Below, piece by piece: positions 1 to 42,049 of a stretch of DNA of 42,049 nt. This DNA is from a virus. Both the position numbers and the translations under genes were made by a program. The stretch spans positions 1 to 42,049 of the IMG/VR virus record IMGVR_UViG_3300020160_002517. One strand, written 5' to 3'. The notes beneath the pieces were generated by a model. The model ran no database searches. It saw only the letters and a program-made list of their open reading frames with translations, and was not told the origin of the DNA. Numbering within the stretch: position 1 is the stretch's first letter; every line of letters starts with the position of its first letter.

Positions 1-1569
1 AAACATAGAGTCTATCTGACCTTCAAAGATAAAAATATATGGATAGTTCTCATCAATTTTATCTAAGTTGAATATTGGTTTTTTAGAACCAAACTTAACA
101 AGATATTTTGCTTTAGAATCACTGTCTAATAATTTTCTAGAAATATAGTTTTCGATTTTTCCTGTAGAATTATAATAAGGAATTATTAAACGGTTGCCAT
201 GAAACTTATCATTAACACAACAATAAAACGTTTTTGGTGCATTGAGTGCAGTGAATAAACGACGTTCAGAACAATAATTCTTAGCTTTGTTAACAGAGGG
301 ATATGAAGAGAAGTATTTTAACTGTAAATCATCTTTTAAATTTACACACTCTCCTGGCAATGAGGGTAATTCGAAACTTTTTTCTTCAAAACTCTCAACA
401 ACTAATTTGAAATTAGAATCGCCGCTATAATCTTTAAGCTCTTCTTTTATTTGCTTGAAACTTTGTCCAGTAACTTCTTTTACCCAACAAAATGTATTCC
501 ATCCTCTATTGCAATTCCCTGTTAGAATATTATCCGCAAGATAAAATCCACCTGTAACAGGTTCTTCTAAACAAAAGACTTCTTCTACACCGACAAATTC
601 TTTTTTTCGTAAAACTACATCAGAGTTTTCTTTTAAAGAAATGCTATAAATGGGTTTAGCATTAGAATAACAGTTTTTTCTATTTTTTGGAGAAGGTTCA
701 TTTACTAAACGAAAACCTCCCATCGAAGCATAATTTTTAATCCATTCTACAAGGTCTTTCCGAGTCGTTGATATTGTATATCTCCGATCATTATGACCAT
801 CAGTTAACCATAATCCATAAATAAATCCTGCTATATATTTAGGATCAATAGTTGTAGGAACATCTTTTAATCCGGGAATATTTCCTAAATTTACATACAC
901 ATCACCTTTATAATTAGGAGGATAATGTAATTTATACCCTGCATCAGAAAGAATTTTTAATATCTCATCTTTACGTGAGTCTTGCTTACATACGCGAATA
1001 ATCGCGTATCGTTTAGAACCTTTATATTTTCTATAAGTTCCATCACCAAAAATAATACCATGAACTAACCCTTCAATAGAGCGTTCTTCACTATATTCCA
1101 TACTATCTAATCTGTCTCCTATTTTGAGATTTGTTGTATAATCGTATTTTCGACGTTTTTTATCTCTTTTTATAAACCATTTATGATTTTCTGTAGCTTT
1201 TATTATATATTCTCTGGGAGATTTAGCTACATTACCAAAAGTATATTCGAACACAGGCTGCAAACCGTAACTGTTTATAATACGTTTACGCCATACACCA
1301 TCTTTACATTTAATTGTAACCGATAAATTGTTTATTTTTTTAAATTCTATTGGTCCGTATTCTAATGTTAAAATTTTCACATCTCCTGAAAAACAATTAT
1401 GGCAGTAGATATAGTCTTCATCTAAGAAATAAAATAGTCTTTTTCTTTTGCCCCAAGAATTTCCCTCTCTACAAACAGGACAGCAACCATTTAGGTATGA
1501 ATTCGTTTCACGAACTCCACTTGAATAAGAGTATATTTTGTCTATAACATATGTCTGAGGCAATTCCAC
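1..1569 (-). CDS. DNA primase (T4 gp61-like), intein-containing, 3' end beyond the window
   Basis: Open frame of 523 codons from a GTG at 1569 to the left edge, so the C-terminus is missing. Once the intein (residues 59-352) is removed, the exteins join into a primase zinc ribbon: CPVC at residues 30-33 pairs with CHN (56-58) plus Cys353, giving CHNC followed by NRGW. Further on, a Toprim-type FEGQIDSMF lies at the last visible residues. This matches the Zn-ribbon plus Toprim layout of T4 gp61/DnaG-type primases that make RNA primers with the replicative helicase. An in-frame TAA lies two codons before the GTG, and a sigma70-like promoter ends 5 nt upstream of it, which supports this start; TTG at 1563 is the alternative. 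It is transcribed away from the late gene at 1625. Residues visible in the sequence; primase identity inferred from motifs and the phage context. Confidence 0.85.
   Translation of the reverse strand, partial: MELPQTYVIDKIYSYSSGVRETNSYLNGCCPVCREGNSWGKRKRLFYFLDEDYIYCHNCFSGDVKILTLEYGPIEFKKINNLSVTIKCKDGVWRKRIINSYGLQPVFEYTFGNVAKSPREYIIKATENHKWFIKRDKKRRKYDYTTNLKIGDRLDSMEYSEERSIEGLVHGIIFGDGTYRKYKGSKRYAIIRVCKQDSRKDEILKILSDAGYKLHYPPNYKGDVYVNLGNIPGLKDVPTTIDPKYIAGFIYGLWLTDGHNDRRYTISTTRKDLVEWIKNYASMGGFRLVNEPSPKNRKNCYSNAKPIYSISLKENSDVVLRKKEFVGVEEVFCLEEPVTGGFYLADNILTGNCNRGWNTFCWVKEVTGQSFKQIKEELKDYSGDSNFKLVVESFEEKSFELPSLPGECVNLKDDLQLKYFSSYPSVNKAKNYCSERRLFTALNAPKTFYCCVNDKFHGNRLIIPYYNSTGKIENYISRKLLDSDSKAKYLVKFGSKKPIFNLDKIDENYPYIFIFEGQIDSMF
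514..1395 (-). other. Intein with LAGLIDADG homing endonuclease inside the primase zinc ribbon
   Basis: 294-residue in-frame insertion, primase residues 59-352. Splicing block A is seen as CFSGDVKILT at the N-terminus (Cys1), block B as KATENHKW (the TxxH type) near residue 124. Two dodecapeptide (LAGLIDADG-type) motifs follow, LVHGIIFGDG near 168-177 and FIYGLWLTDG near 249-258, each with its catalytic Asp (176, 257). The C-terminal block reads FCLEEP...FYLADNILTGN, followed by Cys353 as the +1 nucleophile. The penultimate residue is Gly where most inteins have His; the terminal Asn is kept. The motifs look intact, so both splicing and endonuclease functions may be active. Splicing would restore a metal-binding CxxC that the insertion divides. 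Confidence 0.9.
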
Positions 1570-1574
1570 ACTTT

Positions 1575-1603
1575 ATTATACCATAGAAAATACATTGTTT
1601 CAA
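1575..1603 (-). promoter_or_regulatory. sigma70-like promoter of the primase gene
   Basis: TTGAAA (1598-1603), 17-nt spacer, TATAAT (1575-1580), read on the minus strand. The -10 box ends 5 nt before the GTG start, so transcription would begin at or next to the start codon. Confidence 0.75.
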
Positions 1604-1613
1604 TAAGTAATTT

Positions 1614-1621
1614 TATAAATT
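1614..1621 (+). promoter_or_regulatory. possible late-type promoter box
   Basis: TATAAATT lies 3 nt before the ATG at 1625 and differs from the T4 late consensus TATAAATA only at the last base. No -35 box is seen. It faces away from the primase promoter in the same divergent gap. Confidence 0.4.
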
Positions 1622-1624
1622 AAT

Positions 1625-2065
1625 ATGACAAAAGAATTTGACAATTACGTATTATCACTTATAGGTGAGATTACAACTGCAAAGTCTAAAAGACGAGAAA
1701 ATAGATATAACAAATTCTTTTCTCCGCCATCTTCTGCAATAAGAAGTGTTCGCGGATATTCTAATAAAAGTGCTTCTCAGAAAACAAAAATAGATCGTAA
1801 GCAACAATATGTTGGTTCGCATTTAAATCCAAGAAGAAAAAATAAATCAGAAAAAGGTCATGACGAAGCAGGTATTGCTAAGGGTCTTGGCGGAAGAAAA
1901 CGCGCAGAAGGTGTTAATCCACGTAAACCAGGTAGTAAAGTAAACTCTAAACAAGGAAACCAAGAAGTAAAATTTGTTCGTGATGATGGAGTTATGAAAA
2001 TTGGTTCAACAGGAAAAACTGATTATAAATTTGTAAAGCCTGTATTTAGCAAAGAACGTAAGTAA
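1625..2065 (+). CDS. Small basic protein of the tail gene block, unknown
   Basis: 146 residues, very rich in Lys, Arg, Ser, Asn and Gly, with no hydrophobic segment and little predicted fold after residue 20. The N-terminus (about 1-20) could form a helix. The middle holds stretches such as GLGGRKRAEGVNPRKPGSK. I do not recognise a family. It is the first gene of the rightward late block and is followed after 5 nt by a tube-like gene, so a virion or tail-assembly role is likely but unproven. The basic, disordered composition would suit a nucleic-acid or scaffold-binding protein. Its ATG is preceded by a TATAAATT box at 1614. Confidence 0.6.
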   Translation: MTKEFDNYVLSLIGEITTAKSKRRENRYNKFFSPPSSAIRSVRGYSNKSASQKTKIDRKQQYVGSHLNPRRKNKSEKGHDEAGIAKGLGGRKRAEGVNPRKPGSKVNSKQGNQEVKFVRDDGVMKIGSTGKTDYKFVKPVFSKERK

Positions 2066-2070
2066 TAATA

Positions 2071-2922
2071 ATGGCTATTGATACAAATTTCGGATGTATT
2101 AGTGATTCTCAAATCAAATATGATCCAAAAAAAGAAATGGATCTTTTTATAGAAGATCATATTAAAATTCCTAATGCACCTTCTACTACATTTGGAGGAA
2201 TATCGTATTTTCATGAAAAAATATGTTCATTAGCATATAGCGTTCCTTTAAAATCTAGTTGGGTTTTACTCATATATCCTAATAATAAAGATTATCTTTT
2301 AAAACAAATAAGTGGATTAAATGCAATTTATGAAAATAAAGAATGGGATGTTTTTAATAGCGCAAAGAAAACTACAGAAGACCCTGTTCAAAATGTAATT
2401 GGTTGTATTTTTGCTCAAGGGGTAAATCTTCCTGGTGAAGACGTTGGAATAGAATATGCAGGAATAACAGAAGGTTCTAAAAGAGGATTTATTAATGCCC
2501 CAATTATAAATGGTCGTAAAGATTTTGAAGCTCTTGAAGTTGGTTTTTTAGAAACAAATTCTTCTTTTGTTGATAGTTTTATGCGTCCTTGGTCTATTAT
2601 TGTAGCACATAAAGGATTAATTGCAACTTCTCAAGATACAGATATAAAAGCTACGATTGTTGTTCACCAATTAAAAAGAACAGGAACCGATAATAGTTCA
2701 GGAATAAGAAAAACATTTATATTCAATAATTGTGCGCCTATTAATATATCATCTGAAACATTAGACTATTCTAGTAGTTCTGATTTTCCGAAATTACAAG
2801 TTAAATTCGCATATAGCAGATACGCAGTTACAGATGCAGTTAATAATTCTTCTGATTCTCGTAATTTTCAAAGAAATATCAATACATCAGACGCTTTTAG
2901 AGATCCACTGAGAAATAATTAA
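2071..2922 (+). CDS. Putative tail tube / baseplate tube-initiator protein (gp19/gp54-like fold)
   Basis: 283 residues. The middle and end show the strand pattern of tail-tube-fold proteins: FAQGVNLPGEDVGIEYAG (about 115-131), EVGFLETNSSFVDSFMRPW (about 158-176), and a closing RKTFIFNNCAPINISSE...LDYSS...LQVKFAYSRYAV, where tube proteins usually read 'F..c.P..I....ldYs......v.F.y..Y'. The last 40 residues are polar. It is twice the length of T4 gp19 and nearer gp54 (320 aa). It precedes two gp26/gp51-like genes and the tape measure gene, as expected for tube or baseplate-cap proteins. Family placement rests on pattern, not on a search; it could be the main tube protein or a gp54-type initiator. 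Confidence 0.5.
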   Translation: MAIDTNFGCISDSQIKYDPKKEMDLFIEDHIKIPNAPSTTFGGISYFHEKICSLAYSVPLKSSWVLLIYPNNKDYLLKQISGLNAIYENKEWDVFNSAKKTTEDPVQNVIGCIFAQGVNLPGEDVGIEYAGITEGSKRGFINAPIINGRKDFEALEVGFLETNSSFVDSFMRPWSIIVAHKGLIATSQDTDIKATIVVHQLKRTGTDNSSGIRKTFIFNNCAPINISSETLDYSSSSDFPKLQVKFAYSRYAVTDAVNNSSDSRNFQRNINTSDAFRDPLRNN

Positions 2923-2924
2923 TC

Positions 2925-2952
2925 TTGATTTTTTTATAAATCATTATAATTA
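2925..2952 (+). promoter_or_regulatory. promoter of the first gp26-like gene
   Basis: TTGATT (2925-2930), 16-nt spacer, TAATTA (2947-2952), then 5 nt to the ATG at 2958. The same hexamers and the same 5-nt gap recur before the next gene at 3954. Confidence 0.55.
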
Positions 2953-2957
2953 ATATT

Positions 2958-3917
2958 ATGACTTCTTATAGAGTATGGGTGCCTTCTAAACAAAAATATA
3001 TTCGTATATATGAATTAAATTGTGAACAATTCCGAAATATCTTAAAAGTTATAGACGAAGAACAAGAATTAGATTTTATTCTAACTGATATATTAGAAAA
3101 AAATATATGTGACTCTTTTTATAAAATAGAAGACTTTACAGTAATTGATAAATTCATAATTTATCTACAATTACGAATACGTTCATGTGGTCCAAATTTA
3201 AATTTAGTTCGTATATGTGATAAATGTGATGAGAAAACAAAACTCAATATTAATCTTAATAATATAATAGATAAACTTGCACCTGTTGTTGATTGCTCTT
3301 TTCAGAAAATATTTACTTTTTCAAACTCAGAAATAGAATGTGATTTATCTTATATTTCTCGTAATGACAATTCTCAGTATGATCGTAGTGACTATAATAA
3401 AAAATTAGATAAATATCTTTTCTCTTTTATAAAAACTATGAAATTTCAAAATAGTGATATTAAAATAGATTTAAGAAATTTAGATGAATCTTCTAAAAGT
3501 CAGATTTGTGAAGCTATTCCGTTTGAGATTATAAACAAAATCAAAAACGAGTATATAGATAAAATCAACGAAACTCTTTATAATACATTGTTTATTAATA
3601 ATGTTTGTAAAAATGAACATTGTAAAAGTGTTTTCTCGGTTAATCTTGATATTAATAATATAAACGATATTATACGAATACTTTTCAGTGATTCATCCGC
3701 ACTGAATATTTTAGTAAAATATATAAACTTGTCATCTACATCTCATTTAGATTTTAGTTTTTATAAAAATATTTCTCCTTTAGAATTAGACATATTAGGA
3801 AAAATGATTACAGATAACCAGAAAGAAGAACCTTCTAACAACCAAGAAATTAACTTATTCGAAGAATATCGCTCTCAAACAGAAGGTATGGCTGAAAGTC
3901 CTAGTGAATTTAAATAG
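2958..3917 (+). CDS. Baseplate hub assembly protein, T4 gp26/gp51-like (copy 1)
   Basis: 319 residues. The N-terminal half has the arrangement of T4-type baseplate hub assembly proteins: a start like RVWVPSKQKYIRIYELN, an IDKFIIYLQLRIRS helix around 62-75, and then a metal-binding-looking pair, RICDKCDEKTKL (about 85-96). A second Cys/His cluster, VCKNEHCKSVF, lies near 212-222, so the two may form one zinc site. The C-terminal tail (about 290-319) is polar and Glu-rich. Family knowledge: gp26 and gp51 help assemble the central hub of the baseplate. It shares the layout of the following gene, and both are in the expected place before the tape measure gene. Which T4 protein it replaces cannot be said. 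Confidence 0.6.
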   Translation: MTSYRVWVPSKQKYIRIYELNCEQFRNILKVIDEEQELDFILTDILEKNICDSFYKIEDFTVIDKFIIYLQLRIRSCGPNLNLVRICDKCDEKTKLNINLNNIIDKLAPVVDCSFQKIFTFSNSEIECDLSYISRNDNSQYDRSDYNKKLDKYLFSFIKTMKFQNSDIKIDLRNLDESSKSQICEAIPFEIINKIKNEYIDKINETLYNTLFINNVCKNEHCKSVFSVNLDINNINDIIRILFSDSSALNILVKYINLSSTSHLDFSFYKNISPLELDILGKMITDNQKEEPSNNQEINLFEEYRSQTEGMAESPSEFK

Positions 3918-3919
3918 TC

Positions 3920-3948
3920 TTGATTTTTGAATAAACTTTAGATAATTA
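3920..3948 (+). promoter_or_regulatory. promoter of the second gp26-like gene
   Basis: TTGATT (3920-3925), 17-nt spacer, TAATTA (3943-3948), 5 nt to the ATG at 3954. Nearly a copy of the element before 2958. Confidence 0.6.
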
Positions 3949-3953
3949 CATAT

Positions 3954-4763
3954 ATGTCAGAAACTCTAAACATTAACGATATTATAAACTTGGTAAAAGA
4001 ATCAAATAAAGAATTTGAATGTGATCTTTTTTTACCATCTCTTAAAAAAGAAGTTCGTTTTAAACCAATGAACGCATCACACCTAAAATCTATTATTAAA
4101 ACTTCTGTAGAGGGCGTGTTTGCAAATAATATCTTTAATCAAACAGTATTTGCAATAATCAAAGATATTATAGATTCTTCAACGCCTCTTTCAAGCATTA
4201 CAACAATTGATAAAATTTATATTTTACTTCAACTAAGAAAAGTTAATGTTAAAAATAAAATTTCTGTTGAACTTAAAAATGGCGAAAGTGTTAAAGTTGT
4301 AGAAGAGGATTTGGATAAAATTATTGCTAAATTAAAAAAGAAAAAATTAGATTTTAATTTTCAAACATTAGATGATGGACCTTATTCCTTAACAATTGGT
4401 TTACCAACAATTGACCAAGAGTTTATTTCAGACCGATATTTTGAACAAACAAGAATTAAGAAAATTGATGAAAAAGATAAAAATGCACTTAAAGATTTAT
4501 TAGCACCACTTTTCATTTCTGAAATAACTCAATATATTAAAACCTTAAAAATCAAAGAACAAGAAATTGATTTCTTAAGTCTTCCTATATCAGAAAGATT
4601 ATCAATTGTAGAATCATTATCCACAAATATCATTTCTAAAATTATTGAAAAAATAGACGAGTCTTTTGGAAAACAGATAAACGAAATTTTAACAATCGAA
4701 AAAGAAATTGATGGTGAAAAATATAGTGGAAAAATAGAATTAAACGCAAGCCTTTTCACATAA
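3954..4763 (+). CDS. Baseplate hub assembly protein, T4 gp26/gp51-like (copy 2)
   Basis: 269 residues. Same layout as the preceding gene: a short strand-rich N-terminus (ECDLFLPSLKKEVRFKPMN), a TIDKIYILLQLRKVNVKNKI segment that lines up with IDKFIIYLQLRIRS of copy 1, then a strand pair and a long helical C-terminal half. Unlike copy 1 it has no CxxC; its only Cys is at residue 24, so the metal site is absent. The two genes are probably ancient duplicates with divided roles, as T4 gp26 and gp51 may be. The gene ends at a strong bidirectional terminator. Confidence is for the family, not for the exact T4 equivalent. Confidence 0.6.
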   Translation: MSETLNINDIINLVKESNKEFECDLFLPSLKKEVRFKPMNASHLKSIIKTSVEGVFANNIFNQTVFAIIKDIIDSSTPLSSITTIDKIYILLQLRKVNVKNKISVELKNGESVKVVEEDLDKIIAKLKKKKLDFNFQTLDDGPYSLTIGLPTIDQEFISDRYFEQTRIKKIDEKDKNALKDLLAPLFISEITQYIKTLKIKEQEIDFLSLPISERLSIVESLSTNIISKIIEKIDESFGKQINEILTIEKEIDGEKYSGKIELNASLFT

Positions 4764-4765
4764 TA

Positions 4766-4794
4766 AAAAACCCGGTCAATTGACCGGGTTTTTC
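4766..4794. terminator. Bidirectional intrinsic terminator between convergent genes
   Basis: Perfect GC-rich palindrome AACCCGGTCAATTGACCGGGTT flanked by an A-run on the left and a T-run on the right, so it can end transcripts from both sides. The plus-strand gene ends at 4763 and the minus-strand gene ends at 4817. Confidence 0.9.
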
Positions 4795-4816
4795 TTTTCT
4801 TATTTTAAATAATAAA

Positions 4817-5374
4817 TTATTTGTTATAACCTTGAGCCATTGCTCCGCCTACACCACCAGTAAAACCTTGCTGTCTTGCACCAGTTGCTTTATTTGCAGA
4901 AGTTTTCGCAATTTGATCAACTTGGTATACTAAATTACTAAGTTTTGGATCAGAGCCGATAAATTTAGCTAATTGTGGATTAACTGTTTTAACGGTTGCA
5001 ATAACTTGCTGAATTTGAGTAAGAAGTTTTGCAAGAGTTTGAACTTGTTGACCTGCTAGACGTTCTTGTTCACCTGTTTTATACATATCAGCAACATTCT
5101 GACCAACTTGTTTTGCACCTGCTACTGCTGCATTACCAACTTGACCAACCTTTTGACCAACTGCTTGACCTGCGGATTTTAAACCACTGCCAACTGCACG
5201 ACCAATATTACCAAGACCTCCGAAAAGTTCTTGAACAACTTTAATCTGATGTTCTGAAAGCTCATTGTTTTCATACATTTCAATAAGCTTTGCTTCTGTT
5301 AAATGTCCAGAAAGAATTTGTCTTTCAAAATTTTCGATCTGTGCCGACTCGTAGATGTAACTATAATTACGCAT
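4817..5374 (-). CDS. Small Gly/Ala-rich protein on the opposite strand, unknown
   Basis: 185 residues from ATG 5374 (an in-frame ATG at 5392 would add six; neither start has a clear signal). Residues about 10-50 are helical and polar. The centre (about 52-90) is a Gly/Ala/Gln/Val repeat of the type GxVGxKVGQVGNAAVAGAKQVG with a period near 4-7, which could form amphipathic helices. Then comes a Gln-rich helix (QVQTLAKLLTQIQQVIATV) and a Gly-rich end. No family recognised. It is the only leftward gene inside the late tail block, set between the gp26-like genes and the tape measure gene and isolated by a bidirectional terminator, so it has its own control. A membrane-active or virion-internal protein is possible but not shown. 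Confidence 0.6.
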   Translation of the reverse strand: MRNYSYIYESAQIENFERQILSGHLTEAKLIEMYENNELSEHQIKVVQELFGGLGNIGRAVGSGLKSAGQAVGQKVGQVGNAAVAGAKQVGQNVADMYKTGEQERLAGQQVQTLAKLLTQIQQVIATVKTVNPQLAKFIGSDPKLSNLVYQVDQIAKTSANKATGARQQGFTGGVGGAMAQGYNK

Positions 5375-5409
5375 ATATATTTTACTTATCATTTCTTATA
5401 GTTTTTAAT

Positions 5410-5417
5410 TATAAATA
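5410..5417 (+). promoter_or_regulatory. T4-like late promoter of the tape measure gene
   Basis: Exact TATAAATA (T4 late consensus) 8 nt before the ATG at 5426. No -35 box, as expected for T4-type late promoters. An 8-nt gap leaves little or no 5' leader. Confidence 0.6.
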
Positions 5418-5425
5418 GAAGTAAG

Positions 5426-7432
5426 ATGAATCCAGCAGATTTAATAGTCGTTTTTGACGAATACTTGAAAAAAAGTGGTGTAGGTAAAAACTATATCGCT
5501 GATAAGATATTCGAGTTATTCAATGACAAAAATTCTCCATTTAATATTAATGGTAAATTAGTCAAGAATTTAGAAGATAGTATTAATAATTTTGGTAAAA
5601 AATTTAAAAGTTTCAAATTACCAAATTTTAATACATTTAATCGTGCAATGGATGGTGCTTTAAAAAATGTAAGAAACTTTAGAGATAATTTTAAAACTCC
5701 TAGTTTTAGTGCATTTAATCGTGCAATGGATGGTATGTTACGTGAAGGGAGAGGCTTTCGAGATAATCTGAAAGTTCTTAACAAATCTTTAAGTGGAGGT
5801 TTAGGATCTCTAGGAACTGAAGCTGCTGTTGGAAATCCTAAAATAATTGATGTAAGACTTGTTGATATAAGCAAGGATGCGGAGAATATTTTATCTAGAA
5901 TTTTCGGTCAGACTAAAACTAAAAATATTACAATAAACCAACCACAATCCAAAGACAAAGAAGAAGGTTCATTTATAGGAAATTTAATAAAAGGTATTCT
6001 TGGAACAGTTGCACTTGTTGCAGGAGTTGGAATGCTTTCAAGTTTCTTGGATACTCCTATAGGTCGTGTTGTAAAAGGTGTTTTTGATAATTTAAAAGAA
6101 CAATTTATAGAAATGTTAAAACCTTTCTTGAAAAAGATTATAGATTATAGTATTGAAGGATTAAAGGTTTTATTTTTCGAACTTCCTAAATATTTTTTAA
6201 AACAAACATTTAACTTTTTTGGATTAAAAGAAATTCTCGGAAAAGAGAATGAGGGAATTGCTGTGATTTTAACCAAAGGAATATACTATGGTGTTAAAAA
6301 ATTCTTTTTAAAATTCTTAAATAATATGTCATTCGGTCTGTTTGAAAAATTAGGAGGTATTTTAAAAATTGACAAATTATTTAGTGCAGATGGTCAAATT
6401 GGAAAACTAGAAAAATTAGGAAATAAAATATCTAAAATACCAGATAAATTAGGAAAATTATTTTCTAGTATGTTCTCTAAAATATCAAACGTACTTTCAT
6501 CATTAGGCGCGATTCCTAAAGCTATAATGAAATTTTTCTCAAATATGGGAGGAAGTGGATTAGGTAAAGTTATAGGGTCTGTTACAAAATTAGCAGGTGG
6601 ATCTATTTTTAAACTTCTTGGAGTTGGACTTAAACAAATTGCAAAACGTATTCCTTTTATTGGTGCATTGATTTCTTTTAAAGATGCATATGATCGTATA
6701 AAAAGTGGAGATGTTGTAGGCGGACTTATTAGTATAGGTTCTGGTATTGCTTCATTTTTCCCTGGTATTGGAACTGTAATATCTATTGGTCTTGATGTAT
6801 TAAATATGTTTTTAGATAAAAAAGCCGCAGATCCTAATTCAGCAGTTTCTAAAATCAAAAATTTTATAAAAGATATACCTTCTAAAATTGCAGATACTGT
6901 TACTTCGATATTCGGTTTCTTTAAAGATGTTTTAGATATGTTAAATCCTTTAGCTTGGGGTAAAAAGATTTGGGATTGGGCAACTGGTAAAGAAGAAGAT
7001 TTATCTAAAGAATTAGAAAAAGAAAAACCATCATCTAAACCAACACAACCAAATACAGAATCTAAACCAACACAACCAAATACAGTTCAACCAGAATTAA
7101 AAAGTACTACAAGATGGGATATGCCACAGCATGTTCAAGATGGTATAATAACTAAAAATAAAGTTGTTGTTCCATCTTCATCTGATGATGTTATTATGGC
7201 AAAAAATGGTGGACCTTTTGACTTAGCATTCAGAGAAATGAATGCTAAACTTGATAGTCTTTTAGTTGTGTTTGCACAAGGAACTCAGCTTATTGCTAAT
7301 TCTACAATACAAGGTAGTTCTAATGTTGTTCAAGCAGTTGTGTCAACAGGAGGTAAAGAATCTCCTGTTATGATTGGAGGAAGTGATCCTATTGCGGATT
7401 TCCGTCAAAGAGCTAATAAATCTGTTGGATAA
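5426..7432 (+). CDS. Tail tape measure protein (gp29-like position)
   Basis: 668 residues. N-terminus helical and charged with a 26-residue tandem duplication (residues 65-90 and 91-116, sharing FNRAMDG and FRDN). Hydrophobic segments follow near 188-212 (ILGTVALVAGVGML) and near 410-470 (IPFIGALISF; GGLISIGSGIASFFPGIGTV), then amphipathic helices, a Pro/Thr linker near 528-550 with two KPTQPNT units, and a conserved-looking C-terminus (VVVPSSSDDVIMAKNGGPFD). Long helical proteins with inner hydrophobic patches at this place in the tail operon are tape measures. T4 gp29 (590 aa) sits between hub genes and gene 48, exactly as here. If helical throughout, 668 residues would span about 100 nm, slightly longer than the T4 tail; that figure is an inference. 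Confidence 0.7.
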   Translation: MNPADLIVVFDEYLKKSGVGKNYIADKIFELFNDKNSPFNINGKLVKNLEDSINNFGKKFKSFKLPNFNTFNRAMDGALKNVRNFRDNFKTPSFSAFNRAMDGMLREGRGFRDNLKVLNKSLSGGLGSLGTEAAVGNPKIIDVRLVDISKDAENILSRIFGQTKTKNITINQPQSKDKEEGSFIGNLIKGILGTVALVAGVGMLSSFLDTPIGRVVKGVFDNLKEQFIEMLKPFLKKIIDYSIEGLKVLFFELPKYFLKQTFNFFGLKEILGKENEGIAVILTKGIYYGVKKFFLKFLNNMSFGLFEKLGGILKIDKLFSADGQIGKLEKLGNKISKIPDKLGKLFSSMFSKISNVLSSLGAIPKAIMKFFSNMGGSGLGKVIGSVTKLAGGSIFKLLGVGLKQIAKRIPFIGALISFKDAYDRIKSGDVVGGLISIGSGIASFFPGIGTVISIGLDVLNMFLDKKAADPNSAVSKIKNFIKDIPSKIADTVTSIFGFFKDVLDMLNPLAWGKKIWDWATGKEEDLSKELEKEKPSSKPTQPNTESKPTQPNTVQPELKSTTRWDMPQHVQDGIITKNKVVVPSSSDDVIMAKNGGPFDLAFREMNAKLDSLLVVFAQGTQLIANSTIQGSSNVVQAVVSTGGKESPVMIGGSDPIADFRQRANKSVG

Positions 7433-7435
7433 ATA
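7430..7435 (+). promoter_or_regulatory. possible late promoter box
   Basis: ATAAATA type box (TAAATA at 7430-7435) overlapping the stop of the tape measure gene and ending 5 nt before ATG 7441. No -35 box seen. Confidence 0.4.
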
Positions 7436-7440
7436 ATATT

Positions 7441-8514
7441 ATGGCATCATCGGTTAAGTATACAAAATCAGACGCAGATAGTAAATTCTATAAACCCATG
7501 GACGGTAGTGATGGCTTAATAGATGTTGTCAAAGATATGGCATGGACGTTATCTCCTATATCGTCTCGTAATGATGTTCCTTATATTGAATTAACAGAAT
7601 ACCAACAAACTACAGGGCAGTTAATAGCTTCGTTAATTTATTATGGAAGAGTTATAGGTAATATTGCTAAAGATAAAGCTAAAGCTATTATCAATCCCGA
7701 TGATCCAGAAGAAGTTTATCGTTATAAATATTTCGCAGAACCTACAGGTTTTCGTTATCGTTTACCATACTTTAATCCTAAGAAAATTGCAAGAGGAAAT
7801 ACTTTTGGTAGTGAAGAGAGTCCTTTTGCAAGTTTATTAAAATTCGGAAGTCAAGCAGCGGGGTTTGGAGGTAAAGGACTTTTATCATTACTTGGAAAAA
7901 CATCAGAAGTTGCTGGAGCAGTTGTAGGAGTATTAAATACTTCTATACCAGGAGCAATAAACTTTGAAAGTCCGCAGTCTTGGACAGGAACTTCACTAGA
8001 AACTATTGAAGTGACATTTGATCTTTTTAATACAGATTCGGTTGAAGATGTAAATCGTAATCGTCGTCTTTGTCATTTATTATCTTATCAAAATACTCCT
8101 TCAAGAAGAAATTTTGCAATTGTTGATCCACCAGTAATATATTCTCTTTATATTCCTGATGTTGTTCAATTTCCTGCATGTTATGTATCAACATTAAATA
8201 TTACAAACCTTGGTAATACACGAATAATGAATTTAGGTGGATCGGATAGAACAGTTCCAGAAGCATATAGAATATCTATAGTTTTTACATCACTATTAAT
8301 GCCTACACGAAATATTATGAGGGCATTAGAAAAAGGAAGAAAAGTAGAAGCTATTAGCGATGATAAACCTTTTAGAGAAGATATTAGAGCAGTAGAGGCA
8401 GTTCAAAATCGCACTGCAAATATTGATCAACAAATAAGATTTGCAGAACTTGCAGCAAAAATAGGCGATTTAGAGCCTAAATTTTCTTTAGCAGAAAATG
8501 GATCACTATTTTAA
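7441..8514 (+). CDS. Baseplate tail-tube cap protein, gp48/gp54-like
   Basis: 357 residues, close to T4 gp48 (364 aa). The C-terminal half has the tube-like beta pattern seen in gp48/gp54: SLETIEVTFDLFNTDSVEDV (about 185-204), VIYSLYIPDVVQFPACYVST (about 238-257), then LNITNLGNTRIMNLGG and YRISIVFTSLLMPTRNIM (about 280-297). The middle (about 125-165) is Gly/Ala-rich and probably flexible. In T4, gp48 and gp54 cap the baseplate and start tube growth, and gene 48 follows gene 29; the same order is seen here. A TAAATA box lies 5 nt before the ATG. Which of gp48 or gp54 it stands for is uncertain. Confidence 0.55.
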   Translation: MASSVKYTKSDADSKFYKPMDGSDGLIDVVKDMAWTLSPISSRNDVPYIELTEYQQTTGQLIASLIYYGRVIGNIAKDKAKAIINPDDPEEVYRYKYFAEPTGFRYRLPYFNPKKIARGNTFGSEESPFASLLKFGSQAAGFGGKGLLSLLGKTSEVAGAVVGVLNTSIPGAINFESPQSWTGTSLETIEVTFDLFNTDSVEDVNRNRRLCHLLSYQNTPSRRNFAIVDPPVIYSLYIPDVVQFPACYVSTLNITNLGNTRIMNLGGSDRTVPEAYRISIVFTSLLMPTRNIMRALEKGRKVEAISDDKPFREDIRAVEAVQNRTANIDQQIRFAELAAKIGDLEPKFSLAENGSLF

Positions 8515-8539
8515 TAATATATAACACTTAACACAAATT

Positions 8540-8863
8540 ATGGCAACAGATTTAAATACATACGACTATTCAAACATCTTTTCTGTTTATACAACAGAAG
8601 AAGGTTATGAATTTTTTAATCTATTAAACGCAATAAACATTGAGGGTGAAATAGATCCTTCGTTATATTCATATGACACTGCATATGATTTTAGATCTAT
8701 TTATGATCTCTCTAAAAAATATTATGGCACTCCTAGGCTTTGGTGGATTATACTACTTGGTAACAATATTAAAAATCCATTTGAAATAAAAGAAGGTACA
8801 AGAGTTAAAATATTAAACACATCAGTTGTCACACAGATAGTTTCTCAAATAAATAATTCTTAA
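8540..8863 (+). CDS. Baseplate wedge protein, gp53-like with LysM-type fold
   Basis: 107 residues. The C-terminal part reads as a LysM/tail-X type module: YDLSKKYYGTPRLWWIILLG followed by NNI-NPFEIKEGTRVKI, where gp53-type proteins have a strand, a YG.xxxWW helix, and a closing 'G..l.iP' strand. In T4, gp53 joins the baseplate wedges to the hub. It is shorter than T4 gp53 (196 aa), as in several distant relatives. The stop codon overlaps the ATG of the next gene (TAATG), so the two are probably translated together. The family call rests on the WW motif and on the position in the baseplate operon. Confidence 0.65.
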   Translation: MATDLNTYDYSNIFSVYTTEEGYEFFNLLNAINIEGEIDPSLYSYDTAYDFRSIYDLSKKYYGTPRLWWIILLGNNIKNPFEIKEGTRVKILNTSVVTQIVSQINNS

Positions 8864-10428
8864 TGAATATTTCAGATAATAGCAATTTTTCTTTTAATGG
8901 ACAAGATTATGATTGCGTAGTTAGACTCTATAATGGAGTTAACGACGTTTATTTAAATAATGTCGCATGGGACTCACTAATTCTTGAAGAAGATATTTTT
9001 GATTGGAAAATAAAAGGTAGTATAATTATAAACAGCCCATACGAGTCTCTTGAAAAAGAAAGTGAAGAAACTGCTAAATCTGTAAAAGCTGAAAAGGAAA
9101 ATTTGATATATAAATTTAGAAATGACGGTAGAGATACACTTTTTATTTCTATAAAACCAAAATCTGTTAATAAAAAAGGTTTACCTGATTATACTTTTGA
9201 TGACCAAAAGTGGTTATTAGAAATTGAAACAGTTGTATTTGAAGTAGAAGATTTACCTAGTAGTAATATAACAGATAAAAAGAAAAAACTATTTTTCTGG
9301 GAAAAAGTATATCAACTAATGATTGAGAAAGATTCTGATTTCTCAACATCAACTGTTGGTAAAAATTCAAATAAAACTAATATATCACAAGTTGATAATA
9401 ATGAACGTTCTTTAATTTGTTCAGAAGCAATTGCAGAACTATTAAGAAAAGATCCTGATTTCCAAAAATACTCTAAGCTTACAAACAATAAAGAAGAGTG
9501 GGACGCTGGAAGTGAACTTAATACAATGAATTATTCGTCTCCTGTAAATGCAAAATTTATAGATAACTTAGAGTATATGTTACGATATACAACTGCATCT
9601 GATGTGTATAATAACGAGCCTTGTATTTTTAAATTTGAGCGTGCAGAAAAAAGCATGACTCCAAAACAGTTTTCATTAAAACCAATTTCAAAATATTTTG
9701 AAAAAGCTGGCAGAGAACAAAATGCACCAAAAGAATATCAAATTGAACACTTTTTCTTAAAAGAAAACTCTGATAAAGAAAAAACTCCTCCTCTTTTAAA
9801 ATCACCTCTTGGAAGCGCAGAATCTAAAGAAGAAATTAAAGCTGATGAATATAACATCATCTATAACTATCGTCTTGTTGATTTAAGCGGAAAAGATTAT
9901 TCAAAAAATTTAACAAATTATCGTGTAGTGTCCTTTAATTCTACATGCGGTCAATTTTCTGAAGAGAATAAAAAACACTCTGCTGAACAATATAAAGACT
10001 ATTTTAAAAAATCTATTAGAAATAATATGCTTACAAAAGAAAATGATGATCGTCTTGTGTTTACGCCTTTTATAAAAGACGTTCTCAATACACGAACAAT
10101 TGTTACTGTTGGGAAAGAAGAAGTTACTCGTTTATCAGAAGGTCGTAATAAACTATTAAATTATTATTTGTTTTCTAATTTAGCAATAAATTTCACTACT
10201 AGAGGATTAACTCTTCGTCAAACTGGTAGATTTTTTGGATTATCTAAACAAAACTTAAATGATAAAGAATATGATCATAAAATAGAAGGTCAGTATTTTG
10301 TAACAAATGTTATTCATATGTTTAATAATCGTACACGTAACTATTCGACCGAAATTATCGGAGTTAAAGCACATACATATAAAGAAATTACAAAATTTGA
10401 ATCAGATGATGTTCTTATTATAAAATAA
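8863..10428 (+). CDS. Baseplate hub protein, gp27/gpD-like
   Basis: 521 residues. The N-terminal region has strands like those of hub proteins (VRLYNGVNDVYLNNVAWDSL, then DIFDWKIKGSIIIN near 45-58). The C-terminal region is characteristic: INFTTRGLTLRQTGRFFGLS (about 438-457), then IEGQYFVTNVIHMFNNRTR and YSTEIIGVKAH, the pattern by which gp27/gpD/VgrG hub rings end ('G...i..V.H.....y.tei..v'). The hub trimer links the tail tube to the spike. A Lys/Glu-rich insertion near 270-330 looks flexible. It starts within the stop codon of the gp53-like gene and lies two genes before the spike genes. Confidence 0.65.
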   Translation: MNISDNSNFSFNGQDYDCVVRLYNGVNDVYLNNVAWDSLILEEDIFDWKIKGSIIINSPYESLEKESEETAKSVKAEKENLIYKFRNDGRDTLFISIKPKSVNKKGLPDYTFDDQKWLLEIETVVFEVEDLPSSNITDKKKKLFFWEKVYQLMIEKDSDFSTSTVGKNSNKTNISQVDNNERSLICSEAIAELLRKDPDFQKYSKLTNNKEEWDAGSELNTMNYSSPVNAKFIDNLEYMLRYTTASDVYNNEPCIFKFERAEKSMTPKQFSLKPISKYFEKAGREQNAPKEYQIEHFFLKENSDKEKTPPLLKSPLGSAESKEEIKADEYNIIYNYRLVDLSGKDYSKNLTNYRVVSFNSTCGQFSEENKKHSAEQYKDYFKKSIRNNMLTKENDDRLVFTPFIKDVLNTRTIVTVGKEEVTRLSEGRNKLLNYYLFSNLAINFTTRGLTLRQTGRFFGLSKQNLNDKEYDHKIEGQYFVTNVIHMFNNRTRNYSTEIIGVKAHTYKEITKFESDDVLIIK

Positions 10429-10444
10429 GAGGGGTTCCTACTAG

Positions 10445-10450
10445 TAAATA
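10445..10450 (+). promoter_or_regulatory. possible late promoter box
   Basis: TAAATA 6 nt before ATG 10457 in the 28-nt gap after the hub gene. No -35 box seen. Confidence 0.4.
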
Positions 10451-10456
10451 TTATAT

Positions 10457-11500
10457 ATGTCTCAGGTTGTAACCGAAAATTTCCATAAATCTCTTTATTC
10501 CTCTCCAACAGGAAAAAGAAAAAACGGAACAATATTTGATGATTTAAGAAATTCTTTAGAAACGTCTGAAAAACCTCTTGATCGTGCAGTGCAAATGATT
10601 GCAGAATATCATGGTCCATGGACAGGTAGTTCTACAGAGTTAACTAAATTTTCAGCTTTTGTTGGCGGAAAACTTGGAAATGGTGCAAAGATCAAAAAAC
10701 AAACATCTCAAAATTTATCTAGTGCAAGCACTGTAAACAGCGCAGTTCGACAAATGCCACCATCAGCAGTTGGTAAAAGTAATCCGCAAACTTGTGCAAT
10801 TATGCCAACTCCGTTATTACGTGAGTTTTTAAATCAAGCACAAAAAATGCATCCTGCTATTAACATGTATATACAAAATAACATTGATACATTTCCTTAC
10901 TTTCAACAAACAAGTGAAGATGTTGGTTCTTTTGCAAGCATAGCACAAAACAAAACTTCGATTGATCCTATGAAATGGCCAAATCAAAACGGAGTAAACT
11001 GTTTAGATACAAATTCAAGAATGAATAAAAACACACAATTAAAAATGGCAAATTCTATTTTTAATTTAATGGATACTTCTAGCAACTTATTAAATACTTT
11101 GTTTTTAAGAGCAATGCCAAAAGGTAATAATATGTCTTTTATGCATACTAATTATTCTAATGAAGCTCCTATATCACATGGTCATAATTATGCAATGGAT
11201 GTGTTTAATGGTCAAAGAAACGTTGATGCACTTGAAGGTGCAATGGCAGCGGTTTTAGCTCTTGCAGGCGATTCACTTCGTCTTATAAATAAATTTTTCT
11301 GTATTCAAGAGCTTGCAAAATATGAAGTTGAAGGTTTTAAAATATCAATGAACGAAGGTCCAAATGGCGAACCAGTAACATATATTGTTGATATGACAGG
11401 AAGACCAATGAGTGATACTAGCGAACCTACTGAAAATACAGACCCAACAGACGATAGAGTAGTAGGCACAAAGCCTGAATGTAAAAACGAATTTGACTAA
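10457..11500 (+). CDS. Baseplate-region structural protein, unknown
   Basis: 347 residues. The start is charged, with helices (FDDLRNSLETSEKPLDRAVQMIAEY). A long Ser/Asn/Gln-rich middle follows, then Met-rich helices around 195-245, including ALEGAMAAVLALAGDSL near 256-272. The last 40 residues are Thr/Asp/Pro-rich and probably disordered. No family recognised. It lies between the gp27-like hub gene and the gp5-like spike gene and ends 1 nt before the ATG of the spike gene (TAA-T-ATG), so it is probably a hub or spike-associated protein. That is inferred from position alone. Confidence 0.6.
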   Translation: MSQVVTENFHKSLYSSPTGKRKNGTIFDDLRNSLETSEKPLDRAVQMIAEYHGPWTGSSTELTKFSAFVGGKLGNGAKIKKQTSQNLSSASTVNSAVRQMPPSAVGKSNPQTCAIMPTPLLREFLNQAQKMHPAINMYIQNNIDTFPYFQQTSEDVGSFASIAQNKTSIDPMKWPNQNGVNCLDTNSRMNKNTQLKMANSIFNLMDTSSNLLNTLFLRAMPKGNNMSFMHTNYSNEAPISHGHNYAMDVFNGQRNVDALEGAMAAVLALAGDSLRLINKFFCIQELAKYEVEGFKISMNEGPNGEPVTYIVDMTGRPMSDTSEPTENTDPTDDRVVGTKPECKNEFD

Positions 11501-11501
11501 T

Positions 11502-12947
11502 ATGCATCAACAAGGATTATATAGAGGAATAGTAGTACAAAACAACGATCCACAACAAAGTGGTCGTGTAAAGGTTTATGTTCCCGGCATTAATTTAAAT
11601 CAATCTAAAAATTGGAATCAATCTAAAGAAGAAGATAAATTCTTTAGGGTTATGGGAGGAAACACAGGTTCTTCACTAAATCCTGAAGTTTTAAATAGTC
11701 AAAAAGAAAGACTTTTATGGGCAGAAGTTATGCTTCCGATTATAGGAATGAGTAGTCCTGGGTTTTATAATGCACCATCAGATTCTTTTTATATAGGAAA
11801 CGACTCTGATTATATTTCGCAAGAAAGTAATAAAACACCTGCTGCATTTGAAAAAGATAAACAGCAAAGTAAAGATAGACCAGAAACATCACCTCTTCCA
11901 AATTACGGTCAAGATCCAAGAACAAGTACAGATTTAAATTTTCCTACTATTGGTTTACCGTTTTGTCTTCCAGACAAATGTGATAAAAGCGGACCAATTA
12001 AAAGTAATCTTCGAAAAACAAATACAGATCTTGATGAAGTGATTAATGAGATTCCAAGAGAATTTATAGAGCAAACTGTAGTATTAGATCCGCCTCTACC
12101 AAACGATAATATATCTATTGTTGGAATTGATATTGCTTTAACAAATCCTCAAATACTAGTAAATGATGAGCCAATTTCAGAAGACAATCCTCTTTATAAT
12201 AGAGAGTGTTTTACTGCTGTATCTACAGCAGGAATGTTAACATTTTCACCTCCTATATTATTTGAAGATTCTGATGAAGAACCATCATCTTCTTACAATG
12301 ATTTACCAGTTGGATTAATTATCAACGATCAGAAAAGTTTACCTAATAATTTTAAAGTTTCTTCATTTAATGATAATGAAATAGTTTTTCAAGATGGACC
12401 TATTAAAGTAAAAACAAATAAGAAAAATATCAATTCTATAAATGTTAAACATAATAAGAAACCTTTTGATTTAAGCAAAGTAACTGCACTTTTAGGATTA
12501 TTAAAAAAAGCATTCACTGTTAATTCTGGCGCACCAGTTATGCCTCGTAGTCCTGTTACAAATGGACAAACAATGATTTCTCGCGGGGGCGGGGGAGGCG
12601 AAATATTTAACAATGTTTCATCAAAACTATTACCAACAACTCAAAGAAAAGACATGCATCTTGGAGGTGCAAACAATGAATCAAGAGCAACCGTTAATCG
12701 TTGTAGAAAACCTTCAAATGATCCTAATAATACAAAAGGTGCGAATGTAATTGGAAATGTTTCTCAAATGCATCGCGGACCAATGCGTTCACCAGATTAC
12801 AATAACGACTTTAAAGGAATGGTTTCTATACCGGGTGTTGGTGCTCATGTGTGGATTTATTTTGAAAACGGAGATTTAAATTATCCTATTATTCTTGGTT
12901 CTTTTGCAGCAAAGGTAGATTATAGAGGAATTTTCGAGTCTGCATAA
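11502..12947 (+). CDS. Central spike OB-fold protein (gp5 N-domain-like) with a large insertion
   Basis: 481 residues from ATG 11502; a TTG at 11493 would give three more but overlaps the previous gene. The N-terminus, GLYRGIVVQNNDPQQSGRVK, and the region LLWAEVMLPII near 70 are the first strands of a gp5/VgrG OB domain. The last strands come only at the C-terminus: KGMVSIPGVGAHVWIYFENG then LNYPIILGSF (about 438-468). About 330 polar, low-complexity residues lie between them, with a Gly run (GGGGGE) near 364. There is no lysozyme domain such as T4 gp5 carries. The next gene supplies the beta-helix part, so the spike seems to be made of two polypeptides. Confidence 0.65.
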   Translation: MHQQGLYRGIVVQNNDPQQSGRVKVYVPGINLNQSKNWNQSKEEDKFFRVMGGNTGSSLNPEVLNSQKERLLWAEVMLPIIGMSSPGFYNAPSDSFYIGNDSDYISQESNKTPAAFEKDKQQSKDRPETSPLPNYGQDPRTSTDLNFPTIGLPFCLPDKCDKSGPIKSNLRKTNTDLDEVINEIPREFIEQTVVLDPPLPNDNISIVGIDIALTNPQILVNDEPISEDNPLYNRECFTAVSTAGMLTFSPPILFEDSDEEPSSSYNDLPVGLIINDQKSLPNNFKVSSFNDNEIVFQDGPIKVKTNKKNINSINVKHNKKPFDLSKVTALLGLLKKAFTVNSGAPVMPRSPVTNGQTMISRGGGGGEIFNNVSSKLLPTTQRKDMHLGGANNESRATVNRCRKPSNDPNNTKGANVIGNVSQMHRGPMRSPDYNNDFKGMVSIPGVGAHVWIYFENGDLNYPIILGSFAAKVDYRGIFESA

Positions 12948-12948
12948 T

Positions 12949-12954
12949 TAAATA
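12949..12954 (+). promoter_or_regulatory. possible late promoter box
   Basis: TAAATA 6 nt before ATG 12961, in the 13-nt gap between the two spike genes. No -35 box seen. Confidence 0.4.
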
Positions 12955-12960
12955 ATCTAT

Positions 12961-14994
12961 ATGCATTACCCAGGTAAATATAGTAACGATCCAAACCAAG
13001 CTGATGAAATCTGTAAAGATAAGATTGTTTTAAATCAACCCGCAGGAAACCTTGAATTCTTAAATACAAAAGATGAAGAGAGTGTAACAATTACTCATAA
13101 GAGTGGTTCTCACTTAAAACTTGATAAATTTGGTAAAGATGAATTAATCTCTCGCGACAACAGAGAACATATAATGGGTGATTCACTTTCAACAATAAAT
13201 GGTTCAAAAACAGAACTTGTTGACGAGAACTCTCAACGTGTTGTTCTTGGTGATGTTATAGATGTTGTTGGCGACATAGCTCGTTGGCAAGAACCAATGC
13301 AAAATATCAAAGATGCATATCGTGAAGTTCATGATATTAAAAGACTTTTTGAAGTTAAAAGAACAAGTAAAACAAATTCAATAGACCAAGCACCTTCTCA
13401 AAGTAAAGGAGGAATTCCTGCAAAGTGTCCATCACACAGCAATGTTTCAAAAATGCTTGTTAGTTCATCTACAACAAAAGTTTCAGAAAAAAAAGTAAAC
13501 AGTAGAGAAGTGATTAGCGTAACAGACGGTAAAGAAGGCTATAGTAACGTCTCAGGAAGCGGTGGAGGGCTTTGTTTAACCTGTTGGGGTAAGATGCTAT
13601 CACCATCATCTCAAGACGGTTCTTGGGCATCAGAAACGCAAAAGAAAAATATTGCTGCAAAACGTGAAGAAATTCAAAAAAGAGTATATGAATATGAAAA
13701 ACAATTAGGACAAAATAAATGTCCTAACGGTGGTTCTTCGATTCAAACAATTGCAAAACATTTTATTCAAAATATTGGTCTTATTTTTAATGATTTTGAA
13801 TCTTTCCGAAAAGATCCACATGGTAAACTTGTACCTTGTGGTGTAAAAATTGATCCGCTTGGAACAACAATTTATACTCAATATCGTGACACTTCTCTTA
13901 TTGAAAGTGTTGATGTTGATAAGTTTCCTGGTGGTTCTTATGAATTGAATATTTGTGACGGTTGGACCGCAACAGTTGGTTCAAATGGTATAGATTTTAA
14001 AACTAGTGGTCCACTTAATTTATACGGTCCTATTGTTAATATAGCTGGTGAAGAAGTTTCTATTGGTAGTAGAGGCGAACTAGCATTTGATGGTGAGCGT
14101 GTTGATATTACTGGTAGTGTAATTTCTTTAAGACCAAAGAAACTTTCAAGAGAATTAGAAACTGGCGGAACTACAGAACAAGAACAACAAGTTTTAATTG
14201 ATGGTAATTTAAATGTTGGTCTTAATGCAGTTATTCGCGGGGGCGCACACATAGAAGGTGAATTATCACTACAACATATTACTGCGCCTTGTGAGTATCA
14301 TATCACTGAAAGTGATTTCACATATGATCAGAACTTTGAACCACAAGTTTTACCTCCACCTTCTCCTGATATTTGTCATTTTGGTGCAAATGGAATTAAG
14401 ATTGGAATGGATGCACAGAATTGTACAACAGATGCGCCAAAAAGTCCAACATATGCAACTCTTTTACCAGGTGCTCTTATCGGTCTTGCTGTTGGTAAAG
14501 ATAGTAATGGAGATGATCACTGCTTACAGGTTTATTCGTTAGATAGTCCAAACTTTGCAGTAGTAGATAAACACTATCATTATTTTAAAAATGCGCCAAT
14601 GAAACTCTTTGAACAAAGCAGTTCTGTTCAAGCTAGCATTGGTTCCGCAAGTGATTCAGGTGGTGCAAATCCGCATAATGCTGTTCGTGCAGTTGGCGCA
14701 AGAAATAATTGGCCTACTCCTGTTCTTTCACAGCCTGTTCAAAATTCTAAAACACAATATACTGTTACAGATAAGTTTGGCGGAAATGGTTGTGGAACTT
14801 TACAAATAGATAAAACAGATTGGGATAAAACTTCTTCTGTAAGTGATTCTTTACCAAGCGGTGAAGGTGTTAGAACTAAAAAATACACTGATGAATATAT
14901 TCAACAGCAGGTAAAAAGATTAGAAGCCGAATTAGAAAGCAAATATGCTGAACTAAAATCGGCTCTAAATCAATTAGCTAAATCTGAATGTTAA
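12961..14994 (+). CDS. Central spike beta-helix/needle protein (gp5 C-domain / VgrG-like)
   Basis: 677 residues. The start resembles the post-OB part of VgrG/gp5: SVTITHKSGSHLKLDKFGKD, then REHIMGDSLSTINGSKTELV. The centre (about 320-430) is a run of short strands with Gly turns, such as GPLNLYGPIVNIAGEEVSIG, consistent with a beta-helix. A KHYHYF (HxH) motif near residue 538 could bind a metal, as HxH does in spike tips, though here it is not at the end. There are many Cys residues, including CLTC near 202. The last 45 residues form a predicted coiled coil ending in Cys. It probably forms a trimer with the preceding OB-fold protein. The function of the C-terminal 200 residues is unknown. Confidence 0.6.
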   Translation: MHYPGKYSNDPNQADEICKDKIVLNQPAGNLEFLNTKDEESVTITHKSGSHLKLDKFGKDELISRDNREHIMGDSLSTINGSKTELVDENSQRVVLGDVIDVVGDIARWQEPMQNIKDAYREVHDIKRLFEVKRTSKTNSIDQAPSQSKGGIPAKCPSHSNVSKMLVSSSTTKVSEKKVNSREVISVTDGKEGYSNVSGSGGGLCLTCWGKMLSPSSQDGSWASETQKKNIAAKREEIQKRVYEYEKQLGQNKCPNGGSSIQTIAKHFIQNIGLIFNDFESFRKDPHGKLVPCGVKIDPLGTTIYTQYRDTSLIESVDVDKFPGGSYELNICDGWTATVGSNGIDFKTSGPLNLYGPIVNIAGEEVSIGSRGELAFDGERVDITGSVISLRPKKLSRELETGGTTEQEQQVLIDGNLNVGLNAVIRGGAHIEGELSLQHITAPCEYHITESDFTYDQNFEPQVLPPPSPDICHFGANGIKIGMDAQNCTTDAPKSPTYATLLPGALIGLAVGKDSNGDDHCLQVYSLDSPNFAVVDKHYHYFKNAPMKLFEQSSSVQASIGSASDSGGANPHNAVRAVGARNNWPTPVLSQPVQNSKTQYTVTDKFGGNGCGTLQIDKTDWDKTSSVSDSLPSGEGVRTKKYTDEYIQQQVKRLEAELESKYAELKSALNQLAKSEC

Positions 14995-15345
14995 TTAATA
15001 TTCTTCTCCATCGTCATCATCTTCATCAGAAGAGATACTCATAGCACTACCACCTGATGTCATAAAATCTTCTAAAAGATCAGATATTCCTCTACTTTCT
15101 AAATCACTTTGAGAATTTATAAGAACTAAAGAGTTGCCGTTTACATCATAACCTAGTAAAATATAGCTATCTACAAGTTCTGATAGTCTGTTTGCAATAG
15201 CAACACCTAGTCTTTCTTTATCCTTAGCAGTTAATTTCTTTGGTTTTTTTCTAACCTTTGGGGTTTTTTTATTGTTTACATCTTGTAAAACATTTTCAAT
15301 TTTTTTAAGATCGGACTCTGAAGGATTATCGGCGTTATTGTCCAT
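14995..15345 (-). CDS. Small protein with basic middle and acidic tail, unknown
   Basis: 116 residues. The N-terminal 45 residues are charged with a KKTPKVRKKPKKL basic stretch, followed by a helix (LGVAIANRLSELVDSYILLG) with an amphipathic pattern, and a C-terminus ending in a run of Asp and Glu (DEDDDDGEEY). No family recognised. Last gene of the leftward block, convergent with the spike gene (stops separated by no spacer). It has its own late-type TATAAATA box, so it may be expressed late, apart from the replication genes, and could be a virion or DNA-packaging accessory protein. That role is a guess. Confidence 0.6.
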   Translation of the reverse strand: MDNNADNPSESDLKKIENVLQDVNNKKTPKVRKKPKKLTAKDKERLGVAIANRLSELVDSYILLGYDVNGNSLVLINSQSDLESRGISDLLEDFMTSGGSAMSISSDEDDDDGEEY

Positions 15346-15350
15346 ATATG

Positions 15351-15358
15351 TATTTATA
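15351..15358 (-). promoter_or_regulatory. T4-like late promoter box
   Basis: Exact TATAAATA on the minus strand, 5 nt before the ATG at 15345 and directly downstream of a terminator hairpin that isolates this gene from the early block. Confidence 0.6.
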
Positions 15359-15369
15359 AAAAGGAATAA

Positions 15370-15399
15370 AATTTAGGGGAACTTTTGTTCCCCTAAATT
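15370..15399 (-). terminator. Intrinsic terminator after the leftward clamp/small-gene unit
   Basis: 13-bp perfect stem (AATTTAGGGGAAC with its complement) and a TTTT loop (15383-15386), followed on the minus strand by a T-rich stretch. It lies 4 nt after the stop of the gene at 15403-15711. Confidence 0.8.
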
Positions 15400-15402
15400 A
15401 GT

Positions 15403-15711
15403 TTAAGAATATTGACCGTATTTCGGATGTTTATGAATTAAACCTCGCGAATTTAGGTATTCTGCAAGAACTTCGATACTATCAGTATCTAATTTCATGT
15501 TTGTGTTTGTGTATCTTCCCCCATCATAAATATGAATTGTGCTATTCTTGTAGCATGTTATAAGAATAGTCATTCCACCATTATCTATGATAAATGACCA
15601 CTTACGTTCATCTTCTGGGGTATATTCAATAGCGTCGATTTTATCTACGGTATAACCCATATCACGTAAACGCTTGATACAATATGATTTTGTTGATATT
15701 TTATTAGACAT
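15403..15711 (-). CDS. Small protein, paralogue of the next gene, unknown
   Basis: 102 residues. The central strands KWSFIIDNGGMTILITCYKN line up with CWSAIVNQGKENIIVTYSVN of the upstream neighbour (15715-16026), and both have a Leu/Asp-rich N-terminal strand and end with helices near VLAEYLNS / VCDIIEYM. I read them as a tandem duplication of a small alpha/beta protein. No known family. It is the last gene before a terminator in the clamp-SSB transcription unit, so it may be a replication or host-takeover accessory factor. Confidence 0.6.
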   Translation of the reverse strand: MSNKISTKSYCIKRLRDMGYTVDKIDAIEYTPEDERKWSFIIDNGGMTILITCYKNSTIHIYDGGRYTNTNMKLDTDSIEVLAEYLNSRGLIHKHPKYGQYS

Positions 15712-15714
15712 AAA

Positions 15715-16026
15715 TTAAACTTCTTCTGTTGAGATTTCTACTTGTTCTGGTTCTTCTACAAGAACGATTTGCTGTGTCATGTATTCGATAATGTCGCATA
15801 CATCTTCTGGATCAACATCAGTTAAGATGCGATTTGAAGATAAGATGTCGAATTCTTTAGAACCATGTTCGGAACGATTAACACTATATGTTACAATAAT
15901 GTTTTCTTTTCCTTGGTTTACGATTGCAGACCAGCAGCGGCAATCGGTTTGATTATATACAAGGTCAAGTTTTAACACAGAACAATTTGAGTTCTTTACT
16001 TTTCCTGCGAATGTGTGATAGTCCAT
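15715..16026 (-). CDS. Small protein, paralogue of the previous gene, unknown
   Basis: 103 residues. It shares the W-S-x-I-(V/I)-x-x-G...I-(I/L)-(V/I)-T core with the gene at 15403-15711 (see there), and ends in an acidic tail (VEEPEQVEISTEEV). It begins 1 nt after the sliding-clamp stop codon, so the two are probably translated from the same mRNA. No known family and no visible catalytic motif. Confidence 0.6.
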   Translation of the reverse strand: MDYHTFAGKVKNSNCSVLKLDLVYNQTDCRCWSAIVNQGKENIIVTYSVNRSEHGSKEFDILSSNRILTDVDPEDVCDIIEYMTQQIVLVEEPEQVEISTEEV

Positions 16027-16027
16027 A

Positions 16028-16768
16028 TTATTTAATTAGTGGAGATGTTATATATTTTAGGTTACTGTTAGGGTTTTCGACTTCAATGTACATGACACCG
16101 TTATCATTTAATTTTATCGAAAAATCGTTTTTGAATTTCAAGACAAGTCTTAGAATATCAATATCATAAATCTTATTAGGAACTTTTGTAGTAACACCTT
16201 CTGCAACATGAATTTTAATATCATCTGTATGATTTGATGTTGAGTTCTTATCACCAAAGAAAAAGTAAACGTCTCCGTCTTCTTGTTCTATGTAGAACTT
16301 TGATGTTTCTGTTGAAAATTCCAAAGCTTTTTTAATATTATTAACTTTGTCTGAATTAATATTCACTTCATGGTGAATAGCAAATTTTTTAAATACTTCA
16401 ATATTAAACTTAGGAACTTCTACCATAGAATCTTCTAAGAGACGAATATTAAAGCGAATTTCTTTTGTAGAAAAATTTAATGTTTGTGTTTCCGCTGAAA
16501 TATCTATTGATACAAACATTTCATCTTTCATTACACAGCTTAAACCTTTAATAAGTTTTTGAATATTTAAGCTACATCGTTGAATACAATCTTCTATATT
16601 CAATGGTCTATATACATTATATAGATTAATAGTTTTTGATTTTGTTGTTGATACTGAATAGAGTTCGTTGCCATCGCAAAATAAGGCAATCTTACCTTCT
16701 CTATTCAGATCGTTGATCGGATTAATAAAGTCATTTATAAACTCTTTAGGATTGATCTGAATTATCAT
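16028..16768 (-). CDS. Sliding clamp (T4 gp45 / PCNA-like)
   Basis: 246 residues (T4 gp45 has 228). The sequence alternates strands and short helices as in processivity clamps. The N-terminus, IIQINPKEFINDFINPINDL, fits the first strand and helix; the C-terminus, FSIKLNDNGVMYIEV followed by LKYITSPLIK, matches the PCNA/gp45 ending in which a last strand leads to a '(Y/F)xxSP' tail. No catalytic motif. It would form the ring that holds DNA polymerase on DNA and, in T4, also activates late transcription. The gene overlaps its upstream neighbour by 23 nt. The C-terminal peptide of the polymerase in this window (SLEDLFG) is a fitting clamp-binding partner. Confidence 0.7.
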   Translation of the reverse strand: MIIQINPKEFINDFINPINDLNREGKIALFCDGNELYSVSTTKSKTINLYNVYRPLNIEDCIQRCSLNIQKLIKGLSCVMKDEMFVSIDISAETQTLNFSTKEIRFNIRLLEDSMVEVPKFNIEVFKKFAIHHEVNINSDKVNNIKKALEFSTETSKFYIEQEDGDVYFFFGDKNSTSNHTDDIKIHVAEGVTTKVPNKIYDIDILRLVLKFKNDFSIKLNDNGVMYIEVENPNSNLKYITSPLIK

Positions 16769-17357
16769 CTATAATTTCTTCTTCGGTTGAGGTTTCTAAC
16801 GGTTTGTCTTTTGACAGTAGCACTATAAGCGATTCTACTGTTTTTGTCAACTTGTTTAGTTGAGTTTTTTGAGCTTTAATATTATTCTTCAATGCTTTAA
16901 TTTCTAAGACTAATGCATCACGAAATTGTTTTTCATCTTCCAAATATGTTTTAGGAGAGTTATTATAATTAGGCATTTCAAATCCACCAGTAGATTCGAT
17001 ATTTGTAGTTAATCCTTGTTGTGGTTGTTGTGCATAACCATTAGGCATTGGAACAAATTGTGCATTTGGTACTGGTAATACACCATTAGGAATATGAGGT
17101 TCTACTGGCGCATTATTATATGGCATTGGTGCAGTAGCTTGTTGTACATATTGTTGCTGTGGTGGATATTGCGGTGCGTACTGTGGCTGTTGATGATATT
17201 GTGGTTGTTGAACATAACCACCATTTCCTCCTCTTTCGTTTTGTAAAAATTTACGAAAATCAGTTCTATTATATCTCAAACCACTACCCGCAAGTGTTTG
17301 TCTCATCTCTCTATCGCAAGAAGCGGCTAAAAATGCTATGTCTCTATTATCTTCCAT
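16746..17357 (-). CDS. Gln/Pro/Tyr-rich protein with coiled coil, unknown
   Basis: 203 residues. A short folded-looking start (about 1-40) is followed by a low-complexity region rich in Gln, Pro and Tyr (about 48-125), a predicted coiled coil (LVLEIKALKNNIKAQKTQLN and on, about 150-185), and an acidic end (TEEEIIDDNSDQS). No family recognised. The gene lies between SSB and the sliding clamp and overlaps the clamp start by 23 nt, which suggests a replication-linked role. The disordered QPY region could drive self-association. It has its own promoter 5 nt before the ATG. Confidence 0.6.
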   Translation of the reverse strand: MEDNRDIAFLAASCDREMRQTLAGSGLRYNRTDFRKFLQNERGGNGGYVQQPQYHQQPQYAPQYPPQQQYVQQATAPMPYNNAPVEPHIPNGVLPVPNAQFVPMPNGYAQQPQQGLTTNIESTGGFEMPNYNNSPKTYLEDEKQFRDALVLEIKALKNNIKAQKTQLNKLTKTVESLIVLLSKDKPLETSTEEEIIDDNSDQS

Positions 17358-17362
17358 AACAT

Positions 17363-17391
17363 TATTTAGCCGCCACTTTTGAAATAATCAA
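17363..17391 (-). promoter_or_regulatory. promoter of the QPY-rich protein / clamp unit
   Basis: TTGATT (17386-17391), 17-nt spacer, TAAATA (17363-17368), 5 nt to the ATG at 17357. Same hexamers and spacing as at 19342-19370. Confidence 0.7.
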
Positions 17392-17394
17392 AGA

Positions 17395-18330
17395 TTAAAC
17401 GTCTTCGAGAAGTGAATCTAAGTCATCATCTTCAGCAGATTTAGAATTTCCCATAGGGATTTCGTCATCTGCCGCAGTAGTTGTTAGATTGATTTTCTTT
17501 TTTGGAGTTTCAATCTCTGGTTCTTCTTCCATCTCATCATCTGGGGTTGATGATGTTCCAAACCAATGCTTATCCAAGATATTTTTAATATCTTGATTGC
17601 TCTTAACTTCTGGAATAAATTCTGTCAAATCATGAGCACTGTTAAGGATTTCACGAATTTGGTTTTCATTTAAACCGAGGCTTTCTGCATCATCAAATGT
17701 AGTTTCTGAATAGTTGTTATAACCAGCCTTTTCAGTAACCTTGATAATCAAGGAACGACCTTTTTCAGAAAGATCAAGTGCTTTTGCACCAATCTTTTTA
17801 GCAAATTCACCAAAGATTGCAGAGTGAATCTTTTTGTAAATATCGCTGATTGGATTGCCTTCGCGGTCAACTTGTGCAGGATAAGGAACTGCAACAACTT
17901 GGCCAATCTTTTCCTTTGCATCAGCATCATCACCTTCTACAGAAGCAAGGTATGCGTTAACAGCTTGTTTTCTTTGTGCAAGGAGTTTGTATGATGCCTT
18001 TTGCTCAACTTCATCGCCAGCTTCTTTAGCTTTGCTATAATGTTCCCATTGTGTTGATTTGAATGGGTCATCTTTGATGCCTGCGTCTTGTGGAGAACGC
18101 CCACCATAAACATATGAACCGTCTACTCTGCTTTTAAAGCCAACTTCTTTATATGTTACAAAAGTGTTGTTTACATCTTTGATGTAAGGAATGAGACGAA
18201 GAACATATGTATTGTTCTTCTTAAACTTCAAAATTCTTGGATCGCCTTTATAGCCGCCCTTTTCTTTTTGAATCTTAGTTTCTTCAACTGCTTTTACTTG
18301 GTTAATAATATCTTCTAGGTTTAATGACAT
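17395..18330 (-). CDS. Single-stranded DNA-binding protein (T4 gp32-like)
   Basis: 311 residues (T4 gp32: 301). The N-terminal region has basic residues followed by DPRILKFKKNNTYVLRLIPY, the pattern that starts the gp32 DNA-binding core. An Arg/Lys/aromatic-rich core runs to about 240. The C-terminus is acidic (AEDDDLDSLLEDV), as in gp32, where it contacts partner proteins. There is no Cys at all, so the structural zinc site of T4 gp32 is absent. It sits next to a possible helicase loader, as in T4. It has a ~60-nt leader with a hairpin and three 9-nt repeats, unlike nearly all other genes here, which suggests translational autoregulation. Confidence 0.75.
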   Translation of the reverse strand: MSLNLEDIINQVKAVEETKIQKEKGGYKGDPRILKFKKNNTYVLRLIPYIKDVNNTFVTYKEVGFKSRVDGSYVYGGRSPQDAGIKDDPFKSTQWEHYSKAKEAGDEVEQKASYKLLAQRKQAVNAYLASVEGDDADAKEKIGQVVAVPYPAQVDREGNPISDIYKKIHSAIFGEFAKKIGAKALDLSEKGRSLIIKVTEKAGYNNYSETTFDDAESLGLNENQIREILNSAHDLTEFIPEVKSNQDIKNILDKHWFGTSSTPDDEMEEEPEIETPKKKINLTTTAADDEIPMGNSKSAEDDDLDSLLEDV

Positions 18331-18332
18331 AA

Positions 18333-18359
18333 TTTCTTATTTTTCTTATTTTTCTTATT
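18333..18359 (-). repeat. Three exact tandem copies of a 9-nt unit in the SSB leader
   Basis: On the minus strand AATAAGAAA occurs three times in a row, ending 2 nt before the ATG of the SSB gene. The unit is purine and A-rich, has no stable secondary structure, and covers the ribosome-binding region. Confidence 0.9.
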
Positions 18360-18360
18360 C

Positions 18361-18388
18361 AACTGCCTTGATGCTATCGCTGACAGTT
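18361..18388 (-). promoter_or_regulatory. Leader hairpin upstream of SSB (candidate autogenous operator)
   Basis: In the SSB mRNA leader AACUGU pairs with GCAGUU (one G-U) around a 16-nt loop; an alternative stem CUGUC/GAUAG shares one arm. Directly downstream are the three AATAAGAAA units. In T4, gp32 represses its own mRNA by binding a leader pseudoknot and spreading along an unstructured A/U-rich start region. This leader has the same two-part layout; the function is inferred. Confidence 0.45.
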
Positions 18389-18395
18389 ATGTATA

Positions 18396-18424
18396 CTTAT
18401 ACTACACTTTTTCTTTTTCTGCAA
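18396..18424 (-). promoter_or_regulatory. sigma70-like promoter of the SSB gene
   Basis: TTGCAG (18419-18424), 17-nt spacer, TATAAG (18396-18401), overlapping the 3' end of the upstream gene. It lies about 65 nt before the SSB start, in contrast to the 5-8 nt seen elsewhere in the window. Confidence 0.55.
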
Positions 18425-19073
18425 GTCTTTTTTGTAGATATGCTGAAATTTTTTTCTTTAGCTCTGAGCAATATTCTTGCGTTTTAAAACTACCTCTATA
18501 TTTGTTCATGAGATAGTTTAAATCTACGTCTGAACCATAATAAAGTTCAAATTCATCTTTTGGTAAATTGTTTAAAAGTTCAAAAAAACCATTAATTCCA
18601 AAAACAGAATACCAAGAAATTTTATGTTGTTTTAAATGAATCAAACAATCATTCTGTGATACAGAACAATATGAGGTATATCTTTCAAGAGGAATTTTTT
18701 TCTCTTCACAAAATTGTGCAATAAATTTAAAAGAATCTTTTATAAATTCTAATTGCTCTTCTGGATTACTTTGTAAAAGAGTTTTATAATATGCAATACA
18801 TGTAGAGATTCCTTTTTGACTACAATAAAATTTCAACGAGAAAAACTTTTTATCATCGTTATATATTTTGTAAGGTGCATCAAAATATGTTTTGTTAAAA
18901 AATGAAGGGTATCTATAAAATACCTTTTCTATTTTTGATAGACTTGTTAACTTTTCAGGGTCTTTTTCTATATCAGAAAAATCTTTTTTTGCTCGAAAAG
19001 GTTGATTATTATTAACTCGGAATGCTCTTAGATAAAGATTATAAATTTGCTTTTGGTTTTCCGTTAAACTCAT
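18402..19073 (-). CDS. Possible helicase loader (T4 gp59-like), by position and pattern
   Basis: 223 residues (T4 gp59: 217), rich in Lys, Phe and Tyr and mainly helical. Segments such as YNLYLRAFR near 11-19, DDKKFFSLKFYC near 73-84 and the helix after ISTCIAYYKTLLQSN resemble the spacing of matching segments in T4 gp59 (VYKLYLMIK, RDKYFFQK). The gene directly precedes the SSB gene, just as T4 gene 59 precedes gene 32. The Cys residues (84, 90, 120, 135, 142, 208) are not arranged as a clear zinc site. In T4, gp59 loads the gp41 helicase onto gp32-coated DNA. Identity is tentative and depends on synteny. Confidence 0.45.
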   Translation of the reverse strand: MSLTENQKQIYNLYLRAFRVNNNQPFRAKKDFSDIEKDPEKLTSLSKIEKVFYRYPSFFNKTYFDAPYKIYNDDKKFFSLKFYCSQKGISTCIAYYKTLLQSNPEEQLEFIKDSFKFIAQFCEEKKIPLERYTSYCSVSQNDCLIHLKQHKISWYSVFGINGFFELLNNLPKDEFELYYGSDVDLNYLMNKYRGSFKTQEYCSELKKKISAYLQKRLAEKEKV

Positions 19074-19336
19074 TTTTTAATTTTTTTAGATTTGTTAAGT
19101 ACAGGATAGCGATATGCCATATTCTCGACAAGAGAATACCATGATGTTTCGGATAGTTCAACAAGAAATTTTTTAAGTTCAGGATTTTTCTGTATTATAA
19201 TAAACATAGTAACACAAGATACAGGTTTGTTTGTAATAAGAGTTATTAGACTGCCAAATTTGTTAATTAACTCTTCAAGTTCTTGGTTTATAATTTGTGT
19301 ATTAGGGCACGGTGAAATAAAATCTTCATTGAACAT
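19070..19336 (-). CDS. Small protein, unknown
   Basis: 88 residues, helical, with a hydrophobic middle (PVSCVTMFIIIQK) and a basic end (LNKSKKIKK). Its stop overlaps the start of the 223-aa gene by 4 nt (ATGA). The place matches T4 gene 33 (late transcription co-activator), but the sequence does not show recognisable gp33 features, so I leave it unnamed. It has a complete promoter 5 nt before its ATG. Confidence 0.6.
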   Translation of the reverse strand: MFNEDFISPCPNTQIINQELEELINKFGSLITLITNKPVSCVTMFIIIQKNPELKKFLVELSETSWYSLVENMAYRYPVLNKSKKIKK

Positions 19337-19341
19337 TAATT

Positions 19342-19370
19342 TATTTAACTCACACTCATTAGAGAATCAA
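19342..19370 (-). promoter_or_regulatory. promoter of the small protein / possible gp59-like unit
   Basis: TTGATT (19365-19370), 17-nt spacer, TAAATA (19342-19347), 5 nt to the ATG at 19336. It lies in the 3' end of the helicase gene; the -10 box contains the helicase stop codon. Confidence 0.7.
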
Positions 19371-20697
19371 AGTCTAAAATACTAGAAAGTTCTAATTTAT
19401 CAGAAAAATCTTCTGATTGAGGCATTTCACCCTCTTCAGAAAGACGCAAGGTATCATAATCTATACGAAGATAGCCTTCTCCACCTTTAGCACCGTCTCT
19501 AACTTTTTTTCCACCAAACCTGATAATGCTTCCTTCACGATCTTCATCAGTTTGCCAAATGTTAACATGTGCATCAAAATCAGCAAGCTGATCCCAAGAA
19601 CCTGCCATGTTATCTAAGCCAGGATTGTTAGCCTTATGACTACTGCGATTAAGTTGTGCAACTGTTAAAATTGGTGCTTCAATTTGATATGAAATACCTC
19701 GACACTCTTGCACAATAAACTGTAATTCTGAGTGTTTAGAATTCTGGGATACAGATGGTTTAAGAAGTCCATGACCATCAATACAAAGTAAACTAGGATC
19801 AACGCCTGTTTTATCTTTTAACTTTTTAAGATATGCATAAATGTTTTTTGCAGAAACACCTTTTGTAGGAACTTCTTTAATAATGAATTTTGATGAATAC
19901 TTGTTTTTAAAATTCTCAATATCTTTTTTATATCTTTCGATATTATCTCCAAGAAGATTAATAGCAATTCCCGTTAACATTCCAGAGATACGTTTTGCAT
20001 ATCGCATTTCACTCATTTCTGGTGAGATAATAACAACGTTTTTATTTTGTAACACAACGTTTAGTGCAATGTTTGCTAAGAAAATACTTTTACCAACATT
20101 TGTTTCACCACCAATATCATAAATTGCTTTACCTTCTTTTTGAAATCCTCCACCAAATGCTTCATCTAATGTTCGGTAGCCTGTAGATATAAACGAATCT
20201 TTTTGTTGTAGATAGTTCACAACTCTATCATTGTCTCCAAAGTAATCTAAACCAAAATTATCAATCAATGTTATTTGATGAATTTTCTCGCTTTCTTTTT
20301 GAATCTCTTCAAGATTAAATTCTTTGTTAGAAGCTTTGTTATCAATAGCCTTTTCCATAAGAATAGAATATTTTCTCTGCTTAATAAAATATTCTGTATT
20401 GTTAACTAATTCGTTTTCGTTATAATCTGAATCGAGTTCACGAATATATCCAACAACTTTTTTAAGTGCTTCTTTTAAAGTTAAAGTGTTTACTCTTGAT
20501 TTCAATTCTGTTAAAGTTGGAATAGCATTACGTTCAATATAAAAACTTTTAATAATGTTTATAATTTCTGCGATGCTACTATCTTTAAATAAATCCTTAT
20601 CAAGATAATCTATGATAGATGCGATATATGTGGAATCTTTTTTGAGACAATGTTGTATAATAATCTTCTCAAAAAAATCAAGGTCTATTTTTGCCAT
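19345..20697 (-). CDS. Replicative DNA helicase (DnaB / T4 gp41-like)
   Basis: 450 residues (T4 gp41: 475). N-terminal helical region (1-150), then a RecA-like core with Walker A GGETNVGKS at 196-204, the DnaB-type IISPEMSE (H1a) near 223-230, Walker B LLCIDGHGLL near 302-311 and the QLNR motif (VAQLNRSS) that senses nucleotide. Family knowledge: a hexameric 5'-3' helicase that unwinds DNA at the fork and works with the primase. The primase at the left edge and the possible loader next door are its expected partners. The acidic, Ser-rich C-terminus may contact other proteins. It begins 5 nt after a good promoter, which fixes the ATG at 20697. Confidence 0.85.
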   Translation of the reverse strand: MAKIDLDFFEKIIIQHCLKKDSTYIASIIDYLDKDLFKDSSIAEIINIIKSFYIERNAIPTLTELKSRVNTLTLKEALKKVVGYIRELDSDYNENELVNNTEYFIKQRKYSILMEKAIDNKASNKEFNLEEIQKESEKIHQITLIDNFGLDYFGDNDRVVNYLQQKDSFISTGYRTLDEAFGGGFQKEGKAIYDIGGETNVGKSIFLANIALNVVLQNKNVVIISPEMSEMRYAKRISGMLTGIAINLLGDNIERYKKDIENFKNKYSSKFIIKEVPTKGVSAKNIYAYLKKLKDKTGVDPSLLCIDGHGLLKPSVSQNSKHSELQFIVQECRGISYQIEAPILTVAQLNRSSHKANNPGLDNMAGSWDQLADFDAHVNIWQTDEDREGSIIRFGGKKVRDGAKGGEGYLRIDYDTLRLSEEGEMPQSEDFSDKLELSSILDFDSLMSVS

Positions 20698-20702
20698 GTA
20701 TG

Positions 20703-20731
20703 ATTATCCTATATTTAAGAGGATAAGTCAA
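20703..20731 (-). promoter_or_regulatory. sigma70-like promoter of the helicase gene
   Basis: TTGACT (20726-20731), 17-nt spacer, GATAAT (20703-20708), 5 nt to the ATG at 20697. Confidence 0.75.
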
Positions 20732-20738
20732 GTTATAG

Positions 20739-21026
20739 TTAAGTTTTATAAAACTGTATGCTTATAATTCGACCTTCCAAATTTCTTCCTTTTATAAATT
20801 TACCATTGAACCATTCTTCAAACAAAGAAGGATCTGGTTCACTCTTACGATATGACGACTTCTTATTATAAGAATTGAACAGTTCACCAATAGTAAACTG
20901 TTCAATCTTACCTGTTTCATCATCTTTACGACGAACAGCTATATCACTTTCATTTTCGATAATAATTCTGTTAATTACAGGCTTACCTACAATATTTCCG
21001 GTTGATTTAATAACTGCTTCGATCAT
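20739..21026 (-). CDS. Small protein between helicase and UvsX, unknown
   Basis: 95 residues, mixed charge, with strands at the start (IEAVIKSTGNIVGKPVINRI) and end (LEGRIISIQFYKT) and a Ser/Lys loop between. No family recognised. It follows the UvsX gene with 11 nt between them and may be a recombination or replication accessory. A perfect 7-bp hairpin (GTCTCTA/TAGAGAC, 21027-21045) sits directly before its ATG and spans the UvsX stop codon, which may affect translation or mRNA processing. A TAAATA box ends 5 nt before the ATG, but no -35 box goes with it. Confidence 0.6.
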   Translation of the reverse strand: MIEAVIKSTGNIVGKPVINRIIIENESDIAVRRKDDETGKIEQFTIGELFNSYNKKSSYRKSEPDPSLFEEWFNGKFIKGRNLEGRIISIQFYKT

Positions 21027-21037
21027 GTCTCTATTTA

Positions 21038-22045
21038 CTAGAGACTATCTTTTTTTTCTACTGCACTACAAAAATCTTTATTGCTTATAAATGATTCCAT
21101 AAGTTCATCATCTTCTTCAATGTCTGCACGACGACGTTGCCTTTCTTCACCTTTAATTGTATACCAACCTTGTTTTGGGTTGTCAATAAAGTTTAATTCA
21201 ACTGCAAGATCAAAGATACCAGAGTAACGATCTACACCCTCTCCAAATCGCACAGAAACAGGGAATTTAGCGTTCTCACGCACATATCGTGACAATCCAG
21301 CCACAAGAGTAAATTGAAAGCCTGCAAGAGAGTCTTTACCTTCTATTTTTTCTTTCTCTTGTGCCTTTGTAATAAAGAGAAGTGTATGTGCTGCATATTG
21401 TGCGCCTCTGCCACCTGCTGCAACTTCTTTTGAATACATTTCTTGTGTTTGATAAGAGTGATTTACAATAATCATTGGAATCTGCTTAATTGCTGCTTCT
21501 CCTGTAATAATACGGAAAAATGATTTAAGCTGTTTTGCTCGCGTCATATCAGCAACTTGTTTGTTATCTTTTGCATCTTCTGTTTCTTTTAAAGAACGAA
21601 GCATACCAATAGAGTCAACACAAATCAATACTCTATCACCTTCGGAAATATCTTCCATAAGATTTGCAACGTCTGATTTTAAATCTTCAACAGAGCGAAT
21701 TGGACGATGATCAATACGTTCTGTGTTTACTCCTGCTTTTTCAAAATAAGACGGAGTGCTTCCAAGCTCACTATCATAAAGAACTATAATATAATCATGT
21801 CCTTCGTTTTCTTTTTGAAAGCCTTTCATAATTTCAATCATGAAATTAGTTTTAAAGTGCTTTGGTGGTGCAGCAATTTGAACAATACCTTTTGGTAATC
21901 CACCATTTAACCTGCCTGATAATGCAAGATTAAGAAGCGGAACATTTGTTCCAATAAATTTTTCGTCTGTAAAATATCTACTATTCTTTAATGTTTCGGG
22001 TTTTAATATTGTATTTTTTCTGAGTTTTTTAAGTAAGTCTGACAT
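21038..22045 (-). CDS. uvsX: Recombinase UvsX (T4 RecA-like)
   Basis: 335 residues from ATG 22045. An upstream in-frame ATG (22081) would add twelve residues, but a promoter lies there, so the shorter start is preferred. Walker A reads APPKHFKT at 59-66, as in UvsX (GPSKxFKS) and not the RecA form GPESSGKT. Walker B is VLICVDSIG near 146-154. VNHSYQTQEMY and GGRGAQYAAH further on match DNA-binding-loop regions of UvsX/RecA. In T4 it forms filaments on gp32-coated ssDNA and drives recombination-dependent replication. The acidic C-terminal part (ADIEEDDELMES) is usual for the family. It heads a unit with the small gene at 20739. Confidence 0.85.
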   Translation of the reverse strand: MSDLLKKLRKNTILKPETLKNSRYFTDEKFIGTNVPLLNLALSGRLNGGLPKGIVQIAAPPKHFKTNFMIEIMKGFQKENEGHDYIIVLYDSELGSTPSYFEKAGVNTERIDHRPIRSVEDLKSDVANLMEDISEGDRVLICVDSIGMLRSLKETEDAKDNKQVADMTRAKQLKSFFRIITGEAAIKQIPMIIVNHSYQTQEMYSKEVAAGGRGAQYAAHTLLFITKAQEKEKIEGKDSLAGFQFTLVAGLSRYVRENAKFPVSVRFGEGVDRYSGIFDLAVELNFIDNPKQGWYTIKGEERQRRRADIEEDDELMESFISNKDFCSAVEKKDSL

Positions 22046-22052
22046 ACAATAC

Positions 22053-22081
22053 AATATACCATATACGTATGCCTTTTTCAA
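22053..22081 (-). promoter_or_regulatory. sigma70-like promoter of uvsX
   Basis: TTGAAA (22076-22081), 17-nt spacer, TATATT (22053-22058), 7 nt to ATG 22045. Confidence 0.75.
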
Positions 22082-22090
22082 GAAAAAAAA

Positions 22091-22116
22091 AACGAGAAGG
22101 ATATTTCCTTCTCGTT
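22091..22116 (-). terminator. Intrinsic terminator after the 85-aa gene
   Basis: 9-bp stem ACGAGAAGG / CCTTCTCGT with a 6-nt loop, flanked by A and T runs of five or more. On the minus strand the stem is followed by about ten T residues. It separates the uvsX promoter from the transcription unit upstream. Confidence 0.85.
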
Positions 22117-22141
22117 TTTAAATACACTCTTTTACAAAAAA

Positions 22142-22399
22142 TTAACCTTGGGTTACTGAACTACTGCCACAACAATCTGTAGATGGTGTGCAAAGTTTTG
22201 AACTTCTAAGGTACTCTTTTTCTCTTGCCTTTTTTGATTTTTTATATTCTTTCAAAAAAGTTTTAATTTTAGAATCATCCCAACCTAAAAATTCTTTTAG
22301 GCAGAATTGAACTGGAAGACCGCTATAGTTTCCAACAATATCTCTAAAGAGATTATATTCTAACATTTTTGAATCTGCTGTTTGTTTTTCTTCACTCAT
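22142..22399 (-). CDS. Small protein with a C-terminal Cys cluster, unknown
   Basis: 85 residues. The N-terminal 60 are helical and Lys/Glu-rich (IKTFLKEYKKSKKAREKEYL). The C-terminus reads KLCTPSTDCCGSSS, with three Cys that could bind metal or form a disulfide; another Cys lies near 33. No family recognised. It is the last gene before a strong terminator and is preceded by a beta-rich small gene 3 nt away. Confidence 0.55.
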   Translation of the reverse strand: MSEEKQTADSKMLEYNLFRDIVGNYSGLPVQFCLKEFLGWDDSKIKTFLKEYKKSKKAREKEYLRSSKLCTPSTDCCGSSSVTQG

Positions 22400-22402
22400 A
22401 TA

Positions 22403-22786
22403 TTAAAATAGTTTTACAATGTTTTCTTCTGCACTCTTATTAGTAGCTGGTGTTTGAGGTTGTGCAGAACTCTTACCGCTTGTTAAATTATTATAATTAT
22501 CAATTACATTTTGAGCAAGAATTAAGTCGCTTTTAAGAACTGAATTTTTATCAAAAGTGTAAACTAATTCTTCCGTTGGATTTGCGAGCAGATTTCTAAC
22601 ATTAACGCTAGGTTGAATACTCAACATTTCAAGAGGGATGAAATTGATATTGATTTGATTATTTTGACCACTGATTCCTAAAAATGCAGGATTTTTGACT
22701 TTTACAACACTGTCTGTTTCTTCGACAAGAGTAGCAACAATTAGTTCGCTGACGTTTTTAAGAATGCCTATTACTTTTTCTTCCAT
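22403..22786 (-). CDS. Small beta-rich protein, possibly Sm-like fold, unknown
   Basis: 127 residues. The first 60 form a run of strands: KVIGILKNVSELIVATLVEE, then SVVKVKNPAFLGI and ININFIPLEMLSI, which resembles the five-strand pattern of Sm/SH3-like barrels found in many marine phages. The rest is a helix and a Gln/Pro/Ala-rich tail (SAQPQTPATNK). The fold call is an inference from pattern only. It has a full promoter 5 nt upstream and is followed by the Cys-tail gene. Confidence 0.45.
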   Translation of the reverse strand: MEEKVIGILKNVSELIVATLVEETDSVVKVKNPAFLGISGQNNQININFIPLEMLSIQPSVNVRNLLANPTEELVYTFDKNSVLKSDLILAQNVIDNYNNLTSGKSSAQPQTPATNKSAEENIVKLF

Positions 22787-22791
22787 GAAAG

Positions 22792-22820
22792 TATTAAGAA
22801 GAAAAAAGAAAAGAAATCAA
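22792..22820 (-). promoter_or_regulatory. promoter of the small beta-rich gene
   Basis: TTGATT (22815-22820), 17-nt spacer, TTAATA (22792-22797), 5 nt to ATG 22786. Confidence 0.65.
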
Positions 22821-22829
22821 GAGAAAAAC

Positions 22830-23135
22830 TCATTTTTTTAGAGTTCCTTGATATTTTCTTTCCAAAAGAGAGTATGATGCTAATGAATTCATATTAAAAT
22901 AAGAGAGCATATCATTATAATCTTTTTTTAAGTTTGAGTAGTTCTCAATAAACTGTTTCTCTTCGTAATCTAATAAACGAACTAATTCTTCTTTAGAAAT
23001 CCAAAGACCATTAAAATAATCTTCTCGTATATTTTCTATATCTCTTTTATTAAATACGATATTATAAAACCTTTTAGTTTTATCCAAAAAGGTCTTCCAA
23101 CGAAATTTCATGTTGTTTTTTAGGGTCTGGGACAT
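22830..23135 (-). CDS. Small basic helical protein after DNA polymerase, unknown
   Basis: 101 residues, or 93 from the in-frame ATG at 23111. Both starts lie inside the 3' end of the polymerase gene (56- or 32-nt overlap), so it is probably translated from the same mRNA. Rich in Lys, Asn and aromatic residues, with FLDKTKRFYNIVFNKRDIEN near the start and a long helix after residue 45. No family recognised, no Cys, no catalytic motif. The overlap with the polymerase suggests co-production with it. Confidence 0.55.
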   Translation of the reverse strand: MSQTLKNNMKFRWKTFLDKTKRFYNIVFNKRDIENIREDYFNGLWISKEELVRLLDYEEKQFIENYSNLKKDYNDMLSYFNMNSLASYSLLERKYQGTLKK

Positions 23136-25659
23136 TCCATTTTAATGCATCGAAAATTGGTGTAAGACATTTTACAACACACTTTTCAAACATTCTAATT
23201 TTATCAGGAACTAAACCAAATTCAGTTGGTAATTCATCAAGATATGCAATGCCTTCAATGCCATACTTGTTTGGTGATACCGCAATCAATTTAATTTTAG
23301 AACCTTCTGTAATCAATGGATATTTATTAGAGACGTTATGTATTTTCAGCAATTCGTTATAATAAATCGCATATTTCACATGTGCAGGGCAACCTTTTAC
23401 AGTATTAAAGCCTCCACCATTCATATAATCCTTTAATACCTTGATCGAAGAACGCACAGAAACGTCTTTTGTAGGCAATTCAAAAAACTTTTCATAAGAC
23501 TTGAAAAATGTTTCATCAGCTTTCTTTTTATCTGCCGCAGTAAAAATACCTTTTACAATATTTTTTGTAATATCTTTTGTGCTGTCAGAATAAGTGCTTT
23601 TAACAACAGACAAACCTTTGTATTTTAGCTTGTCCATTTTTACTCCTTCTGAATTTCGAATATGCATAACGTAATGTTTCTTTGCAACCCAAATTGCTTT
23701 AGGACATGCACTTTCACGTTTAAATTCAAATCGGCAATCAGTTGTGTTAAGAGTATCTTTTGCCCATTGAACAACTCCTTTGTTTAAGTTATCAGAGATT
23801 TTATTTTCGATTTCAATAAATTCTTTTGTTAAGTCTCCGTTATCATCTACGATTGTTGAATTGGTTTTTTTAAGAATATCATCAATAGATAGAATTGCAG
23901 AGTCAGTGTCTTCTGCAACAACACGATCTTTTTTAGAAAGATTCCATTCTTTCTGCATATAGTCATTTGCTATTTGTTCGCTTTGACGAATAAGTGCTTG
24001 ACCTGTAAGAGTAATACTTTTCGCACAATCTAAATCGTAAAGTGCAAAGAAACGATTAGCAAGAACACCATAAGTTGAGTTTAACAAAATCTTATAGAGA
24101 TACTGTTCTGTATCTAATTGATCTGCTAGACGCTTTTGCGAAATATATTCAGAGCATGTTTTATCCATATCAGCTAATTTCGATTCAATAGCAAGCATCT
24201 TATTTTTAACAAATTTACGCTTCTTGTATAAGTTGTCTGCAAACTCTGCACAAAGACCTTTTTTATTTTGATCAAAAATAATTCCTGCTGCACTAACACA
24301 CCAATTTTTAGTTTTTAAGATTTCCTTAAAACGTTCTTTTGGAATATCAACTCGCTGTTTTTTCTTATAGAGATAAACTGCAACAACCTTATCATCTTCA
24401 TTTTCAATTCGACCAACCTTTGTTTCTGGTGAAATATTCAAAGTGATAATAGTGTTAGGATAAAGTGAATTTAAATCCATTACCATAACATTCTCATACA
24501 TTCCCACTTCAGGGTTCTTAACATAACCACCAGGAATTTTCTGATGTTCACCATTATCTTGTGTTGTGATAAATTGGTTTTTAAGCAATCCTTGCTTTGC
24601 AACAATACCTTCGATAATTGCAACTTTACCAAGAGCTTTATCAATGTTACAAAAACCGCTGAATGCAGAGAAAACAGCAATGTTCAAATACTTCTTTTTC
24701 TCTTCAAGAAGAACCATAAGCTTAACGTCCCAAATGTTGTAGTTAATGAAACGATTCCAATCACTCTCAGATAAGTCTTTAAGAGACGTATCACCGTAAT
24801 CAAGTTTTCCACTTCCAAGTTCTTCTTTACAAACAAAGCCTAATGAGTCGCTTTCTCTTTCACCAGGAGTAAACGTCTTGTAAAGCACAAGATAATCTAA
24901 GTGTGAAACACCTGCGATACTATACTCTGTGTATGTTTGAGAAAATTTATTCTCTTTCTCATAACCATAGATATTACCAATAGGAGATAGTTTTGCAGAT
25001 TCGCCTTCACCAAAAACTTTTTCAAGTCGATGAACAATATATGGCAAGTCGAAAGAATAAGAGTTGTATCCTACAACAAGATCAGGAAAGTTTTTTCTCC
25101 AAAACTTTAAGAACTGTGAAAGCAATTCTTTTTCTGTTGGACAATAGCTGTATCGAATTTCTTCTGGTTCAATGTCTTTTAAATGATCTTTGCAAGAATA
25201 ACCGTCATAAGGTTTAACCCCCCAAACATAATACTTTTTTGAGAAGCTATCATAGATTGTAATAGATGTTAATGGAAACTTCGCATCTTTAGGATCAGGA
25301 AACTCGTTTGCTACAACTTCAATGTCATAATAGAATGTTCTTAGCGGAAAGCTTGTAAGCTCTTGAATATCTTTTGTATAATAGTTTTCTAACAAATATT
25401 GCTGTGTTGCAGGAAGATTAAAATAAACCTGTCCTCTATATGTTTTAAGAAAGTCGTTTCTTTCCCATTCAGAAGAAAATTCCATTTTAGTTAGTTCTTC
25501 ACCATCAATACCAAAGCCGTGAACTCTTTTTTTGTCAACAGCTTTTACATAAATGTATGGTTTGAAATGAATTTTTCGGTGAAGTGGTTCGCCGTTTTCT
25601 TCATATAACCAGTGGTGAATCGTGGATTTTTTCTTGTCGTAATAAATGTTCCTTAACAT
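23080..25659 (-). CDS. DNA polymerase, family B (T4 gp43-like)
   Basis: 859 residues (T4 gp43: 898). Exonuclease motifs: YYDIEV (Asp112, Glu114), VGYNSYSFDLPYI near 196-208 and YNIWDVKLM near 308-316. Polymerase motifs: A, MDLNSLYPN (Asp395); B, KILLNSTYGVLAN near 530; C, AEDTDS with Asp584 and Asp586. Motif C has Ala-Glu before DTDS where most family members have Tyr-Gly. The C-terminus ends SLEDLFG, fitting a clamp-binding peptide like that of RB69 gp43. It replicates phage DNA with proofreading; the clamp, SSB and helicase are in this window. ATG 25659 follows a promoter by 8 nt. No intein or intron is seen. Confidence 0.92.
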   Translation of the reverse strand: MLRNIYYDKKKSTIHHWLYEENGEPLHRKIHFKPYIYVKAVDKKRVHGFGIDGEELTKMEFSSEWERNDFLKTYRGQVYFNLPATQQYLLENYYTKDIQELTSFPLRTFYYDIEVVANEFPDPKDAKFPLTSITIYDSFSKKYYVWGVKPYDGYSCKDHLKDIEPEEIRYSYCPTEKELLSQFLKFWRKNFPDLVVGYNSYSFDLPYIVHRLEKVFGEGESAKLSPIGNIYGYEKENKFSQTYTEYSIAGVSHLDYLVLYKTFTPGERESDSLGFVCKEELGSGKLDYGDTSLKDLSESDWNRFINYNIWDVKLMVLLEEKKKYLNIAVFSAFSGFCNIDKALGKVAIIEGIVAKQGLLKNQFITTQDNGEHQKIPGGYVKNPEVGMYENVMVMDLNSLYPNTIITLNISPETKVGRIENEDDKVVAVYLYKKKQRVDIPKERFKEILKTKNWCVSAAGIIFDQNKKGLCAEFADNLYKKRKFVKNKMLAIESKLADMDKTCSEYISQKRLADQLDTEQYLYKILLNSTYGVLANRFFALYDLDCAKSITLTGQALIRQSEQIANDYMQKEWNLSKKDRVVAEDTDSAILSIDDILKKTNSTIVDDNGDLTKEFIEIENKISDNLNKGVVQWAKDTLNTTDCRFEFKRESACPKAIWVAKKHYVMHIRNSEGVKMDKLKYKGLSVVKSTYSDSTKDITKNIVKGIFTAADKKKADETFFKSYEKFFELPTKDVSVRSSIKVLKDYMNGGGFNTVKGCPAHVKYAIYYNELLKIHNVSNKYPLITEGSKIKLIAVSPNKYGIEGIAYLDELPTEFGLVPDKIRMFEKCVVKCLTPIFDALKWNVPDPKKQHEISLEDLFG

Positions 25660-25667
25660 ACAGATAT

Positions 25668-25695
25668 ACTATACTACTCAGTTCTTTACTTGCAA
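25668..25695 (-). promoter_or_regulatory. sigma70-like promoter of the DNA polymerase gene
   Basis: TTGCAA (25690-25695), 16-nt spacer, TATAGT (25668-25673), 8 nt to ATG 25659. A terminator lies directly upstream. Confidence 0.7.
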
Positions 25696-25700
25696 GAGAA

Positions 25701-25722
25701 AACCCAGTTTTTAAACTGGGTT
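25701..25722 (-). terminator. Intrinsic terminator between GT4 gene and DNA polymerase
   Basis: 10-bp stem AACCCAGTTT / AAACTGGGTT with a 2-nt loop, A-run and T-run flanks. It ends transcripts of the glycosyltransferase gene, whose stop is at 25730, 8 nt away. Confidence 0.85.
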
Positions 25723-25729
25723 TTTCTTT

Positions 25730-27082
25730 TTATAAAAATTGTTCTTTGTTGTTATTAACAAATGTCTGACACTCTTTTCGTTTTTCATCGCCGTACTCTG
25801 TTGTATAGAGTAAGACATACTGATCAAGATGATTTTGTAAGAAAAACTTCTCTGAATATTCGCGTGCAAAACGACATGCTTCCATGTATGAATTTTCGGT
25901 TTTTAGAACTTCATCAACTTTCTTAAACAATTCATTTGCATTATCAAACAAGTATTTCCAACCATCTGAATTATAACAGTCAATGTTTTGTGCAACGCAA
26001 GGAATGCCTTGAACGCCTGCTTCTGTTAATTTGATATTTGCTTTTGAACGAGAGAAAGCATTGTCTTGAAGTGGTGCAATTGTTACATCTACGTCAAGTT
26101 CTTGAAGCTTTTGTGGATATTCAAGAATAGAAGTCCACTGATGAAACTCAATACCTTTACCAATAAACTGTTTTAGTTTAAGTGGTAATGCACCAAAGAA
26201 AACCCATTCATACTTTTTATGAATTGTAATGTCTTCAATAATCTTATCAACCACATGTCCAAAGTCATCTCTTTGACCAACCTTATTACCTACATCAAAG
26301 TGTGTTCCACTTCCTGCATAAAGAACGCGAGGCTTTCCTTTACGACGATATTTTTTAAGAATAACCTTTTCGTCAAATCCACGATCAATCCAACTTTTCG
26401 GTGCATAGTTTGGAATAACAGTTATCTTGTCATAATTTAAATGTTTCTTGTAGTGCTGACGCATGTGTTCAGAAACAACAGTAACTTCGTCAACATACTT
26501 CATCATTTCTTTAACATTATTATGAACAGTGTCACCTTCAAATGCTGTTTTACAAACGTTATAGTCTGGAATATCAACAGCAGGACAAACAATATCATCT
26601 ACTTCCCAAATGATTCGGAAACCTTTTCCAGTTTGTGCTTTTGCTTGATCAGAAACAGAACGTAAGAATTTAATAAATTCTAGTTGTGGTTCAGTGCATT
26701 GACGCTGTAAACGAACTGCATCAATACCACCATAGAATTGACCAATAGTAACCATTTGATAAAGAGTCATGATTACTGCTTTGTTTTGTGCAAGTAATTC
26801 ATCTCCTGGCCAAATCATTCGCCAAAATGCACAACCGCTTTGATCCGCACAATAATGAATAACTCTAGGCAGTCCTTCACCAGGAACAGGAATCTTTATT
26901 CCATTATTAGTTGGTGAATAGTGTGAAAGTTTATTTGATAATTCGCCAAAGATTTTTGGACCAAAAGTTTTTCCAAAAGGAAAAACTATATTTGAAAATC
27001 CTATTTTATTTAAAGGCGTAACATTAACAGGCTTTACATTTGGGACTTTTTTAATTTCATTATTTGATACAATAGTTGGCAT
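25730..27082 (-). CDS. Glycosyltransferase, GT4-like (GT-B fold)
   Basis: 450 residues. Two Rossmann-like halves: the first from about 70 with VIHYCADQSGCAFWRMIWPG, IIWEVDDIV near 158-166 and VTVVSEHMRQHY near 200-211; the second opening with KPRVLYAGSGTHFD near 248-262. The nucleotide-sugar binding region carries KLTEAGVQGIPCVAQ near 368-382, where GT4 enzymes have the E-x7-E-type motif. Retaining transfer of a sugar from a nucleotide sugar is the family role; donor and acceptor are unknown. It lies between gp46 and DNA polymerase, away from the main glycan island, a position that suggests a role such as modification of DNA or a virion protein; that is speculation. Complete promoter and terminator make it a single-gene unit. 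Confidence 0.7.
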   Translation of the reverse strand: MPTIVSNNEIKKVPNVKPVNVTPLNKIGFSNIVFPFGKTFGPKIFGELSNKLSHYSPTNNGIKIPVPGEGLPRVIHYCADQSGCAFWRMIWPGDELLAQNKAVIMTLYQMVTIGQFYGGIDAVRLQRQCTEPQLEFIKFLRSVSDQAKAQTGKGFRIIWEVDDIVCPAVDIPDYNVCKTAFEGDTVHNNVKEMMKYVDEVTVVSEHMRQHYKKHLNYDKITVIPNYAPKSWIDRGFDEKVILKKYRRKGKPRVLYAGSGTHFDVGNKVGQRDDFGHVVDKIIEDITIHKKYEWVFFGALPLKLKQFIGKGIEFHQWTSILEYPQKLQELDVDVTIAPLQDNAFSRSKANIKLTEAGVQGIPCVAQNIDCYNSDGWKYLFDNANELFKKVDEVLKTENSYMEACRFAREYSEKFFLQNHLDQYVLLYTTEYGDEKRKECQTFVNNNKEQFL

Positions 27083-27088
27083 TTTTAG

Positions 27089-27117
27089 TATTTAAAAATG
27101 CATTACTCTTCTTTCAA
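27089..27117 (-). promoter_or_regulatory. promoter of the GT4 gene
   Basis: TTGAAA (27112-27117, within the 3' end of gp46), 17-nt spacer, TAAATA (27089-27094), 6 nt to ATG 27082. Confidence 0.7.
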
Positions 27118-28845
27118 GACTGTTATTCCGTTTTCTTTTAGTAATTCAATAACATCGCAACCATAATTATCAATATTTTCTCGACGGTGTGTTACCACCA
27201 TAAAACATTGATCAGTTGCTTCTTTAAGAAGATTCATTATATCGTCCATTCCTTGTGAGCATAGTGCAGAGTCAAACAACTCATCCATAACAGTTAAATT
27301 GATGTGAACGTTGCTTTGTAAGCGTCGTATGTCACGGAATGCAAAAAGCATTGCAAAGTCTACTCGCTTTGCTTCTCCACCACTTAAAGAACCATAACAA
27401 TAATCTTCTCCATTAATTGATTTAAAAGACTCTTCAAAAAACTCATCAAAGTAAATTCGGAAAGGCGAGTGTAAGCGAACGAGATAATGGTTAATACGAT
27501 TGTTTAATGAGTCGATAACTCTTTTAATAACAAGAGACTTAACACCTGTTGGTGATGCGCCTTCTTTAATTATGTTTGCAATCTTTGACTCTTGAATCAA
27601 ACCTTCAAGTTCTTTTTTAGAAGTTTCTAAACGGGTTTTAGAGGTTTCAATTTTTACAGAAAATGGATTTTCAGACTTTTTAAGATTTTCTAAACTTTCT
27701 AAAAGATTATTAATCTCAGCTTCACTCTTAATAAATTTTTGTTGTTCATTATTCAAGATTGATATTTCACTAGTCTTTTCACGAATCTTATTTTTAACAT
27801 CACTAATTTCAGAATTAACTTTAGAAATACCTCTACTAAACTTACTAATTTGTTCAGAGAGTTCGTTTATAACTTTCTTTAATTCTTCTTTTTCCTTTTC
27901 AATTTCATCAAAATTATGATCTTCAAACGGTCTTTTACAAGACGGACATTCTGTGAGTTTTCCTGATAATCCACGAAGAATTTTCTCTTTTTGAAACTGC
28001 TCTGCCTCAAGCTCTGCTTTCTTTTTAATTCCACGCTGAACACGATTTTCATTTTCAGGAAGTGAATTTTCTAATTCAACTTTTTCTTTTTCAAGAAGAC
28101 TAATTTTTAAAGAGTTATCAATTGGTTGAATAGATTTCAGTGAATCTATTCGATTTTCAATATTTCTCTGATCATTGATTTTTTTATCTTCGTATTGAGT
28201 GTAGTAATTTTGATCACTATTTAAATCTCTTTCAACCAAAAGTGTTTCTTGATATTTTTTACTTCTGTTTTCGTCAACAAGTTTTGCTTCATCTTTTGCT
28301 AGTTTTAAAAACTCTGTAAATGCTTCAAGCCCTAGAATACCTTCAACAAATTTTGTTTTAATCTCTTTCTTTTGATTTAAGAAAGACATACTTTCTCTGT
28401 TTGTCATTACAATAGTATTTGTAAAAACAGTTTTAGAAACACCTAGAAGATCAATTATATATTTTGTAGTTTCAGGAACAGATTTTGTATAAGTGTCAGA
28501 ATCACCATTGATTGTTAAAATTAACTTGTTTGGTGAAATTGATCGAACAATATATAATTCATCATCATTAACTTTTAACCAACCTTCTACAATACAAGTT
28601 TTTCCACCATATTTATTTTTAATAAGCTTTTGGTTAATATCTCTGTATGTTTCACCAAAAAGCAAAAAGGATAAAGACTCAACAATAAGCGAAGTTTTAC
28701 CAACGCCATTGTAAGAATCTTCATCCTTATTGTATCCTGTTACAAAGGTAATACCATCTTTGAATGTTACTTCAATTGGAGAGTCACCATATGAAAGGAA
28801 ATTACGAACTTTTATTTTTTGAAACTGGACGGTTTTAGAAATCAC
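27103..28845 (-). CDS. Recombination nuclease subunit, gp46-like (Rad50/SbcC family)
   Basis: 580 residues (T4 gp46: 560). Walker A NGVGKTS at 46-52; long coiled-coil arms on both sides of a zinc hook CPSC (Cys300, Cys303); ABC signature LSGGEAKRVDFAM near 480; Walker B LTVMDELFDSAL near 520 followed by the D-loop and a His switch (VVTHR). In T4, gp46 with the gp47 nuclease resects DNA ends for recombination-dependent replication and host DNA breakdown. Its gp47 partner is not in this window. The start is GTG at 28845, fixed by a promoter 5 nt upstream. It is surrounded by glycan genes on both sides. Confidence 0.85.
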   Translation of the reverse strand: MISKTVQFQKIKVRNFLSYGDSPIEVTFKDGITFVTGYNKDEDSYNGVGKTSLIVESLSFLLFGETYRDINQKLIKNKYGGKTCIVEGWLKVNDDELYIVRSISPNKLILTINGDSDTYTKSVPETTKYIIDLLGVSKTVFTNTIVMTNRESMSFLNQKKEIKTKFVEGILGLEAFTEFLKLAKDEAKLVDENRSKKYQETLLVERDLNSDQNYYTQYEDKKINDQRNIENRIDSLKSIQPIDNSLKISLLEKEKVELENSLPENENRVQRGIKKKAELEAEQFQKEKILRGLSGKLTECPSCKRPFEDHNFDEIEKEKEELKKVINELSEQISKFSRGISKVNSEISDVKNKIREKTSEISILNNEQQKFIKSEAEINNLLESLENLKKSENPFSVKIETSKTRLETSKKELEGLIQESKIANIIKEGASPTGVKSLVIKRVIDSLNNRINHYLVRLHSPFRIYFDEFFEESFKSINGEDYCYGSLSGGEAKRVDFAMLFAFRDIRRLQSNVHINLTVMDELFDSALCSQGMDDIMNLLKEATDQCFMVVTHRRENIDNYGCDVIELLKENGITVLKEE

Positions 28846-28850
28846 AATTT

Positions 28851-28879
28851 ACTATACAATAGAAGAACAGTTATTTCAA
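28851..28879 (-). promoter_or_regulatory. sigma70-like promoter of the gp46-like gene
   Basis: TTGAAA (28874-28879), 17-nt spacer, TATAGT (28851-28856), 5 nt to GTG 28845. Confidence 0.75.
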
Positions 28880-29071
28880 CGAATTTTGTATCATTTCTAG
28901 TTCCGCTTTGGTGATTTCTTTATTCATAAACTTCTGAATTGCTTCTGAAAGAAGTTTGAATTTTTCTGCTTCAACATTTTGTTGAGGAGAAGGTTGAGCA
29001 GGAACTGCTTGAGTGTGTCCAATGTGATCGCCAGGACGAACAATGCCAAAGGCTTTTGCGGTAGTCATCAT
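28871..29071 (-). CDS. Small protein, unknown
   Basis: 66 residues, with two adjacent ATG codons at the start (29071, 29068). The first part is Gly/Pro/Gln-rich (VRPGDHIGHTQAVPAQPSPQ) and the C-terminal 35 form a helix with EITKAELEMIQNSLK. No family recognised. A promoter ends 8 nt before it. Small adaptor-like protein between the sugar and recombination genes; the real role is unknown. Confidence 0.55.
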   Translation of the reverse strand: MMTTAKAFGIVRPGDHIGHTQAVPAQPSPQQNVEAEKFKLLSEAIQKFMNKEITKAELEMIQNSLK

Positions 29072-29079
29072 AATAATGT

Positions 29080-29107
29080 TATTTAGTTACTTTCTTAGAG
29101 CTTTCAA
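29080..29107 (-). promoter_or_regulatory. promoter of the 66-aa gene
   Basis: TTGAAA (29102-29107), 16-nt spacer, TAAATA (29080-29085), 8 nt to ATG 29071; it overlaps the end of the gmd-like gene. Confidence 0.55.
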
Positions 29108-30064
29108 CCAATATTCAGTCATTTCATCTATCATAGAATGAAATGTTATTTCTGGTTTCCAATTTAATTCTTTTCTAGCTTTAGAAGAATCGCCTTTTAA
29201 GAAATCTAATTCTTCTGGACGAATATATTTTTGATCAACAATTACATAGTCTTCCCACTTAAGAGAAAGACTACCAAAAACAGTTTCAACTAATTCTTTT
29301 ACTGAACGTGTCTCACCTGTTGCAATTACATAATCACTAGGTGAATCTTTTTGAATCATTCTCCACATAGCTTCTACATAATCTTTAGCATGACCCCAAT
29401 CTCTATATGCATCAAGATTTCCAAGTTTAAGATTTTTTTCTTGATTTAGGAATATTTTAACTGCACCTAGAACAACTTTATTTGTTACGAAATTTATACC
29501 TCTTCTTGGAGATTCATGATTGAATAAAATACCAGATGTTATAAACATGTCGTATGAATTGCGATAGTTGTTGCATAAGTTAAAACCATATAATTTAGAA
29601 CAACCATACGGACTTACAGGAATCATTTTTGTAGTTTCTCTTTGAAATTTATCCGCATCATAACAATTACCAAACATTTCGCTAGTTGCTGCAAAATACA
29701 CTTTTGAATGTGGTGAGAATCGTCTTACTGCTTCAAGAACTGCAAGAGTTCCACCACAATTTGCATCAAGTGTATATTTAGGTAATTCAAAAGAGATTTG
29801 AACGTGTGACTGTGCAGCAAGATGATAAATTTCATCAGGTTGTAAATCCTTAATAACCTGTTCTACACTAATAGTATCAGTTAAATCTGCATAGTGTAAA
29901 ACTATTTTATTACTTTCAAATATACTTTGAATTCTTGTTGTTTGTGATTCTGGAACAGAATTTCTTCTAATAGTTCCATGAACATCGTATCCTTTATCTA
30001 TAAGCAATTCTGCTAGATAAGATGCGTCTTGACCATTTGCGCCGATTATTAATGCCTTTTTCAT
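29087..30064 (-). CDS. gmd: GDP-mannose 4,6-dehydratase
   Basis: 325 residues, as expected for the family (about 320-370). NAD(P)-binding GANGQDASYLAE at 8-19; HLAAQSHVQ near 81-89; the catalytic region ATSEMFG (Thr127, Glu129) and YGCSK (Tyr153, Lys157), all present; NHESPRRG and YRDWGHAKDYVEAM are typical Gmd signatures. It converts GDP-mannose to GDP-4-keto-6-deoxymannose in the cytoplasm, the first step to GDP-L-fucose, GDP-rhamnose or GDP-perosamine. The ATG overlaps the stop of the GDP-fucose synthase gene (ATGA), so both are made together. With the GT11 at 33068 it points to fucose use. Confidence 0.92.
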   Translation of the reverse strand: MKKALIIGANGQDASYLAELLIDKGYDVHGTIRRNSVPESQTTRIQSIFESNKIVLHYADLTDTISVEQVIKDLQPDEIYHLAAQSHVQISFELPKYTLDANCGGTLAVLEAVRRFSPHSKVYFAATSEMFGNCYDADKFQRETTKMIPVSPYGCSKLYGFNLCNNYRNSYDMFITSGILFNHESPRRGINFVTNKVVLGAVKIFLNQEKNLKLGNLDAYRDWGHAKDYVEAMWRMIQKDSPSDYVIATGETRSVKELVETVFGSLSLKWEDYVIVDQKYIRPEELDFLKGDSSKARKELNWKPEITFHSMIDEMTEYWLKALRK

Positions 30065-30990
30065 ATATTGTTATTCTTAAACCATTCTATTGTTTCTTCC
30101 AAAGCTTTTTCTATAGGAGTGAATCTGAAAGAAGGATTCATAGTTTGTAATTTTTTATTAGATACTGTTCTTTTATATTGACCATCACTAAAAGAAGAGT
30201 CGTAAATTATATTCTCTACTCCGATTATTTTTGATATAATCTCTGAAATGTTTTTTATGGAAATTTCATCTTCTTCACTTGGAGAAAATATTATAGTTTC
30301 TTTTTCGTTATAATTTTTATACGCCCAAATTATAAGCTTGGCTAAATCTTTCGAATATATAAATTGACGAAGCGAACTTCCAGTTCCTCTAACTACTAGA
30401 GGTTTATTTTCGGATTTTGCTAACACTGCTTTTCTTATAAGACCAGGTATAACATGTCCAGTATCTTCAGAAAAATTATCAAATGGTCCAAATATATTAG
30501 TAGGTGTTATTGTAATATAATTACGTCCATACATATCTCGGTATTTTTTAGATAAAACATCTACCATTCTTTTTGCATATGCATAGCAGTTATTAGAATC
30601 ATGAGGAGGTCCAGAATGTATATCATTTTCTGACATAGGAAGTTCTAACCAAGAACAATCATTTAATTCAGGAAATATACAAACAGATAAACATGATATT
30701 ACTTTTTCTACATTGTATTTATGACTATATTTTAAAACATTAGAATTTATCTTAATGTTTTTATCAAAAAGGTCTATTCCTAAGTTTAGATTTTTATACA
30801 GACCACCACAATCTGCGGCTAAGTTAATAACTCCTACAGGATTGAAATCTTTAAAAATTTTTTCAGTAGATTTTTCAGAAGTTAAATCTGCGTCTTTACT
30901 ACTGAGAAAAATAAGATTTAAATCTGTATCAAGTTCTTTTAAGGAAGAACCTACCATTCCGGTTCCACCAAAAACTAAAATATTTTCCAT
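30061..30990 (-). CDS. fcl: GDP-L-fucose synthase (GDP-4-keto-6-deoxymannose epimerase/reductase)
   Basis: 309 residues (family about 310-320). Nucleotide-binding GGTGMVGS at 8-15; INLAADCGGL near 55-64; catalytic LSVCIFPE around 101-108 (Ser102) and YAYAK with Tyr136 and Lys140; SGPPHDSN near 126-133 matches the family's GPPH motif; TNIFGPFDNF and GSSLRQFIYSKDLA further on. It finishes GDP-L-fucose synthesis from the product of the neighbouring Gmd. The two overlap by 4 nt. The best promoter in the glycan island lies 5 nt before the start. Confidence 0.9.
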   Translation of the reverse strand: MENILVFGGTGMVGSSLKELDTDLNLIFLSSKDADLTSEKSTEKIFKDFNPVGVINLAADCGGLYKNLNLGIDLFDKNIKINSNVLKYSHKYNVEKVISCLSVCIFPELNDCSWLELPMSENDIHSGPPHDSNNCYAYAKRMVDVLSKKYRDMYGRNYITITPTNIFGPFDNFSEDTGHVIPGLIRKAVLAKSENKPLVVRGTGSSLRQFIYSKDLAKLIIWAYKNYNEKETIIFSPSEEDEISIKNISEIISKIIGVENIIYDSSFSDGQYKRTVSNKKLQTMNPSFRFTPIEKALEETIEWFKNNNI

Positions 30991-30995
30991 ATTAT

Positions 30996-31024
30996 TATAT
31001 ATTATATAAAGAACTAATTTTCAA
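30996..31024 (-). promoter_or_regulatory. promoter of the fcl-gmd unit
   Basis: TTGAAA (31019-31024), 17-nt spacer, TATATA (30996-31001), 5 nt to ATG 30990. A TATAAT lies two bases further downstream (spacer 19). Confidence 0.6.
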
Positions 31025-31049
31025 CTAAATAATATTTCTGATATTTTAT

Positions 31050-31763
31050 TTATTTAAATGTATACAATTTCGAATGTATATAGTTTATTTCATTTTCATA
31101 TTGTTGATATGTTTTAAGATATGTGCTATCATCATGAACTCTATGATCATAATGCATATCTTTTAATATATGAATTTCTAAATCTGTTTGTTCAAAATAC
31201 ATTATTAGAAATAATATTGAATCTGCTGGTGATTTGTATATTTTCGAAGTCGGATCGTCTATTACTAGATTTTCTAGAAGACTTTTATTTAAAACATAAT
31301 TACAGGTATTTAAAAATGTTGAAAAAATTTCATATTTTTTAAAATTCTCGTATAAATTATGTTTTGTAATTATAGTATTTTCTAAAAATCTATAATCAAA
31401 GTTAGGTTTTGCAAAAGAAGGTGCTAATATACATGTATCTTTTAATGTATTAGATTTTATATATTCTTCTGCTTTTTTAAAATAATTATCATCAGCAAAA
31501 TTATCAGAATCTAATAATGCTATCCATTTATTACTAGCGTGTTTACAGCATTCCAGTTTATTAAAAAATATACCAAGTCTTTTTTCATTTTTAAATAAAC
31601 GTAATTTATCACTATGAAATGAGTTTTTTATTTTATCAACATCATTTCCGCTATCATCAGTTATTATTATTTCACTTATTAAATTATTAGAGATATATTT
31701 ATCTAAAGTTTTGGATAAAAACTCATCATATCTCTCATATGTAGGTATACACAAACTAAACAT
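31050..31763 (-). CDS. Glycosyltransferase family 2-like
   Basis: 237 residues. GT-A start FSLCIPTYERYDEFLSKTL, then EIIITDDSGNDV and KWIALLDSDNFADDNY near 82-97, where LLDSD is the DxD-type metal and nucleotide-sugar binding site. The C-terminal third probably forms the acceptor site and is not recognisable. It inverts the configuration of the sugar it transfers if it behaves like family 2; donor and acceptor are unknown. Very AT-rich codons, like its upstream neighbours. Overlaps the upstream gene by 8 nt. Confidence 0.75.
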   Translation of the reverse strand: MFSLCIPTYERYDEFLSKTLDKYISNNLISEIIITDDSGNDVDKIKNSFHSDKLRLFKNEKRLGIFFNKLECCKHASNKWIALLDSDNFADDNYFKKAEEYIKSNTLKDTCILAPSFAKPNFDYRFLENTIITKHNLYENFKKYEIFSTFLNTCNYVLNKSLLENLVIDDPTSKIYKSPADSILFLIMYFEQTDLEIHILKDMHYDHRVHDDSTYLKTYQQYENEINYIHSKLYTFK

Positions 31764-32457
31764 TGTATATATTTATAATTTTATCTTGTAATTCTCCTGA
31801 AAATTCTCCGTTTGTTCTTAAAAGAGTAAACTCCATATTTGAACGAGCTATTTGTAATTCTTTATAATGAACACAAAATTTAAAAAAGGTTTCATAATGA
31901 AAAATACCACCTAGATCCATATACATATCCAATAAGTCTAATCTATTAGATAGAAAATCCATGTTTTCAGAATTAGAAAAATAAAAACGATCATTATAAC
32001 CGTGATGATCATCATGGTCTGTTGTATATACGTAATTTTTCATATCCCAAGATTCTATATTTTTCTCTAAGCAAGAGTTATCAATAATTAATATATCTGG
32101 ACGTATTCTCACTACAATGTCGTATATAAAACTATTTTCTTTTTCATATCGAATTTTTAAGCTATTACATTTTTTTAAACAATATAATTGTCTTAACAAA
32201 CCTTGAACAAAAACTTCTGATCTTTTACTCTTTTCATAGACATCTCTTTCTGGTAAAGTTATTCGATTTTCAATTAAGATATTTTTGGTATGCGAGTCAT
32301 TTTCTATATAACTTAATTTAGAAAGATCAGGATCATCGTTCCACGTATGATAAAAAATATCATAGTCTGAAAACCTATTCATTAATTTTTCTTTCATTAA
32401 TGAATAGGTTTTATCTATACTTCGTAACTCTCCTGAAAAACAAAATGCAGTTCTCAT
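31756..32457 (-). CDS. Probable glycosyltransferase-like protein of unknown type
   Basis: 233 residues from ATG 32457, which overlaps the stop of the FkbM gene (ATGA); a start at 32499 would run further into that gene. The N-terminus, TAFCFSGELRSIDKTY, and the centre, YDIVVRIRPDILIIDN (about 115-130), are the two conserved marks of a family that occurs in capsule and O-antigen clusters ('fcFSGqlR...DvvvR.RPD'), often called putative glycosyltransferases. The rest has many acidic and aromatic residues (TTDHDDHHGYNDRFYF). Enzyme activity has not been shown for the family as far as I know, so the role is inferred. Confidence 0.6.
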   Translation of the reverse strand: MRTAFCFSGELRSIDKTYSLMKEKLMNRFSDYDIFYHTWNDDPDLSKLSYIENDSHTKNILIENRITLPERDVYEKSKRSEVFVQGLLRQLYCLKKCNSLKIRYEKENSFIYDIVVRIRPDILIIDNSCLEKNIESWDMKNYVYTTDHDDHHGYNDRFYFSNSENMDFLSNRLDLLDMYMDLGGIFHYETFFKFCVHYKELQIARSNMEFTLLRTNGEFSGELQDKIINIYNV

Positions 32458-33071
32458 TGTCTCATATAAAAACCGTCTCCCCAAGTTCCTCCCATCCAAT
32501 TTGTTTCTAAGCGATGCATATTAAATTGCTTTAAAAATTGGTCCAACTCTTCAACCATACAACATCCTTCATACAGTTCAGTGTTATTAACTTCTGCTAT
32601 TAAAAATTCTATATTTTTAAGAGTGGCAGTCGCCCCTTTCAATACCTCTAATTCAAAACCTTGAACATCAATAGATATAAAATTATAGCTTTTATCTAAT
32701 TGGAAACTATCCAATGTCTTAACAGGAACTTCTATTACATTTTCAAATCTTATATGTGGATATTGGTTAACATGGTATTTAGGTTTTAAGAGTGAATTAC
32801 TCTGCCCCTGATTAGTAGTCTCTACAAAAAGTTCCATAGTTGTTTCCTTTGAACCTAATGCCACATTATGACAGTTTATTTGAGAGAATATAGAAACATT
32901 ATTCTTCATTATAGAAAACGTGTCGGGATGTGGTTCAAAAATTTCAACCGTACAATTGGGGTTAATTTCTTTATATAGTTTTACCTCATGTCCGTGATGA
33001 CCACCAATATGAATAACATTTTGTAAATTCATATTATATTTCGTTATTAGTTGTTTTAAATCAAATATCAT
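32454..33071 (-). CDS. FkbM-family SAM-dependent methyltransferase
   Basis: 205 residues. NVIHIGGHHGHEVKLYK (about 18-34) is the SAM-binding GxGxG region; VEIFEPHPDTF near 42-52 the acidic loop; VPVKTLDSF and YNFISIDVQGFELEVLKG near 130-147 are the hallmark FkbM strand ('iDvqG.E..vl.G'); IEFLIAEVNN follows. It probably O-methylates a sugar or sugar-linked group on the glycan made by this cluster; the substrate is unknown. Linked by ATGA overlaps to the gene on each side. Confidence 0.85.
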   Translation of the reverse strand: MIFDLKQLITKYNMNLQNVIHIGGHHGHEVKLYKEINPNCTVEIFEPHPDTFSIMKNNVSIFSQINCHNVALGSKETTMELFVETTNQGQSNSLLKPKYHVNQYPHIRFENVIEVPVKTLDSFQLDKSYNFISIDVQGFELEVLKGATATLKNIEFLIAEVNNTELYEGCCMVEELDQFLKQFNMHRLETNWMGGTWGDGFYMRQ

Positions 33072-33805
33072 ATTTCTATTTTTATCATATCATTTCGGTA
33101 TATATCCGAAACATCAGAGTTTACGTTAAACCATTTATTAGGTGCTAGTGTAATTTTATTTTTTCCTAAATAACTACCCCACCAACCAAAAGAGCTATTA
33201 GATATTATAGCAAAATCACATTTGGAGATAGTTTTTAAATCTTGTAATTCATCAGATGAAACAAATTCATATTTTATGTTAGAGGGTATATATTTAAGAG
33301 CATAATTATTGTTATCAGAAACAATTTTGAATACTATATTCTCATTAATAGATAAAATATAATTTACTGCATTTTGAAAATATTTAGGTGTAACTATATC
33401 AAACTCTGTTCTATTTAAATAATCGCCAGTTCTTATATGAATTATACAAATATTTGTCGGGTCTTCATCACATCTGAAATCTAGTAATTCATTTATTTCA
33501 TTTTTCTTATTCAGAAAATATTTTTCTGTCTGAAAAAATCCTTCTAGTAATAAATCTTTTGAATATTCTATAGATGTGTAGTTAAACTGTGGTTCTTTAT
33601 AAAGATTCGATCCTATATGATTTGTTTTATTTATATTTTTGAATAAAGAATTTATATAATTATTTATAGAGTTTCCCTGTCCTCTCCCTTTATCTAAAAA
33701 AGGATTTATACCATACTCATCACCATTTTGTTTTGCTAAAAAATAACCGACTATTACTTGAAATAATTGATTTCCCAATCCTCCTCTATAGATACTAGTT
33801 ATCAT
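33068..33805 (-). CDS. Alpha-1,2-fucosyltransferase-like enzyme, GT11
   Basis: 245 residues, slightly short for GT11 (about 270-300). Three motifs are plain: GGLGNQLFQ at 8-16, HIRTGDY at 123-129 (the H-x-R-x-G-D-Y nucleotide-sugar site) and SNSSFGWWG at 202-210. GT11 enzymes move L-fucose from GDP-L-fucose to galactose in alpha-1,2 linkage. The window also encodes both enzymes that make GDP-L-fucose, so donor supply and transfer are coded together. Acceptor unknown. Directly abuts the next gene (33806). Confidence 0.85.
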   Translation of the reverse strand: MITSIYRGGLGNQLFQVIVGYFLAKQNGDEYGINPFLDKGRGQGNSINNYINSLFKNINKTNHIGSNLYKEPQFNYTSIEYSKDLLLEGFFQTEKYFLNKKNEINELLDFRCDEDPTNICIIHIRTGDYLNRTEFDIVTPKYFQNAVNYILSINENIVFKIVSDNNNYALKYIPSNIKYEFVSSDELQDLKTISKCDFAIISNSSFGWWGSYLGKNKITLAPNKWFNVNSDVSDIYRNDMIKIEI

Positions 33806-34474
33806 TTATTTTAAAAAAGAACAAATATATCGGTATCCTACAATACCACCATCATGTCTTTTTTCAGCATGATTATATAATCTATTAACATTATGAAAAG
33901 TATCATATAATAAAGTTTCATCTGTTCCATTTCTGACATCAATAATAAGTTGTCCGTCTTCTTTTAAGTTATATTTTATATAATCAAGATAGGTATTAAT
34001 AGAATAATGCCAACCACATGATAAAAGAGAGATAATTAAATCCAATTTTTTATCTACATTTTTAATTTCGTCGGCATCAACAATAACATAAGAATTGTTT
34101 TGTATATTATTTTTACAAAATTGATCTAGTAAATCCATGTTATTATAAAATACATATTCTTTATTAAACCCATTAAATTTTCGTGCAGTATCTATATCTT
34201 GTGATTTATCTAAAAGATAATATGTTGCATTTTTTGACTTTTCTGATAAAGCAACATCTATAGTAGCTAATCCACAACCAATGTCTAAAATATTACAATT
34301 ATCTAAACTTGAAATATATTTTTCGATTAAATATAAATCTTTATATGCCATTTGTGACAATGCAGAACATATCTGTTCTTCTGAACTATCTGGTATTATA
34401 CCATACTCTGTTTTTAATCTTGTTCTTTGAATAAGAACAAAATCTATATATTTTTTATCGAAGAATTTTATCAT
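33806..34474 (-). CDS. SAM-dependent methyltransferase, class I
   Basis: 222 residues. NILDIGCGLA near 60-69 is the SAM-binding motif I, followed by YYLLDKS (motif II region), the helix and SYVIVDADE, then LDLIISLLSCGWHY near 140-153 and a final strand pair (GQLIIDVRN). Substrate not predictable; in this place it may methylate a sugar or a sugar-nucleotide intermediate. Ends 1 nt before the GT11 start. A complete promoter lies 6 nt before its ATG, so a transcript may begin here. Confidence 0.7.
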   Translation of the reverse strand: MIKFFDKKYIDFVLIQRTRLKTEYGIIPDSSEEQICSALSQMAYKDLYLIEKYISSLDNCNILDIGCGLATIDVALSEKSKNATYYLLDKSQDIDTARKFNGFNKEYVFYNNMDLLDQFCKNNIQNNSYVIVDADEIKNVDKKLDLIISLLSCGWHYSINTYLDYIKYNLKEDGQLIIDVRNGTDETLLYDTFHNVNRLYNHAEKRHDGGIVGYRYICSFLK

Positions 34475-34480
34475 GAAAAA

Positions 34481-34509
34481 TATTTAATATGTTAATTATC
34501 AAACTTCAA
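34481..34509 (-). promoter_or_regulatory. promoter of the methyltransferase/GT11 unit
   Basis: TTGAAG (34504-34509), 17-nt spacer, TAAATA (34481-34486), 6 nt to ATG 34474. The -35 box lies within the 3' end of the upstream gene. Confidence 0.6.
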
Positions 34510-35290
34510 GTTTAATTCTATCAACAACTGCACCATCTGTTACCCAAGGTAAAAAGTCTCTAAGAAGACAAGGAAACTTAGTATTTTTCTGTAAGCGTTT
34601 CCAATGTGAAACTGCATTACGGTAGCCATAAAAATCTTCTTTGAAAGCGACCTGATTTTCTAGATAGTATGCATAGTGATCAAACACCCATCCCTTTTCA
34701 GAGGTTACGTTTCGATGTAAAAATCGGTTTAAACCTTCTAGTCTTGGAGGTTCATGAGAAATCCATCTTGTAGGTTTTTTAATATGCCAATGACGACTCC
34801 ACTGGTCCCAAGGATTTCCGTAATGTCCTTCATTAGAAATATAAAGTCCTGGTCCTACAAAATAATTACATTTAAGCATAAATCCGTCAACTTCATCAAA
34901 CTTTTCTTCTGAGAAATTGAGAAGTTCTTCTAACTTTTCAGTTGTCCATATTTCATCAACATCAAATTCCATAAGAATTGAAGGTGTTTTAATTCGGTCC
35001 ATAAAAGAATTACACATATCAACTTTACCGTCCCAAAAAGTTCCATTAGTTCGGAGAACATGAATTCTGTCAGATTTGATATGATCTAAAAACTCTGTTG
35101 TTCCATCAACAGATAATTTAAATTCGTTATAATATTTATCTGGTATGTTACTACACCATGCTGTATCTTTTGTAGGTTTTGTTGCACCTTCTATGATATA
35201 CCAATTATCAAAAACTTTTGGTATAATTTTATATTGCCATTCTAAGTATGGCATCCCGTTTAGTACGATTGTGAATGCGTTTTTTTCCAT
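34499..35290 (-). CDS. Probable glycosyltransferase, GT-A type
   Basis: 263 residues. The start, FTIVLNGMPYLEWQYKIIPK, and SILMEFDVDEIWTTEKL near 103-120 (an acidic DxDE site at the place of a DxD) fit the GT-A fold seen in glycan-making transferases with a family-17/92-like layout. Many Trp, His and Tyr residues follow (WDQWSRHWHIKKPTRWISHE), which may line a sugar pocket. Donor unknown. Its DNA is visibly less AT-rich than the neighbours to its left. It begins 1 nt before the end of the next gene. Confidence 0.6.
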   Translation of the reverse strand: MEKNAFTIVLNGMPYLEWQYKIIPKVFDNWYIIEGATKPTKDTAWCSNIPDKYYNEFKLSVDGTTEFLDHIKSDRIHVLRTNGTFWDGKVDMCNSFMDRIKTPSILMEFDVDEIWTTEKLEELLNFSEEKFDEVDGFMLKCNYFVGPGLYISNEGHYGNPWDQWSRHWHIKKPTRWISHEPPRLEGLNRFLHRNVTSEKGWVFDHYAYYLENQVAFKEDFYGYRNAVSHWKRLQKNTKFPCLLRDFLPWVTDGAVVDRIKLEV

Positions 35291-35291
35291 G

Positions 35292-36014
35292 TTAAATTTC
35301 TATCCAATCTAATTTAGTTCGCGGCTTTCCTTTCCAGTATCCGTCTTTTAATTTTTTTCCATAATATCCATTTCTTAATAAGAGATGACGAGTTTCTTTA
35401 CAAGGTATGTTCAACTGTTCAATAATATTAATAAAACAACTATCAACAATTATATGTTTAGTAGAATTTTCTAAAATTTTTATCCAATCAAAAACACTAT
35501 CTGTTAAGAACTCTATAGTAATAAGTTGTAAGTCTCCTGCATATCGAACGTCATCACGATTACCGTCTGATGTTTTAGTTACACATACTACATAATTCGG
35601 TTCTTTTACTAACTTATCATATAGAATATCTTCTTTTTCTATATTTCTGTTTATTTCCAATTTCCATTTTTCTTCAAATGGAACATCTGCCAGAAAATAT
35701 TTATACTCATCAAATGAATAAAGATCTTGTGATAAATAATTCTGTGTATTAAAATTATTTGCTCCTGGTAAAGTAAATGACACATCAATTACTTTACTAC
35801 AGAAATTATCAAAACATGTTTGATGAGCGACTCTACAATCAAAATCAATAGGGATAAAAGTTACATAATCAATATACCCTAAAAAATTATTAATAATATT
35901 TCGATCTATAGGCCAAATTACTTCATAACCTCTATCATTATACCATTTAGCTATTGGAAGACAAATAACTATATCTCCTATTTTTCCGGGTTGTATTATT
36001 CCTAATTTTTTCAT
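35292..36014 (-). CDS. Glycosyltransferase family 9-like (heptosyltransferase type)
   Basis: 240 residues, short for GT9. The N-terminus, LGIIQPGKIGDIVICLPIAK, is the family's 'G.iGD.i...P' motif, followed by RGYEVIWPI. Another segment, VDSCFINIIEQLNIPC near 190-205, resembles the C-terminal nucleotide-sugar pocket, though the usual G-x-x-H is not clear. Family members move a heptose or similar sugar onto lipopolysaccharide cores. The distribution of motifs makes a shortened or divergent enzyme likely. Overlaps the next gene by 4 nt (ATGA). A TAAATA box 6 nt before the ATG is noted, without a -35 box. Confidence 0.55.
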   Translation of the reverse strand: MKKLGIIQPGKIGDIVICLPIAKWYNDRGYEVIWPIDRNIINNFLGYIDYVTFIPIDFDCRVAHQTCFDNFCSKVIDVSFTLPGANNFNTQNYLSQDLYSFDEYKYFLADVPFEEKWKLEINRNIEKEDILYDKLVKEPNYVVCVTKTSDGNRDDVRYAGDLQLITIEFLTDSVFDWIKILENSTKHIIVDSCFINIIEQLNIPCKETRHLLLRNGYYGKKLKDGYWKGKPRTKLDWIEI

Positions 36015-36877
36015 TCCACGTATTTAATCTGATTACTAGTATGTATGTTCATTATATCGAAAAAAGTTTTTTGTATTAACTGTTCGTTTACTTGTGGTTG
36101 AAGAAACGCACCCCATGGTTTTCTTTTACAGAGATTATACTGTAAATTAAAAAACATAATATTAGTTGCAATTTTGAATAAATCATTAGAATCATGAACT
36201 TTATGGTTATGATCACGTTCAGGACAATCTATTGTTACAGAATCCGTACCATGATGTATATGCAGTGCCATCATAGGATAATTATTTGCAATATGAGTAT
36301 TCTTACCAAAGAGCACCATAAGACCTGCATATGTATCATCGAAAAGTGGTTTTCCAATCAAAAATTTACTAACGAAATATTTCTTATATTGTTCAAACCA
36401 ACTCTTTTCAAAAACAAAAAAATCATAACCTGCAATTTCATTTCTCACAGGAATAACCTTTTCATCTAAAACACTTTGAAAAGAATCTATATTTTCAATA
36501 TCTAGTCTTGGTCCTGCCATACAATCAGGTTTTTGTGTTAAAATATATTCTATAAGACGAGGAAGAAGAATAACATCTGAATTTGTGTAAATTAAATAAT
36601 CGCATTTGCTATACGCGAATCCTCGAAAAATTATTTCTGATATTACAGGAAGTTTTTTAGTTATATTTTTGATATATGTTTTACTCGATGTATCTAAACA
36701 AAAAACAGTTTCTACTCCATCATAATGATCAGTAAAGGTATTTTTCTCATCTTTGAATTGAAGATTATACAATCTTATATTGTCAGGAAATAATGATTTT
36801 AAATGAATCCAAGATTCTGATGCTACGTTCTGTCGATGGTATTTGCCGAACGTGTTGGTTATAATTGCAATTTGCAT
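36011..36877 (-). CDS. Probable glycosyltransferase-like protein
   Basis: 288 residues. The start, AIITNTFGKYHRQNVASESW, and KCDYLIYTNSDVILLPRLIE (about 90-109), with Asp where a DxD would lie, suggest a GT-A fold. The region FVFEKSWFEQYKKYF and the His-rich MMALHIHHGTDSV are of a kind seen in hypothetical glycan-cluster proteins. I cannot place the family with more confidence. Translationally linked to the GT9-like gene (ATGA overlap) and 3 nt after the next one. Confidence 0.5.
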   Translation of the reverse strand: MQIAIITNTFGKYHRQNVASESWIHLKSLFPDNIRLYNLQFKDEKNTFTDHYDGVETVFCLDTSSKTYIKNITKKLPVISEIIFRGFAYSKCDYLIYTNSDVILLPRLIEYILTQKPDCMAGPRLDIENIDSFQSVLDEKVIPVRNEIAGYDFFVFEKSWFEQYKKYFVSKFLIGKPLFDDTYAGLMVLFGKNTHIANNYPMMALHIHHGTDSVTIDCPERDHNHKVHDSNDLFKIATNIMFFNLQYNLCKRKPWGAFLQPQVNEQLIQKTFFDIMNIHTSNQIKYVE

Positions 36878-36880
36878 AAT

Positions 36881-37651
36881 TTATTTTTTTAATTTTTTTA
36901 ACACATCAATCAGATAAGTTAGAGATAATACAGGAATCTGTGAAATAAATAAGCCGTGTTTCTTATTAAAATATTCATAATCAGGTTGTAATCTTGTAAA
37001 ACGCTTACCATCTGCATCAAGTCTAGATGATGCTGATTCATTATTGTTTATTAAATCGTCCGAATTTCTTAAATCAGGAAAATTCCAAAAAGGAATTCCT
37101 AACTCGCGTAAAGCTCTATAAGCAAAATCTACATCAAATGTATAGTTGAAATGTTCATCATACAATCCTATTTTATCAATGATTTTTCTAGAAGTGTATG
37201 TAAATTCGTTACACATATTTTTATTAAAAACTAAAGATATGTTAGAAGAATATTCTACAATTTGATTTGGTGTTCGATTACCTTTTTGACCTGCTTCCCA
37301 TGCAATAGAAGAATATATGAAATATTCTACTCCTGTCTTTTTACTTGCATTTATATATTGTTCAAAGACTGAAGGATCTTTGAACAACATATCGTCTTCA
37401 CAAACAAAAAAGTGATCTATATCTTCTTCTAATAGATATTTTAAACCGTCATTTCGAGCAACAGATGGATACCGTACACTGTCATGTTGAATCCAATAGA
37501 GATTCTCATGATCATAAACATCCTTATAAGGTTCTCCTCCATTTACAACAACCACTTTATCTAATCTATCAAAAGGAATAGTGTTATACAAATCCTTAAA
37601 ATAGCTTTCAGAATTAAAAGTTGTTATTACTAATCCTATCTTTTCTTTCAT
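36881..37651 (-). CDS. Glycosyltransferase family 2-like
   Basis: 256 residues. IGLVITTFNSESYFKDL, KVVVVNGGEP near 33-42, YPSVARNDGLKYLLEEDI and HFFVCEDDMLFKDPSV near 80-96, with EDD as the metal site. The later segment FTYTSRKIIDKIGLYDEHF...DVDFAYRAL has the D-x-D-x-x-x-R layout often seen at the acceptor site of GT2 proteins (YDEHFFDVDFAYR-type). Donor and acceptor unknown. Overlaps the AAA+ ATPase gene by 4 nt. Confidence 0.7.
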   Translation of the reverse strand: MKEKIGLVITTFNSESYFKDLYNTIPFDRLDKVVVVNGGEPYKDVYDHENLYWIQHDSVRYPSVARNDGLKYLLEEDIDHFFVCEDDMLFKDPSVFEQYINASKKTGVEYFIYSSIAWEAGQKGNRTPNQIVEYSSNISLVFNKNMCNEFTYTSRKIIDKIGLYDEHFNYTFDVDFAYRALRELGIPFWNFPDLRNSDDLINNNESASSRLDADGKRFTRLQPDYEYFNKKHGLFISQIPVLSLTYLIDVLKKLKK

Positions 37652-38805
37652 AAATTAATAAATCCTATTGATTTCTTTTCTTTTTTCTCACCAAATTCAT
37701 TCTCATCATTATAGATTTCAGCAAGAGTCATTTTTTTCTTTGGTGGTGCTTCACCATAAAGTTTATTAAAAAGATGTTTTGTTTTTTCTTCTGAAAGGGA
37801 GTCGAATTTATATTTCAAAAACATACGTCCTTTACGTTTTAGTGCAGCATCAATTTTATCTTCGTCAGTATTAAATGTTGCAATAATCTTGAAGTTTAAT
37901 ACATCTGCCATAATACCATCACAAAGATTTAGTAAGATAGAGATTATACTATTATCTGCGGAATCTTCACGGTTTATAAGAATTTTCTCTGCATCTTCGA
38001 TAATGATAATGCTTTCTTTTTCTCGCTTAATAATCGGAAAGAATGCAGGATCTGCCATGCTGTTTACCAGATACGGAGGAATATAAATCTTTTTAGAAGA
38101 AGTGATACTGTTTAATATATACTTGATGTAGTTAGTCTTGCCACTACCAGGAACTCCATGAAGAAGAACAAGTTTATTATTACGAGCTTTAAAATCTTCT
38201 GCCCATGTTTTGATTTTATTATGTACTGGAATAAAATCATCGTTATAATTTTCGCTCAAATCAAGATCATAGTTTTTGATTGGATGAGGAGTAAGAATCA
38301 TTTCGTTATACTCTGTTTTTTCAAAAAGAAGAATTTTACCACTATCGGTTAAATCTTTTTTACAGAAAAAATCTTCTTTAATTTTATTAACAAACTCTGA
38401 ACCTTTATAAAGATCATAACAAACAGAAATAGTAGCATACTCGTCAGCGTTATCTACATCACTATCAGAAATTACAAAATCATTACTTTTGCGATCATTT
38501 ACTTGAATAATGGTTTTTTTCTCATCATTGAAAAAGAATACAGATTCAATTGAATTACGATTATAAACCGAACGAACAAATCCAACTTTAAAGTCTGCTG
38601 CAATAAATGCTTTTAAAACATCTATAAAACGATTTTTCTTATATTCTATATCAGCAGTTGAAGGAATGTTTGCATATTTTAATACATATAAAAACTCTTC
38701 GTATGCAGTAGAATCTTTACCAAGAACAAACTTTCCATCATTTATATTAATGGTTTCTTCTATAAAAACTGCGCCTAGCTCTTTTAGCTTATCAATAAAA
38801 CTCAT
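37648..38805 (-). CDS. AAA+ ATPase (Bcs1/CDC48-like)
   Basis: 385 residues. N-terminal domain (1-205) without recognised motif, then an AAA+ core: Walker A HGVPGSGKT at 216-224, Walker B SIIIIEDAEK (Glu270, Asp271), a sensor-1-like IIATFNTDEDKID and an arginine finger region ALKRKGRMFLKY near 330. The C-terminal tail is Lys-rich. It could unfold or disassemble a protein complex. Its sequence is not like the clamp loader gp44 (no SRC motif seen). Found inside the glycan island with a strong sigma70 promoter 5 nt upstream; the reason for that company is unknown. Confidence 0.75.
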   Translation of the reverse strand: MSFIDKLKELGAVFIEETININDGKFVLGKDSTAYEEFLYVLKYANIPSTADIEYKKNRFIDVLKAFIAADFKVGFVRSVYNRNSIESVFFFNDEKKTIIQVNDRKSNDFVISDSDVDNADEYATISVCYDLYKGSEFVNKIKEDFFCKKDLTDSGKILLFEKTEYNEMILTPHPIKNYDLDLSENYNDDFIPVHNKIKTWAEDFKARNNKLVLLHGVPGSGKTNYIKYILNSITSSKKIYIPPYLVNSMADPAFFPIIKREKESIIIIEDAEKILINREDSADNSIISILLNLCDGIMADVLNFKIIATFNTDEDKIDAALKRKGRMFLKYKFDSLSEEKTKHLFNKLYGEAPPKKKMTLAEIYNDENEFGEKKEKKSIGFINL

Positions 38806-38810
38806 AAAAG

Positions 38811-38839
38811 AATATAAACTACATTGTCTTACTTGTCAA
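38811..38839 (-). promoter_or_regulatory. sigma70-like promoter of the AAA+ ATPase gene
   Basis: TTGACA (38834-38839, perfect -35), 17-nt spacer, TATATT (38811-38816), 5 nt to ATG 38805. The -35 overlaps the end of the upstream gene. Confidence 0.8.
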
Positions 38840-39683
38840 CAATGTTCTCCAATAAAGCTTTTTGAGAGTAATTTCTTTCAAGGAAATTTAATCTTTCTTG
38901 AACTTCCTCGATTGATGAATCTGTTACTTCATGCGGATAGTAATTATATTTGTCTTTAAAAATACCCCAGCTTGTGGAAAAGTTAGAAGTAAATTCTTTA
39001 CTATTTCTAATAACAGAACTACCGTGATTTTCGTCAATATCCTCAAGATATTCAAACGAGTTTTCAATATCAGGAAAATACCAATAGTTACAACCAAGAG
39101 CTTTTAAATATGCTGATAGATAATGATCAAGATGTTCAGCAGCATTAAGATAGTTTTCAGCGAAATATCCAATATGATTTAAAGTGTTTGCATGATACAA
39201 TACAAAAGCATGAAAGCTGTTACGATACAAATCTACTTTATTCGCTGTATATTGCACTGTAAGGCGTTTTAAAGGTGTTCCATCAGGAGAAACATTACCT
39301 CCGCCTACTCCACCATGTACACCATAAGATAGTTGTCCTGCCCATAGCCCACTGTCCATAGCAGTTTCAATATACTTTTGAAAAACCTTATTATCTTTTA
39401 CACGAACATCATCTTCCATTAGGAAAAGAAACTCATAACCATTTTTCTTCATTTCTCGAAGAGCAATGTTTTTTGCAATTCCAACAACTGTTGGATTTCG
39501 GTTACATTGAATAATTCTAACACCTTCTGGCTTATCTTTTAAATGACTACCAGCATTAATAATAAAAATTTCTCCTACAGAGTCTTTATCAATAGATGAT
39601 AAAGCTTTGTGGAGAAATTCTTCACGGTTACATGTGATAATAGCTACTGCTGTTTTGTTTTTAAACTTATTAATGATGTTCAT
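38829..39683 (-). CDS. Glycosyltransferase family 2-like
   Basis: 284 residues. AVAIITCNREEFLHKALSSI near 12-31, GEIFIINAGSH near 37-47, VVGIAKNIALREM near 66-78 and EFLFLMEDDVRVKD near 83-96 (EDD as the metal site) give the GT-A order of family 2. Another site, YLNAAEHLDHYLSAYLKALG, probably belongs to the acceptor part. It is the first gene of the glycan island read from its promoter side and is divergent from the homing endonuclease gene across 71 nt. No clear -35 box was found; a TTATAC box sits 6 nt before the ATG. Confidence 0.7.
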   Translation of the reverse strand: MNIINKFKNKTAVAIITCNREEFLHKALSSIDKDSVGEIFIINAGSHLKDKPEGVRIIQCNRNPTVVGIAKNIALREMKKNGYEFLFLMEDDVRVKDNKVFQKYIETAMDSGLWAGQLSYGVHGGVGGGNVSPDGTPLKRLTVQYTANKVDLYRNSFHAFVLYHANTLNHIGYFAENYLNAAEHLDHYLSAYLKALGCNYWYFPDIENSFEYLEDIDENHGSSVIRNSKEFTSNFSTSWGIFKDKYNYYPHEVTDSSIEEVQERLNFLERNYSQKALLENIVDK

Positions 39684-39743
39684 TTTCTGGTATAACTTAG
39701 TCTATTGATATTAAAATTTCAAGATTTTTATATAAACTATCAC

Positions 39744-39749
39744 TAAATA
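39744..39749 (+). promoter_or_regulatory. promoter of the homing endonuclease gene
   Basis: TAAATA 5 nt before ATG 39755, with AAGATT (39721-39726, 4 of 6 bases of TTGATT) 17 nt upstream. It matches the phage's own start layout. Confidence 0.5.
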
Positions 39750-39754
39750 TATGT

Positions 39755-40471
39755 ATGAATGCTGACCAATTCATCGAAGAATCTATTAAAATACATGAAA
39801 ACAAATATGATTATTCTTTAGTAGAATTTAAAGTTAAACATAAGGATGTAACCATCATATGTCCAATTCATGGAAAATTTCAGCAATGGCCTAAAAGACA
39901 TCTATTAGGAGGTTGTAAACTATGTGGAATAAACAATAGAATTGCAAAATTATTTATAAATAAAAATATTTTTATAGAACGTGCTGTTAAAATTCATGGA
40001 AATTATTATAACTATGATAGTGTAGATTATAAATATTCTAACATCAAAGTAGATATAAAATGTAATACTTGTAATTTAATTTTTAGTCAAACACCAGCAA
40101 GTCATTTACAAAAGAGAGGCTGTCCAAAATGTAAATTCTCACAAGGAGAAAAACAAATTGAAAAGTTTTTAACAGATAATAATATAATTTTTATTTATCA
40201 AAAAATTTTCAAAGATTTAAAAGGAATGAAAGGAGGATATTTAAAATTCGATTTTTATATACCAGAAAATAATCTATGTATAGAATATGACGGAGAGCAG
40301 CATTTTGATACAACATCTAAATATTGGTCTAATTCTATAGTAGAAAACGATAATAAAAAAAATTTATATTGTCGTGAAAATAATATTCAATTATTAAGAA
40401 TCTCTTATTTAGATAAAGATCGGATAGAAGAAATAATATCTTCTATGTTAGCCATAGCACCTAAACCATAA
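39755..40471 (+). CDS. Free-standing homing endonuclease, zinc-finger repeats plus Vsr-like nuclease
   Basis: 238 residues. Two copies of a metal-binding module: VTIICPIHGKFQQWPKRHLL-GGCKLC (about 32-57) and VDIKCNTCNLIFSQTPASHL-KRGCPKC (about 93-122), typical of phage DUF723-type repeats. Then the nuclease domain: GEKQIEKFL, FDFYIPENNLCIEYDGEQHF (about 166-185, the Vsr/EDxHD-type active site with Asp, Glu, Asp, Gln-His), and LYCRENNIQLLRI. Family knowledge: such enzymes cut a phage locus lacking them and spread by repair. The gene is on the strand opposite to all neighbours and its 3' end overlaps the coaC-like gene by 67 nt. It has its own promoter. Confidence 0.8.
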   Translation: MNADQFIEESIKIHENKYDYSLVEFKVKHKDVTIICPIHGKFQQWPKRHLLGGCKLCGINNRIAKLFINKNIFIERAVKIHGNYYNYDSVDYKYSNIKVDIKCNTCNLIFSQTPASHLQKRGCPKCKFSQGEKQIEKFLTDNNIIFIYQKIFKDLKGMKGGYLKFDFYIPENNLCIEYDGEQHFDTTSKYWSNSIVENDNKKNLYCRENNIQLLRISYLDKDRIEEIISSMLAIAPKP

Positions 40472-40950
40472 TCTCCACAAAATAATTTTTTGGTCTGTGG
40501 TGGTACAACAACAATACCCCAAGATTTTAAAATATTTAAATGTTGCTCTGTTATCGGATGAGAATACATTAAATCATTCATTGAGGGTGCAACAATAAAA
40601 GGTTTATTAAAGTCCCATGCTCTTGCTACGCACGTAAGAAGATTATCGCAAATACCATTAGCTAGTTTAGCAAGTGTGTTTGCAGAAAGTGGAGCAATTA
40701 TAAAAACATCTGCCCATTTAGAAAGGTCAATATGTAATACTTTTTTTGAAGATTGATATGTATTCCACTCTTCTGCATCATCATATACTTCATCACTTCT
40801 AAACCAAAAATCATCTAGCTTTACAAAATTTAAAGATGACTGAGTAAAGATAAATTTATTTGAAATATTCTTATCAGAATAGTATTCTTTCTTAAATTTA
40901 TTAAGAAGTGTAGTTGCAACACTTCCTGTGTAACCGTGTAAAATATTCAT
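40405..40950 (-). CDS. Phosphopantothenoylcysteine decarboxylase, HAL3/eukaryote-like type
   Basis: 181 residues, single domain. Flavin and active-site motifs are present: TGSVAT near 8-13, VLHIDLSKWAD with His73, PLSANT at 87-92, CDNLLTCVARAWD near 101-113, PSMNDLMY at 122-129 (Asn125, Met128) and FCGDYGLGAMA with Cys158. All match the plant HAL3a enzyme (VLHIELRRWAD, PLSANT, PAMNxxM, ACGDYGNGAMA) closely, more than the N-domain of bacterial CoaBC. It would decarboxylate phosphopantothenoylcysteine to phosphopantetheine with FMN. The 3' end is shared with the homing gene on the other strand; the last 20 residues are thus coded there. Joined to the next gene by ATGA. Confidence 0.8.
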   Translation of the reverse strand: MNILHGYTGSVATTLLNKFKKEYYSDKNISNKFIFTQSSLNFVKLDDFWFRSDEVYDDAEEWNTYQSSKKVLHIDLSKWADVFIIAPLSANTLAKLANGICDNLLTCVARAWDFNKPFIVAPSMNDLMYSHPITEQHLNILKSWGIVVVPPQTKKLFCGDYGLGAMANIEDIISSIRSLSK

Positions 40951-41231
40951 GGTAATGATAATGCACAGATATGTGCTAGTTTTTTTCCTTTTTCAGTAGG
41001 TTCAAATCTTGCAACTACATGATGACCCTCTATAAAATGAGGATCAAGAGTTTCAACATCATAAGGAACGATTGCATCACAAAGCATTAATTTTTCACCA
41101 TTAAATGTTTTACAACCATCATATCGTGCAAGAATTATGGTATAAGAATTTACAATTTCTCTTTCTATGATTGTAAATTTATAAGGATCAGGCTTACAGC
41201 CCATTGCTATTTTTTGAATCTGAACGCTCAT
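40947..41231 (-). CDS. Small protein between the two coenzyme A genes, unknown
   Basis: 94 residues; an in-frame ATG at 41204 would give 85. The start overlaps the end of the CoaB-like gene by 38 nt (11 nt from the second ATG) and its end overlaps the CoaC-like gene by 4 nt. Strand-rich, with YTIILARYDGCKTFNGEKLM and HHVVARFEPTEKGKKLAHI. Cys residues at 12, 40, 51 and 88 do not form a clear metal motif. No family recognised. The tight coupling to both genes suggests a role with CoA synthesis or a shared regulon, but no direct evidence. Confidence 0.6.
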   Translation of the reverse strand: MSVQIQKIAMGCKPDPYKFTIIEREIVNSYTIILARYDGCKTFNGEKLMLCDAIVPYDVETLDPHFIEGHHVVARFEPTEKGKKLAHICALSLP

Positions 41232-41859
41232 TTTTATTTTTCAATATAATATCTACAAGTTCGTGTGCATCTCTCGCTTCTTCAAAACTCATGTCTGGCT
41301 TAAAAACAAAACGAGAAAGATTACCTTTTCTAATCTCAGTAAGATCATTATATATAACAAGGTCTGCGCCGTTAGAAAACACCTTTTTTACAGCGGTTTC
41401 AACCTCAGAAGGTGTTGGGCTTACTAAGAGTTTAAACCCTACTAGAAAAGCATTTGGAGCGGCTTCACGAATCAATGGTAAAACCTTTTGTGCTTTCTTT
41501 AAACGAATAACTAATTCATCACTATCACTAGAAATTTTACCTTCTGTTTTATCTAAAATATAATCTGACACTGCCGCAGCAGAAATAATTATATCATACG
41601 GTAAAGAATCTTTTTTCTGAAAATTACTTAGATATGATTCATAATCTTTAAAGAATAATTGGTTATAACTACCTGTGTCTGCCCAATGATTTATAATTGG
41701 TTTTACAGCATTTTTAGAAGAGAAATAAAGAACATCATGTAATTTTTCAAAAAATACTGATGCGATTTCTGCACCGTATTTCCCAGAACTCATGTTGGAA
41801 ATTTTACGAACATCATCAATAGGAACATCTGTTCCACCGCTTGTAATTAAGATTTTCAT
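41194..41859 (-). CDS. Phosphopantothenate-cysteine ligase (CoaB-like)
   Basis: 221 residues. ITSGGTDVPIDDVRKISNMS (5-24) and SSGKYGAEIA are the nucleotide-binding start of CoaB. DIIISAAAVSDYI near 90-102, EGKISS near 106-111, KAQKVLPLIREAAPNAFLVG near 120-139 and GADLVIYNDL near 160-170 match the family order. It is a free-standing domain, not fused to CoaC as in most bacteria, and begins at the stop of the upstream gene (TAATG). It would join phosphopantothenate and cysteine at the cost of a nucleoside triphosphate, the step just before the CoaC-like enzyme. Confidence 0.8.
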   Translation of the reverse strand: MKILITSGGTDVPIDDVRKISNMSSGKYGAEIASVFFEKLHDVLYFSSKNAVKPIINHWADTGSYNQLFFKDYESYLSNFQKKDSLPYDIIISAAAVSDYILDKTEGKISSDSDELVIRLKKAQKVLPLIREAAPNAFLVGFKLLVSPTPSEVETAVKKVFSNGADLVIYNDLTEIRKGNLSRFVFKPDMSFEEARDAHELVDIILKNKNERSDSKNSNGL

Positions 41860-42049
41860 TATAGTTGGTCTTTTAATTTTTCTTTAATCAAATATATTTG
41901 AGTATCGTTTTCTATAGCTAATACATCTCTTACAATAGAGATAAACTTTTCCCATTCAACCTTTGTACTTTCTTCAAGGTCTTTGTAAGAACGACGTTCT
42001 GGATACATAGTATTCCAAGAGAGGCAGGATACTTCACGATTTGTTAATT
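41859..42049 (-). CDS. C-terminal part of an unknown protein, 5' end beyond the window
   Basis: Open frame of 62 codons ending at TAA (41861-41859), which overlaps the ATG of the CoaB-like gene by 1 nt. Visible residues include SCLSWNTMYPERRSYKDLEE and a helix with KFISIVRDVLAIENDTQIYL. Rich in charged residues. The N-terminus lies outside the window; no family recognised. The stop/start overlap makes it part of the coaB-coaC unit. Confidence 0.6.
   Translation of the reverse strand, partial: LTNREVSCLSWNTMYPERRSYKDLEESTKVEWEKFISIVRDVLAIENDTQIYLIKEKLKDQL

Follow-up and report, generated by a model that had tools for sequence, protein, structure and literature searches.

What is an intein doing inside the zinc ribbon of a phage primase, at a cysteine that should serve both as a metal ligand and as a splicing nucleophile? 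Is it a switch that couples maturation of the primase to zinc or redox state, or an ordinary mobile element that happens to have landed in a delicate place? The locus lies at the edge of IMG/VR virus record IMGVR_UViG_3300020160_002517, whose full length of 42,049 bp (positions 1 to 42,049) was analyzed and will be referred to as the window; all coordinates are given within it. A first-pass annotation, made from the letters alone, had placed a LAGLIDADG intein at 514-1395. Those exact coordinates were recovered, and the splicing blocks, the predicted fold and the copy found in a second virus all agree with the identification.

The host gene is read on the minus strand from a GTG at position 1569 down to position 1, where the end of the record cuts it off after 523 amino acids (1..1569). 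Both features had been pointed out before, and the GTG is shared by most close orthologs. With the insert set aside, the remaining protein (the extein) matches the DNA primase family phrog_47 (4.4e-17) and the T4 gp61 chains 8gao_G and 8dvf_H (2e-5), and the homology spans the zinc ribbon and the polymerase domain, so the proposed phage primase is of the gp61 type. The extein aligns end to end with two uninterrupted orthologs, L004 (82% identical) and L005 (79%), and can also be aligned to gp61 of Acinetobacter phage Acj61, of cyanophages, of a pelagiphage and of a Rhizobium phage. Since the record end truncates the window copy, the last third of the protein is described from orthologs, those in L003 and L004 running on to a stop codon.

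Alignment with intein-less orthologs and T4-like gp61 divides the extein into an N-terminal part (residues 1-58; 1396..1569, minus strand), which carries the zinc ribbon through Asn58, and a truncated C-terminal part (residues 353-523; 1..513, minus strand), which carries the rest of the ribbon, a linker and the start of the TOPRIM polymerase domain. The first CxxC of the ribbon is Cys30-Pro-Val-Cys33 (1471..1482, minus strand). The second begins with Cys56 (1402..1404, minus strand), which serves as a zinc ligand and also lies at -3 relative to the splice junction. Removal of the insert restores the CxxC...CxxC ribbon, with C30, C33, C56 and C353 as ligands. Cys353, or Cys+1 (511..513, minus strand), aligns with the second Cys of the second CxxC of T4 gp61, and so the earlier claim stands that the insertion falls at a zinc-ligand cysteine that doubles as the +1 nucleophile; it would become the fourth ligand once splicing had taken place. 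In other words, in a ribbon numbered C30-C33/C56-C59 the intein follows Asn58 and precedes the fourth Cys. The four ribbon cysteines and Asn58 are nearly invariant in 106 gp61 sequences (those distinct sequences with both ribbon ends in the fetched loci), Cys30, Cys33 and Cys56 being present in 106/106, a constancy due in part to how the loci were found, as the scan patterns themselves partly select for Cys. In the T4 primosome structure, His64, Tyr66 and His71 of gp61 contact template DNA (PMC10359460), and the mapping deduced from these contacts puts the insert between Asn67 and Cys68 of T4 gp61.

The intein itself, 294 residues long (residues 59-352; 514..1395, minus strand), combines a Hint splicing domain with a LAGLIDADG endonuclease, as judged by sequence, AlphaFold2 and Foldseek. 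It is a residue-precise, in-frame insertion that has no counterpart in the orthologs, and the chance of 294 random open codons at the local GC content is ~4e-11. Splicing blocks A, B, F and G are complete, providing a nucleophile, TxxH, a terminal Asn and a Cys at +1. Block A (CFSGDVKILT) opens with Cys1 (residue 59; 1393..1395, minus strand), a candidate class 1 nucleophile that, before splicing, also stands where the fourth zinc ligand belongs. Block B (T-E-N-H-K-W; 1177..1194, minus strand) contains Thr B:7, His B:10 and Trp B:12; block F (EEVFCLEE) contains Cys F:4 (intein Cys275; 571..573, minus strand), the position of a class 3-type nucleophile; and block G (L-T-G-N; 514..525, minus strand; junction LTGN|C) contains Thr G:5, a penultimate Gly and the terminal Asn G:7. 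All of these residues are invariant in 50 of 50 aligned related inteins except the Gly, found in 49. The first-pass annotation had singled out Gly in place of His at this position: the Gly is there, but it is no peculiarity, given its presence in nearly all relatives. According to PMC5050341, changing the penultimate Gly of a mycobacteriophage intein to His made the precursor accumulate. Both endonuclease motifs keep their catalytic Asp, as had been claimed: Asp118 in motif 1 (LVHGIIFGDG; 1039..1068, minus strand) and Asp199 in motif 2 (IAGFIYGLWLTDG; 796..834, minus strand; PF14528), each found in 48 of the 50 relatives.

The predicted structure is in keeping with this anatomy. AlphaFold2, given the 50-sequence alignment, models the intein with confidence (pLDDT 92.7, pTM 0.90) as a Hint domain plus LAGLIDADG endonuclease, and a Foldseek comparison of the model to PDB returns PI-SceI (1.1e-10) and PI-PfuI (2.8e-10), with further matches to I-DmoI, to mini-inteins, to Ssp DnaE and to GyrA. 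PI-SceI and PI-PfuI share with the gp61 intein the Hint domain and two-motif endonuclease but are larger, reside in other host genes and are only 11-14% identical to it. A single-sequence model of the whole precursor was uninformative (pLDDT 32), and one made from a mixed extein/intein alignment was dropped, as the alignment was wrong.

Is the element still functional? A second virus has an intein at the same residue, 73% identical to that of the window. (It was encountered in two datasets, as L003 and L006, but the DNA is 100% identical over 9.6 kb and is counted as one virus, so that the independent viruses with the element number two.) Between the two viruses, the intein shows dN 0.24 and dS 1.27, a dN/dS of ~0.19, and its endonuclease part dN 0.30 and dS 1.20, a ratio of ~0.25, rough values in that dS is near saturation; the dN of the extein (0.246) is similar to that of the intein. 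The low ratio, together with a dN equal to the extein's, argues that the protein product of the element has stayed functional, and the sequence comparison shows purifying selection over the whole of it, endonuclease included. The notion of a decayed insertion that no longer splices, leaving a primase that either does not work or works with the insert still in it, could draw on one fact, that the splicing domain of the window intein, taken alone, scores below the Pfam and NCBIfam cut-offs. I regard it as extremely improbable, given that all catalytic residues are kept in both viruses although 27% of residues differ between their inteins, that dN/dS is low in both splicing and endonuclease parts, with no stops and a confident fold, and that an insert left in place would sever a ribbon whose T4 counterpart touches the DNA template (PMC10359460). 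The low scores have a different consequence, that annotation pipelines could overlook the intein, which refines the earlier description of the gene as easily missed.

The closest relatives of the extein, L004 and L005, lack the intein, and with them the intein-less allele that the first-pass annotation proposed looking for in related phages is found. Synteny is conserved, and the ribbon reads without interruption YCHNCNRGW in L004 and YCHKCGRGW in L005, the former containing the CHNCNRGW into which CHN|CNRGW would be joined by splicing. A tree of the exteins places the window as sister of these two empty alleles (support 100/97), apart from L003, which implies at least two gains or losses of the intein, as expected of a homing element. 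At codon 58, the gp61 of L005 has AAA, for Lys, at -1 (CHK|C); no other of the 106 gp61 sequences departs from Asn at this position. The change affects both the target DNA and the splice junction and might make L005 resistant to the intein.

The site looks rarely occupied. The insert is found in two viruses (the window and L003/L006) among the ~106 distinct gp61 sequences, a frequency to be taken as an estimate, since ranking related loci by coverage disfavors those that bear inteins. None occurs at the site in at least 864 uninterrupted records out of 889 isolate-phage gp61 matches, the other 25 having lower coverage and falling outside that count. In viral contigs, the pattern CHNC-F-x-G-D finds no site beyond the same two contigs, and CHNC-[FL]..GDT has zero matches. 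Inteins at the equivalent Cys of bacterial DnaG (HCFG|C, a pattern that covers only some block A types) were considered, but the 20 genome and 2 viral matches were all chance reading frames. Within the open-access literature (InBase lying outside the search), no intein was found in gp61 or in the zinc ribbon of any primase. One review gives bacterial DnaG as intein-bearing, in a passage that does not give the site (PMC5874633). Mycobacteriophage inteins in a TOPRIM primase resemble the present one in residing in a phage primase-type protein, and the portion of PMC5050341 that describes them annotates the host as TOPRIM-type and does not mention insertion into a zinc ribbon.

The kind of intein, as opposed to its site, is a known one. 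A family-wide search recovered from viral contigs ~70 relatives, complete or almost so, each inserted between Asn and Cys, and 45 of the 50 aligned match Pfam Intein_splicing. By my own reading of the flanks, the hosts are mostly ribonucleotide reductases (RNR), and NrdD and other RNR hosts are confirmed in annotated isolates, phages of Klebsiella, Morganella, Vibrio and Thermobifida. Judged by sequence, then, the intein is one of a phage family whose main hosts are ribonucleotide reductases, a kinship that the first-pass annotation overlooked. RNR inteins of the family, in genes of NrdD and NrdA/NrdJ type (Klebsiella phage FBKp34, Morganella phage MP1, Vibrio phage V6Aob, Thermobifida phage P318), share with the gp61 intein N|C...TG(N/Q)|C junctions, the block F Cys, the penultimate Gly and two LAGLIDADG motifs, and most of the phage RNR inteins share the T-x-x-H-x-W block B; they differ in host gene and site and are only ~25% identical to it. 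The insertion site in gp61 may have been picked because its DNA has the form CAYAAY|TGY, as do some NrdD sites. The idea that the intein moved recently from RNR to gp61 was rejected: the two gp61 inteins stand together on a separate long branch (2.68 changes per site), whose nearest join is flagged as a long-branch one, so any transfer was old.

Some relatives are of interest in their own right. One, ~30% identical (L038:3001-3897), splits at FN|CRGN a further kind of host gene, whose product I read from the flank as ParB-like. Another, in an RNR-like gene (L175:2501-3511), has an internal tandem duplication of ~30 aa near the endonuclease region, SKFEERFKELGFKSTRPLSIAGDVMVYTGKY occurring twice. 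Two more (L195:2501-2941 and L200:2501-2947) are of mini-intein size, 147-149 aa, lie at N|C sites and may be natural members of the family that have no endonuclease.

By which route would such an intein splice? Class 3 inteins carry a Trp-Cys-Thr (WCT) signature and start from Cys F:4, with no nucleophile at position 1 (PMC7891396, PMC5222942, PMC5050341). The gp61 intein has the complete triplet (Trp B:12, Cys F:4, Thr G:5), as do 50/50 relatives, a feature overlooked at first, and it has Cys1 as well, again in all 50. Position 1 is thus as in class 1 inteins, and the family is not filed as class 3. Tori and Perler (2011), in the paper that defines class 3, reportedly describe inteins that combine Ser1 with the WCT triplet. 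With Cys1 and the triplet side by side, the first nucleophile and the route cannot be read from the sequence. Cys1 might then be a placeholder, dispensable for catalysis along a class 3 route, which holds zinc so that the ribbon prefolds and correct splicing is aided. The complete triplet throughout the family would suit this proposal, as would the fact that class 3 inteins can dispense with a nucleophile at the N-terminus (PMC5222942). I nevertheless find it decidedly unlikely: the invariance of Cys1 over 50 members is what one expects of a residue in use, block B TxxH and Cys+1 are class 1-like, and class 3 inteins are without Cys1 and mostly have Ser or Thr at +1 (PMC7891396, PMC5222942). 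The class 3 intein 1 of M. smegmatis DnaB, inhibited by zinc and H2O2 (PMC7360933, PMC6195587), is an instructive comparison, sharing with the gp61 intein the WCT triplet, the block F Cys and a host in the replication primosome; unlike the gp61 intein, it has no Cys1, has Ser+1, resides in a helicase and binds zinc on the block F Cys rather than at an extein zinc site.

The same Cys1 undercuts the earlier claim that splicing must come before the zinc site can form. It is the residue immediately after Cys56-His-Asn, so that even before splicing the N-terminal part reads CPVC...CHNC, with the CxxC position filled and a set of four Cys present in the precursor. It is possible, going by these residues, that the precursor has a four-Cys site with the splicing nucleophile as fourth ligand, and zinc or a disulfide could engage Cys1 there. 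MoaA belongs to the radical SAM iron-sulfur enzymes. Its intein in P. abyssi likewise has a CxxC made of Cys-3 and Cys1 across the N-terminal junction, and a Cys-3/Cys1 disulfide controls both this intein and an engineered Ssp DnaE trap (PMC3922620, PMC10663303); the motif is present in both gp61 inteins, but MoaA is not a zinc-ribbon primase, and its regulation was shown by experiment, whereas the gp61 case is known by motif alone. In DnaB intein 1, zinc on the initiating Cys blocks splicing (PMC7360933). One can accordingly imagine a latched precursor, in which zinc on Cys30, Cys33, Cys56 and Cys1, or a Cys56-Cys1 disulfide, masks the nucleophile and gates maturation of the primase. The intact CxxC/CxxC before splicing in both viruses and the precedents just cited speak for this, but it seems to me unlikely. 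Cys-3 is owed to the conserved zinc ribbon of the host and Cys1 to the intein family, where it is invariant also in RNR hosts that have no such zinc site, and so their coincidence needs no adaptation. Furthermore, zinc inhibits several inteins in vitro, which need not mean regulation, and if the block F Cys initiates, a masked Cys1 need not block splicing. A combined scheme, in which the ribbon preforms with Cys1 as surrogate ligand, zinc or redox state times primase maturation, and two routes coexist (a zinc-sensitive one via Cys1 and a zinc-tolerant one via Cys F:4), I hold to be quite improbable.

There remains the reading that I consider very probable: a LAGLIDADG intein of the phage RNR (N|C...TGN|C) family, itself ordinary and probably still mobile, has settled in a highly conserved part of the gp61 gene, the CxN|C of the zinc ribbon. 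It is a known kind of intein at a site that I have not found described. The precise insertion favors it, as does the conservation between two viruses of the splicing residues and both catalytic Asp. On this account Cys1 or the block F Cys would attack the bond at Asn58, followed by transfer to Cys+1 and cyclization of Asn, and autocatalytic splicing would yield mature primase by joining CHN to CNRGW. Intein-less gp61 alleles would be cut by the endonuclease and receive a copy of the intein, which would persist at the site since nothing short of exact removal gives back an intact zinc ribbon. With Cys-3, Cys1 and Cys+1 gathered at one zinc site, regulation of splicing by zinc or redox state is plausible by analogy, as a side effect; nothing shows selection for such gating. 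If the site behaves as its anatomy suggests, it offers a natural test bed for whether inteins are pure parasites or post-translational switches, with occupied (window, L003) and empty (L004, L005) alleles to compare, a nucleophile at a metal-ligand position and a T4 gp61 structure already known.

Other features of the window deserve mention. A sigma-70-like promoter, TTGAAA-17-TATAAT (11/12 matches), occupies 1575..1603 on the minus strand and stops 5 nt upstream of the gp61 GTG. The region (1570-1603) is conserved in seven orthologs (the window, L003, L004, L005, L015, L016 and L017), with TACTTATTGA invariant. Across orthologs the promoter ends 5-6 nt from the GTG or ATG, with no Shine-Dalgarno sequence seen there, and the gp61 mRNA is thus probably leaderless.

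At the far end of the window, a CoaC-like flavoprotein ORF (40405-40950, minus strand; PF02441, 5.6e-28) and a separate ORF with a CoaB-like domain (41194-41859, minus strand; PF04127, 5.8e-29) make up, by their domain matches, a split pair of coenzyme A biosynthesis type in a T4-like phage. A free-standing HNH/homing-endonuclease-like gene (39755-40471, plus strand; phrog_559, 2.4e-51; phrog_9084, 2.3e-26) lies on the opposite strand and overlaps the CoaC-like ORF at the end of that ORF. The replication genes are separated from the CoaBC-like pair by a large block (~29087-39683) of ORFs resembling sugar-nucleotide enzymes, glycosyltransferases and methyltransferases, most of them identified from translations only, which includes an FkbM methyltransferase at 32454-33071.
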